DNA of 48,944 bases from Akkermansiaceae bacterium (lineage in GTDB: Bacteria > Verrucomicrobiota > Verrucomicrobiia > Verrucomicrobiales > Akkermansiaceae): positions 1 through 48,944 of the forward strand of contig CAIXKE010000001.1 of the NCBI GenBank assembly GCA_903919975.1, given 5' to 3'. Within the stretch, counting starts at the first letter, position 1. Every line of letters starts with the position of its first letter. Of the stretch, positions 1-48,944 are shown in pieces. The notes beneath the pieces are model-generated. The model did no database searches. It was not told where the DNA came from and saw only the letters and a program-made list of their open reading frames with translations. A program made the translations under genes and the position numbers.

Positions 1-293
1 AAGACGGGTGACAGAATGTCCCCGCTCCGACAGCCGACAGAATGTCGGCGCTCCATGCCGGAGCGCGTGCATTTTGCGCGCTGTTGGATGACGGACATCC
101 TGTCCGGCGAGTCGCTTCGCGGAAGACGGGTGACAGAATGTCCCCGCTCCGACAGCCGACAGAATGTCGGCGCTCCATGCCGGAGCGCGTGCATTTTGCG
201 CGCTGTTGGATGACGGACATCCTGTCCGGCGAGTCGCTTTGCGTAAGACGGGTGACAGAATGTCCCCGCCCCGACAGCCGACAGAATGTCGGC
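1..293. repeat. 122-bp tandem repeat of short palindromes
   Basis: A 122-bp unit starts at 1, 123 and 245; the third copy is cut off after about 49 bases, where similarity stops at 293. Each unit contains two hairpin-forming palindromes: CCGACA-gaa-TGTCGG (34-48 in the first unit) and CGGACA-tcc-TGTCCG (92-106). The open frame that runs through the repeat is a by-product of the repeat length and continues antisense into clpC, so I do not call it a gene. The window begins inside the array, so the true copy number is unknown. The core GACA-(loop)-TGTC recurs in the hairpins at 24633-24748. The block lies downstream of clpC and may act as a transcription or RNA-stability boundary (inference). 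Confidence 0.85.
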
Positions 294-338
294 GATTCGT
301 TGCTAGAAGGCCCAGTTAGGCGGGCAGATTTGCAAAAA

Positions 339-2885
339 TCAGACGTTCGCTTCTTCTTTGGGTTCCGGGCGGGTGGAAACGAAGGTGAGTTCCTCGCTGT
401 CGACTTTTTTGATGACGTTGACGGAATCGCCTGGTTTGACATCTCCGCGGAGGAGAGACTCGGCGAGTGGATCTTCGAGGAAGCGCTCGACGGCGCGGCG
501 CATTGGACGCGCGCCGTAGGCCGGATCGAAGCCTTTTTCGGAGAGAAAATCGCGGCATTCTTGGGAAAGAGTGAGAGCGATTTCTTTTTCGGCGAGGCGC
601 TTGACGAGTTTGGAAACTTCCAGATCGACGATTTGGTTGAGATCCACTTTTTCGAGCATATGGAAGACCACGAGATCGTCGAGGCGGTTGAGAAACTCGG
701 GTTTGAAGTAGCGTTTCGATTCCTCAAGGATCTTGTCCTTCATGCCTTCGTGGTCCGCTTGGTCTTCGCTCATCGCGCCGAAACCGAGAGCGGTCTGGCG
801 TTTGATCGACGAGGCCCCGACGTTGGAGGTCATGATGATGATCGTATTGCGGAAGTCGATCTTGCGGCCTAACGAATCGGTGACGGTGCCTTCCTCAAGG
901 ATTTGAAGGAGGAGGTTCATGACATCCGGGTGGGCTTTTTCGACTTCGTCGAAGAGCACCACCGAATACGGGCGACGGCGCACGGCCTCGGAAAGTTGGC
1001 CGCCTTCTTCGTAGCCGACGTATCCGGGAGGCGAGCCGATCAGACGGCTGGCGGTGAATTTCTCCATGTATTCCGACATGTCGATTTGGATGAGTGAATC
1101 CGCATCGCCAAACATGAATTCTGCTAGATTGCGCGCGAGGTAGGTTTTTCCGACGCCGGTGGGGCCGAGGAAAAGGAATGAACCGATCGGGCGGCGCGGG
1201 TCTTTGAGGTCGGCGCGGGAGCGGCGGAGCGCTTTGGAAATGGCGACGACCGCCTCGTTTTGACCGATGACGCGGGTCCGGAGTTCGTCCTCCATCTTGA
1301 GGAGTTTCTCGGTTTCCTTTTCCTCCATGCGGCGGAGCGGGACGCCGGTCCACTTGGCGACGACCGACATGATATCATCGTCGGTGACGGTGACGATGGT
1401 TTCCTCGGAGGTGGAGCGCCAGGTTTTGAGGGTTTCTTCGAGGCTCTTTTTAGCGTGTTTCTCGTCATCGCGAAGCGACGCGGCGGTTTCAAAGTTTTGC
1501 TCGGCGATGGCGGCTAGTTTGGCGCGGTTGATGCGCTCGATCTCGGCCTCGAGGTTCTTGATCACGGGCGGACGGGTCATCGTGCCGATGCGGGCGCGGG
1601 CACCCGCCTCGTCGAGCACGTCGATCGCCTTGTCCGGCAGGAAACGGGCGGTGAGATAGCGTGCAGTGAGCTTCACGGAAGCCTCGATGGCCCCTTGAGT
1701 GAACTTCGCCTTGTGGTGGCTCTCATACTTTTCCCGGAGTCCTTGGAGGATCTTGATGGCGTCTTCCACGGAGGGCTCGTCCACTTTCACCTGTTGGAAA
1801 CGGCGCTCAAGAGCCGAGTCCTTTTCGATGTATTTTCGGTATTCGTTGAGGGTGGTGGCTCCGACGCACTGGAGTTCGGCGCGGCTGAGGGCGGGTTTGA
1901 TGATGTTAGACGCATCCATGGCACCTTCGGCGGAGCCAGCTCCGACGATCGTGTGCAGCTCGTCGATGAAAAGGATGACGTTTTTGACTTTGCGGATCTC
2001 GTCCATCACCGCCTTGATGCGTTCCTCGAATTGGCCGCGGTATTTCGTGCCGGCTACCATCAACGCGAGGTCGAGCGTGACGACGCGCTTGTCGCGGAGG
2101 ATCTCGGGCACGTTGCCATTGGCGATTTCTTGGGCGAGGCCCTCGACGATGGCGGTCTTGCCGACGCCGGCTTCGCCGATGAGGACCGGGTTGTTTTTCG
2201 TGCGGCGGCAGAGGATTTGGATGACGCGTTCGATTTCCGATTCGCGACCGATGACCGGATCGAGTCCACCTTCTTTGGCGACTTTGGTGAGATCGCGGCC
2301 AAACGCTTTGAGGGCCGGGGTTTTCGATTTGGCTTCAGCCTGTGGGTTTTTGGACGGGGCCGGGGCTTCGTCTTCGAATGGGCTGTCGCTGTCTTCCATT
2401 TCGTCGTCGTCGTCCATTTCATCCTCGTCGTCCTGATCATCGGGCGAGAAATTCGGATCGATTTCCGCGAGGATTTCGTTGCGGGTGCGCTGGATGTCCA
2501 CATCGAGGCGTTTGAGCACGCGGGCGGCGACGCCCTCGCCCTCGCGCAGCAGGCCGAGCAGAAGGTGCTCGGTGCCGACGTAGGAATGGTTGAGCGCCTT
2601 GGCTTCTTTGTTGGCAAGGGCGAGCACCTTTTTCACGCGGGGCGTGTAGGGGATATTGCCGGAGGATTTCTGTGGTGGTCCTGAGCCGACTTCTTTCTCG
2701 ACTTCCATGCGTACGGTTTCGAGCTCGAGGCCCATGCGTTCCAGCACGTTGACCGCGACGCCTTGGCCGAGTTTGATCAGGCCGAGCAGAAGGTGCTCGG
2801 TGCCGACATAAGAATGGTTGAAACGATCGGCTTCCTTGCGGGCCAAGGCCAGCACTTGTTGGGCTCGTGGAGTGAAGTTGTTCAT
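339..2885 (-). CDS. clpC: ATP-dependent Clp protease ATP-binding subunit ClpC
   Basis: AAA+ unfoldase that delivers proteins to ClpP in the cytoplasm (family knowledge). The 848-residue length is normal for ClpC. Two Clp-N repeats occupy residues 1-145, each with a GTEHLLLGL motif; the glutamates at 30 and 106 match the positions that bind phosphoarginine in Bacillus ClpC. An acidic Asp/Glu linker follows (about 148-182). Walker A of ATPase domain 1 is GEAGVGKT (237-244). A UVR-like coiled coil lies near 450-500, and domain 2 has GPTGVGKT near 577. The ATG overlaps the mcsB stop by 4 bases (ATGA), so the two are probably translationally coupled. With mcsB and mcsA upstream it forms a protein-arginine phosphorylation and degradation module. 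ClpP and a CtsR repressor are not in the window. Confidence 0.97.
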
Positions 2886-4009
2886 GCGTCGCCGGTGTTG
2901 TGGGAATTAGGGAGGGGCTTATTTGTCCCGCTTGTAAAACGAGTATCAGGGGAATCGAGAGAATGCAAACGAGAGCGGACGATTTCCGCACGAATTGCGT
3001 CTCTTTCTTCCGGTTCGAGTTTGCGATCGGAGTGGAGTTGAAGGTGGGCGGGTTGGATATCCATCAACAATGTATCACAGAGCATCACGGTTTCAGGTGG
3101 AAAAAACCCGAGAATCCCGCCGAGGCGGAGGAGCGAGAGGTGGGTGAGTGATTCTTTGGAATCGATGATGTGCGCATGCCGGAGCACGCCGTAGGCACGG
3201 CCGATTTTGTCCGAGACCATTTCCGGATCATCCTCGAGGAGTTTTTCGCGGGCGTTGTGCTCGTGGGAGGCGACTTGGGAGATGACGCGCTCCAGCCGGC
3301 GGATGATGGTTTCCTCGCTCTCTCCAAGGGTCGATTGATTGGAAATTTGGTAGAGGTTTCCCAACGATTCGGTGCCTTCCCCATAAAGGCCGCGCACGGC
3401 GAGGCCGATCTTGCTGACGGCTTGAAGGACCTGGCCGATCTGATCGCTGAGGACGAGGCCGGGCAAGTGGAGCATGGCGGAGGCACGCAGGCCGGTGCCC
3501 AGATTGGTCGGGCAAGTGGTGAGATAGCCGAGGGTGGGATCAAAGGCGAATTCGAGCGAATGCTCCAACTCCGAGTCGAGGGCGGAAAGCGCGGCAAATG
3601 CGGCCGAAAGTTGTAGGCCTGGGCGGATCGCCTGCATGCGGAGGTGGTCCTCCTCGTTGAGCATGAGGCTGAACGTCTGGCGGCGCTCGATCACGGCGGC
3701 CGAGCCATCGCCACGGGCGGCGTGTTCGCGGGAAATCAGGTGACGCTCGACGAGGACTTGTTTCTGCACCGGGCTGAGATCGCCGAGTTCTTGGGAAAAC
3801 GCGCCTTTCATCGCTGGCAGCGCCTCGACGGCCGGGCGCATGAGTTCAAGCGCGGCGGCGCGTTGCTCGCGTTTCGCCCAACCGGGAAATGGATGGCTGC
3901 GCAGATTGCGCGCAAGGCGGATGCGGGAGGTGAGGACCGCGCCGTGATCGCCCTGCCCGCCGGTCATCCAATCGGCGGGGTGTTTGATGAGGGTGGAAAA
4001 ACGCATCAT
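2882..4009 (-). CDS. mcsB: Protein arginine kinase McsB
   Basis: ATP:guanido phosphotransferase that phosphorylates arginines in proteins, marking them for ClpC. The predicted 375-residue protein has the phosphagen-kinase fold signature: TSRIRLARN near the N terminus, NEEDHLR in the middle, and CPTNLGTGLRAS around the conserved cysteine. Near the C terminus RDAIRA (336-341) fits the RDxxRA phosphoarginine-sensing motif known from McsB, so it should be a regulated protein kinase rather than a creatine-kinase-like enzyme. I chose the ATG-ATG pair at 4009/4006; a GTG at 4024 would add five residues. The stop overlaps the clpC start. The spacer to mcsA (4010-4132) holds an imperfect AT-rich inverted repeat. 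Confidence 0.95.
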   Translation of the reverse strand: MMRFSTLIKHPADWMTGGQGDHGAVLTSRIRLARNLRSHPFPGWAKREQRAAALELMRPAVEALPAMKGAFSQELGDLSPVQKQVLVERHLISREHAARGDGSAAVIERRQTFSLMLNEEDHLRMQAIRPGLQLSAAFAALSALDSELEHSLEFAFDPTLGYLTTCPTNLGTGLRASAMLHLPGLVLSDQIGQVLQAVSKIGLAVRGLYGEGTESLGNLYQISNQSTLGESEETIIRRLERVISQVASHEHNAREKLLEDDPEMVSDKIGRAYGVLRHAHIIDSKESLTHLSLLRLGGILGFFPPETVMLCDTLLMDIQPAHLQLHSDRKLEPEERDAIRAEIVRSRLHSLDSPDTRFTSGTNKPLPNSHNTGDA

Positions 4010-4021
4010 GGGAGTGGAAAG

Positions 4022-4145
4022 CACTAAATACTAAATTCGAAATTCGAAACGAAGAAATGGAAGCTGGGGCAGAGGATAGGTGAATCATGGTGGATGTTGC
4101 GAATCGGAGAATCTTTGTTTCGGATTTCATGCTTAGGATTTATTG
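4022..4145. repeat. AT-rich inverted repeat between mcsA and mcsB
   Basis: The arm at 4022-4050, read in reverse complement, matches 4117-4145 at about 22 of 29 positions. Both arms are built of GAAAT/ATTC-type words, unlike the GC-rich coding DNA around them. The right arm includes the last codons and the stop of mcsA. It belongs to a loose group of similar spacers at 12364-12390, 14308-14405 and 15157-15247. Confidence 0.6.
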
Positions 4146-4648
4146 CTTACCTCCAGGGTGCGGATTTCGTCACGAATGCCGGCGGCCTCTTCGTAGCTCT
4201 CGGATGCGATGGCTTGATCGAGGCGGGCGCGGAGTTCTTCGATGCGTTGATGGAGCACCTGCATTTCCATCAATCCCGCAGGGACCTTGCCGACATGTGA
4301 TGCGCCCTTGTGCAATCCTCTGACCATTTGGCCCACTTCTTCGCTGAACGTGGCATAACAATCGCCGCAACCGAAACGACGCACGCGGCGGAGATCGTCT
4401 AAGGTGAAACCACAGGACGCGCACTTGCGGCCGCCACCGGAACCGGTTGCCGTTTTTTGCCCGGATGCGGGGGATCCCGCACCAGCGGAAACCCCACCCA
4501 GCAGCAGATCAGCCATCGAAAATCCAGTGGGATCGGTGACGCCGCGCTCCTTGGCGCAAGGATCGCAAAGGCACACTTTCTTCATCTGCCCCTCGACGAG
4601 TTGGGTGAGAAAGACGGTGGCTTTTTTATCGCAGAAGTCACATTTCAT
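4133..4648 (-). CDS. mcsA: McsA, zinc-binding activator of McsB
   Basis: Adaptor that binds and activates the McsB arginine kinase (family knowledge). The 171-residue protein has four CxxC pairs: CDFC at 3-6, CLCDPC at 26-31, CASC near 96 and CGDC near 113, typical of McsA zinc fingers. A C-terminal UVR motif follows (RIEELRARLDQAIASESYEEAA, given here as its span about 135-155). A Gly/Ser-rich linker separates the two zinc-binding halves. It is the first gene of the mcsA-mcsB-clpC set. The start ATG at 4648 puts CDFC directly at the N terminus, as in relatives. Confidence 0.93.
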   Translation of the reverse strand: MKCDFCDKKATVFLTQLVEGQMKKVCLCDPCAKERGVTDPTGFSMADLLLGGVSAGAGSPASGQKTATGSGGGRKCASCGFTLDDLRRVRRFGCGDCYATFSEEVGQMVRGLHKGASHVGKVPAGLMEMQVLHQRIEELRARLDQAIASESYEEAAGIRDEIRTLEVSNKS

Positions 4649-4670
4649 GCTGGAGGATGCGAGGGTTGGG

Positions 4671-5540
4671 TCAACAGATCGGGGTGCCGGTATTCATGGC
4701 GAGTTCGTGGAAGGCTTTCAGGAATTGCTTGGTGAACGGGCCTGGCTCGCCAGTGCCGATCACGCGGCGGTCGAGCGCCACCACCGGGATGACCTCGGCG
4801 GCCGTGCCGGTGAGGAAGCACTCGTCCGCGGTGAAAATATCATAGCGGGTCAGCGAGCGTTCAACGAAAGGCACGCCGAGGTTTCCTGCGATTTCGATGA
4901 TGACGTCGCGGGTGATGCCATCGAGCGCGCCATCGGTGATGAGCGGAGTGATCAGCTTGCCATTTTTCATGATGAACAAATTGTCGCCCGTGCATTCGGC
5001 GACGTAGCCTTGCTCGTTGAGCATCACAGCTTCGAGAGCGTTCGCTTGGATCGCCTCCACCTTGGCCATGATGTTGTTCAGGTAGTTGAGTGATTTCACC
5101 TGCGGCATCAGGGCGCCCGGCGCCGGGCGGCGGGTGGCGCAGGTAATGATGGAAAGGCCTTTTTCGTAGTGTTCCTTGGGATAGAGCTGAATGGTCGATG
5201 CGATGATGAACATCGATGGCACCGGGCAGAGATACGGATTGAGCCCGAGCTCGCCGGCTCCGCGGGTGACGACCAAGCGGATGTAGCCGTCGGTGAGCCC
5301 GTTCGCAGCCACCGTCTCGCATGTGAAGCGGCAAACTTCCTCCTGCGTCCACGGTAGATTCAGGATGATCGCGCGCGCGGAGTCGAAGAGTCTTCGAATG
5401 TGCTCCTCCAAACGGAAAATCCGCCCGTTGTAAAAACGAATGCCTTCAAAAACACCGTCACCGTAAAGAAGTCCGTGGTCAAAGACCGAGACCTTCGCTT
5501 CCGATTCGTCCACCAAATTTCCGTCGAGCCAAATTTTCAT
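4671..5540 (-). CDS. ilvE: Branched-chain amino acid aminotransferase (class IV)
   Basis: PLP-dependent transamination of Leu/Ile/Val and their 2-oxo acids. The predicted 289 residues match the short archaeal/Aquifex-type IlvE. Features: start MKIWLDGNLV, VFDHGLLYGDGVFEGIR near 20-36, the PLP lysine in VKSLNYLNNI, and CTGDNLFIMKNG. An open frame extends 25 residues upstream to 5615, but relatives start at MKIW, so I use the ATG at 5540. D-amino-acid aminotransferase and aminodeoxychorismate lyase share the fold; the SLNYLNN and ECTGDN segments favour IlvE. Confidence 0.88.
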   Translation of the reverse strand: MKIWLDGNLVDESEAKVSVFDHGLLYGDGVFEGIRFYNGRIFRLEEHIRRLFDSARAIILNLPWTQEEVCRFTCETVAANGLTDGYIRLVVTRGAGELGLNPYLCPVPSMFIIASTIQLYPKEHYEKGLSIITCATRRPAPGALMPQVKSLNYLNNIMAKVEAIQANALEAVMLNEQGYVAECTGDNLFIMKNGKLITPLITDGALDGITRDVIIEIAGNLGVPFVERSLTRYDIFTADECFLTGTAAEVIPVVALDRRVIGTGEPGPFTKQFLKAFHELAMNTGTPIC

Positions 5541-5627
5541 GTGTGAGTTCGAAGCAAGGGTAGGTGGCGGATCGCCCGTGGCAAGCGGAAGATGGACATC
5601 GATTTCAGATGCCACCGTGCGGGGAAG

Positions 5628-6191
5628 TCAGGGGGTTTTCGCTGGGCTGCTGGTGATACCCGTCCAATCGATCTCGCCCTGATCGAGTCTCTGGAGTTCA
5701 CTGGCGTAGATGGCATCCTCGTTTTTCGGATCCATTTCGGCGGCGAGCTCGATGAACATGCGGGCGAGGCGGCGGTTTTCATCCCCGCCCTGTTTCTCCA
5801 GCAACTGCCCCCGCGTGAGAAGCAACCGCGCAAACACCTGCGGGCTATAGTCGGTCTTCGAAACCTCGGGCAAAATACCCTTGGAAAGCTGGAAATTCGC
5901 CACCAGCGCCCGCTTGTTGCGGGGTGAGAGATGGAGCGCTAGCGCGAACATCCGGCGGGCACGGGCGATCGATTCGGGCGCGACCTTGGTGGCGATGAGT
6001 TGGTTCACTGCGAGGCCCGCGAGGTTCGAGGCGTATTCTTCCCGCTCCGAATCCATCATTCCGAGATCGCGGCTGAACGCGCTCTCCACCACTTTGGGCG
6101 GATCCCAAGTGAAGGATTTCGGCGGCTCCGCCAGGCAGACAGCCACCATGCCTAAGCTAAAAATTGTCGTTGCTTGCCAAATCCCCTTCAT
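5628..6191 (-). CDS. Exported TPR-like protein of unknown function
   Basis: The 187-residue product begins MKGIWQATTIFSLGMVAVCLAEPP, which reads as a signal peptide (positive start, hydrophobic core, cleavage near CLA-EPP). The rest is helical and alanine-rich, with repeats such as IARARRMFALALHLSPRNKRALV and RLARMFIELAAEMDPKNEDA that resemble tetratricopeptide units. It likely acts outside the inner membrane as a scaffold (inference). The open frame extends upstream to 6365, but the signal peptide supports the ATG at 6191. It ends 87 bases before the ilvE start, on the same strand. Confidence 0.7.
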   Translation of the reverse strand: MKGIWQATTIFSLGMVAVCLAEPPKSFTWDPPKVVESAFSRDLGMMDSEREEYASNLAGLAVNQLIATKVAPESIARARRMFALALHLSPRNKRALVANFQLSKGILPEVSKTDYSPQVFARLLLTRGQLLEKQGGDENRRLARMFIELAAEMDPKNEDAIYASELQRLDQGEIDWTGITSSPAKTP

Positions 6192-6227
6192 CAGCGCTAA
6201 ACATCGGAAAACTCCGCAACTAGGCAA

Positions 6228-6830
6228 GTGGCAATTCCGGAACCCATCGACAACAAATCCCAGCTCCGCTCCCACATGCGGCGGATGCTTCGCGAGACTG
6301 CGACGAACCCGCGGCCCATTTGCGAGGCGGTCTTCCACTGGCTGTCCTCCCGGCCCACCTTGCAAACCATCGCCGTGTTTGCCGCCCTTCCGGGAGAAGT
6401 CGACCTAACGGAACTAGTCGCCCGCCATCCCGACCACCGCTGGGTTTATCCGCGCATTGATGAGAATAAACTCAGGTTTCACGCCGTCCAAAATCCCGCG
6501 CTCGAGCTGATCCCCGGAGCCTTTGGTGTCTGCGAGCCATCCTCCGCCCTCCCCGAAATCCTGATCCACCAAATCGACGCCTTTCTTTGTCCTGGCCTTG
6601 CCTTCGATGCTCGCGGCGGTCGACTCGGCCGCGGCCGTGGATTCTATGACCGGGTGCTGGCCGATGCCCGTCCGGATGCCGAAAAAATCGGTGTTTGTTT
6701 CCCCAGTCAAATCGTGCCCGACACGTTTTCGGAAGCTCACGACATCCACATGGACGACGTGCTCTGTGATGATCCGATCTTTTCTAAGCCCAGTTCGGCA
6801 CGTCCAACCGGAACTCCGGGATGCGCGTGA
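6228..6830 (+). CDS. 5-formyltetrahydrofolate cyclo-ligase
   Basis: Converts 5-formyl-THF to 5,10-methenyl-THF using ATP (folate one-carbon pathway). The 200-residue protein has the N-terminal KSQLRSHMRRML helix expected in the family (K-x-x-LR-x-x-x-R) and the signature LCPGLAFDARGGRLGRGRGFYDR near 120-140. The start is a GTG; the next ATG would remove the conserved basic helix. The last 47 bases overlap the convergent apaG-like gene, so the C-terminal tail (PTGTPGCA) is probably not conserved. The gene is sometimes named fau or ygfA. Confidence 0.9.
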   Translation: MAIPEPIDNKSQLRSHMRRMLRETATNPRPICEAVFHWLSSRPTLQTIAVFAALPGEVDLTELVARHPDHRWVYPRIDENKLRFHAVQNPALELIPGAFGVCEPSSALPEILIHQIDAFLCPGLAFDARGGRLGRGRGFYDRVLADARPDAEKIGVCFPSQIVPDTFSEAHDIHMDDVLCDDPIFSKPSSARPTGTPGCA

Positions 6831-7170
6831 AAACCCACTCGCCACTGGCCGTTTCTCCGAAAAACGCACCTTCAACTGTCGCGCCGCCGGCCACCACGTG
6901 GTAGCTGTTATAAGAAAAATTTCCTCCCGGTTCGATCACCGGCGTCTGCCCCACCACCCCATCGCCCTCGACGACTGTGACCTCGCCATCGTCTTCCCGT
7001 ACCACCCACTTCCGGCCGCGTATCGTGACCGGATCCGGCGAGTCATTGTGAATGGAAATAAAATACACGAACGGGTGCGGCTTTTCCGGCGGCGCCTCAA
7101 GGCTCGGCATATACACCACGTCCTCCACCGTAACGTGGAGTCCTTCCAATTCCCGAATCTTACCTGCCAT
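6784..7170 (-). CDS. apaG: ApaG domain protein
   Basis: Small beta-sandwich protein of the ApaG family; biochemical role not settled. The 128 residues cover the whole family length: MAGKIRELEGLHVTVEDVVY, IHNDSPDPVTIRGRKWVVRE, then GDGVVGQTPVIEPGGNFSYNS, which is the classic G-x-GVVG-x-x-P-x-x-x-PG-x-x-F-x-Y-x-S motif. The open frame reaches 7317, but relatives start at the ATG at 7170. It overlaps the cyclo-ligase gene tail to tail by 47 bases. It lies about 100 bases downstream of the MCE operon on the same strand. Confidence 0.87.
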   Translation of the reverse strand: MAGKIRELEGLHVTVEDVVYMPSLEAPPEKPHPFVYFISIHNDSPDPVTIRGRKWVVREDDGEVTVVEGDGVVGQTPVIEPGGNFSYNSYHVVAGGATVEGAFFGETASGEWVFTRIPEFRLDVPNWA

Positions 7171-7270
7171 GACGCATATGCTTCCGCCTGCCGTGCTGCG
7201 TGCCAAGCACGAAAGCGGATTGCTGAAAACCGCGCCCTGCCCCGCGGCCCGATAGTTGCTCCCAAAAAAT

Positions 7271-7855
7271 TCAGAGGGCGCGGCTGATTTCCTTAGCAAG
7301 CCGAACGAGAGCTTCATTCATCGCGTTGATTCGCCCGGAAAGATCCTTGGGTGTATCGGTAGGGGTGACCGCTACAGTAGTGCGGAACGGGCGGGTATTC
7401 GCCACGCCGCCAACCACGGGCTGAAGTTTCCATGCGCACTCGAACACAAGATTGTTAGATGAATCCGGTTCGAAGCGGGAAACGCGGATTTCTAGCAACG
7501 TTTGATAATCGATGGTCACAAAATTCTCAACTGGCTGGATGTTGAGTGAATTCGTCAGTCGTCCGAGATTGGTGGCGGTGACGCGTGAGATCGCGGCATC
7601 CAGCGGCTCTGCCCAGAGGTGGTAGCTGGTCATCTGGAGTTGTCCGTCTCCGCTGCGGCTAACCAGTTGTTGCCGATCCAAATAACTCGGCAACGATGGC
7701 CGGGAAATCGCAATCGCCGGGCTGGCACCAGTGACCGGTCGTTCTGGAATCCCCGCGTCAAGCAAGTGATGGACCGAGGTGTCCTTGACGGGTTTGAGCG
7801 CGCCGCAGGAGATCAATAACAGCGGCACGGTGAGGGCGAGGAGAATCGTTTTCAT
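7271..7855 (-). CDS. PqiC-like lipoprotein of the MCE lipid transporter
   Basis: Predicted outer-membrane lipoprotein partner of an MCE transporter. The 194-residue protein starts with a lipoprotein signal peptide whose lipobox is LLISC (Cys17). The body resembles the ABC-type transport auxiliary family (PqiC/YmbA): LPSYLDRQQLV near 55-65, then YHLWAEPLDAAISRVTATNL, the segment typical of the family. Its ATG overlaps the stop of the MCE gene by 4 bases. It is the last gene of the operon. Confidence 0.83.
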   Translation of the reverse strand: MKTILLALTVPLLLISCGALKPVKDTSVHHLLDAGIPERPVTGASPAIAISRPSLPSYLDRQQLVSRSGDGQLQMTSYHLWAEPLDAAISRVTATNLGRLTNSLNIQPVENFVTIDYQTLLEIRVSRFEPDSSNNLVFECAWKLQPVVGGVANTRPFRTTVAVTPTDTPKDLSGRINAMNEALVRLAKEISRAL

Positions 7856-8862
7856 TCGGGTGTGGCTTTGCCGCGGATTAAGGTGTCGGGATCGCGCTTC
7901 AGATCGTTGGTCAATTCCTTGAGCGCCCGCGATGCGCGCTCGGTTTCCTGAAGCACGTTCTGCAAGCGCATCATCACAGGGGAGCGGGCATTGGAGAAAT
8001 TGGAAATCTCCTTGGCTGCCTCATCCATTTTTGCGAGACCGGCATCCGTCTTGGCGATGACCGCATTGAGATCCGCCAACAAGGGATCAAATCCGGCATT
8101 GGCCTTAGTCGCGAGGGCGTCGATCTGAACTAGCGCGGCATCGAGATTTTCCACGGCGCGGGCCAGCTTTTGATTGCTCGTGATCTTGCGGACGTCCTGG
8201 GTAATGGCGATGACGTTGTCGTTGATTTCCTTCATCTTCATTGCGGAGATCTGCTCCTTGGCATTGACCAGAACAACCCGAAGATCCGTGATCACACCGT
8301 CAAAATCGAGCGAGTTGAATTTTTTTAATCCATCGGCAATGCCTGCTATCAGTTCATCCATCTCCGTCCCGATCGTCGGGATAACAGGATATGGGTCCCC
8401 GTCAAATGACCGATAGACAAAACCGCGCTCGGTAGGCACGATGTCGAACTCGACGTAAAGCTGACCCGTTAGAAGACTTTGCTGTTTCATCCCTCCGCGG
8501 AGCCCCTGGCTGACCGCTTTCTCCACGCCTTCGAATGAGGAGAGATCGATGCCGCCGCCTTCTTCGGTGCTGATCAGGCTTAGCTCCTTGTCGCCCAGTT
8601 CGACGACCACCGGAATGATTTTACGGTTCTCTTTGCGGTCCACGAGCACGCTGATTGACTGCACGCGGCCGATCCTCACGCCACCGAAGCGCACGTCCGA
8701 TCCGACCTGAAGTCCGTAAACGCTTTTGTCGAAGTAGAGTAGCACTTCGTGGGTGCTTTTGAAGAATTTTCCCGCACCGAAGATGACGATGGTGGCCCCG
8801 GCGATGATCATCCCGATGAGAGTGAAAATGCCGATGACGGTGGGGCTGGCTTTTTTGCTCAT
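7852..8862 (-). CDS. MCE/MlaD-family substrate-binding protein
   Basis: Periplasmic lipid-binding subunit of an MCE transporter. The 336 residues have one N-terminal membrane helix (about 8-30), then a single MCE domain with VYGLQVGSDVRFGGVRIGRVQSI near 50-72, and a long helical C-terminal part containing AKTDAGLAKMDEAAKEIS. One MCE domain plus a long helix resembles MlaD/LetB relatives that assemble into rings or tubes (family knowledge). Start and stop codons overlap both neighbours by ATGA, pointing to tight coupling in an operon of permease, ATPase, MCE protein and lipoprotein. Confidence 0.9.
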   Translation of the reverse strand: MSKKASPTVIGIFTLIGMIIAGATIVIFGAGKFFKSTHEVLLYFDKSVYGLQVGSDVRFGGVRIGRVQSISVLVDRKENRKIIPVVVELGDKELSLISTEEGGGIDLSSFEGVEKAVSQGLRGGMKQQSLLTGQLYVEFDIVPTERGFVYRSFDGDPYPVIPTIGTEMDELIAGIADGLKKFNSLDFDGVITDLRVVLVNAKEQISAMKMKEINDNVIAITQDVRKITSNQKLARAVENLDAALVQIDALATKANAGFDPLLADLNAVIAKTDAGLAKMDEAAKEISNFSNARSPVMMRLQNVLQETERASRALKELTNDLKRDPDTLIRGKATPE

Positions 8863-9653
8863 GGCCTTGGTTTGGATGATGGAGCGGTCACTTCACCGCG
8901 TTGCAGGAAGAGGCGGACGGCGGGATTTTCGGAGTGGTCGCGAAGTTCTTTGGGATCGCCGGTGGCACCTTGGGTCCGTGTGGCAGTATCGAGGAAAATC
9001 GAGTGATTCGCGACTGCAAAAATGCTGGCCAGCTCGTGGGTGACAATGACGATGGTGGAACCGAGGCTATCGCGTAGGCGAAGGATCAGGTCATCCAGAC
9101 GGCGCGCGCTCAGCGGATCCAGGCCGGCGCCGGGCTCATCCAGAAAAAGGATATCGGGATCAAGAGCCATGGCGCGGGCAATCCCGGCACGCTTGTTCAT
9201 GCCGCCGCTGATCTGGGCGGGATAGTAATCCTCATAGCCCGAGAGGCCGACGAGCGAGAGCTTGTAGGAGACCAAATCACGGATGGTTTTGGGTGTAAGA
9301 TTGGTATGTTCCTCAAGTGGCATGGCGATGTTTTCGGCAAGGGTCATGGAGGACCACAAGGCACCGGATTGATACATCACACCGAAGCGGCGGATGAATT
9401 TCACGCGTTCCGTGGGACTTGCCGCGGTGAAATCCTCATCTTCATAGAGAATGCTGCCTTGGGCAGGTTCCTGCAGGCCGATGAGATGGCGCATCAGCGT
9501 GCTCTTGCCGCAGCCGCTGCCACCCATGATGATGAAGATATCCTTATCGGCGACTTCGAAATTAAGATCCCGCATCACGACGAAAGAGCCGTATGCCATC
9601 GTCAGATCGCGGACGGTGATCTTGGCCTGGGGCGTTTCCGAATTAGTTGGCAT
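8859..9653 (-). CDS. MlaF-like ABC transporter ATPase
   Basis: Cytoplasmic ATPase powering the MCE lipid transporter. In 264 residues it has Walker A GGSGCGKST (44-52), signature ISGGMNKRAGIARA with the MNKR form typical of MlaF/Ttg2A, Walker B ILFLDEPGAGLDP, and a switch histidine in TIVIVTHEL. A short C-terminal extension may contact the permease. It lies 3 bases after the permease stop and overlaps the MCE gene by 4 bases. Confidence 0.93.
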   Translation of the reverse strand: MPTNSETPQAKITVRDLTMAYGSFVVMRDLNFEVADKDIFIIMGGSGCGKSTLMRHLIGLQEPAQGSILYEDEDFTAASPTERVKFIRRFGVMYQSGALWSSMTLAENIAMPLEEHTNLTPKTIRDLVSYKLSLVGLSGYEDYYPAQISGGMNKRAGIARAMALDPDILFLDEPGAGLDPLSARRLDDLILRLRDSLGSTIVIVTHELASIFAVANHSIFLDTATRTQGATGDPKELRDHSENPAVRLFLQRGEVTAPSSKPRP

Positions 9654-9656
9654 ACA

Positions 9657-10793
9657 TCAGATATCAAGCACGGTGAAAATGGCGGCGAACGCGGAGTCGA
9701 GAACGATGATCGCGGTGATGGACGTCACCACGGCGCGGGTGGTCGCCTGACCGACGGCGGCGGAGGAATTTCCCGCATGCATCCCTTGCAGGCAGCCGCT
9801 CATGGCGATCACCGCTCCGAAGAAAACGCTCTTGAAAACCCCGAGCAAGGAGGTCGTCAAGGTGACAGCGGTCAGGGTTTCATTCCAAAACAAGACCGGC
9901 GGTATGCCAACCGCCGCACCGACTAACATCCCGCCGAGGATGCCCACGCAGTTGGCATAAAGCGTGAGCAGCGGCATCATCAGCACCAGCGCCAACAACC
10001 GGGGCAGCACGAGGAAATCGAAGGGATCGAAGCCGAACGTGCGCAAAGCATCGATCTCCTCGTTGGCTTTCATGCTGCCAAGATGAGCGGCAAAGGCCGC
10101 ACCCGTGCGGCCGCTCATAATGATCGCGGTCATGACCACGCCCATTTCACGGACCATGGCGATCCCCACCAAATCCGCGACATAGAGGCTCGCCCCGAAG
10201 CTGGCGAGTTGGACGTTGCCGACAAATGCCATAATCAACCCGATGAGGAAGCTGATGAGTGAAACAATCGGCAATGCCTGCGCGCCGCATTCCTGAACGA
10301 TCATCCAAAAATCGCGCGCTCGAAAGCGGGCACCGCCCGTAACGAAGCGGCCGAGCGCCAGCACCGATTGTCCGGTGAATTCCGCAACCGCTAGAACGCT
10401 GACCCAGACTTCGATTGAACCTTTTCCCAATTTGGTAAGCTCCGAAGAGTCGGCGGGTTTTTGGGTCGCGTCGCTTTGCTCAGGGACGGCAAGTGCCAGC
10501 TCCATCAGGCCCAGAAGGTTGGGCGGCAATCCTTCGAGCGATGGCTTCCACTGAGCGGCGCCGAGGGTCGGCTTTTCTATGCTTCGGAGCTGCGAGAGAA
10601 TGAAGGCGGGCAGAGTGGAATCAAACGCGCCGAGCTTGTCTGTAACATACCGGCTTGGCGCTTGATCGCCTGACTCCCCTTGGATCTCGGGAGTCGCTCC
10701 ATCACGCAGCCAATCGCCGCAAAGCTCCAACACCACCTGCCCGCCGTCCCGCCTCCAGCGAGCGCAAGGGGGTGAGGAATTATTCGTTGGCAC
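9657..10793 (-). CDS. MlaE-like permease with N-terminal STAS-like domain
   Basis: Inner-membrane permease of the MCE lipid transporter. The 378 residues divide into an N-terminal soluble part (about 1-130, VVLELCGDWL...) that looks STAS-like, as in some MlaE relatives, and a C-terminal MlaE domain with five or more membrane helices. Diagnostic segments are FLIGLIMAFVGNVQL, MVREMGVVMTAIIMSGRTGAAFAA and LGSMKANEEIDALRTFG. The start is a GTG at 10793. I found no better upstream start and no clear Shine-Dalgarno, so the start is the least certain part. Confidence 0.9.
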   Translation of the reverse strand: MPTNNSSPPCARWRRDGGQVVLELCGDWLRDGATPEIQGESGDQAPSRYVTDKLGAFDSTLPAFILSQLRSIEKPTLGAAQWKPSLEGLPPNLLGLMELALAVPEQSDATQKPADSSELTKLGKGSIEVWVSVLAVAEFTGQSVLALGRFVTGGARFRARDFWMIVQECGAQALPIVSLISFLIGLIMAFVGNVQLASFGASLYVADLVGIAMVREMGVVMTAIIMSGRTGAAFAAHLGSMKANEEIDALRTFGFDPFDFLVLPRLLALVLMMPLLTLYANCVGILGGMLVGAAVGIPPVLFWNETLTAVTLTTSLLGVFKSVFFGAVIAMSGCLQGMHAGNSSAAVGQATTRAVVTSITAIIVLDSAFAAIFTVLDI

Positions 10794-10841
10794 AACTAAG
10801 ATTGCACGAAATATCCTCTGAAAACAAGCTCCTTTCGCCGG

Positions 10842-10892
10842 ACCCTCGGGGAGGGTTGCGCCCCCATAGCTGCCACCTATAAAACGAGGTGG
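10842..10892. repeat. Two adjacent hairpins, possible mobile-element end
   Basis: In the 292-base gap between the MCE operon and the DUF4340 gene there are two perfect short hairpins: ACCCTC-ggg-GAGGGT (10842-10856) and CCACCT-8nt-AGGTGG (10873-10892). A non-coding AT-rich stretch with ACTAAAATGAAGGGCTATAG follows (about 10904-10923). The arrangement resembles terminal structures of IS200/IS605-type elements, but there is no transposase, so it could be a relic. The rest of the gap (10893-11085) shows nothing else I can name. Confidence 0.4.
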
Positions 10893-11085
10893 TTTAACCT
10901 TAGCGACTAAAATGAAGGGCTATAGCTGAGCGAAAAGATGTTTGCCGGAAACTTCTGATAGTAATTCAAGTGGGTATCCATGTGCCTCTCCGAGCCTCGA
11001 GTCGAACAATCCTATCAGCTGTTTTCCGATCGATCTGCTATAGCGAAGACTACTTTCCGTCCGGATCGCCGCCATCGTTGCCCGT

Positions 11086-12348
11086 TTATTTCATGGACGG
11101 GACAGAGATCGGCGGAGTGGTGGCGGTGTTGCGGGACGGAGGTGCTGCGATCATGCCGCCGGGGAGTTGTTGCATGAAGCCATTGCCCGTTCCGGCGGCA
11201 GGCGGCGGGGTGGGCGCGGTGATGAGTTGTGCGCGTTCTTTCAGCAAGGGATCGATGGTGGTCTTGCTGACTTCGAAGGTGCGGCCGACGAAGAGCTTCG
11301 CCTTATCGAGTTTTTCGGTGAGTGTTTTGACTCGTTGGGTGAAGGCTTCATCCTTGGCTTTCGCATCTTCGGGTTTTTCGCCCTCTTCTTTTTTGCGCTC
11401 TTTCGGCAACTCGGCTGCGACGGTGACGGTCATGAGCAGTTTGTCTTCGGCGCCCTTTACGGGAGTGATGGTTAGGCTATAGGTGAACCCCTCGAAGGTC
11501 TCGATGGTGGCATTGCGCTTGCCATCGGCTGCGCTGCGCTCGGCGACTTTTTCGGCGGGAACGACATCGTCGAAGCGGGCGTAAGAAAAGAGGCTCTTGA
11601 GCGGTGAGGTGGCGGTGGTGTCCAAGACCTCGGTGGGGGCGGCACCGTCGAGCTTGAACTCCGCTTCCTCGGTCTCGCGGGTGAGTTTCCATGCGGTCTC
11701 GCTTTTATCCTTCTGACTGAGACTGATCGCTTTGATTTTCTCCGGGCTGATGAACTCGTCCGCCAACCAACGAGCCGCCTCGGTGCTCACTGCGGGGAAC
11801 ATTTCGCTGATGGCATAGAAGCCGGATTCATCGGCATGATTGCGGATGTAGCGGCCGACCGATGTGGCCCCGCCCGTCGGGCCGGCGTCGGCACCGCTCT
11901 CGATATTCTTGCCGAGTGACACCTTGGCGAGCGGTTTGCCAGCGGCGTCCTTGAAGATGGCGCTTAAGCCGCGCTCTGCGGGATTGGCGGAGTCCTCATC
12001 CATGCCGAAGCGCGGGGCGAATGACGGACCGGCCTCCATGCCGCGAGTGACTTTCAGCTCGGAAAGAGTGCGGATGAATTCGTTCACGGATGTGGCATTG
12101 GCCGGGTAACCATCGCGCTCGGCGACAACCCAGGCGCCATCTTTTTTGGTGAGTGTCACAGAATCGGCAGCCCCTTGGATTTCCACGGTGCTGACGTCGC
12201 CGGCAGGAAAAGACTCGAAGAGTGTTTGTCCCGGAGCACGGTTGGTGGCGCTTTTCGAGGTGTCTTTTTGCGTGAGTTTCACGGCGGCCACGGCCGCGCC
12301 AAGAGCGATGGCGATGACCCAGAGAATGATAACCTGACGTTTGTTCAT
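11086..12348 (-). CDS. DUF4340 domain protein, ABC operon partner
   Basis: Membrane-anchored extracytoplasmic protein of unknown function. The 420 residues begin with a short cytoplasmic segment and one membrane helix (about 7-24). Repeated beta-rich units follow, such as VSTVEIQGAADSVTLTKKDGAWVV and IKAISLSQKDKSETAWKLTRE, typical of DUF4340. A charged Lys/Glu-rich loop (KERKKEEGEKPEDAKAKDEA) lies near 320-340. It is the last gene of an operon with an ABC-2 ATPase, permease and GldG-like protein, an arrangement common in Verrucomicrobia and Planctomycetes (family knowledge). Confidence 0.82.
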   Translation of the reverse strand: MNKRQVIILWVIAIALGAAVAAVKLTQKDTSKSATNRAPGQTLFESFPAGDVSTVEIQGAADSVTLTKKDGAWVVAERDGYPANATSVNEFIRTLSELKVTRGMEAGPSFAPRFGMDEDSANPAERGLSAIFKDAAGKPLAKVSLGKNIESGADAGPTGGATSVGRYIRNHADESGFYAISEMFPAVSTEAARWLADEFISPEKIKAISLSQKDKSETAWKLTRETEEAEFKLDGAAPTEVLDTTATSPLKSLFSYARFDDVVPAEKVAERSAADGKRNATIETFEGFTYSLTITPVKGAEDKLLMTVTVAAELPKERKKEEGEKPEDAKAKDEAFTQRVKTLTEKLDKAKLFVGRTFEVSKTTIDPLLKERAQLITAPTPPPAAGTGNGFMQQLPGGMIAAPPSRNTATTPPISVPSMK

Positions 12349-12363
12349 GTTAGGAATGGATTT

Positions 12364-12390
12364 GAAATTTGAGATCTGAAATTTGAGATT
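12364..12390. repeat. Direct repeat of GAAATTTGAGAT in operon spacer
   Basis: GAAATTTGAGAT occurs twice in a row in the 40-base spacer between the DUF4340 gene and the GldG-like gene. It is AT-rich and similar in style to the CTGAAAT-based spacers at 14308-14405 and 15157-15247 in the same operon. Confidence 0.6.
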
Positions 12391-14299
12391 AACGGGCGCG
12401 GGTTGCGCGGCGGCGCTGGATGAAGAGAATGAGGCCGAAGAGAATCACCAGGGCGGGCATCAGCGCGACGTTGAGCAAGGTGATCTTGCCGGCGAGCTTG
12501 TCTTTCTGGCGGCGGAGGTCTTTTTCCTGTTCGCGGATGAGCTTGGCGTATTCGACTTGTTCCTTGCGCAGTTTGCCGATTTCCGCCTCCTGTTCGGGTG
12601 ATAGGTAGAGCTCGCTGCCGCGCGCTTTCTGGGATTGGAGGTCGTTGAGTTTTTGTTGGGCGGTTTTTTGTTTTGCCTGAAACTCCTCGATTTTGCTGCC
12701 GACCTGTTGGTTGAAATCCGCTTCCATTTTCTGGACCACGGTGAACGGGCGACGGATTGCCGAGCGGGAACGCGAACCGATGAGGTGCTTCGATCCGACA
12801 GCCTGATCGAGCATGTTGAACAACAACGATGCGTTGCCGCCGCGTGGCGTGGCCATCTGCATGCCGCCGATGTTTTGCACATTGTATGCAATGGCATCGT
12901 AGAAGGCATCCACATCCGCAATGAGAAACACGTTGCCTTGGCTAGTGGATTCCTTGAGGGCTGCCGACTTGGGCTCATCCTTCTTATCTTTGTTTTTATC
13001 ATCACCAGCCGGAGCGGCCTCCTCGCTAGCGGCTTTTGGTTTGCCATCCGGGAAGGCGGTTTTGAACATGCCGGATAGATGGGTGACCAGATCATAGGCC
13101 GTGCCGGATGAACGGAATGACGTGCTGAGGGTCGGATCAAATCGCGAGGCTCTCATGGCATCGACAAAGCCGGCGCCGGTGGTGGACTTGATGAGCGTAT
13201 TGGATGTCACGCCACCCGCACCGGTCCGGATGAAGGCCCCGGGTATGAAGAAGGTGGTCGATTCAATATCTTTGGTGATGACGTTGTCGGATTCCGGCAT
13301 CTGGCTCTTCGGCAGTGTCAGCACGCAGGGGCTTGAGTATTCCTGACTGACCGGTGTGGCGAGCGATGGATCCGCGAGGGCTTTTACGGATTCAAAGGAG
13401 ACGCCCCATGCGCCGAGCAGAGTGGGCAGGGTGGAGGTGGTGGGCACGCCGGGCATGCCCATCATTGGATTTCCGCCGCCGACGGCTTCTGCTGCCTTCG
13501 AAAACGCATCGAGGCAGGCCACCACGGTGCCGCCGCCGAGAAGATACTGGTCGATGGCGAACTCGGCTGCCGGAGTGATGCTGGCGGGATGGAATAGTAA
13601 CAGGACTTTCAATTCCTTCGGATCGAGAGTGGGCGAGTCCATCGGCACATCCACCACATCGAACGACTGCTTGAGTTGTTGATAGAACACCCATGGTGGT
13701 GTGGGCCGTTGGCCCTGCATCATAGCCGGACTGCCTTTGAGGTCGAGGGCGGACATGATGCCGACCTTCGGCTTCACGGGTATGGTCACTTCGGCGATGG
13801 CCTTGGACAGCTGATACTCCAGCATAGTCTCGTCCTGAGGGTTGAGGAATGGGATGATGCGGGTCTTATCGAGGCAGGAGATGGCTAATCCGAAGTAGAG
13901 GTTTTGATCATCCATGCGCTGACCGTTGATGCCATCGAGATTGGCGGAGTCTTCGGCATCGGTGTCGGGCTGGGGGTCGAGGTTTTCGATCCGGAGTTTG
14001 CCTTTGGAGAGCGACGAGTATTCCTTGAGTAGGTCATCGACACGGCGCATGTGGAGTTTGATTTGCTCCGGCATGTAGTCGGTGCTACGAGATGCGTAGT
14101 AACGGATGACGACGCGTGTATCCAACTCGCCGAGGATGGAGCGGGTGCCGTCCGATAGCGTATGGATTTGTTTCTCGGTGAAGTCCGCGCCGCGGTTGCC
14201 GATGGGCGTGAGGGTGACGAGCCAGTTCGCGAGCACGGCGATTGCAAGGAGCGCGGCGACTCCGAAGGCCGCACGGGTGACGGGATGGGTGATTTTCAT
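12389..14299 (-). CDS. GldG-like ABC-type auxiliary protein
   Basis: Large membrane-anchored subunit accompanying an ABC-2 transporter. The 636 residues have an N-terminal membrane helix (about 12-32), an extracytoplasmic domain of the GldG/ABC_transp_aux kind (YYASRSTDYMPEQIKLHMRRVDDLLKEY, PKVGIMSALDLKGSP, LLLFHPASITPAAEFAIDQYL), a charged coiled coil (about 545-605) and a C-terminal membrane helix ending RRRATRAR. In Bacteroidetes GldG is tied to gliding, but the wider family occurs with many ABC exporters, so gliding is not implied here. Confidence 0.83.
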   Translation of the reverse strand: MKITHPVTRAAFGVAALLAIAVLANWLVTLTPIGNRGADFTEKQIHTLSDGTRSILGELDTRVVIRYYASRSTDYMPEQIKLHMRRVDDLLKEYSSLSKGKLRIENLDPQPDTDAEDSANLDGINGQRMDDQNLYFGLAISCLDKTRIIPFLNPQDETMLEYQLSKAIAEVTIPVKPKVGIMSALDLKGSPAMMQGQRPTPPWVFYQQLKQSFDVVDVPMDSPTLDPKELKVLLLFHPASITPAAEFAIDQYLLGGGTVVACLDAFSKAAEAVGGGNPMMGMPGVPTTSTLPTLLGAWGVSFESVKALADPSLATPVSQEYSSPCVLTLPKSQMPESDNVITKDIESTTFFIPGAFIRTGAGGVTSNTLIKSTTGAGFVDAMRASRFDPTLSTSFRSSGTAYDLVTHLSGMFKTAFPDGKPKAASEEAAPAGDDKNKDKKDEPKSAALKESTSQGNVFLIADVDAFYDAIAYNVQNIGGMQMATPRGGNASLLFNMLDQAVGSKHLIGSRSRSAIRRPFTVVQKMEADFNQQVGSKIEEFQAKQKTAQQKLNDLQSQKARGSELYLSPEQEAEIGKLRKEQVEYAKLIREQEKDLRRQKDKLAGKITLLNVALMPALVILFGLILFIQRRRATRAR

Positions 14300-14307
14300 A
14301 GGTAAAA

Positions 14308-14405
14308 GCTGAAATTCTGAAATTCTGAAATGGTGGAGGCTGAAAACTTGAGATAGGGGGAGACGGAAGAATGATTTCAGCGTCTCAGTATTTCAGTGTT
14401 TCAGC
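14308..14405. repeat. CTGAAAT inverted-repeat spacer
   Basis: The left arm (14308-14331) is three tandem CTGAAAT-type words; the right arm (14374-14405) is ATTTCAG/TTTCAG words in the opposite orientation. The RNA could fold into a long imperfect hairpin in the 116-base gap between the permease and GldG-like genes. See the similar spacer at 15157-15247. Confidence 0.65.
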
Positions 14406-14415
14406 ATTGGTTTTA

Positions 14416-15147
14416 TCAGGCGCGCTTGGCGGAAAGGATGGCGCTGGTTCCTAGCAGGCAGACAAAGATGAACGAGGCGAACCAGACGAGATCCTGCATG
14501 CGGAACAAGCCACGGTTGAGTGAGCGGAAATGATCCCAGACGCCGAAGGAAATAATCGCCTCCACGGCGGTCGGCGAGGTGGCCTTGGCGAGCTCGCGGG
14601 TGAAATCATCATAGCCGCACAGCACCATGGTGACGCAGATGGCCACGGAAACAATCAGGCAGACGACCTGGTCCCGGGTGCAGGCGGAGACGAGCATGGT
14701 GATGGCTAGGAAGGTGCAACAAACGAGGAAACTGCCGAGGTAACCGGCAAGGATCGCGCCGTTGTCTGGATCGCCGAGGTAGTTCACGGTGATGACGATC
14801 GGGAAAGTGAGCAACAGGGCGACCAGCCAGACGGTGGCGGCGGCAAGGAATTTCCCGACGATGGCGCTCCAAGTTGAGACCGGGAAGGTGCCGAGCAATT
14901 CGATCGTCCCGGTGCGTTGTTCGTCAGCCCAAAGTTTCATGCCTACGGCGGGTGCCAGCAGCATGAAAATCCAGGGATGCCAGAAAAAGAAGGTCCACTC
15001 GAGCGAGGCATCGCCGACGCGCATGAAACTTCCGAAGCTGAACGTCAGGCCCATCGAGAGGGCGAGGAAGATGACGATGATCGCATAAGCCGTGGGCTGG
15101 GCGAAGTAGCTGGTGAGCTCCCGTTTGTAGATAGTTAGAGATGACAT
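14416..15147 (-). CDS. ABC-2 type permease, GldF-like
   Basis: Inner-membrane permease. In 243 residues about six membrane helices can be seen, with the first extracytoplasmic loop short and EWTFFFWHPWIFMLLAPAVGMKLWADEQRTGTIELLGTFPVS spanning roughly 50-90. The segment ADEQRTGTIELL matches the conserved E-x-x-x-G-T-x-E-x-L element of ABC-2/GldF permeases. It lies between the ATPase gene and the GldG-like gene, with AT-rich hairpin spacers on both sides. Confidence 0.87.
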   Translation of the reverse strand: MSSLTIYKRELTSYFAQPTAYAIIVIFLALSMGLTFSFGSFMRVGDASLEWTFFFWHPWIFMLLAPAVGMKLWADEQRTGTIELLGTFPVSTWSAIVGKFLAAATVWLVALLLTFPIVITVNYLGDPDNGAILAGYLGSFLVCCTFLAITMLVSACTRDQVVCLIVSVAICVTMVLCGYDDFTRELAKATSPTAVEAIISFGVWDHFRSLNRGLFRMQDLVWFASFIFVCLLGTSAILSAKRA

Positions 15148-15156
15148 GGTGGTAGA

Positions 15157-15247
15157 TGCTGAAATGCTGAAAAAATGAAAAGCTGAAATCAGAACATGAA
15201 GAAGAGCGAAGATCTTGTCTCAGCGTTTCCGCATTTCAGATTTTCAG
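15157..15247. repeat. CTGAAAT inverted-repeat spacer
   Basis: ATGCTGAAATGCTGAAAAA begins the left arm (15157-15191) and TCTCAGCGTTTCCGCATTTC begins the right arm (about 15218-15247). The arms can pair imperfectly. This is the same style of element as at 14308-14405, in the next gap of the same operon. Confidence 0.6.
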
Positions 15248-15256
15248 GATTTATTC

Positions 15257-15988
15257 TTAGGCGGCTTCTTCGGTGTCGCGGGTGGTGAGGCTGCGGAACA
15301 GGTCGGTGAGCGAGCCGGAGCCGGATTGCGCGTGGAGCTCGGCGGGGGTGCCGTCGGCGACGATTCTTCCGCGGTCCACGATGACGGCGCGGGTGCAGGC
15401 GGCATCGACTTCCTCCAGAATGTGGGTGGAAAAGAGGATGGCCTTGTCCTTGCCAAGGCGCTTGATGAGTTGGCGGACCTCGTATTTCTGGTTTGGATCG
15501 AGGCCGTCGGTGGGTTCGTCGAGAATGAGGACCTCGGGATCGTGGAGCAGGGCCTGGGCGAGGCCGGTGCGGTGGCGGTAGCCTTTCGAAAGGGTGTCGA
15601 TCGATTGTTTGGCGACGCTGGTGAGGAAGCAGGTTTCGATGGCGCGCTCGACGGCGTCATTTCTGTCAGAGCCAGCTAGGCCGCGAATGCTGGCGCAGAA
15701 TTTCAGGAAACCGATGACCGTCATATCAAGATAAAGCGGGGCGGATTCCGGCAGGTAGCCGACTTTGGTTTTGGCGGCCATCGGATTGTCGATCACCGAG
15801 ATTCCACAGACCTTGGCGTCGCCGGAGGTGGGTGGCAGGAAACCGGTGATCATGCGCATCGTGGTCGATTTCCCGGCTCCGTTGGGCCCGAGGAACCCGA
15901 GGACTTCGCCTTTTTTGACGATGAACGAGAGATCGTCCACGGCGAGTTTGGATCCGAATTGTTTGGTGAGGTTTTCGACTTCGATCAT
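15257..15988 (-). CDS. ABC transporter ATPase, GldA-like
   Basis: ATPase of an ABC-2 exporter. The 243-residue protein has MIEVENLTKQFG at the start, Walker A GPNGAGKST (34-42), signature LSKGYRHRTGLAQAL, Walker B VLILDEPTDGLDPNQ and a switch histidine in ILFSTHILEE. The open frame extends to 16063, but MIEVENL is the normal start. It heads an operon of ATPase, permease, GldG-like and DUF4340 genes and faces the LON-domain gene across a 229-base divergent promoter region. Confidence 0.93.
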   Translation of the reverse strand: MIEVENLTKQFGSKLAVDDLSFIVKKGEVLGFLGPNGAGKSTTMRMITGFLPPTSGDAKVCGISVIDNPMAAKTKVGYLPESAPLYLDMTVIGFLKFCASIRGLAGSDRNDAVERAIETCFLTSVAKQSIDTLSKGYRHRTGLAQALLHDPEVLILDEPTDGLDPNQKYEVRQLIKRLGKDKAILFSTHILEEVDAACTRAVIVDRGRIVADGTPAELHAQSGSGSLTDLFRSLTTRDTEEAA

Positions 15989-16217
15989 GGGATGAAATTT
16001 CGAGTGGGGTTCGCTGCCAGAAAGCGACGTGGGGGAAGGTTCTTGTTTAGGGAAAAATGCCACAAGGAAAATTCCCGGTGGGGGTGGAATCGATGGCCAG
16101 TGGCCCCGCTCGTCTCGGCACTTGCTCCTGATGAGCCCGCCGCGGTATCCATCCGCTTTTCGCCAAAGGCTCTAACCGACTTGCAACGTGGCGTGGCGTG
16201 TGTATGGATTTCTGAGA

Positions 16218-16844
16218 ATGTCAGCCATCCACCTTCCCGAACGCTGCGGCGTGATGTTGTTGCCGGACTGCTCCTTGTTTCCGCATGGCGGGCTGCCCTT
16301 GCACATCTACGAGCCTAGGTATCGGAAAATGCTCGAGGACGCACTCGAGGGTGATTGCATTTTCGCGGTGGGGCGCTTGCTCGGTGACGACCAGACCGAT
16401 CCCGCGGTCTGCGTGGCCGAGGTGGGCACGATCGGTTTGGTGCGCGCCTCGCGCGAGAGTGAAGACGGCACCTCGCAATTGCTGCTGCATGGCGTGATGC
16501 GCGTGCGTTTCACCGAGTGGCATGATGATCATGACTATCCGTATGCCAGCATCGAGCCGGTGATTTCGGTTTTCACACCGGAAAATCAATCCATGGCGGC
16601 CATGAAAACGCTGCGCGGAGCTGTGGAGGACGCTATCCGATCTTTGCCGGACGAGGTGCAAGCGGGCGTGTTTTCGCTGATCGACCGGGCGGAGGATCCG
16701 GCACTGATGACGGACATCGTCAGTCAGCAATTCATCCATGAGCCGGATCTCCGGCAGCAATTGCTGGAGATGGAGTCAGTGGGCGCGCGGATTCCCTTGA
16801 TCTGCGAATTTCTCCGGAAAGTCAGCGCGGCCGCGGAGAATTGA
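16218..16844 (+). CDS. LON substrate-binding domain protein
   Basis: Stand-alone protein with the N-terminal domain of Lon proteases, without AAA+ or peptidase parts. In 208 residues the domain is recognisable from MLLPDCSLFPHGGLPLHIYEPRYRKMLEDAL (about 13-43) to the C-terminal helices (LRQQLLEMESVGARIPLICEFL). Such proteins are widespread and functionally undefined; a role in recognising misfolded protein is often suggested. The ATG at 16218 is chosen; a TTG/ATG 10 codons upstream is also open. The gene converges on the peroxiredoxin gene with 14 bases between. Confidence 0.83.
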   Translation: MSAIHLPERCGVMLLPDCSLFPHGGLPLHIYEPRYRKMLEDALEGDCIFAVGRLLGDDQTDPAVCVAEVGTIGLVRASRESEDGTSQLLLHGVMRVRFTEWHDDHDYPYASIEPVISVFTPENQSMAAMKTLRGAVEDAIRSLPDEVQAGVFSLIDRAEDPALMTDIVSQQFIHEPDLRQQLLEMESVGARIPLICEFLRKVSAAAEN

Positions 16845-16858
16845 GCCCTGCAGGCGGC

Positions 16859-17371
16859 TCAAGGATTTCCGGAAATGACTTTAAGAACATCCGCCGCTTG
16901 CTGCTCGGTCGATGCGGCGAGATCCCGCCAGACGAGTTTCCCCTCTTTGAAAAGAAACGCCTGCCGCTTGGCAAAACCCAGGATCTTGGGGACTCCGAAC
17001 GCCGTCACGACGACGCCGTCTTCATCGGCAAGAAGATCAAAGGGCAGCTGGTATTTATCCTTGAAGGCCTTCTGCGCTTTCACTGAGTCCATGCTCACGC
17101 CGAGGGTTTTGACGCCCTTTTCAGTGAGGACCGCGTAGGAATCGCGGAGACTGCATGCCTGTTTGGTGCAGCCGGGGGTGTCCGATTTTGGATAAAAATA
17201 GACCAGTAGGTAACTGGTTGCGCCGGTTTCGGCGACATTCACCGTCACGCCATCCTGGTTTTTTTGCGCCACCGCCGGGATGGCGGCCCCCACGGCCAGT
17301 GGCTCGGCGGAAGCATGGGCGGCGAAAACCCCGGTAGTGATTGCGCTCAGGATTTTGGTGATCGGGGACAT
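16859..17371 (-). CDS. Exported peroxiredoxin (BCP/AhpC-TSA type)
   Basis: Thiol peroxidase reducing peroxides. In 170 residues it has an apparent signal peptide (MSPITKILSAITTGVFAAHASAEP read as 1-24, cleavage after ASA), then the peroxiredoxin fold with FYPKSDTPGCTKQAC: peroxidatic Cys68 and a second Cys73 five residues later, the BCP pattern. Export to the periplasm is less common than cytoplasmic BCP. The open frame reaches 17461, but the ATG at 17371 gives the signal peptide. Confidence 0.88.
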   Translation of the reverse strand: MSPITKILSAITTGVFAAHASAEPLAVGAAIPAVAQKNQDGVTVNVAETGATSYLLVYFYPKSDTPGCTKQACSLRDSYAVLTEKGVKTLGVSMDSVKAQKAFKDKYQLPFDLLADEDGVVVTAFGVPKILGFAKRQAFLFKEGKLVWRDLAASTEQQAADVLKVISGNP

Positions 17372-17450
17372 GGTGTTTGAGGTTCGCACTGGAATCCGGC
17401 TTGGCAAGCGGACATCCGCCATTCGCGAAATATCCACCGGAGGACTTGAA

Positions 17451-18383
17451 ATGCGGGCCAACCCGCGCCAAAGGAGGCACGTGATTCAGGCATTTATTCT
17501 CGGAGCCGGCCTCGGAACCCGCTTGCGCCCGCTGACCGAGCGGCTGCCGAAACCGCTCGTTCCGCTGTTCCACCAATCCCTTGCCGAACGGGCGATGGCC
17601 GCCTGTGCACAGGCCGGTGTCTCCCGCTTCGCCATCAACACCCACCATCTGCCCGAAGCTTGGAATGATTTCGCAACCCATATCGGAAGCCCGCCACGCG
17701 ATCTCACCTTTTTCCACGAACCCATCCTCCTGGAAACCGGCGGGGGTCTCAAAAACATCGCCACATGGATCGGCGGGATGCCACTCCTCGTCCACAACGG
17801 TGACATTTTCTCCACGCTTCCGCTGGAGAAACTCATCGCCGCCCATGAAGCATCCGGCCTGCCCGTGACGCTCGCGCTCCGCTCCCAAGGCGAGGCGAAG
17901 CACATCGCGCTCGACGATTCCATGACGCAGGTCACCGACATCCGCCGCCTTCTGGGCCACGCGGACGGCTCGCATGTGTTTACCGGCATCTATTGCGTAA
18001 ATCCCAGCTTCCTCGACTTGCTCCCAGCGGCCCAAAAGGTCTCCATCATTCCGGCATTCCTCGAATTGGCCCGCAACGCCCAGCTCGGAGCCGTGGTGCT
18101 CGATGAGGGCGTTTGGCTCGATCTGGGCGACCGTGATTCCTACCTGCAAGCCCACCGCGAACTCGATCTCGGCCCCGCCATCCACCCTCTCGCCGACGTC
18201 CAAATCGGCGCCATCGTCGAAAATTCTGTCATCGGGCCCGGGGCGGTCATCGCCTCCGGAGCCATCGTCAGAAACTCCGTAGTCTGGCCAGGCGGCCGCG
18301 TTTTGAGCCCCGCAAACCTTGATCGTTGCATCGTTTGCTCGGGAAACCCCGTCACCGGCTCCCATCAAAATGCCGATCTTTGA
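17451..18383 (+). CDS. Sugar-1-phosphate nucleotidyltransferase, MurU-like
   Basis: Transfers a nucleotidyl group to a sugar 1-phosphate; MurU (MurNAc-1-P uridylyltransferase, cell-wall recycling) or GDP-mannose synthesis are the likeliest roles. The N-terminal signature is FILGAGLGTRLRPLTERLPKP; LVHNGDIFS is the metal-binding region; EGVWLDLGDRDSYL precedes a short left-handed-helix tail (IGAIVENSVIGPGAVIASGA). The ATG at 17451 has GGAGG 7 bases upstream. An in-frame GTG at 17481 also has AAGGAGG close before it, so the start could be either (310 or 300 residues). The 3' end overlaps the next gene. Confidence 0.82.
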   Translation: MRANPRQRRHVIQAFILGAGLGTRLRPLTERLPKPLVPLFHQSLAERAMAACAQAGVSRFAINTHHLPEAWNDFATHIGSPPRDLTFFHEPILLETGGGLKNIATWIGGMPLLVHNGDIFSTLPLEKLIAAHEASGLPVTLALRSQGEAKHIALDDSMTQVTDIRRLLGHADGSHVFTGIYCVNPSFLDLLPAAQKVSIIPAFLELARNAQLGAVVLDEGVWLDLGDRDSYLQAHRELDLGPAIHPLADVQIGAIVENSVIGPGAVIASGAIVRNSVVWPGGRVLSPANLDRCIVCSGNPVTGSHQNADL

Positions 18384-19131
18384 CGCCGAATCCACCCACG
18401 GCGCGGATTTCTCGAAACCATTTTTTCGCTTGCGGCATGGCCGAACGGGCGGTCCACTCCTCGGAGTGTTTCAAACTAGGACAACTTGGCGACCCCGATT
18501 CGCCGCATGGATGCTGGCGCTTGTCTGCGGCTTTTCCCTGCATGTCTTCGCCACGGACGCCCGGGTAAACTTGGCCGACGGCTTTGATTTTCCCGTCGGA
18601 AAACCCAATGCGGATGGTTACTACAAGTCGCGCGGCCTCCGCCTGCGCGCGCCCCAGCACTTTGGCGAGGACTGGAACGGCCGCAGCGGCGGGAACTCCG
18701 ACCTCGGAAGTCCCGTTTACGCCGTCGCCGATGGCATCGTCACCTTGGCCAACAACGTCCGCACCGGTTGGGGCAACGTCGTCCTCACACGCCACGCCTA
18801 CCGCGATCCCGCCACCGGCCAGATCAAATACATCGACACCCTCAACGGCCACCTCGACAGGATCATGGTCAAGTCAGGACAAGCCATCAAGCGAGGCCAG
18901 CAAATCGGCACGATCGGCACCAATTTCGGAATGTATCCCGCCCACCTCCATTTCGAAATGCGGCATGATATCACCATCGGCATGCAACGCAGCAACGTGC
19001 CCGCCGATATGAACCACTGGGCGGATCCCACTCAGTTCATCAACAAACACCGCCGCCTCAACCGAGAGTGGCGCCCGGTTGCCGTCGCCACCGGCACCTA
19101 CCAAGACTACAACGGCATCCGCGGACTCTAA
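18370..19131 (+). CDS. M23 family (LytM-type) metallopeptidase
   Basis: Predicted cell-wall endopeptidase. In 253 residues a membrane or signal segment (WMLALVCGFSLHVFATDA, about 47-64) precedes the peptidase domain. Zinc ligands can be seen in HFGEDW (H-x-G-x-D) and the last ligand in HLHFEMR; the supporting GWGNVVLTRH and GHLDRI segments also match. The ATG at 18370 overlaps the nucleotidyltransferase gene by 14 bases; a longer N terminus from 18319 is open but less likely. Coupling with a MurU-like enzyme would suit peptidoglycan turnover (inference). Confidence 0.87.
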   Translation: MPIFDAESTHGADFSKPFFRLRHGRTGGPLLGVFQTRTTWRPRFAAWMLALVCGFSLHVFATDARVNLADGFDFPVGKPNADGYYKSRGLRLRAPQHFGEDWNGRSGGNSDLGSPVYAVADGIVTLANNVRTGWGNVVLTRHAYRDPATGQIKYIDTLNGHLDRIMVKSGQAIKRGQQIGTIGTNFGMYPAHLHFEMRHDITIGMQRSNVPADMNHWADPTQFINKHRRLNREWRPVAVATGTYQDYNGIRGL

Positions 19132-19456
19132 CGAACCCGAAGAAGCAGACCTCTAAACACTTGGACTGCGTGCAGCCTGCTGGCGGTGATCCGGATCGAG
19201 TTGCATTTCACGAAGTGCAAGCTTATCAAACCCTCACCCGTAGATCTGTCATGCTCCACAGCTGACCCTTCGCGCCGCTGCCGCTGCCTCGCATCGCCCA
19301 TGCACCGTCCTTGCGCTACGGCCCGAATCGCTCCCGCGCCCGTGGCTACAGGATATTCCGCAACTTCCAGGCCATTGCATACTGAATCGCGGGGAAACTA
19401 ACAATACATGAACCCGCAGAAGCCACCCACTAAAAGTTCAGTAGCGCCATTTGGGA
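19132..19456. other. Intergenic gap with one RAYT-type half palindrome
   Basis: This 325-base gap has no convincing gene. At 19161-19195 it contains TTGGACTGCGTGCAGCCTGC followed by GGTGATCCGGAT, a partial copy of the repeat found at 22057-22125, 44300-44406 and 45003-45088. The rest is GC-rich sequence with no terminator or promoter I can support. Confidence 0.6.
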
Positions 19457-21976
19457 TCAGGCATCTGCGGGTTCTGGCAGGACGGTGGCGATGGTGGGAG
19501 TAGTGGAGAAGATGCGGGCGGCGGTCTCGCGGACTTGGGCGGCGGTGAGCGCTTGATAGGTGGCGGCGAGGCGGCGGTGTTCATCGGCGGGATGGCCGAA
19601 GAGGAGGTCGAGGGCGACGTGGCGGGCGGTGTGCGCGGGGGATTGCTGCTGGATGGCGAGGCCGCTGAGAACGGTGGAGCGGACGCGCTCGAAGGCATCG
19701 TTAGGAATGCCGGCGGCGGCGATTTTTTTGATTTCTGCGAGTAGCTCGAGTCGGGCGAAGTCGGCTTGTTCCGGAGAGGTGGCGAGGTAGAAGGTGAAGA
19801 GGCCGGCGTCGTAGCCGAGGAACTGGGTGGCGCCGACCTGATAGGCGAGGCCGAGTTCCTCGCGGATACGGATGAACAAGGGGCCGGCCATGTCGGCGGC
19901 GTATTCTTGGATCATGGCCAGAGCATGGCGCTCAGGGCCGTTGACGGATGCACCGGGAAAACCGATGGCGAGCACTGCCTGTTTTTTGGGCAAGCGGACG
20001 GTGAGGTCCGCACCGAGGCCTGGTGTGCCGGTGGGGACGGGCCATGGATTTCCGGTGGGCAAGGCGGATAGATAGGTGGACAACAGATCGATGGCGGCGA
20101 GCGGATCAAAATCCCCGGCGAGGGCGAGGGTGATGTTAGATGCGTTGAAATGGCGGACGTGGTGGGCGGCGAGCGCGGTGCGGTCCAGCGCGGTGAGGCT
20201 GGCGGGGGTGCCGAGCGAATCGAGGCCGTAGCCGGTGCCACTGAATGCGGCGTGGCGCAGGGCGCGGAAGCTGGCGTGCAGCGGGTCTTGCATGGCTTCT
20301 TCGAGCGCGGCGAGTTGGCTGGCTTTTTCCCGGATGATGGCATCTGCGGGCAGGCTGGGAGCGGTGAGAATTTCGGAAAAAACGGCGGTGATAGTGGCCA
20401 AATCCGGGGTGAGTCCGGCGGCTTGCACGAGCAGCGCGTTGTTGCCGGTGCCGGCCCCGACCGAGGCCCCGAGCGATTCGAGGGCGATGGCGATTTCCTG
20501 GGCGCTGCGGGTGGCGGTGCCTTTGGGCAGAGTGGAAGCGAGCAATTGGTTGAGGCCGTTGGTTTCCGGAGTCTCGGATGGCAACCCGGCGCGGACGGCG
20601 GCTTGCAGGTGGACGAGCGGCACCCGGCGGTCGGGAATGAGAGCAATTTGCAATCCGTTCGGCAGGGTGTGGACTTCGATCTCTTCGCGACGGTGGCGGA
20701 TTTTTCCGGTGCGTGCGGGGGCGGGCGCATCGAGTGGATCGACAATGGTCAGCGTGAGGCATTCGTCGGTCAGGCGGGAGGCGGCGCGGCGGACGTCGTC
20801 TGCGGTGACGGCTTGGATCGCGGCGACGTGGCGGCGGGTGAAATCGAGATCGCGCGCTTCGTGCCAGTTCGATGCGAGGTCCGAGGCGCGGCCGGAGGCG
20901 GTCGTGAGGCTGCGGAATTGGCTGGCGGCAATCTGCCGTTTGGCTTTGGCAATATCACTATCCAACTGGTCGGTATGTAATGTTGCGAGGTCTAGGTGGA
21001 TGGCTTCGATGAGGTCGTCGCGTTTTGATGGATCGGCATCCGCGGAGATGCCGAAGATGCCTTCGCGGGAGGCGTTGGTCCATGAGAAGGCGGAGATTTC
21101 CAAGGCGAGGCCGCGTTCCTCGCGGAGGGAGCGGTGGAGGCGGGAGGATCGGCCGCGGCCGAGGATGGCGGCGAGCACATCGAAGGCCGGGGCGTCCGGG
21201 TGATTGAGGGCGGGGGATTTCCAGGCGAGGGAGATCCGGCTGGCGGGGATGGCGAAGGTTTCGCGGGCACGGCGAGGGCCGAGTTGCGGGGGATCGATGG
21301 CGACGAGTGGTTCGCGGCCGCAGCCTTGCAGGCACTCGGCGGTGAGCGAGGCGGCGAGTTTGCGGGTCTCGTCAGGATCGAAATCGCCGGAGATGGCGAT
21401 GAAGCAACGGTCGGGGGTGTAGCGTTCTTTTTGATAGCGGACGAGGTCCTCGTAGGCGATCGCATTGAAGCGGTGGCGGTGGCCGATGACCGGGTGGCGG
21501 CGGGGATCGAGTTGGAAGGCGTTGGCGAGGAGCAGGCGGGTGGCGGCGTTGTCGGGATCGTCGAGGCCCATGTCGATCTCGCGGCGGATGACGTCTTTTT
21601 CCTTTTCGAATTCCGATTCGGGGAGGACGGGGAAGAACACGATGCCGGTGAGGCATTTCAGGAACACCGGGAGGGAATCCGCCGGGCCATCGATGTAATA
21701 GACGGTGCGTTCGAAGGTCGTGTAGGCATTCCAGTGGCCGCCTGCGGCTTGCACGGTATCGGCGAGTTCGTCCGCATCGTAGTCGCGGGTGCCTTTGAAG
21801 ACCATGTGTTCCAGGAAATGCGAGAGTCCGGAGCCGAGGTGGCGGTCCTCGTGCATGCTGCCGGTTTCCACCCAGATTTGGGCGCTGACCACAGGCGCGG
21901 TGGGATCGGGATCGAGAATCAGGGTGAGGCCGTTGGGAAGGGTCTCAACGGTGGCGGTGGTGATGGGGTATTCCAT
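19457..21976 (-). CDS. M16 family zinc peptidase, two-unit form
   Basis: The 839-residue protein is two M16 units in one chain. The N-terminal unit has the inverted zinc motif HFLEH (53-57) and the distal glutamate in VIRREIDMG. The C-terminal unit (from about 430) has the fold (VPLVHLQAAVRAGLPSE) but no HxxEH, as usual for the inactive half. No signal peptide is clear from the ATG at 21976; an upstream extension to 22024 is open. RAYT-type palindromes lie on both sides (19161-19195 and 22057-22125). Confidence 0.92.
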   Translation of the reverse strand: MEYPITTATVETLPNGLTLILDPDPTAPVVSAQIWVETGSMHEDRHLGSGLSHFLEHMVFKGTRDYDADELADTVQAAGGHWNAYTTFERTVYYIDGPADSLPVFLKCLTGIVFFPVLPESEFEKEKDVIRREIDMGLDDPDNAATRLLLANAFQLDPRRHPVIGHRHRFNAIAYEDLVRYQKERYTPDRCFIAISGDFDPDETRKLAASLTAECLQGCGREPLVAIDPPQLGPRRARETFAIPASRISLAWKSPALNHPDAPAFDVLAAILGRGRSSRLHRSLREERGLALEISAFSWTNASREGIFGISADADPSKRDDLIEAIHLDLATLHTDQLDSDIAKAKRQIAASQFRSLTTASGRASDLASNWHEARDLDFTRRHVAAIQAVTADDVRRAASRLTDECLTLTIVDPLDAPAPARTGKIRHRREEIEVHTLPNGLQIALIPDRRVPLVHLQAAVRAGLPSETPETNGLNQLLASTLPKGTATRSAQEIAIALESLGASVGAGTGNNALLVQAAGLTPDLATITAVFSEILTAPSLPADAIIREKASQLAALEEAMQDPLHASFRALRHAAFSGTGYGLDSLGTPASLTALDRTALAAHHVRHFNASNITLALAGDFDPLAAIDLLSTYLSALPTGNPWPVPTGTPGLGADLTVRLPKKQAVLAIGFPGASVNGPERHALAMIQEYAADMAGPLFIRIREELGLAYQVGATQFLGYDAGLFTFYLATSPEQADFARLELLAEIKKIAAAGIPNDAFERVRSTVLSGLAIQQQSPAHTARHVALDLLFGHPADEHRRLAATYQALTAAQVRETAARIFSTTPTIATVLPEPADA

Positions 21977-22056
21977 GAAATTTGGGTGGAAAAGATGGAT
22001 GCCGCATAAGTCCGTATCATGCAACGGTAAGCATCCTGAATTTGGGATTCCGGCTG

Positions 22057-22125
22057 GTGGTGATCCGGATGCATCGACGCAGCAGGCTGCGTGGCCAAAG
22101 CGGCAGCAGGCTGCACGCAGTCCAG
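22057..22125. repeat. RAYT-type palindromic repeat (REP-like)
   Basis: GGTGATCCGGAT is followed by GCAGCAGGCTGCGT and then GCGGCAGCAGGCTGCACGCAG. The element carries the same CAGCCTGCTG/CAGCAGGCTG cores as the copies that flank the RAYT gene at 44.4 kb. It lies between the res-type gene and the M16 peptidase gene. Confidence 0.75.
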
Positions 22126-22181
22126 GATGGAATCACTGGCGGTTCATTCGTTCCTCGGCAAATTCCTGTCTAGGTGGCCAT

Positions 22182-24629
22182 TTAATAGGTCGGCATCGCA
22201 CCGCAGTGGAAAACCGCATCCAGCACGTTCTTATCCGTGCGCGGGTCATAGCGGACCGTCATCGCGGTCCGGCGTTTTTCGTCGTGCCAATCCTTCCAAT
22301 AGATCATCAGCGCCTTGCCGTATTCCTTGTGCTCCACTACTGCCTTGATCTGTGAATCCAGCGAGCCGATGGCGTGTTTCGTCTCGACGAGCAAGATTCC
22401 GTCCCGCGCCACCGTGCGGTTTTTCACGCCGACAATGAAGTCCGGAAAAAACCTGCCGCCGTCCGGGCGCACGATGGCTACCGAGTGCTTTTTCTTCACG
22501 GGATTCCGGTGCCACCAGAGAACCGTTCCGTCTGGATCATGATCCAATAGCTTGGCGAACTCGACTTCCCATGGATTCAAATCCGCTGGGAACACGCCAT
22601 AGATGTTCTTAAATGATGGAATCAGCGCCACCGGCGAATCTACAAATCCCGGCAGCAGCTCGGTCTCCCGCGTGAATGAAAATCGTGCCGCGCAGGATTT
22701 CTCCACCTCGCGCAGCAGGCCGGGGTGGCGGACAAGAATCAAGGCAAGCGCAACTTCCAGACGATCCTCATCCTCTGCTATTTCATTCATGCCGTGTTTT
22801 CGAAACTCCATGGCCAGTCGCTTCAGCAAATGATCCTGCAAATCTTTCGGACTCAGATATTGCTGCCGTAAGAGAAGCTGTTGGGCTTGCCTCTCGGCCT
22901 TTTCCAGATCGATACGCGCGCTGATGATCGAGCGTTGGTCTTCTGCCACACCGGAGAAATGACCCCGCTCGATGCGGATGATCTGAACATCCTTCGCCAG
23001 TGCGGCAAGCAAGGCTCGATCATCGAATGAAACTTGCTGTTCGATGCATGCCAGCAAATCCGTTACCTCCAACGGCATCTCCTGTGTCAGAAAACGCAAC
23101 GGCATGCCCGGTTTCAACTCGTAGCGGTGAACACCAGCAACCGGTTCAGCAGGCGGCTTTCCCCCATTTGGCTCTCGTCGCGAGAGTGTTTCAAATAACT
23201 CTAACACACACTGCGACCGGGAAGCCGCGACTTCTTCGCTAGTTCCCATCTCCGTCTCAAGCGCCTCTGGAAAATCGACGTTCTCCACCTCACCCGGCAG
23301 TAATTCCGGCTGATTGTTTCGCACCACTTGGAACTGCGTCCCGCCACCCACACGCGTCAGCATCGTGAACGGGCTGGTCTGCGTGAGTTGGCTTTTAAGC
23401 CGGTTGATCTTGTCCGCCGCCGTGGCGATCCCTGCCTGACTGTCATGATCCGCTAGAAACAAGTATCCGTGTCTCAGCAATGGCGACAGCTTGCGGCCTT
23501 GCAGGCGCTTATGCACCCGCATGATCCGTCCGATCAACTGCGTGCCGAAGTCCGTGTCCTTGATCGGTCTCATCGACACCATGCAGAACGCCCGTGGCGC
23601 ATCGAATCCCAGCGCCGCCGCCATCTTGAAAATCAAAATCTCTTTTGTCTCGTCCACCGCCATGGAGAGGAAATTCTCGTCAGGCTCGTCCGCCGTGTGG
23701 ATGGATATTGCGTTTTCCGCAAACCCAAGTTTGAGCAGAGCTGCCTTTGTTTCCTCGATCGATCCCTTTTCCTTGCTCACCTGCACCATCATCAGGGGCA
23801 CAAGCCCGATCCCTACCGTTTCCAACTCCTGCTTGATCCGTGCATGCATCGTGCAGGCGTCTTGCAAGGCTGCCGCCTCGAAGTCTGCCAGCGCGGCCTG
23901 ATCCGGCGGCGAAATGTAGGCGATGGACTTCACGCCCTCCTTCACCAGTCCCGCCAACACCGCTTCCTCGCGGGAAACCGTTACCCGGTGCAAATCCTTG
24001 ATGCCCGCAGCCTTGATGAATTTATCAGCATCCGCATCATCCGGCGTCGCTGTGATCATCAGGCTGTAGTCCGGCACCAGCACTTCGCGGAAAAACTCCA
24101 CCGACTGCGTCTGCGCGCCGATCCCGTGGTGCGCTTCGTCAATGATGATTCCGACGCGGAAGCCTTTGCTTCTTAAATCTATCAGAAAATCATCCAGTGC
24201 GGGCAGTTGCTCGTTGTCCTTGCGGATTTTTCGCGCGTCTGCCGAGCGGGCGATTACTGAAGCCCAAGTTAGCACGAAGGTATCGCCGGAGCATGTGCCA
24301 TTCACCCTGCGATCCGTTGCGAGATCCCGCACCCGCAGGCCGGGGTGATGATCCCGCAAGGACGCCGCCGCTTGGCCGACGAGGCCTTTGAAGGGCGCGA
24401 ACCAGAACCACACCACTTTCTCCTCTGCGGAAAACTTCTCCGCCACCGCACCCGCCATGATCGTCTTGCCCGCGCCCGTCGGAGCCTTCATCAGCAACGC
24501 GCCGTTATAAGCGAAGACCCGGCGGCGGTCATGCTCCGTCGTCACCGAATCATAGAGCCCCTTCGCCGAGAGAAAGAGCCCTAGCACGTTGTCTATGTAG
24601 GTCTGTTGGAATGGCTTCGGCGTGATCAT
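22182..24629 (-). CDS. Type III-like restriction helicase-nuclease (Res)
   Basis: Restriction subunit expected to cleave foreign DNA with the adjacent methyltransferase. The 815 residues have SF2 helicase motifs: Walker A APTGAGKT (49-56), DEAH (164-167), TAT motif III (LMITATPDD) and QLIGRIMRVHKR as motif VI. A C-terminal PD-(D/E)xK nuclease is suggested by FFPDFIVG (near 729) and VETKH (749-752). The open frame reaches 24842; the ATG at 24629 (MITPKPFQQTYIDNVL) fits better. Mod lies 130 bases upstream, separated by a hairpin pair. A type III system is the best label, though other mod-helicase defence pairs look alike. Confidence 0.85.
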   Translation of the reverse strand: MITPKPFQQTYIDNVLGLFLSAKGLYDSVTTEHDRRRVFAYNGALLMKAPTGAGKTIMAGAVAEKFSAEEKVVWFWFAPFKGLVGQAAASLRDHHPGLRVRDLATDRRVNGTCSGDTFVLTWASVIARSADARKIRKDNEQLPALDDFLIDLRSKGFRVGIIIDEAHHGIGAQTQSVEFFREVLVPDYSLMITATPDDADADKFIKAAGIKDLHRVTVSREEAVLAGLVKEGVKSIAYISPPDQAALADFEAAALQDACTMHARIKQELETVGIGLVPLMMVQVSKEKGSIEETKAALLKLGFAENAISIHTADEPDENFLSMAVDETKEILIFKMAAALGFDAPRAFCMVSMRPIKDTDFGTQLIGRIMRVHKRLQGRKLSPLLRHGYLFLADHDSQAGIATAADKINRLKSQLTQTSPFTMLTRVGGGTQFQVVRNNQPELLPGEVENVDFPEALETEMGTSEEVAASRSQCVLELFETLSRREPNGGKPPAEPVAGVHRYELKPGMPLRFLTQEMPLEVTDLLACIEQQVSFDDRALLAALAKDVQIIRIERGHFSGVAEDQRSIISARIDLEKAERQAQQLLLRQQYLSPKDLQDHLLKRLAMEFRKHGMNEIAEDEDRLEVALALILVRHPGLLREVEKSCAARFSFTRETELLPGFVDSPVALIPSFKNIYGVFPADLNPWEVEFAKLLDHDPDGTVLWWHRNPVKKKHSVAIVRPDGGRFFPDFIVGVKNRTVARDGILLVETKHAIGSLDSQIKAVVEHKEYGKALMIYWKDWHDEKRRTAMTVRYDPRTDKNVLDAVFHCGAMPTY

Positions 24630-24632
24630 GGC

Positions 24633-24748
24633 ATAAGGAGGTGCGACATTCCTGTCGCACATGAGAATGAATGGTGAAAGCGGAGGACGAAACGGCTGAT
24701 CTTTCTCCCTCCATTCGATTCCACGACAGGAGTGTCGTGGCTCCTTAT
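24633..24748. repeat. Paired REP-like hairpins between mod and res
   Basis: Two perfect 8-bp hairpins, GTGCGACA-ttcc-TGTCGCAC (24641-24660) and CCACGACA-ggag-TGTCGTGG (24721-24740), are bounded by ATAAGGAG (24633) and CTCCTTAT (24741-24748). The halves are inverted copies of each other in which stem changes are compensated, so structure is conserved. The core GACA/TGTC is shared with the tandem repeat at 1-293. Confidence 0.8.
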
Positions 24749-24759
24749 TTTTGGGCAGT

Positions 24760-26388
24760 TCATGGTCTCGAGCCGAAGCGTTCGATGAGGGTTTGAGGTA
24801 TCGGCAGGATGCTAACCGTCTCCGAAGAATAGCGCATGGCAAGCGCCTCCGGCTGCCAAGTGTAGAGCGTCGCGTTCGGCGCGCCCTCCATTTCCTTCTC
24901 CACCCGCCGGCAAATTGCGTCCGTCAGCGTGGTCAGATAGAAAACGCCCTCATCCGCCGAGCTGCGGGCGAACAGGCGGCCGGACGCCAGTGGTGTCTCC
25001 GCCGAGAGATCGCCGAAGTGCATCAATTGGAGAAACAACCAAACCTGCGGATGGTCGATCCGGCGTATCACTCGGTTCATCGGAATCCGCCGCGTCCGCA
25101 GATAGGCAAAACTTCCGCCCGTGCCCGGTGTGGTTCCGTAGCCGGAAATCACGTTCGCCACCCGCTGCCGGCACACGTCCTCGCAAAGGTTCTTCGTGGG
25201 CTCTTCCGTCGTCGCCTCGGTGTTGGAAATCAGGATGAACTTGCGTGGAGCCTGATCCGGATTCGCCGCGTTCATTTTCAAAACGGCATGTGCCGTTGTT
25301 CCTGAGCCTGCGAAGAAATCCAGAACGAGATCGCCGGGGTTGGTCGCGATTTGTAAAACACGTTCGATCAATCGAACGGGCTTGGGGGTGTGTGCTAAAG
25401 GGGAGTCATCGGTTTCGGACATTAGTGCCAGCAGTTCCTTTTTCGCCTCTTGACTATGACCTACCTCGGCATTGCTCCACCAAGTCCAAGAACTCCGCCC
25501 CTCGGTTTCACACAGAAAATTCTTCACTCTCGGTCGAGCCGAGCCATCAGGCCCAAACCAGATTCGATTGTCTTTTTTAAGTTTGCCGAATTCCGATTCG
25601 ATCTTGCCCCAACATCTTCCCTTGGGCGGAGTTAGTTTGCGCCCAGTCGGCGTAATGATCTCATACATCTGATTCGGCCGGAATCCTTGCGCGGTAAAAT
25701 CGGCCGATGTCCATGATCCACGACTGTCATCGTCAGGATTAGAGTAGCTTGCTCGATCCTTTTCACTAAGCGGTGCTTTTTTCAGGGCGAGATTGTCGTT
25801 CGAAGCAGCATAGACCAGAACATACTCGTGTCCGGCCCCAAGTCTCAATCTGGCGTCAGGAGAAGTTCTTTTCTGCCATATCACATTCGCCACGAAATTC
25901 CCCTCTCCAAACACCTCGTTCATCAGCATCCCGAGGTGAAAGATCTCGTTGTCGTCGATGGAGACAAAGATCGCTCCATCCTGGGCGAGTAGATCGCGGG
26001 CTAGGGTGAGACGTTGGAACATGAACTCCAGCCACATCGAATGCCGCCACGAGTGATCCTTCTCCACGAAGCGGTCGTTATAGACGAAGTCGCGGTTGCC
26101 CGTGTTGTAGGGAGGATCAATGTAGATGCACTTCACCTTTCCGGCGTAAGCCACTTTCAAAGCCCTCAGCGCGTCGAAGTTATCGCCTTCGATGATCAGG
26201 TTTTCTTTTGCCCCGCTCCCCGCGCCAAGCTCCGGCACTTCGTCTAGCGCTACAAAATCCGAGTTCAACGCCCGGTCGTGTTCAATCGCATCCTGTTCCC
26301 AAACCAGCCCGAACTTTTTCCGATCGCGCGCCTCCAGCAGCGCGACGAGCTGTTCGTGGGTGAGATCACGGTAATTCTGGCGGGCCAT
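24760..26388 (-). CDS. Site-specific DNA methyltransferase (Mod), beta class
   Basis: Adenine-N6 (or cytosine-N4) DNA methyltransferase. The 542 residues have DPPYNTG (91-97) before DFFAGSGTT (357-365), the motif order of beta-class enzymes such as type III Mod. Between them lies a variable region (about 170-330) that should hold target recognition. The open frame runs on to 26691, but MARQNYRDLT at 26388 is the natural start. It pairs with the Res-type gene downstream. No frameshift or simple-sequence repeat of the phase-variation kind was seen inside it. Confidence 0.93.
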   Translation of the reverse strand: MARQNYRDLTHEQLVALLEARDRKKFGLVWEQDAIEHDRALNSDFVALDEVPELGAGSGAKENLIIEGDNFDALRALKVAYAGKVKCIYIDPPYNTGNRDFVYNDRFVEKDHSWRHSMWLEFMFQRLTLARDLLAQDGAIFVSIDDNEIFHLGMLMNEVFGEGNFVANVIWQKRTSPDARLRLGAGHEYVLVYAASNDNLALKKAPLSEKDRASYSNPDDDSRGSWTSADFTAQGFRPNQMYEIITPTGRKLTPPKGRCWGKIESEFGKLKKDNRIWFGPDGSARPRVKNFLCETEGRSSWTWWSNAEVGHSQEAKKELLALMSETDDSPLAHTPKPVRLIERVLQIATNPGDLVLDFFAGSGTTAHAVLKMNAANPDQAPRKFILISNTEATTEEPTKNLCEDVCRQRVANVISGYGTTPGTGGSFAYLRTRRIPMNRVIRRIDHPQVWLFLQLMHFGDLSAETPLASGRLFARSSADEGVFYLTTLTDAICRRVEKEMEGAPNATLYTWQPEALAMRYSSETVSILPIPQTLIERFGSRP

Positions 26389-26433
26389 GGGCGGGAGGAA
26401 GCGGATGAGGCATCCTCCCGAGTGGACGGGGAG

Positions 26434-26582
26434 TTCGAAAGTCGCACTAAGTCGACCGCAACGGCCTTTAGCCACCCCCCGTAGGAGACGACCTGGACAT
26501 GCGCCGCCGCCTCCCCGGCCTTTGGGTCGGTTTGGCGGCAATGTTGCGGTCATTGCCGACCGCTTAGTGTGAGGATTTCGAA
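26434..26582. repeat. 149-bp element with inverted ends (MITE-like)
   Basis: The sequence is bounded by TTCGAAA (26434-26440) and TTTCGAA (26576-26582). The arms continue inward: CACTAAG-then-CGACCGCAAC on the left and, in reverse complement, CACTAAG-CGGTCGGCAATGACCGCAAC on the right, differing by a 9-base insertion that is itself palindromic (CGGTC...GACCG). It lies in the 348-base gap between mod and the Panacea gene. A hairpin GTCCGCC-gag-GCGGAC follows at 26588-26603. No coding capacity. Confidence 0.65.
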
Positions 26583-26736
26583 GTCCCCGTCCGCCGAGGC
26601 GGACGCTGTGAGTCAATCCATCCGTGGGCTGCCGGGCAAGGGCAAAGGTGGGTGAGTCCAAGAACTTGACGAGGAATGGCGTAGCAGGCACCTTGTCGCG
26701 GTTGGAACGTTACGAAACATCAAGACGTCAAAAATC

Positions 26737-27219
26737 ATGCATAGCCGTAAGCTAGAGGAGTTGATCGTTCATTTGGGGAGTCACCCAAGTGTGACGAACC
26801 TTGGCCTGACGAAGCTTTGGAAGTTGATTTTCTTCGTGGACGCGAGGGCACTCCGTGACTTGGGAGAACCTGTGACAGGTTCGGAATTCATCAAATACGA
26901 ACATGGTCCGGTGCCGAGCCGAGGAGAAAAACACCTTCGGAAGATGACCCGCAGCGGCGAGGTAACCACGACGCAGCGCAGCGTGGGCGGCAAAACTCTC
27001 AACGAGGTGAAAGCCACCCGACTTCCGGATCTCCGTGTTTTCTCAAAATTGGAGTTGGGGTTAATCGACGAAGTTTGCACCGAACTCGGCCGCAAGAGCG
27101 CCACTTTACTATCCGACCTGAGCCATAAGGAGCCATCATGGCACTATGCGCCGATGCGGGAGAAACTCTCGCCAGAACTGATGGCGTATGGCTGCGCAGA
27201 AGACGCCGAGGGCCTGTGA
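26737..27219 (+). CDS. Panacea (SocA-like, DUF4065) domain protein
   Basis: Predicted antitoxin or adaptor. In 160 residues it has the family core LTKLWKLIFFVDARALRDLGEPVTGSEFIKYEHGPV (about 24-59) and the C-terminal SHKEPSWHYAPM. Panacea domains neutralise diverse toxins or deliver proteins to proteases, and usually have a toxin gene beside them (family knowledge). I find no convincing toxin: mod lies upstream on the opposite strand and 335 bases without a gene follow. It is possibly an orphan, or tied to the restriction locus as a defence component (inference). Confidence 0.82.
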   Translation: MHSRKLEELIVHLGSHPSVTNLGLTKLWKLIFFVDARALRDLGEPVTGSEFIKYEHGPVPSRGEKHLRKMTRSGEVTTTQRSVGGKTLNEVKATRLPDLRVFSKLELGLIDEVCTELGRKSATLLSDLSHKEPSWHYAPMREKLSPELMAYGCAEDAEGL

Positions 27220-27554
27220 ACCATGGATGTGCGTTTCCACTGCTCGAAGCGAGTCCGGCACTCGGGGAAAATCTGGCTTCAAGCGCCGCTGCGATTTTCG
27301 TACAACCGATGCTTTACGAATGGGAGTAGAAAAAAGCCGCCCTGGTTTCCCGGGGCGGCTTGGATGAGTGGGCATGGCGGCTAAAAACCGCCGCCACGGA
27401 TTGCTTTTTTTTCGCGGCCTTCTTGGCGGCCTTTTTAGTTAATATAAAGCCTGTCTTGTTGAAATATGGGAGAGAGGGATCGCCGGGCACACCCACTTAT
27501 CCGCCGTATGGCGGGGAGCATGTGGGTGGGCGGAGGGAGACAAAACAAGATTGA
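27220..27554. other. Gap with displaced copy of the ppdK 3' end
   Basis: No gene is supported here. 27329-27438 is a 110-bp copy, about 95 percent identical, of 29371-29480: the last codons of ppdK plus its terminator. The stop codon of the copy has changed (TAA to CAA on the minus strand). Downstream of the copy, 27439-27554 is AT-richer and shows nothing else. Confidence 0.8.
27330..27362 (-). terminator. Rho-independent terminator (displaced ppdK copy)
   Basis: On the minus strand AAGCCGCCC and GGGCGGCTT form a 9-bp stem followed by T residues. It is a copy of the terminator at 29372-29404 and now lies downstream of the choice-of-anchor I gene, which it may terminate. Confidence 0.7.
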
Positions 27555-29147
27555 TCAGGGAGCCATTGCGCTAATTTGATAGATAGTGGTGGTGCCGCTC
27601 ACCTCGTTGGCGACAACTAACAGAGGTTTGCCATTCGGGCTCTTGGTGGCGGGAACAAAATCGAGGCCTTCCGGTCCAAGATCACCGGCAGCGGCGACGT
27701 TACCAAGGTTGTCCTCATCGTAATTTATAGAGAAATCACGGTTGAGACCAAAGCCAGCGAACTTCACGTCACGTGGATTGGTAATGTCGCAAACAAGAAT
27801 GCCACTGAAACGCTCAAGGCCGACGAAGGCGTAGGTGCGGCCATCAATGACACCGATTTCAATAGCTTCCGGTTCGGCGCCTTTATTGTCTGACCGACTG
27901 TCGAAAGCACCACTTTCATCATGAGCGCAGTTGAAATCGTCTGGAAAATTTTCCGCCAGATAGGTTTCGATCATTGAGCCACTGTCGTAAACCATGGTTC
28001 CTTTTTCATCAAAGATCGAGAATGAGCGGGCACCGAAGCTATAAAGCTCCTGATGCACTGATTGTCCCTCGATTTTGCCTTCCGTAGACACAATGGTGAG
28101 GCGTCCGAGATTACCATCCGCCTTGAGCTCGGCAGCAAGCGGGAAGGCGCTGGGATCAAGACTGCGGGTCTTGACACGCGCTTCATCGATGTAGCCAGTC
28201 CGCTCGCGGCTGTCGCCTTCGTTTGCTGTGACAAAATAGGTGGTGCGTTCGCCACGCTCGGAGGCGGTGTATGTGGCAATGCCATCTGGCATCAATAGGC
28301 CGCGAACCGGCCAGTTGGCGATACGGATCATGCTGTCTTTGTCCGAGGTGTCGATCGCGTTGCCAAGTTCGGCGTGATTGATTGAGCCAAGCGGCAGGAT
28401 GGCTTCCAGGCGTTTTTTGCTGATGTTGATTTTTGCGACCGCATTGTTTTCCTGGCAGGTAACGTAGGCGATATTGCCATCAATTGCGACGAACTCAGGT
28501 TCAAGATCCTGAGCCACTGTGGTGCCTGCGGGGCCGGTGATACGGACGCCTGGCACATCTGCAAGAGTGAGCTTGGAGAAAGTCACTTCATTATGAGTCC
28601 GGCGGCGGCCGTCGATATTAATAATGGATACAGATCCCTCGGGATCGATCGAGTAGTCAGCATTAGGTTCACCCTCGTTAGCGACGACGAGTCTTCCTCC
28701 TTTCAAGTTATACGTGAGCATGTCGGGAAGGTAACCAACCTGGATCGTCTGAAGGATATCACCTTGCTTGTTCAGAAAGACGACATTGCCGCGCTGGGCA
28801 GCATCCGGCGCACTGACGGCCACTGCGATTTCGTTAGCCTTGGCATTGGGGTTCACATCGACGCTATTTGGATTGCCCAATTCGCTGAGGTTGACCGATT
28901 TTAAAAATACGGGAGCGGCAGGATTCGTCGCATCGAAGATATCGATTGAGTCAGTCGAACCGTTCACGACGAACATGCGCTTGGTGACCGAATCGAACTT
29001 TACGATTTCTGCGGCGGACTGGGCGAAAATCTCCGCAGCATCGCCATTTCGGACAGTGGAGATTGGGTCCAAACTGATTGTAGCAGGTGCAGCCAAGAGC
29101 GCAGTGTGGGCGAGCGCGGTGGTTAGCAGAAAGAAGGAATGTTTCAT
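27555..29147 (-). CDS. Choice-of-anchor I family secreted protein
   Basis: Predicted extracytoplasmic beta-propeller-like protein, related to sequences annotated as alkaline-phosphatase-like. The 530 residues start with a signal peptide ([22 protein letters not shown]). Repeats typical of the group follow: [56 protein letters not shown], and [26 protein letters not shown] near the end. No sorting anchor is visible at the C terminus. It lies alone between two copies of the ppdK 3' end, so it may have arrived by insertion. Enzymatic activity cannot be claimed from sequence. Confidence 0.82.
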
Positions 29148-29371
29148 GGTTTGATGCGTGTTGTATTTCGAGTCAACCGGGCTAAATGCCATAGTTTGAC
29201 GACAATGTATCCATGTTGAAATTTGAGCCGTGCTGAAGAAATGAATTGTATCAAAATTGTCACCATTCTCCGCATAAACCACCGGACTCTCCGTTCGGAA
29301 GTCGGGCATACACTTGAAGCGCTGCCGAGCTTAATCTTTAAAGGCATTGGAATGAATTCCACGCTCCAATG

Positions 29372-29404
29372 AAAAAAGCCGCCCTGGTTTCCCGGGGCGG
29401 CTTG
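29372..29404 (-). terminator. Rho-independent terminator of ppdK
   Basis: On the minus strand, downstream of the ppdK stop, AAGCCGCCC-loop-GGGCGGCTT is followed by a run of T (the A run at 29372-29377 on the plus strand). A second hairpin GGCGGTT-aaa-AACCGCC lies between it and the stop codon (29419-29436 region). Confidence 0.8.
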
Positions 29405-29442
29405 GATGGGTGGGCATGGCGGTTAAAAACCGCCGCCACGGA

Positions 29443-32304
<2,862 letters not shown>

Positions 32305-32658
32305 CGTATTGATTGATATCGTGTGTTTGAACGTGAAAAGCCGGCACTTGGGGAGGAGAATTCCCGCAGTCCGGCGAACGCGCGGGAAACTAGGCGGAGT
32401 TGCAGGCGGCTGTCAATCAACCAGTTTTGGATGTGGCGTGCGCTTTTCAACCGCTGTGCCAACATTCTTTGACCCGCCCTCAGCGTGCGGATTTCTCAAC
32501 CGCGAATCCGTCTATGCTGCGCCATGCCGGATGCCCGCCCGCGCGGATGAGGTGCCGATTCGTGGCCAAACGTGTCACCTCATCGTCATTTCATCCGCAC
32601 GGCAAACACGTTACGCCGCTTGCTTTTTCGCCGTGCGACCAGTGACCTCCGCCACGCC
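32305..32658. other. Gap between rho and ppdK
   Basis: A 354-base non-coding stretch that should hold the ppdK promoter and the end of the coaE-rho transcript. One perfect 8-bp inverted repeat, CGCACGGC...GCCGTGCG (32594-32635), could form a hairpin with a long loop just downstream of rho on the minus strand. No T-run follows it, so I do not call it a terminator. No small gene was recognised. Confidence 0.5.
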
Positions 32659-34578
32659 TCAGCGCAAGCCGCGGAGCAGGAGCTCGGCGTTGGTTTTGGT
32701 GGCGCGGAGATTTTTGAGCAAGGTCTCGATGGCGTCGCCGATGGGCAAGCCGGCGAGTTGTTTGCGGAGATCCACCACTTTGAGGAATTCATCCGGATGA
32801 TAGAGGCGATCGTCGTTGCGGGTGCCGGACTGCGGGATGTGGATGGCGGGGAAGACGCGGCGCTCGGCGAGTTCGCGGTCGAGTCGGACTTCCATGTTGC
32901 CGGTGCCCTTAAATTCTTCGAAGACGACGTCGTCGAGGCGGCTTTCGGTTTCAACGAGGGCGGTGGCAAGGATGGTGAGTGATCCGCCTTCTTCGACGTT
33001 GCGGGCGGTGCCGAAAAACTTGCGGGATTTCTGCAAAGCCACCGGGCTGACGCCGCCGGAGCCGATCGGGCCGCTGCCTTGCATGGCGGAGTTGTGGCCG
33101 CGGGCGAGGCGAGTGAGGCTATCGAGCAGGAGGATCACATCCTTGCCGAGCTCGACCAAGCGTTTGGCGCGCTCGAGCACGAGGTCCGCGACTTGCGCAT
33201 GGCGGCGTGGCGATTCATCGAAGGTCGAGGCATAGACGCGCGAGCCGACGGTTTCCTCGAAATCGGTGACTTCCTCGGGTCGTTCGTCGAGCAGCAGGAT
33301 GATGAGTTCCGCGTCCGGGTGATTCGCGCGGATCGAGCGGGCGATTTGTTTTAGAAGGATGGTTTTGCCGCCGCGAGGTGGGGCGACGATGATGCCGCGC
33401 TGGCCCTTGCCGAGCGGGGCGATGAGATCGATGGCGCGGACGCCGAGGAAATCATTCCCCTCCCCTTCCAAATGGATGCGCTCATTCGGGAAAAGCGGGG
33501 TCAGTTTATCAAACTCGGTGCGCACTTGAAAATCTGCGACGGGCACGCCCTCGACTTCGATCACCTCGTGGGCGGCAAGGAATTTATCGCGCTCGCGGGG
33601 TGCGCGGACGCGGACTTTGATTTGTTGGCCGACGCGCAGGCCGAGATCGCGCAGCATGTGGGTGCCGACGTGGATGTCATCCGGGCTGGGGCGGAAGCTG
33701 CGTTCGGGATCGCGCAGCATGGCGAAGTTTTCCTTGGTTTGCTCCAGCACGCCTTCGCAGACGAGGCTGCTGCCTTCGTGGCCGAAGAAACACAGGAGTT
33801 CGTAGATCAACTGGCTTTTCGGAATGCCGCCTTGGATGCGTGCGGGCGAGGCCTCAGCCATCGCCTGCAATTCCGCGAGGGATTTGAGGCGGAACTGGTT
33901 GATATCGATGGAAACCGGTGCGGGCGAGATCACCGCAGCGGCGGATGGAGCTGGGGTGGCTTCGGATTCGTGAGAGAGAGTCATGAGAAATTCCTGGGAG
34001 AAACGACGGATTTGTGAGCGAAGGACGGATGGGGGGCCCTCGTTCCAAAAAACCACATCCGCAAGGGATATTTTTTCCTGAACCGGGAGCTGGGCGGCGA
34101 GAATGGATTCGATCAGATCGTCCTCGAAGTTGCCACGGGCCTTGAGCCGCTGGATTTGCGTGGCACGGGATGAAGCGACGACGAGCACTTGGTGTTGGCC
34201 GAAGTCGAAGCCCTTTTCAAAGAAGAGCGGCACATCCGCGATGAACAGATCCGCGCCCCGTGTAGCAGCGATTTCGAGGGAATCAAGACATTCCTGTTTG
34301 ACGCGGGGGTGAAGGATGGCCTCCAGACGCAAACGCGCGGCCTCATCGCCAAACACGCGGCCGCGCAGAAAATGGCGGTCAATTCGGCCTTCGGCATCCA
34401 GCGCCTGATCGCCGAAGGCCTCCAGCACGATGGCCGCGACCTCCGGATCCGCTTCCAACAAGCGGTGAACCGCCGCATCGCAATCGAAAATCACCACTGC
34501 AGGCAGATATTCGCGCAACACTCGGCAGACCGTCGATTTCCCGGAAGCGATTCCTCCCGTCAATGCCATCACTCGCAT
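32659..34578 (-). CDS. Dephospho-CoA kinase fused to transcription terminator Rho
   Basis: One uninterrupted frame of 639 residues encodes two proteins. Residues 1 to about 195 are CoaE (last step of CoA synthesis): P-loop GGIASGKST (8-16), FDCDAAVH, LHPRV and the ADVPLFFE segment. From about 199 follows Rho: N-terminal domain (LKSLAELQAMAEASPARI), RNA-binding cold-shock-like domain (LRDPERSFRPSPDDIHVG), Walker A APPRGGKT (399-406), LLDERPEEVTDFE and LLDSLTRLARGHN. An internal ATG at 33984 (MTLSHESEATP) has AGGA 7 bases upstream, so free Rho of 441 residues might also be made. CoaE starts at the ATG at 34578; 14 more upstream codons are open. Confidence 0.93.
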   Translation of the reverse strand: MRVMALTGGIASGKSTVCRVLREYLPAVVIFDCDAAVHRLLEADPEVAAIVLEAFGDQALDAEGRIDRHFLRGRVFGDEAARLRLEAILHPRVKQECLDSLEIAATRGADLFIADVPLFFEKGFDFGQHQVLVVASSRATQIQRLKARGNFEDDLIESILAAQLPVQEKISLADVVFWNEGPPSVLRSQIRRFSQEFLMTLSHESEATPAPSAAAVISPAPVSIDINQFRLKSLAELQAMAEASPARIQGGIPKSQLIYELLCFFGHEGSSLVCEGVLEQTKENFAMLRDPERSFRPSPDDIHVGTHMLRDLGLRVGQQIKVRVRAPRERDKFLAAHEVIEVEGVPVADFQVRTEFDKLTPLFPNERIHLEGEGNDFLGVRAIDLIAPLGKGQRGIIVAPPRGGKTILLKQIARSIRANHPDAELIILLLDERPEEVTDFEETVGSRVYASTFDESPRRHAQVADLVLERAKRLVELGKDVILLLDSLTRLARGHNSAMQGSGPIGSGGVSPVALQKSRKFFGTARNVEEGGSLTILATALVETESRLDDVVFEEFKGTGNMEVRLDRELAERRVFPAIHIPQSGTRNDDRLYHPDEFLKVVDLRKQLAGLPIGDAIETLLKNLRATKTNAELLLRGLR

Positions 34579-34665
34579 GAGGCGAGCATCATAAGCTGCG
34601 CGACGGGATGCAAGAAGCAAGAATGCGGAATATCCAAGATAGCCCTGGAGGAAAGATTGAAATCA

Positions 34666-34758
34666 TCAAAAGATTGCAGGATCGGCGGAACCGGTTTCAA
34701 CAGCGCGGATTTTCGCCTTTTTGTAGAGGGCGTCCGGGATATCGATGGTGGTTTTCAT
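34666..34758 (-). pseudogene. Truncated RHH antitoxin remnant
   Basis: MKTTIDIPDALYKKAKIRAV is the N-terminal strand and first helix of VapB-type ribbon-helix-helix antitoxins. After ETG the sequence leaves the family pattern and stops at 30 residues, where complete members have 60-90. No toxin gene is adjacent. Most likely a decayed toxin-antitoxin locus between glyS and coaE-rho. Confidence 0.65.
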
Positions 34759-34915
34759 GAAATAGAACATACGGGGTAATGGTTTCCCGTCAATCCGTCT
34801 CTTCGGCCAGCGGCCACATAAGGGTGGCTGAAGGATGCTGGGGGGGTGCGATTTTTCAATGGCGGCGACGGTTATCCTAAAAAGGAAAATGACAAAAGTG
34901 GAGTCGACTAATTTT

Positions 34916-34945
34916 ACCACTGATTACATGCCTGAAATCAGTGGT
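34916..34945. repeat. Perfect 9-bp inverted repeat
   Basis: ACCACTGAT (34916-34924) and ATCAGTGGT (34937-34945) enclose 12 bases. It lies about 55 bases downstream of the glyS stop and 160 bases upstream of the antitoxin remnant. No T-run follows, so it is either a weak terminator or an old operator. Confidence 0.5.
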
Positions 34946-34999
34946 TACCATCTTCCTTTCTAGGATTATAGACGCGCCGCTTGTCGTTTCAGGCGCTTT

Positions 35000-36619
35000 T
35001 CAGCGCACTCGTTCCAGCAGCCATGGCAGCAGCGCATCGATTTGGATGCGCTCTTGTTCCATCGAATCGCGGTGGCGGATGGTGACGGTGCCTTTGAGTT
35101 CGTCGCCATGTTCGCCGAGGGTGTCGAAGTCCACGGTCACGCAATACGGTGTGCCGATTTCGTCTTGGCGGCGGTAGCGGCGGCCGAGCGCGCCTCCATC
35201 GTCGTAGAAGACAGGCATCCATTTTTGCAGGGATTTCTGAATGTCTTTGGCGATGCGGACTTGCTCGTCGTTCTTTTTGAGCATCGGGAAAATACCGACC
35301 TTGATGGGAGCCATGGTGGGCTTGAAGCGCAGCACGGTGCGGATGTCTTCCTTGCCCTTGTCGTCGGTGAGAATTTCCTCGTCGAAGGCTTCGCAGATGA
35401 GCGCGAGCAGGGTGCGGTCGCACCCGGCGGACGGCTCGACAACGTGCGGGAGAAACCGCTGCTTGGTTTCCTCGTCGAAGTATTCGAGCGGTTTGCCGGC
35501 GCCTTTTTGGTGCACGCCGAGGTCGTAGTCGGTGCGGTAGGCGACGCCTTCGAGTTCTTGGATGCCGAAGGGGAATTCGTATTCGATGTCGTAGGTTTTT
35601 TTCGAGTAGAACGCGCGATCACCGTCCGGCACGTCAAGGATGTGGAGTTTCTCGCGGGGGATGCCGATTTCCTCATAGAAACTGAGGCGGGCTTCGAGCC
35701 ACTCATCGGTGAGGCGCATGCCGTCGTCCGGGTGGCAGAAATATTCGATCTCCATTTGCTCGAACTCGCGCGAGCGGAAGATGTAATTGCGGGGGTTCAC
35801 CTCGTTGCGGAACGACTTGCCGATTTGCGCGATGCCAAAGGGCAGTTTCACCCGATTGGAATCGAGGATGTTCTTGTATTGGCAGAAGATCGATTGTGCG
35901 GTCTCCGGGCGCAGGTAGGCGATGTCATCACCTGTGGCACCGAAGTTCGTCTGGAACATCAGGTTGAACTGTCGCGGTTCGGTTAACTCACCACCGCAGT
36001 GAGGGCACGGATTTACAGCACCCGTCTGGGCGAATTGCTCGGTGGCCATGAGCTGGGTGAAATACCACGGATCCATCGGTTGGTGGCGGGCGGCTTCCTC
36101 CAGGAAAAAGCTGATTGTGACATCCGGATTTCGAACCAAGGCAAGCCCGGGTGCAAGTTTTTTGCCGGTCCTCTGCGCCCATTGTTTGAGCTGCACGCCA
36201 GAGATTGCGGCTCCGGCAATTTCACCTGGGTTCGTGACGGGCATGGCTCCTGCAAGGGATTGTGCCCACTCGGACTCCGCTACCATGGTGCGCAACTGGT
36301 CAAAACGGATGTGCTTCTTACATTGTTTGCAAGTGGACATCGGGTCCGAGAAGCCGCCGACGTGGCCGGAGGAAACGAGCACTTGTTCCATCGTCAGGAT
36401 CGCGCCGTCCATGCCGAGCACGTCGTCGCGCTCTTGCACGGTTTTGCGCCACCAGAAATCCTTGAGGTTGCGTTTGAGTTCCGCGCCGAGTGGGCCGTAA
36501 TCCCAGCAACCGTTGAGGCCGCCGTAAAGTTCTCCGGCTTGGAAAATGAAGCCGCGGCGTTTGCATAGCGAAACGATTTTTTCCATGCGGGCGGGATCGG
36601 TGACGTCTTTGTTGGCCAT
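35000..36619 (-). CDS. glyS: Glycyl-tRNA synthetase, dimeric type
   Basis: Charges tRNA-Gly. The 539 residues are of the single-chain alpha2 type (as in archaea, eukaryotes and many bacteria), not the alpha2beta2 type. Features: KRRGFIFQAGELYGGLNGCWDYGPLG near 18-43, class II motif 2 region FRNEVNPRNYIFRSREFEQMEIEYF, motif 3 region EPSAGCDRTLLALI, and a C-terminal anticodon-binding domain beginning about 425. Cys pairs (CKQCKKHI, CPHCGGEL) in the insertion suggest a zinc site. The start ATG at 36619 gives the expected N terminus. The gene is also called glyQS. Confidence 0.95.
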   Translation of the reverse strand: MANKDVTDPARMEKIVSLCKRRGFIFQAGELYGGLNGCWDYGPLGAELKRNLKDFWWRKTVQERDDVLGMDGAILTMEQVLVSSGHVGGFSDPMSTCKQCKKHIRFDQLRTMVAESEWAQSLAGAMPVTNPGEIAGAAISGVQLKQWAQRTGKKLAPGLALVRNPDVTISFFLEEAARHQPMDPWYFTQLMATEQFAQTGAVNPCPHCGGELTEPRQFNLMFQTNFGATGDDIAYLRPETAQSIFCQYKNILDSNRVKLPFGIAQIGKSFRNEVNPRNYIFRSREFEQMEIEYFCHPDDGMRLTDEWLEARLSFYEEIGIPREKLHILDVPDGDRAFYSKKTYDIEYEFPFGIQELEGVAYRTDYDLGVHQKGAGKPLEYFDEETKQRFLPHVVEPSAGCDRTLLALICEAFDEEILTDDKGKEDIRTVLRFKPTMAPIKVGIFPMLKKNDEQVRIAKDIQKSLQKWMPVFYDDGGALGRRYRRQDEIGTPYCVTVDFDTLGEHGDELKGTVTIRHRDSMEQERIQIDALLPWLLERVR

Positions 36620-36775
36620 AAGGTGTGCGGGTAGGGGCGCGGATGGAAGCAGGCGCGAGGGCGCGGGGCAAGTCGGGAATGCGGGGAGGAAGCCGTGTTT
36701 CGCAATGGAATTGCGGGATGCGCAAGATTCATTGGCTGACAGACGGCTTGACGGGGTGCCCGTGGGTTGCGGAAA

Positions 36776-37951
36776 ATGCCAGCCATGGCATGGAAGATCG
36801 ACGAAGCGGTGACCCGAGGCGAAATCGACAATCGCATCGAAGGCCGAACCATTGGCCGGATTTGGCTGTGCGGGCGTGCGGAGCCGTTGGTTCTCAACTT
36901 GGTGGGTGATTGCTGGCGGGATCTAGCCGGAACCCGGTTGCGTTTCGAAAATCCCGAGCCCTGCGCCCTGCCGGACTGCGATATCTTGGATGCGGACCAA
37001 GCGGGGATCGTCGGCGACATGACCGCATCGCTCAAAAACAAGGTGGCGACGGTGGATGAAGAGGAAGTGCATCGACTTTATGAGAGCAAGGAGGAAATCC
37101 CCTTCGAATGGCGGAACACGCTTTATCTCGAGTGGTTTAGCGAAATCAACGGCAGGGTGTTGATCGAGGCGACCTCATATCAAATGGAAATATCCGCGCA
37201 TGAATGGGAGATGGACGAGGATGCGGAAGAGGCGCAGAAACTGGCCAATCTCAATGCCATGCGCGATTTCATGGCCCAGGTGATCCGCCGACGCGAGCCT
37301 TCGTCAGAAGAAATGGAGAGCGCCGACGAGCTCGATGAATTTGCTTGGGAGGAGCGGCTGAAGGAATCCGATCGACTCTCGGATGCCTATCAGGAAGTGC
37401 TTGAAAAATACATGGAGGACGGTGCCAGCGAGCAAAAAGAAGCCTTCGTGATGGGGTGGGATGGCCTGCTCGACGCGCTGGCCGAGCGGGATGAGGCGGG
37501 TGCCGGAAACTTCTCCGAGGAGGAGATCGCCTTTGATCCGGATGAAGACGAAGATGAGGATGATTTTGCCGAGATCGAGGACGGGGAGTTTGACGACGAC
37601 CATCCGTTGCAAATTAAGGCGCAGGAGCTCGCGATGCGGGCGATGGATGTGGTTCAGCGCGATGCCGGGCAGGGGACTCCCGGGTATCTGTTAGTTTCCA
37701 ATCTTCTGCAAGTGAGCGGCAAGCTCGCGGGTGCGCTCAACGGGCGCAACAGTGGTTATGAGCCGGAGACGGGCTATGTGCTGGCCGTTCTCAAACGCTG
37801 CTTGAGCTGGCTCAACGAGGCGGTGGGAGCCTGCCAGGAGTTGATGTCTGCGGAAGAAGATCCGGATCAGCTCGCCGCGCTCGCCCATTTGCGTTGCTCC
37901 GCATTTGAAATTCGTGATTGTATCACCGAACTCCGGCGCGAGCTGAAATGA
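36776..37951 (+). CDS. Acidic protein of unknown function
   Basis: I do not recognise this 391-residue protein. It is soluble and strongly acidic: a run near 245-270 is mostly Asp and Glu (FDPDEDEDEDDFAEIEDGEF). The N-terminal 75 residues look like a beta domain (IGRIWLCGRAEPLVLNLVGD), and the rest is helical. No signal peptide or membrane helix. ATG codons at 36776 and 36785 are both possible starts. It is divergent from glyS, so the 150-base gap between should hold both promoters. It is followed directly by an MFS pseudogene. Confidence 0.7.
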   Translation: MPAMAWKIDEAVTRGEIDNRIEGRTIGRIWLCGRAEPLVLNLVGDCWRDLAGTRLRFENPEPCALPDCDILDADQAGIVGDMTASLKNKVATVDEEEVHRLYESKEEIPFEWRNTLYLEWFSEINGRVLIEATSYQMEISAHEWEMDEDAEEAQKLANLNAMRDFMAQVIRRREPSSEEMESADELDEFAWEERLKESDRLSDAYQEVLEKYMEDGASEQKEAFVMGWDGLLDALAERDEAGAGNFSEEEIAFDPDEDEDEDDFAEIEDGEFDDDHPLQIKAQELAMRAMDVVQRDAGQGTPGYLLVSNLLQVSGKLAGALNGRNSGYEPETGYVLAVLKRCLSWLNEAVGACQELMSAEEDPDQLAALAHLRCSAFEIRDCITELRRELK

Positions 37952-37981
37952 GATTCATTTTACTCAGCGCGGAAACAGCCA

Positions 37982-38899
37982 TCGGCATATCCGGCACCGC
38001 AACTACCTGTTGCTTGGCGCGGGGTTGGCGGGTTGTTTGTGGCTGGCGTTGGGCATCGTGCCCCAGACCTATCATTCATTGGTGATTACCGCTTTTGCCT
38101 TCGATATCATGGCGGTGGTGGCCACCGCGTTGTGGTCGGAGGACTGCTTGTCGAGTGCGGTCAAGCCTACGGTGCCACCGGACGGCTCAGTTCCTCCGGA
38201 TGGTCGTTGCCAATGTCGTGCTGCTCTTCGTCGGGCCGGCCGGAGGGGTTTCTGGCGTCCCATTGGTTCGGATGGTCGACTCACATTGGCGGCGTGCTTT
38301 TTTCTCGATGATTCCAGTCACCCTGCTGCTTCTTCGCGAGCGTCTGGCTGCCAAGCGGGAATCCGAGGAACATCCGCTGATGGGCTTTGTCCGGCTACTC
38401 AGGGTGGTTCTGCGCAGTAGAAATCTTTGGATCTGCGGTGGCCTGCTGTTCATGGTCCAGTTCTCTGCCGAGTTCAAAACTCCGCTGTTTTACTATCAGA
38501 CCAACGTGCTGAAATTCACCCCGCAGTTCATCGGCAACCTGATGGTGGCCACCGGCATTATGGGGCTGATCGGAGCCATGATCTATCCATTTTTTCTGCC
38601 GGAGATTCCGACTGCGCGGGCTGCTGTTCATGTCGATTGTCTGCACGGTTCTCACCTCTCTTTGTTACCTGGGCTATGCGATGATGCTCGCCTTCTGGAA
38701 TCTAAGCTTGGCGGCTTCCGATATACTGGGTTCCTAGCTCTACGATCACTTTCATCTGCTCTTCAAGAGTCTGGTCTGGATCAATGTCGGCACAACCGCA
38801 GTAGTGCTGTTGGTGATTCCGTTCCTGCCCGGTTATCTGATGGATAAGAAAGAGGGCGAAGCTGCGGGCCAACCTCTGCGGCAATCCAAGGAGGCGTGA
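37982..38899 (+). pseudogene. Decayed MFS transporter
   Basis: Pieces of a major-facilitator protein appear in three frames in order: HRNYLLLGAGLAGCLWLALG, then GGLLVECGQAYGATGRLSS, then LRMVVANVVLLFVGPAGG, then GFLASHWFGW, then a longer part with MIPVTLLLLRERLAAKRES and LFMVQFSAEFKTPLFYYQTN, and finally VLLVIPFLPGYLMDKKEGE before a stop at 38897-38899. At least five frame changes and an internal stop break it, and the N-terminal membrane helices are missing. It is reminiscent of BT1/folate-type MFS proteins. Neighbouring genes are intact, so sequencing error is an unlikely cause. Confidence 0.8.
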
Positions 38900-38904
38900 G
38901 GAAT

Positions 38905-39786
38905 TCAGGCGAGGCCGGTGAGGCGGTGGTTCAGGACGATCGAGCGGCGCAGTGCGCGCATCACATCGACCAGCGCATGATGTGAGGCTGCGGCGGCAGC
39001 ACAGGCGCGATCAGCCCGCGTGTTGCGGCTCACGTAGCGGCCGATTTCGGCATACAGTTGGCGCATTCGGGTGTCGATCACGGCACTTTCGGCGCGCAAG
39101 ATGGAAACCTCCTTATTGCCCTCGCCGATCACTTGAAACGCCTCGGAGGCGAGGACTCGGCGTCCCCCGCGGTTTTCTTTGATCTTTTCTTCGACCTTCT
39201 CGATCTCCGCATCGAAGGAATCGCTTTGCCGGCCGATTTCGATGCGCAATTGTTTGAGCTCGGCGAAGCGGATTTTCAGATCGCGGAGCTGCGACTTGAC
39301 CTTGTCGATTTCGGCATGGTCCGCCGCCGAGTCGCGAGCCTGACCGATGAGTACTTCCAGTTTCATCTTGAGGCCTATGTGACTTCTGCGGACTTCTTGG
39401 GCTTCCGCGACGATTTGATCCCGCTGTGCCGAGAGTTGTCCCAGCTCGGCGAGTATCTTGGCCCGATCGTCTAGCAGTTCCTGATTTCCCTCTGGCACCA
39501 TATTGAGAATGTTGGCCCGCTCCTCGTGTGCATGATCGAGTCGTGCCTGACAGGTGTCGATTTTTTCGCGGATTTCATCGCGTTCCTTGATCAGTTTCCG
39601 GAGATTCCAATATTCGACCGAGAGGGCTTCGACATGTTCGACCTTTTCCCAGATGGCGCCGCCGAGTTGGGTCTCGGCTTCACGAAGCAAGTGAGTCTCG
39701 CTGGCGGCATCGCCCATGCGCTGGCTTTTTTGGTAATAGCCAAAGGCTTGGGCGAGGCGTGCGATGAAATAGCGATTTGACGTCAT
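38905..39786 (-). CDS. Coiled-coil protein of unknown function
   Basis: In 293 residues, long helices with Glu/Lys/Leu heptads run from about 45 to 225 (IREKIDTCQARLDHAHEERAN, KVKSQLRDLKIRFAELKQL). No membrane helix, signal or enzymatic motif was found. It starts 11 bases after the acs stop on the same strand, so the two are probably co-transcribed. I do not recognise a family. Confidence 0.68.
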   Translation of the reverse strand: MTSNRYFIARLAQAFGYYQKSQRMGDAASETHLLREAETQLGGAIWEKVEHVEALSVEYWNLRKLIKERDEIREKIDTCQARLDHAHEERANILNMVPEGNQELLDDRAKILAELGQLSAQRDQIVAEAQEVRRSHIGLKMKLEVLIGQARDSAADHAEIDKVKSQLRDLKIRFAELKQLRIEIGRQSDSFDAEIEKVEEKIKENRGGRRVLASEAFQVIGEGNKEVSILRAESAVIDTRMRQLYAEIGRYVSRNTRADRACAAAAASHHALVDVMRALRRSIVLNHRLTGLA

Positions 39787-39797
39787 GGAGAGACTTA

Positions 39798-41747
<1,950 letters not shown>

Positions 41748-41905
41748 CGGTCTTGTTAATTGGAGGCACTGCGAAGGGGGTGCCCAGCGCTTGGTGCGGC
41801 GGGGACTCTAGGAAGCTCATCCGGGCGCGGCAAGCCACAAGAATCAGGATTTTACGTGATCGCGGTATCGAATTTTCCGGGAAAACAGGTTAATAGTTCC
41901 ATTCT

Positions 41906-42127
41906 ATGAACGAAAAAGACAAACTCAAAGCTAGGCTCGAGATGCTTTTTGCCGCCGCATTGCTGGAGATTACGGACGAACCCAGGGCCGCCAAGACCTC
42001 TGGGACGGCCGTGTCGGCCTCCAATCCATCTCCAGCAAGCCCGCCGCAGGGATCCCATGTCGGGGCAATTTCTCAATATAGCCCTATCTCCATGTCTCCT
42101 CCTGCCTTCCATGAAACTGTAGCTTAA
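41906..42127 (+). CDS. Small hypothetical protein, doubtful
   Basis: A 73-residue frame: the first 25 residues are helical and charged (MNEKDKLKARLEMLFAAALL), the rest Ser/Pro-rich and low in complexity. There is no clear Shine-Dalgarno. It lies between the divergent acs gene and the SGNH hydrolase gene. It may be spurious. A hairpin, GATTGA..TTTCG-cgg-CGAAA..TTCAATC (42154-42179), lies just after it. Confidence 0.3.
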   Translation: MNEKDKLKARLEMLFAAALLEITDEPRAAKTSGTAVSASNPSPASPPQGSHVGAISQYSPISMSPPAFHETVA

Positions 42128-42301
42128 AGGCGATGTTTCCGTCACGGTGGGCTGATTGATTTCGCGGCGAAATTCAATCAACCGGTTGGCTGCGTGCCCG
42201 CATGGAGCGGTTTATTTGTGGCGCGCCTGGTCCTTTTTTCAGCATACTATCGTTTTTTGTAAGAACGGCTGACGGATCAGGCGTTTATCGATGTGTCCGT
42301 C

Positions 42302-43183
42302 ATGAAACCTTTATCCTTCGCCCTTGCCGCTCTCGCCATCATTTCCTCCATAGCCAACCCGGTATGCGCGGAAATCCCCATCAAATCGGGCGAAAAGGTG
42401 GCTTTTCTCGGGGACTCAATCACCCAGAGCGGGCAGAGCAGCGCGGGTGGCTACGTGCAACTGATCGGCAGCGGATTGGCCGCCAATGGCGTGAAAATTG
42501 AAATCATCGGAGCTGGCATCAGCGGGCACAAATCCAATCAAATGCTCGAGCGTCTGGAGCGCGATGTCCTGAGCAAAAAGCCGGATTGGATGACCTTGAG
42601 CTGCGGAGTCAACGACGTCTGGCACGGAGAGAAAGGCGTGGCGCTGCCGGACTATCAGAAAAACATCACCGCAATCGTCGATAAAGCCCAAGCCGCCAAC
42701 GTGAAAGTGATCATCCTAACATCGACGATGATTCGTGAGGACCCGACCAACGCCGAGAACCAAAAACTCGCCGTTTACAACGACTTTCTCCGCACCCTCG
42801 CCAAAGAGAAAAAATGCCATCTTGCTGACCTCAACGCCGACATGCAGGCCGCGTTGATCGAAGCGGTCAAAACCGAGCAGAAGCCCGCCAAAGGCAACTA
42901 CCTGACAAGCGACGGAGTCCATATGGCATTAGCTGGCAACCTGATGATGGCGGAGGGTGTGCTCAAGGGCTTGGGCCTGAATGCCGGAGAACTCACCAAG
43001 GCCAAAGAGGCCTGGCTCAATATTCCGAACATTGTGTTAGTTTCCGCGTCCATGGGCCTGACTCAATGGCAAGCCCAGGAACTCGAAAAGTTGGCGAAGG
43101 CGCGCCAACTCGATACTCCCAGCTTCCTCAACCAGGAGTTGCGCAAAGTAATCGAGACCAAGTTGCAAGGCAAGGCGCGCTGA
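42302..43183 (+). CDS. Secreted SGNH/GDSL-family hydrolase
   Basis: Predicted esterase or carbohydrate-active hydrolase. The 293 residues start with a signal peptide (hydrophobic 4-20, cleavage near VCA-EIP). Block I is GDSIT (37-41, Ser39), block III GVND (102-105), and block V DGVH with Asp204 and His207, so the catalytic set is complete. A C-terminal helical extension (about 220-293) goes beyond the core. Such proteins are frequent in Verrucomicrobia that use polysaccharides (family knowledge); the substrate is unknown. The ATG at 42302 is chosen over a GTG 3 codons upstream. Confidence 0.88.
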   Translation: MKPLSFALAALAIISSIANPVCAEIPIKSGEKVAFLGDSITQSGQSSAGGYVQLIGSGLAANGVKIEIIGAGISGHKSNQMLERLERDVLSKKPDWMTLSCGVNDVWHGEKGVALPDYQKNITAIVDKAQAANVKVIILTSTMIREDPTNAENQKLAVYNDFLRTLAKEKKCHLADLNADMQAALIEAVKTEQKPAKGNYLTSDGVHMALAGNLMMAEGVLKGLGLNAGELTKAKEAWLNIPNIVLVSASMGLTQWQAQELEKLAKARQLDTPSFLNQELRKVIETKLQGKAR

Positions 43184-43218
43184 CCTCCGGCCGATCGCGA
43201 TATCGGTTAGGCTTTGGG

Positions 43219-43965
43219 TCAGTCCTGCCTTTTGGGGCGGGGCTTGGGAGTTTCCGCGGCATCCGCGGTGCCTAACAGCATGGCGATTTCCTTGCGATTG
43301 AGAATCGCCCAGCGGCCGGGTTCCAAATCGCCGAGCCACAATCCGCCGATGCGGACGCGAAGTAATTTGGTGACTTGATAGCCGAGGGTTTCAAACATCA
43401 CGCGGATCTGGCGTTTTGCGCCGTGATCGAGCACCACCTTGATTCGGCGCGGGGAGAGCCGCTCGATGGCCTTGGCCTTGAGTTTGCCCTCCGGGGTATA
43501 GACGCCTTCCAGAAACTGATCGAGATGGGCGTTTTCAAACGCTTGGTTTGAGGTCACGAGGTATTCCTTCTCCACCGCTTTGGAGGGGTGCATGAGTTGC
43601 TGCGAGAGATCGCCGTCATTCGTGAGAATCAGCAAGCCCTCGGAATCGCGGTCGAGCCTACCGACGTGGTGGAGCGCGTGGAGGGTTTCGGGCAGCAAGG
43701 CGTAGATGGTTTCGCGGCCGAGTTCGTCCTCGCGGGTGCAGACGTAGCCGCGGGGTTTGTGGAAAGCGACGATGAGCGGATCCTTGGGGGTGACGCGCTT
43801 GCCATCGAGGCGGACGTGATCGCCCTCGGTGATGCGGGTTCCCATGTTGATGCAGGGGGCGCCATTGACCTCGATGCGGCCGGCCTGGATGAGTTCATCG
43901 CACTTGCGGCGCGATCCCACGCCGCAGGAAGCGAGGAATTTATTGAGGCGGGTGCCGTCTTTCAT
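43219..43965 (-). CDS. RsuA/RluB-family pseudouridine synthase
   Basis: Isomerises uridine to pseudouridine in rRNA. In 248 residues an N-terminal S4 RNA-binding domain (RLNKFLASCGVGSRRKCDELI, 6-26) precedes the catalytic domain with GRLDRDSEGLLILTNDG holding the catalytic Asp. RIKVVLDHGAKRQIRVMFETLG matches the family. The basic C terminus (KPRPKRQD) is short. The RluB/RsuA/RluE/RluF choice cannot be made by eye. The ATG at 43965 is used; a TTG 5 codons upstream is possible. It is 75 bases downstream of the small-basic-protein gene. Confidence 0.9.
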   Translation of the reverse strand: MKDGTRLNKFLASCGVGSRRKCDELIQAGRIEVNGAPCINMGTRITEGDHVRLDGKRVTPKDPLIVAFHKPRGYVCTREDELGRETIYALLPETLHALHHVGRLDRDSEGLLILTNDGDLSQQLMHPSKAVEKEYLVTSNQAFENAHLDQFLEGVYTPEGKLKAKAIERLSPRRIKVVLDHGAKRQIRVMFETLGYQVTKLLRVRIGGLWLGDLEPGRWAILNRKEIAMLLGTADAAETPKPRPKRQD

Positions 43966-43982
43966 GGTGGTAGGGCTCAATG

Positions 43983-44013
43983 CAAAAGGCGCGAAACCCG
44001 GAGGGTTCCGCGC
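43983..44013 (-). terminator. Rho-independent terminator after the small basic protein gene
   Basis: On the minus strand a stem GCGCG-g-AACCC / GGGTT-t-CGCGC with loop TCC is followed by CTTTTGC. It lies between the small basic protein gene and the pseudouridine synthase gene, so it may attenuate readthrough. Confidence 0.6.
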
Positions 44014-44040
44014 GCATTGGAAAAGAAGGGAGGCAAGGGA

Positions 44041-44196
44041 TTAACCCTCTTGCTTGGTCTTCGGCAGGCCGATCGGTGAGCGGCCGGCTTGCCATTCGCC
44101 GCGTGATTTGAGCAGCTTGACGCGCTCGAAACGCTTGAGGACGGAACGCTTGCCGCCGACGGTGGCGCTGGACTTGAGACTGTTGTGCTTGGACAT
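44041..44196 (-). CDS. Small basic protein, PVC-specific family
   Basis: A 51-residue protein: MSKHNSLKSSATVGGKRSVL continues with KRFERVKLLKSRGEWQAGRS and ends PIGLPKTKQEG. It matches the 'small basic protein' family (TIGR04137 type) known from Chlamydiae, Verrucomicrobia and relatives, with the conserved KRSVLKRFERV core and GLPKTK end. Function unknown; the basic composition suggests RNA or ribosome association. It is shorter than common gene-calling cut-offs. It lies upstream of the pseudouridine synthase gene on the same strand and supports the PVC assignment. Confidence 0.92.
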   Translation of the reverse strand: MSKHNSLKSSATVGGKRSVLKRFERVKLLKSRGEWQAGRSPIGLPKTKQEG

Positions 44197-44299
44197 CGCG
44201 TGAGGTGGTTAAAAAATCGCGGGGGCGCGGAACCTAGGAGCCGCCCGCTGTTGTGGCAATCGAAAAAAGAAGGAACTTTTTAAAAAAGCTTTTAAGCCA

Positions 44300-44406
44300 T
44301 GGACTGCGGCAGCCTGCTGCCGCTTTGGGTTCGCAGCCTGCTGCGTCGAATCATCTCCAGGCCAGCAGGCTGGCATGGAAAAGCGGCAGCAGGCTGCCGC
44401 AGTCCA
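44300..44406. repeat. REP-like palindrome downstream of RAYT
   Basis: An inverted repeat with arms of about 26 bases: TGGACTGCGGCAGCCTGCTG at 44300 and its complement ending at 44406. Between them are two more CAGCCTGCTG/CCAGCAGGCTGG cores. It begins 2 bases after the end of the RAYT gene. It is a REP/BIME-like unit. Confidence 0.9.
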
Positions 44407-44408
44407 AA

Positions 44409-44993
44409 TCAGAAATCCTCATCTTTTACGGCGATTTCGTCGTATTGGAAACTCGTGATGGTTTTCAGCCAAGCGGGACTCACGGCTTTCTTGAACACAG
44501 CGGCGCGGCACCATTTCCAGTCGGAACCGTGCGGGACGAGTCGGTGATGCACGGCGTTCTGATGGACATAATGAAGTCGGGCGAGGTAGCTCCGTTGGTG
44601 TGTGAGATGGGTTTCGCGAAAATTCTGCCAGAGGCGGGAGCGGCCGGGTTTCTCTTCGCGTCGGTTCAATTCCCTAGTTGCGAGGCTGTGTAATTTCCGG
44701 AGCATCAGGCCGAGGGACGTGGCTGCGCCATCCACCGTGGGCGGGCTGTGACCAATAAAATGATAGTGATTTGAGAGAATCGCCCAGGCTTCGAGTTTCC
44801 AACCGAATTCGTCGGTGAGGGATAATAAGGCGTCTTGAAACCAGTCTTTCATTGCGTCTTCGGCGAGGAGATGGCGTTGCTCTGCTGCGCGGGCGGTGAC
44901 CATGTATACGTCGGCGAGGGAGAGCCGGTGGGGTGGAGCGTGCGGCCAATGACGAGTGCCTAGCGCGCAGTCGGAGGCGGAGGGGAGGGGCAT
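44409..44993 (-). mobile_element. REP-associated tyrosine transposase (RAYT)
   Basis: A 194-residue Y1 (HUH) transposase, predicted to act on the palindromes around it. The N terminus has HWPHAPPHRL, typical of the verrucomicrobial RAYT group; the HUH motif is NHYHF with His76 and His78; the catalytic tyrosine is in SYLARLHYVHQNAVHH (Tyr136 or Tyr142). AWAILSNHYHF matches the family's W-x-x-S-N-H-Y-H. Palindromes lie on both sides (44300-44406, 45003-45088), with further copies at 19161 and 22057. RAYTs are usually domesticated single-copy genes that spread REPs (family knowledge). It appears intact. Confidence 0.9.
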
Positions 44994-45002
44994 GTGATTG
45001 GC

Positions 45003-45088
45003 TTGGACTGCGGCAGGCTACTGGCTTGTGGAGAATTCGACGCAGCAGGCTGCGAATTTAAAGCGGCAGCAGGCTGCCGCAGTCCAAG
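45003..45088. repeat. REP-like palindrome upstream of RAYT
   Basis: TTGGACTGCGGCAG at 45003 and its complement CTGCCGCAGTCCAA ending at 45088 enclose CGCAGCAGGCTGCG and GCGGCAGCAGGCTGCC cores. It lies between the RAYT start and the rnr stop, 7 bases from the latter, so it may also end or stabilise the rnr message. Confidence 0.9.
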
Positions 45089-45095
45089 GCTCGCT

Positions 45096-47441
45096 TTAGC
45101 GGCGGCGCTTGGGCTTGCCGGTTTTCTTGGCGATGACAGCCTTCTTGGGGGGGCCGGGTTTTGTGATCGTCTTGCCGCGGTGTTTGGTGGGCGGGCCGGT
45201 TTTTGGCACGGGGCGGGCGTCGAGTGGACGGGTGCCTTCGGTGGTCGGGCGGCCGGCGACGGCGAAATCGACGAAGCGTTTTTCGCGATCCAAGCCGATG
45301 ACGTGGAGTGGCAGGCGCATGCCGATGGCGATGACTTTGCCATCGGTGGAAACCCAGGCTCCACGGTGGCCTTCGAGGCGCCAGCGGCCTTCGGGCAGAT
45401 CCTCGCGTTTGACCACTCCGCGGATGCCCATTTCCGGGACTTCCACCATCAAGCCCATCGGGCGAACGTCGGTAACGAGGCCGTCGAACTTGTGAGGATC
45501 GTGCATTTCCGCGACGCGCTGGAGGTATTCGAAGAGTTTGATTTGTTTCGTTTCGCTTTCGGCCTCGGCGGAGGTGCGCTCGCTGTCGGAAATGTGGCGG
45601 GCGATTTCGCGCAATTCGGCTTGCGAGGGTGTGGCGTCGTGGCGCTTTGGCGGATTGGCGAGCAATGGCTGAAGGGCGCGGTGGACGATGAGGTCGGCGT
45701 AGCGGCGGATCGGGCTGGTGAAATGGCAATAATCGCCTTTGGCGAGGCCGTAGTGGCCGATGGGCTCGGCGGAGTAGGCGGCGCGTTTGAGGCTCTTGAG
45801 CAGGCCGAGTTTGATGATGTGCTCCTCGGGTGTGCCTTTGGATTCATCCAGTAATTTTTGGATGTGCGCGCGATTGGTGAGATCGCCGGGACGGTAGCCG
45901 TGGAGTTTCGCGGTCTCGGTGTAATCCATCAGGCGTGATGGATCGGGATCTTCGTGGATGCGATAAACGGCGGGTTTCATCCGCTCGCGGAGGATTTTCG
46001 CGACGGCGTCATTGGCGGCGAGCATGCATTCCTCGACAAGTTGGTGGCTTTGGATGTGGACGACCGGGTCCGCTCCGCAGGCGCGACCTTTGTCATCCAA
46101 GCGGATTTTGATCTCGGGCATTTCGAGATCGAGCGCGCCGCCTTGGAAACGTTTGCGGCGGAGAACGGATGCGAGTTTCCAGGCTTCCTTGACCATCGGG
46201 ACGAGTTGGGCTTCGGAGCCTTCGGGCGCGGGTTTGCCATCGAGGATTTCCTGCGCTTGCTCGTAGGAAAGCTTGGCGCGGCTGTGAATCACGGCATCGA
46301 TAAAGGTGGCCTTGGTGATTTTTCCTTCGTGGGAAATTTCCAGAACGGCGCACTTGGTCAGGCGATCCACATAGGGCTTGAGCGAGCAGATGCCGTTGCT
46401 GAGTTCCACGGGCAGCATCGGCAGCACGCGATCCACGAGGTAAGTCGAGTTTCCGCGCTCGATGGCTTCCTTGTCCATCGGGCTGCCGGGCTTGATGTAG
46501 TGGGAAACATCGGCGATGTGCACGGCGAGCTTCCAACCGTAAGCGGTCGGCTCAACCCAGAGCGCGTCGTCGTGGTCCTTGGCGTCGAAGGGATCGATGG
46601 TGATGATGAGGTGCTTGCGCCAGTCCTCGCGGCGGGCGATTTCCGACGGTTCCGGGTCTTCCGGCACGGCGCGGGCTTCGGCGAGCACATCTTCTGGAAA
46701 GGAAGTGCGCAGCCCGAAGCGGTGGATCACGCCGATGATGTCCACGCCCGGATCGCCGGGCCAACCGAGGACTTCGATGATGCGGCCGCGCGGGGCGGTG
46801 CCGGCTTGCCAATTTTCCAGATCGACGACGACGAGCTGCCCGGGTTGGGCGGTGGTGTCGCCAACGAGTTCGATCCGGCCGTCGATCGCCTTGTCCTGGC
46901 AATCGATCCAGCCGAAGCCCTTGTTTTTTTGGAACACGCCGATGAGTCTGCCGGAGCGGCGGCTGATGATTTGCTCGACCTTGCCGCGGGCTTCCTCCGG
47001 GGCGTCCGGAATGAGTTCCTGGCGGGTGCGGAATTGCCTTTTGGGGCTGGGTTTTTGAATGGAAACGAGCACCCGGTCGCCATCCAGCGCGGTGCCCGTG
47101 TCGCGGCGTGGAATGTGGACGCGGTCGAGCGCAACGAGGTCGATTCCGGTGGCGAGATTCGCCGGGCTTGTGAGGTCTGGAAAGAAAAACGCGTGGCCTT
47201 TTGGGTGGAATTTCAGCGAACCGGTGAGGGCGTTGCCCTTTTTAGCGCGGAGGACGTAGGTGGCCTTTTTTCCTTCTTGGATTACGCCCTCGCTAACGAG
47301 GCTTTCGATGGTCTTCCGGAGCTCCGAGCGGCGATCGACGGGGACTTCGAGGTGGCGGGCCAATGACGATTTGGTCATCGGTTGGCCCGGATTGGAGTTC
47401 ATGTGCTTGAGAATCGCGTCTCGCAAGTTGTCGCCTAGCAT
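45096..47441 (-). CDS. rnr: Ribonuclease R
   Basis: 3'-to-5' exoribonuclease that degrades structured RNA. The 781 residues contain an N-terminal winged-helix domain (about 1-65), cold-shock domains, the RNB catalytic domain with IDPFDAKDHDDAL (282-294) holding the metal-binding aspartates, and a C-terminal S1 domain (FDGLVTDVRPMGLMVEVPEMG). The last 40 residues are Lys/Arg/Pro-rich (KKAVIAKKTGKPKRRR), as in other RNase R tails. I use the ATG at 47441; 26 upstream codons are open but not family-like. Catalytic aspartates are all present. Confidence 0.94.
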   Translation of the reverse strand: MLGDNLRDAILKHMNSNPGQPMTKSSLARHLEVPVDRRSELRKTIESLVSEGVIQEGKKATYVLRAKKGNALTGSLKFHPKGHAFFFPDLTSPANLATGIDLVALDRVHIPRRDTGTALDGDRVLVSIQKPSPKRQFRTRQELIPDAPEEARGKVEQIISRRSGRLIGVFQKNKGFGWIDCQDKAIDGRIELVGDTTAQPGQLVVVDLENWQAGTAPRGRIIEVLGWPGDPGVDIIGVIHRFGLRTSFPEDVLAEARAVPEDPEPSEIARREDWRKHLIITIDPFDAKDHDDALWVEPTAYGWKLAVHIADVSHYIKPGSPMDKEAIERGNSTYLVDRVLPMLPVELSNGICSLKPYVDRLTKCAVLEISHEGKITKATFIDAVIHSRAKLSYEQAQEILDGKPAPEGSEAQLVPMVKEAWKLASVLRRKRFQGGALDLEMPEIKIRLDDKGRACGADPVVHIQSHQLVEECMLAANDAVAKILRERMKPAVYRIHEDPDPSRLMDYTETAKLHGYRPGDLTNRAHIQKLLDESKGTPEEHIIKLGLLKSLKRAAYSAEPIGHYGLAKGDYCHFTSPIRRYADLIVHRALQPLLANPPKRHDATPSQAELREIARHISDSERTSAEAESETKQIKLFEYLQRVAEMHDPHKFDGLVTDVRPMGLMVEVPEMGIRGVVKREDLPEGRWRLEGHRGAWVSTDGKVIAIGMRLPLHVIGLDREKRFVDFAVAGRPTTEGTRPLDARPVPKTGPPTKHRGKTITKPGPPKKAVIAKKTGKPKRRR

Positions 47442-47621
47442 GCGCGGAGTTTGATGTCTGGGGCCTGCCCCCGCAACGGCAAAGGAGGAAATAAAATGTT
47501 GCGATCGGCAGATTTTCAACTAAGTGTTTACTATGTGAATGCGTAATATCCGGCAGCGTGATTTGTCCCGCCCTGAAATTTGTGTTTGCGCCGCGATTTT
47601 GAAAATCCATCTTAACCCATC

Positions 47622-48203
47622 ATGAAAGCTGCAACATCCCGCCGCCCGAGCGGATTCACACTCGTCGAACTTTTGGTCGTCATCGTTATCATCGCGACGC
47701 TTGCCTCCTTGGGAATTAGTGGTGGGCTGAAAGCTCTTGAAAAAGCCAAGAGAACCACCTCGATGGCGGCGGCAAGAGGAGTGGAGAGCGCCGTGAATAA
47801 TTACTTTACGGAATATGGCAGCATGCCGGGCGATGGCACGGAATCCGCGGATACCACTGTCAAAACGAATACCCCAGCGGGTGTTAACTTGCTAAAGGTT
47901 CTTCTGGGCATCGATACGGTTATCAACACGCGCGGCGTCAAATTTCTCTCAATCACCGAAGGGAAAAGCAATGCCAATGGCCTGATGTACAACGCGACTG
48001 GCGATACGGTCACCGGCCTCTATGATCCTTGGGGCGGTCCCTATAACGTGGTTTTGGATTTCGATTTCGACGAAAAGGTCAAGCCCCTTACTGCCGCTGA
48101 AGCCGCCAAAACTCTCAATGGTCGCCGCGTCGCGGTCTGGAGCAATGGCGCTGACGGAGTCAATGGCGGCGGCAAGGCCGAGGACGACGTGAAGACTTGG
48201 TAA
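47622..48203 (+). CDS. Type II secretion-type major pseudopilin (GspG-like)
   Basis: Prepilin with an N-methylation leader: a 10-residue basic leader ends in Gly, followed by FTLVELLVVIVIIATLASLG (12-31) with Glu at +5 of the mature form. The GspG/prepilin C-terminal part holds YDPWGGPYNVVLDF, matching the D-P-W-G-x-P-Y calcium-site motif of pseudopilins. In 193 residues it is complete. No other secretion or pilus gene is nearby, which is common in Verrucomicrobia, where many single pseudopilin genes are scattered. A terminator follows. Confidence 0.88.
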   Translation: MKAATSRRPSGFTLVELLVVIVIIATLASLGISGGLKALEKAKRTTSMAAARGVESAVNNYFTEYGSMPGDGTESADTTVKTNTPAGVNLLKVLLGIDTVINTRGVKFLSITEGKSNANGLMYNATGDTVTGLYDPWGGPYNVVLDFDFDEKVKPLTAAEAAKTLNGRRVAVWSNGADGVNGGGKAEDDVKTW

Positions 48204-48236
48204 ACGGCCAGTCCTCCCGAAAAATCAAAAACCCAA

Positions 48237-48275
48237 GAAACCTCGTCCAGCTCCGGCTGCGGCGGGGTTTTTCTT
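48237..48275 (+). terminator. Rho-independent terminator of the pseudopilin gene
   Basis: AAACCTCG and CGGGGTTT (with a U-G pair) form an 8-bp stem around a 15-base loop, followed by TTCTTTCT. It starts about 34 bases after the pseudopilin stop codon. Confidence 0.8.
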
Positions 48276-48313
48276 TCTCAGGGGGACGGCGATTCCAGTT
48301 GGCGCGTCCAGTA

Positions 48314-48331
48314 AATACAGGAACCTGTATT
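48314..48331. promoter_or_regulatory. Palindromic operator before the chimeric antitoxin
   Basis: AATACAGG-AA-CCTGTATT is a perfect 8-bp palindrome ending 2 bases before the ATG of the antitoxin gene. The position and length suit an operator bound by the RHH domain for autoregulation (inference from the family). Confidence 0.7.
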
Positions 48332-48333
48332 GC

Positions 48334-48834
48334 ATGAAAGCAACACTCGATATTCCTGATGATCTTTATCGCCGCGTCAAAGCTCGCAGCGCGATGGAAG
48401 GTCGGCCGGTGCGCTCTGTCGCGGTGCAGCTTTTTCAACACTGGCTGGATGGTCCGCCGACACCAGAGACTCCCCCGTCAGCTGCCGAACTCACTGAAGC
48501 GGAACTCGCCGCCGCTCCGTGGCTGGCGATCACCCGGCGCGCCATCAAACCCCGCATGAGTCACGACATGGATGAAATCCGTGCCTCCGTTGCGAAAGGC
48601 TGGGCTGCGGAAGCAGCGGATCAATATCACAAATGGGTTGAATGGAGTGATGAGGATCAAACCTACATTGGCAAGTGCCCGGACTTGATCACTGGAATCC
48701 ACGGTGATGACCCGGTTCGGGTTTATGCGGACTTGTGCGAAGTCGTGGAAGATGTGCTGTGTCATTTCGAGGAAACTGGCAAACCTCTGCCAACTTGCCG
48801 GACTCGACCCATGATGGAAATTGCGGACGTCTGA
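48334..48834 (+). CDS. Chimeric antitoxin: VapB-like RHH plus HicB-like domain
   Basis: In 166 residues the N-terminal part (1-38, MKATLDIPDDLYRRVKARSA onward) is a VapB-type ribbon-helix-helix, and the linker ALELT-type region to about 90 also resembles VapB (RRAIKPRMSHDMDEIRASVAKGWAAEAAD). From about 93, HKWVEWSDEDQTYIGKCPDLITGIHGDDP to GKPLP is a HicB-like antitoxin core. The two families normally have separate genes, each with its own toxin. A deletion joining vapB and hicB in frame, or a real fusion, would explain it. No toxin (VapC or HicA) is seen before the contig ends. Confidence 0.72.
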   Translation: MKATLDIPDDLYRRVKARSAMEGRPVRSVAVQLFQHWLDGPPTPETPPSAAELTEAELAAAPWLAITRRAIKPRMSHDMDEIRASVAKGWAAEAADQYHKWVEWSDEDQTYIGKCPDLITGIHGDDPVRVYADLCEVVEDVLCHFEETGKPLPTCRTRPMMEIADV

Positions 48835-48887
48835 ATAGCCTCAGACCTCCTGAAACGCCGGGAAAGCGGATGACCTAACGATGAGAT

Positions 48888-48944
48888 GGCGGCGGGGGGG
48901 GGCGCCCGCGCCCCCCGGGGGCGGGGCGCGCCCCCCCCCGCGCC
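48888..48944. other. G/C homopolymer at contig end, probable artefact
   Basis: The last 57 bases consist almost only of long G and C runs and bear no relation to the coding DNA before them. They look like low-quality read ends rather than real sequence; no feature should be built on them. Confidence 0.7.

Follow-up and report, generated by a model that had tools for sequence, protein, structure and literature searches.

A probable REPIN-RAYT system with a GA[C/G]T foot in an Akkermansiaceae genome and its relatives

The 48,944-nucleotide stretch of Akkermansiaceae DNA analysed here (the window) probably carries a REPIN-RAYT system, that is, a TnpA_REP-type HUH/Tyr protein together with cognate hairpin repeats in which a GA[C/G]T foot replaces GTAG/GTGG. 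The gene is intact and flanked by inverted REP pairs, the repeats are dispersed, their stem is compensated, and the stem type tracks the RAYT clade.

The RAYT gene and its REPs

The source draft genome (G000) comprises 3.81 Mb in 112 contigs; its congener G077 contains locus L064, recorded under a Verrucomicrobiaceae MAG. In descending coordinates, the gene order in the window is RNase R (RNB domain), a REPIN, the RAYT gene, a second REPIN and, farther on, an S4/pseudouridine synthase gene, with about ten bases between the end of the upstream REPIN and the RAYT start codon. The features are as follows.

44409..44993, minus strand: RAYT (TnpA_REP-type HUH/Tyr protein), 194 aa, with H76-Y77-H78, Y142 and N146 (ORF, NF047646, 4er8 profile and fold)
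44298..44408, no strand: REPIN downstream of RAYT, two inverted REPs and two inner hairpins (inverted repeats, DNA fold)
44300..44326, plus strand: outer REP with foot TGGACT, 7-bp stem, loop CCTG and tail TTT (structure scan, strict pattern)
44334..44343, plus strand: apical core of the inner hairpin, 24 bases past the outer core (core matches)
44363..44372, minus strand: apical core of the second inner hairpin (core matches)
44380..44406, minus strand: inverted outer REP (structure scan, strict pattern)
45003..45088, no strand: REPIN upstream of RAYT, gene-side end decayed (inverted repeats, fold)
45060..45086, minus strand: intact outer REP of the upstream REPIN (structure scan, strict pattern)
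45043..45052, minus strand: apical core of the inner hairpin of the upstream REPIN (core match)
19161..19195, plus strand: single REP copy, decayed (homology, fold)
22057..22125, minus strand: half REPIN, in which the REP (22097-22124) has an additional stem base and the inner core is at 22080-22089 (core and strict pattern)

The initial annotation had described an intact RAYT gene between palindromes on both sides, and this was borne out. The ORF is uninterrupted, and inverted repeats lie both downstream (44300-44343/44363-44406) and upstream (45002-45023/45067-45088) of it. When folded as DNA, 44296-44409 gave z = −9.8 and 45001-45090 gave z = −5.8, with 0 of 200 shuffles as good in either case. 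The downstream arms had been said to pair over about 26 bases, large for a REP; the pairing is real, since the arms beside the RAYT 3′ end (44300-44326 and 44380-44406) are identical over 27 bases. Each unit consists of two inverted REPs, an outer REP laid out as TGGACT + GCGGCAG-CCTG-CTGCCGC + TTT and a mirror-image second half. Since the facing REP halves mirror each other, the long arms are two REPs opposed, i.e. a REPIN and not one big REP. The hairpins are REP-type, as annotated; the canonical GTAG type was rejected, because the window REPs read TGGACT and a GT[AG]G foot is not present. A search of 43900-45300 against Rfam returned nothing at the gathering score.

The palindromes are not confined to this locus. 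The core CAGCCTGCTG has 96 matches in G000 versus 7 for the reversed control, not all of them repeats, as many single matches sit in unrelated sequence; the stricter REP pattern TGGACTGCN{9,14}GCNGCTTT has 31 versus 0. In a sample of 40 own-genome stretches picked by the exact core, plus the window, there are at least 44 REP matches (reversed control 0), and these occupy 28 places with inverted pairs at 16, counts that are lower bounds. Of the 44, 25 depart from the gene-adjacent GCGGCAG stem, mainly via an extra stem base. The palindromes previously noted at 19161-19195 and 22057-22125 are indeed homologous REP copies, albeit decayed or half units whose folding is not clearly above shuffles (19150-19210, z = +1.43; 22040-22140, z = −1.20). 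The extra stem base can be seen by comparing 22097-22124 with 44300-44326, and the gene-adjacent REPs are without it. A bulge is required by the E. coli TnpA_REP (PMC8266576).

The bases preceding TGGA are also biased. C occupies base −2 in 34 of the 37 own ends (among 77 relatives' ends, C in 58 and T in 18), and base −1 is T or A in 32/37 own and 67/77 relatives' ends; base −3 is rarely G, with little preference beyond. CT and CA are the cut sites reported for other TnpA_REP proteins (PMC8266576).

Six REPINs at L029 (G000:C38:16200-33000) and L048 (G000:C94), five of them within 13 kb, have unbulged outer stems, and their inner stems resemble those next to the RAYTs of other species (L064-L066). 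Perhaps this stretch was acquired, or the six belong to a second lineage of REPINs.

The RAYT protein

The 194-residue product (P0001) contains the two annotated motifs, NHYHF and SYLARLHYVHQN; from the alignment with 4er8, the catalytic Tyr is Y142 (HYVHQN) and not Y136 (SYLA). Pfam Y1_Tnp gives a weak match, at 19.5 bits where the cut-off is 23; the match to NCBIfam NF047646 (REP_Tyr_transpos) is clear, though its 69.8 bits stay below a cut-off of 80 that 2 of 6 tested family members reach. No further Pfam domain was found in P0001 with E up to 1. A profile built from 28 relatives had 4er8, the complex of TnpA_REP with a REP hairpin, as its sole match among PDB sequences (hmmsearch E 8.9e-12). 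The AlphaFold2 model of P0001 (mean pLDDT 83) also points to this fold, with 4er8 ranked first by Foldseek (E 1.6e-8, TM by target 0.69) and the ISDra2/IS608 transposases ranked after it as predicted fold matches.

HUH, Y142 and N146 (Y-x3-N) are unchanged in 28/28 relatives. The residue after Y-x3-N is A in 20/28 and P in 8/28; P0001 has NA, so there is no Y-x3-NP. In E. coli, Q95, H101 and R104 have been tied to the GTAG foot (PMC6006769, PMC8266576). In the 4er8 alignment of the 28 relatives, the Q95 position is Q in 17, H in 10 and Y in 1, the H101 position is T in 27 and the R104 position is T in 25, while the E100 position is E in 26 and D in 2. The residues at these GTAG-linked positions fit an altered foot, which is compatibility and not proof.

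Only one gene of this RAYT family is present in G000, the next best match having 29% identity. The same genome holds 15 other Y1_Tnp matches (L001-L015), several with frames of about 360-390 aa.

Relatives, stem types and distribution

A public-genome scan gave 33 related loci, mostly from Verrucomicrobiota, with five Planctomycetota, one BRC1/Sumerlaeota and one gammaproteobacterial symbiont among the records; 32 of the 33 titles read MAG, and some taxon assignments may be wrong. L075, from Haloferula sp. BvORR071, is a non-MAG record. We have scanned flanks for a GA[C/G]T foot, at least 4 pairs and TTT within 420 bases of the gene. REPs flank RAYT in 39/43 loci, on both sides in 33, compared with 2/43 for reversed flanks and 0/43 for flanks 1.5 kb off. 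The scan was empty at L075, L076, L092 and L098, of which L075, L076 and L098 have bulged or altered REP versions, judged by eye.

Across relatives, the REP consensus is a foot NNGA[C/G]T, a compensating stem and a TTT tail, with the GTAG/GTGG foot absent. Outer foot variants include CGGACT or AGGAGT (L107), TAGACT (L108), GGGAGT (L110) and TTGAGT (L111), and the exact 27-mer of the window was found in 15/33 loci, three Planctomycetota among them. In alignment A2 (30 scan hits, 27-mers only), GA, T, stem pairs 1 and 2, and TTT are constant in 30 rows, and GA[C/G]T is present in 30/30, the rows having been picked for that foot. The A2 stem has 93.6% of its cells paired, two-sided changes in 5/7 pairs (the inner pairs, compensated) and a covariation score of 0.428 versus 0.132 in shuffles (0/500 as high), values biased towards pairing since at least 4 pairs were required. 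A second test used the 37 distinct 27-mers among the matches listed for the phylum, whose selection did not depend on pairing at the positions under test: pairs form at 91 of the 111 free stem positions, versus a shuffle maximum of 77 (5000 trials), with foot, tail and some stem bases fixed by the pattern and other lengths and repeats left out. P0001 had no match at 1e-10 in plasmid or phage records, and the exact 27-mer none in viral contigs.

L112-L116 were tried as family members (E 1e-22 to 5e-30) and set apart, as their flanking palindromes differ. L112, L115 and L116 have more distant RAYTs with other palindromes alongside, several starting GGAGT, without a GC..TTT tail.

The relatives of the window RAYT make one clade. 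The tree leaves out L081, L088, L093, L094, L096, L110, L114 and L116, which were broken, truncated or not extracted. It has two branches, a near clade of 23 rows whose stems are of the CAGCCTGCTG type and a far clade of 17 rows whose stems are of other types, with support of 88/92 and 88/81. The REP stem type requires 1 change on this tree, against a shuffled mean of 14.5 (0/500 as low). The labels were assigned by eye and later checked against flank sequence, the exact core being found in 22/23 near rows (L098 with one mismatch) and in 0/17 other rows (one single-mismatch match each in L092 and L149). The foot C/G requires 4 changes, some loci being mixed, and follows the tree less closely than the stem.

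These results bear on the reading that the repeats belong, as MITEs, to some unrelated transposase and that the RAYT landed among them by chance. Although the genome has its 15 other Y1_Tnp matches, and some genomes have repeats but not this RAYT, the REPs flank the gene far more often than in either control and their stem type follows the RAYT clade, making a chance landing highly improbable. The link between transposase and repeats that was claimed at the outset is upheld by the same two results.

The four Planctomycetota rows form one group (100/99) within the near clade, which suggests a transfer between phyla, provided that the MAGs are sound. Such a group would also fit if the REPIN-RAYT-REPIN block were itself a transposon, an IS200-like compound element with the dispersed REPINs as its gene-less derivatives. 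In line with this, a gene that has the block on one flank in L077, L079 and L095 has a homologue in L078 with the block on the opposite flank; DNA similarity around the gene between L077 and L078 breaks off no more than about 12 bases from the outer REPs; and flanking genes are hardly common to the loci, three groups of loci excepted. However, the gene is single-copy in G000, the L078-L079 difference may be a rearrangement of neighbours, gene order decays anyway between such distant species, and there may be MAG errors. We consider a compound transposon unlikely, and a REPIN-RAYT system the better description.

Near-clade repeats are tandem: past the outer REP comes another hairpin, which repeats its apical core on a different stem. 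This second hairpin is present in 137/148 REPs (31/33 in the own genome, 68/74 at near-clade loci, 38/41 in G056 stretches), the core-to-core pitch being 23-28 bases, with 0 tandem hairpins in control windows 200 bases on. Hairpins in REP-dimer spacers were already known (PMC3733652), but the spacer section of that paper describes no second hairpin sharing the REP apical core at a fixed pitch. Both clades meet in G056 (one contig, 8.0 Mb), which has two near-clade genes with CAGCC-type REPs, two far-clade genes with GGTGGCAAGC or near variants, and at least 2 additional stem types for which no gene was identified.

Within the order, 85/288 genomes match the RAYT profile at 1e-20, divided by us into 76 strong and 9 weak; at most 11 candidates per genome were scored, and absences are less sure than in the ten-genome re-search described below, in which all were. 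Matches to a loose REP pattern outnumber those of the reversed control by more than 10 in 56/76 strong, 4/9 weak and 25/203 other genomes. REP excess is associated with RAYT within families f1 (p 3e-5), f2 (p 3e-4) and f4 (p 2e-3), but falls short of significance in f3 (p 0.14) and in f6 (3 genomes, p 1), these values being a guide only because species are not independent. There are 20 strong genomes out of 76 without a clear REP excess, some of which have a foot outside the pattern (L107, L108, L110, L111). Re-searching ten genomes, nine without a 1e-20 match plus the weak-only G139, gave a weaker RAYT match in seven and none at 1e-8 in three. In RAYT-less genomes with repeats, the repeats may have outlived the gene, or a different protein may serve them; elsewhere, as many as 6 profile matches occur in one genome. 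The expectation of one RAYT and many REPs per genome therefore holds in G000, as regards this RAYT family, and not as a general rule. In G252 (single contig), 46 of 49 pattern matches belong to one REP family (GGCGAGNNATCGCC or near), many as inverted pairs about 160 bases apart, and the RAYT match is weak (4e-10).

Repeats that persist in genomes lacking the gene, and the many half or decayed own copies (28 places, 16 inverted pairs), could mean that RAYT and repeats are a domesticated, immobile relic in which the hairpins mainly act as transcription terminators or mRNA stabilisers. On the other hand, the ORF is intact with catalytic residues invariant in 28/28 relatives, and conservation extends to the foot and tail, parts external to the hairpin that a terminator could do without. 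A relic is accordingly improbable to our mind, and we retain the REPIN-RAYT system.

Proposed mechanism and comparison with known systems

By analogy with studied systems, a REP would fold once single-stranded, e.g. on the lagging strand, and RAYT would bind its foot and hairpin, cut via Y142 at CT or CA ahead of TGGA, and move REPINs in trans. In the sub-clade of the window, a further RAYT molecule would be seated on the second hairpin, whose apical core is that of the outer REP. The proposed cleavage, cut-site and trans-movement steps are borrowed from TnpA_REP and REPIN work (PMC8266576, PMC3116915). Comparing 19.5 kb of G056 with the congener G066 revealed no empty site or movement, the long blocks being only 74-88% identical with synteny breaks near REPINs. 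At L167:16876-17180 in G056, one REPIN type is nested in another, and the small set of elements compared with it contained no uninterrupted counterpart. Since no empty site was found, the insertion boundaries of the REPINs are putative.

The closest known systems are the GT[AG]G REPtrons/REPIN-RAYTs of E. coli, Pseudomonas, Stenotrophomonas and Marinomonas. These share the low-copy HUH/Tyr protein with the 4er8 fold and the cognate hairpins that flank the gene, are dispersed as inverted pairs and carry a short foot immediately on their 5′ side (PMC6006769, PMC8266576, PMC3116915). The system here differs in its foot NNGA[C/G]T and fixed TTT tail, in Y-x3-N followed by A in 20/28 (P in 8), and in the second same-core hairpin at fixed pitch of the near clade. 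Within the same phylum, the verrucomicrobium O. terrae has GTAG repeats (PMC3733652).

Three other assignments were tried and rejected. The TIRYT/TIRtron elements (mostly subclass 2.1; PMC3733652) likewise have a RAYT-like gene between long non-GTAG inverted repeats and moderately abundant dispersed copies; here there are true hairpin REPs with a foot, reading the REPIN sequences of the window revealed no GGGGWSAS, and the expected C-terminal HTH domain was not found in P0001 in the Pfam search above. TnpA_Y1 class 3 of Planctomycetes and Acidobacteria likewise combines a single gene with multicopy non-GTAG hairpins in partly overlapping phyla, but has Y-x4-Q and a CnGA foot (PMC6006769), versus Y-x3-N and GA[C/G]T here. 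The IS200/IS605 elements (IS608, ISDra2), whose subterminal hairpins have a 5′ guide, have the HUH/Tyr fold in common; here the gene is in one copy, where several near-identical tnpA copies would be expected of such elements, with Y-x3-N instead of Y-x3-Q, and the repeats disperse without it.

No description of the GA[C/G]T foot or of these repeats was found in the open-access papers searched, and the main text of PMC3733652, figures aside, has no word starting CAGCCTGCTG or GGACT. It is conceivable, though we hold it only tentatively and rather doubt it as a whole, that these repeats make up a tagged REP superfamily of their own, the third after GTAG and CGTC. It would have a GA[C/G]T foot, a TTT tail and its own RAYT clade in Verrucomicrobiota and Planctomycetota, with a near branch whose two tandem hairpins per end would seat two RAYTs, and a foot that may be a re-coded guide for CT/CA cleavage. 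The choice of REP and cut site by RAYT has been tested on three GTAG systems (PMC8266576). The present repeats offer a natural series in which foot and tail are near-fixed and the stem varies by compensation, and G056, with two RAYT clades and two REP types, makes recognition and cut-site choice directly testable. The GA[C/G]T foot also brings in a further tag next to those of the GTAG and CGTC superfamilies.

An extra hairpin lies outside the foot at some loci, though not as a rule in the window genome. At L105, L147, L134, L151 and other G056 loci, this small hairpin (e.g. GACGC-GCA-GCGTC or GCGC-GAA-GCGC) is often placed directly before the CT that precedes the foot.
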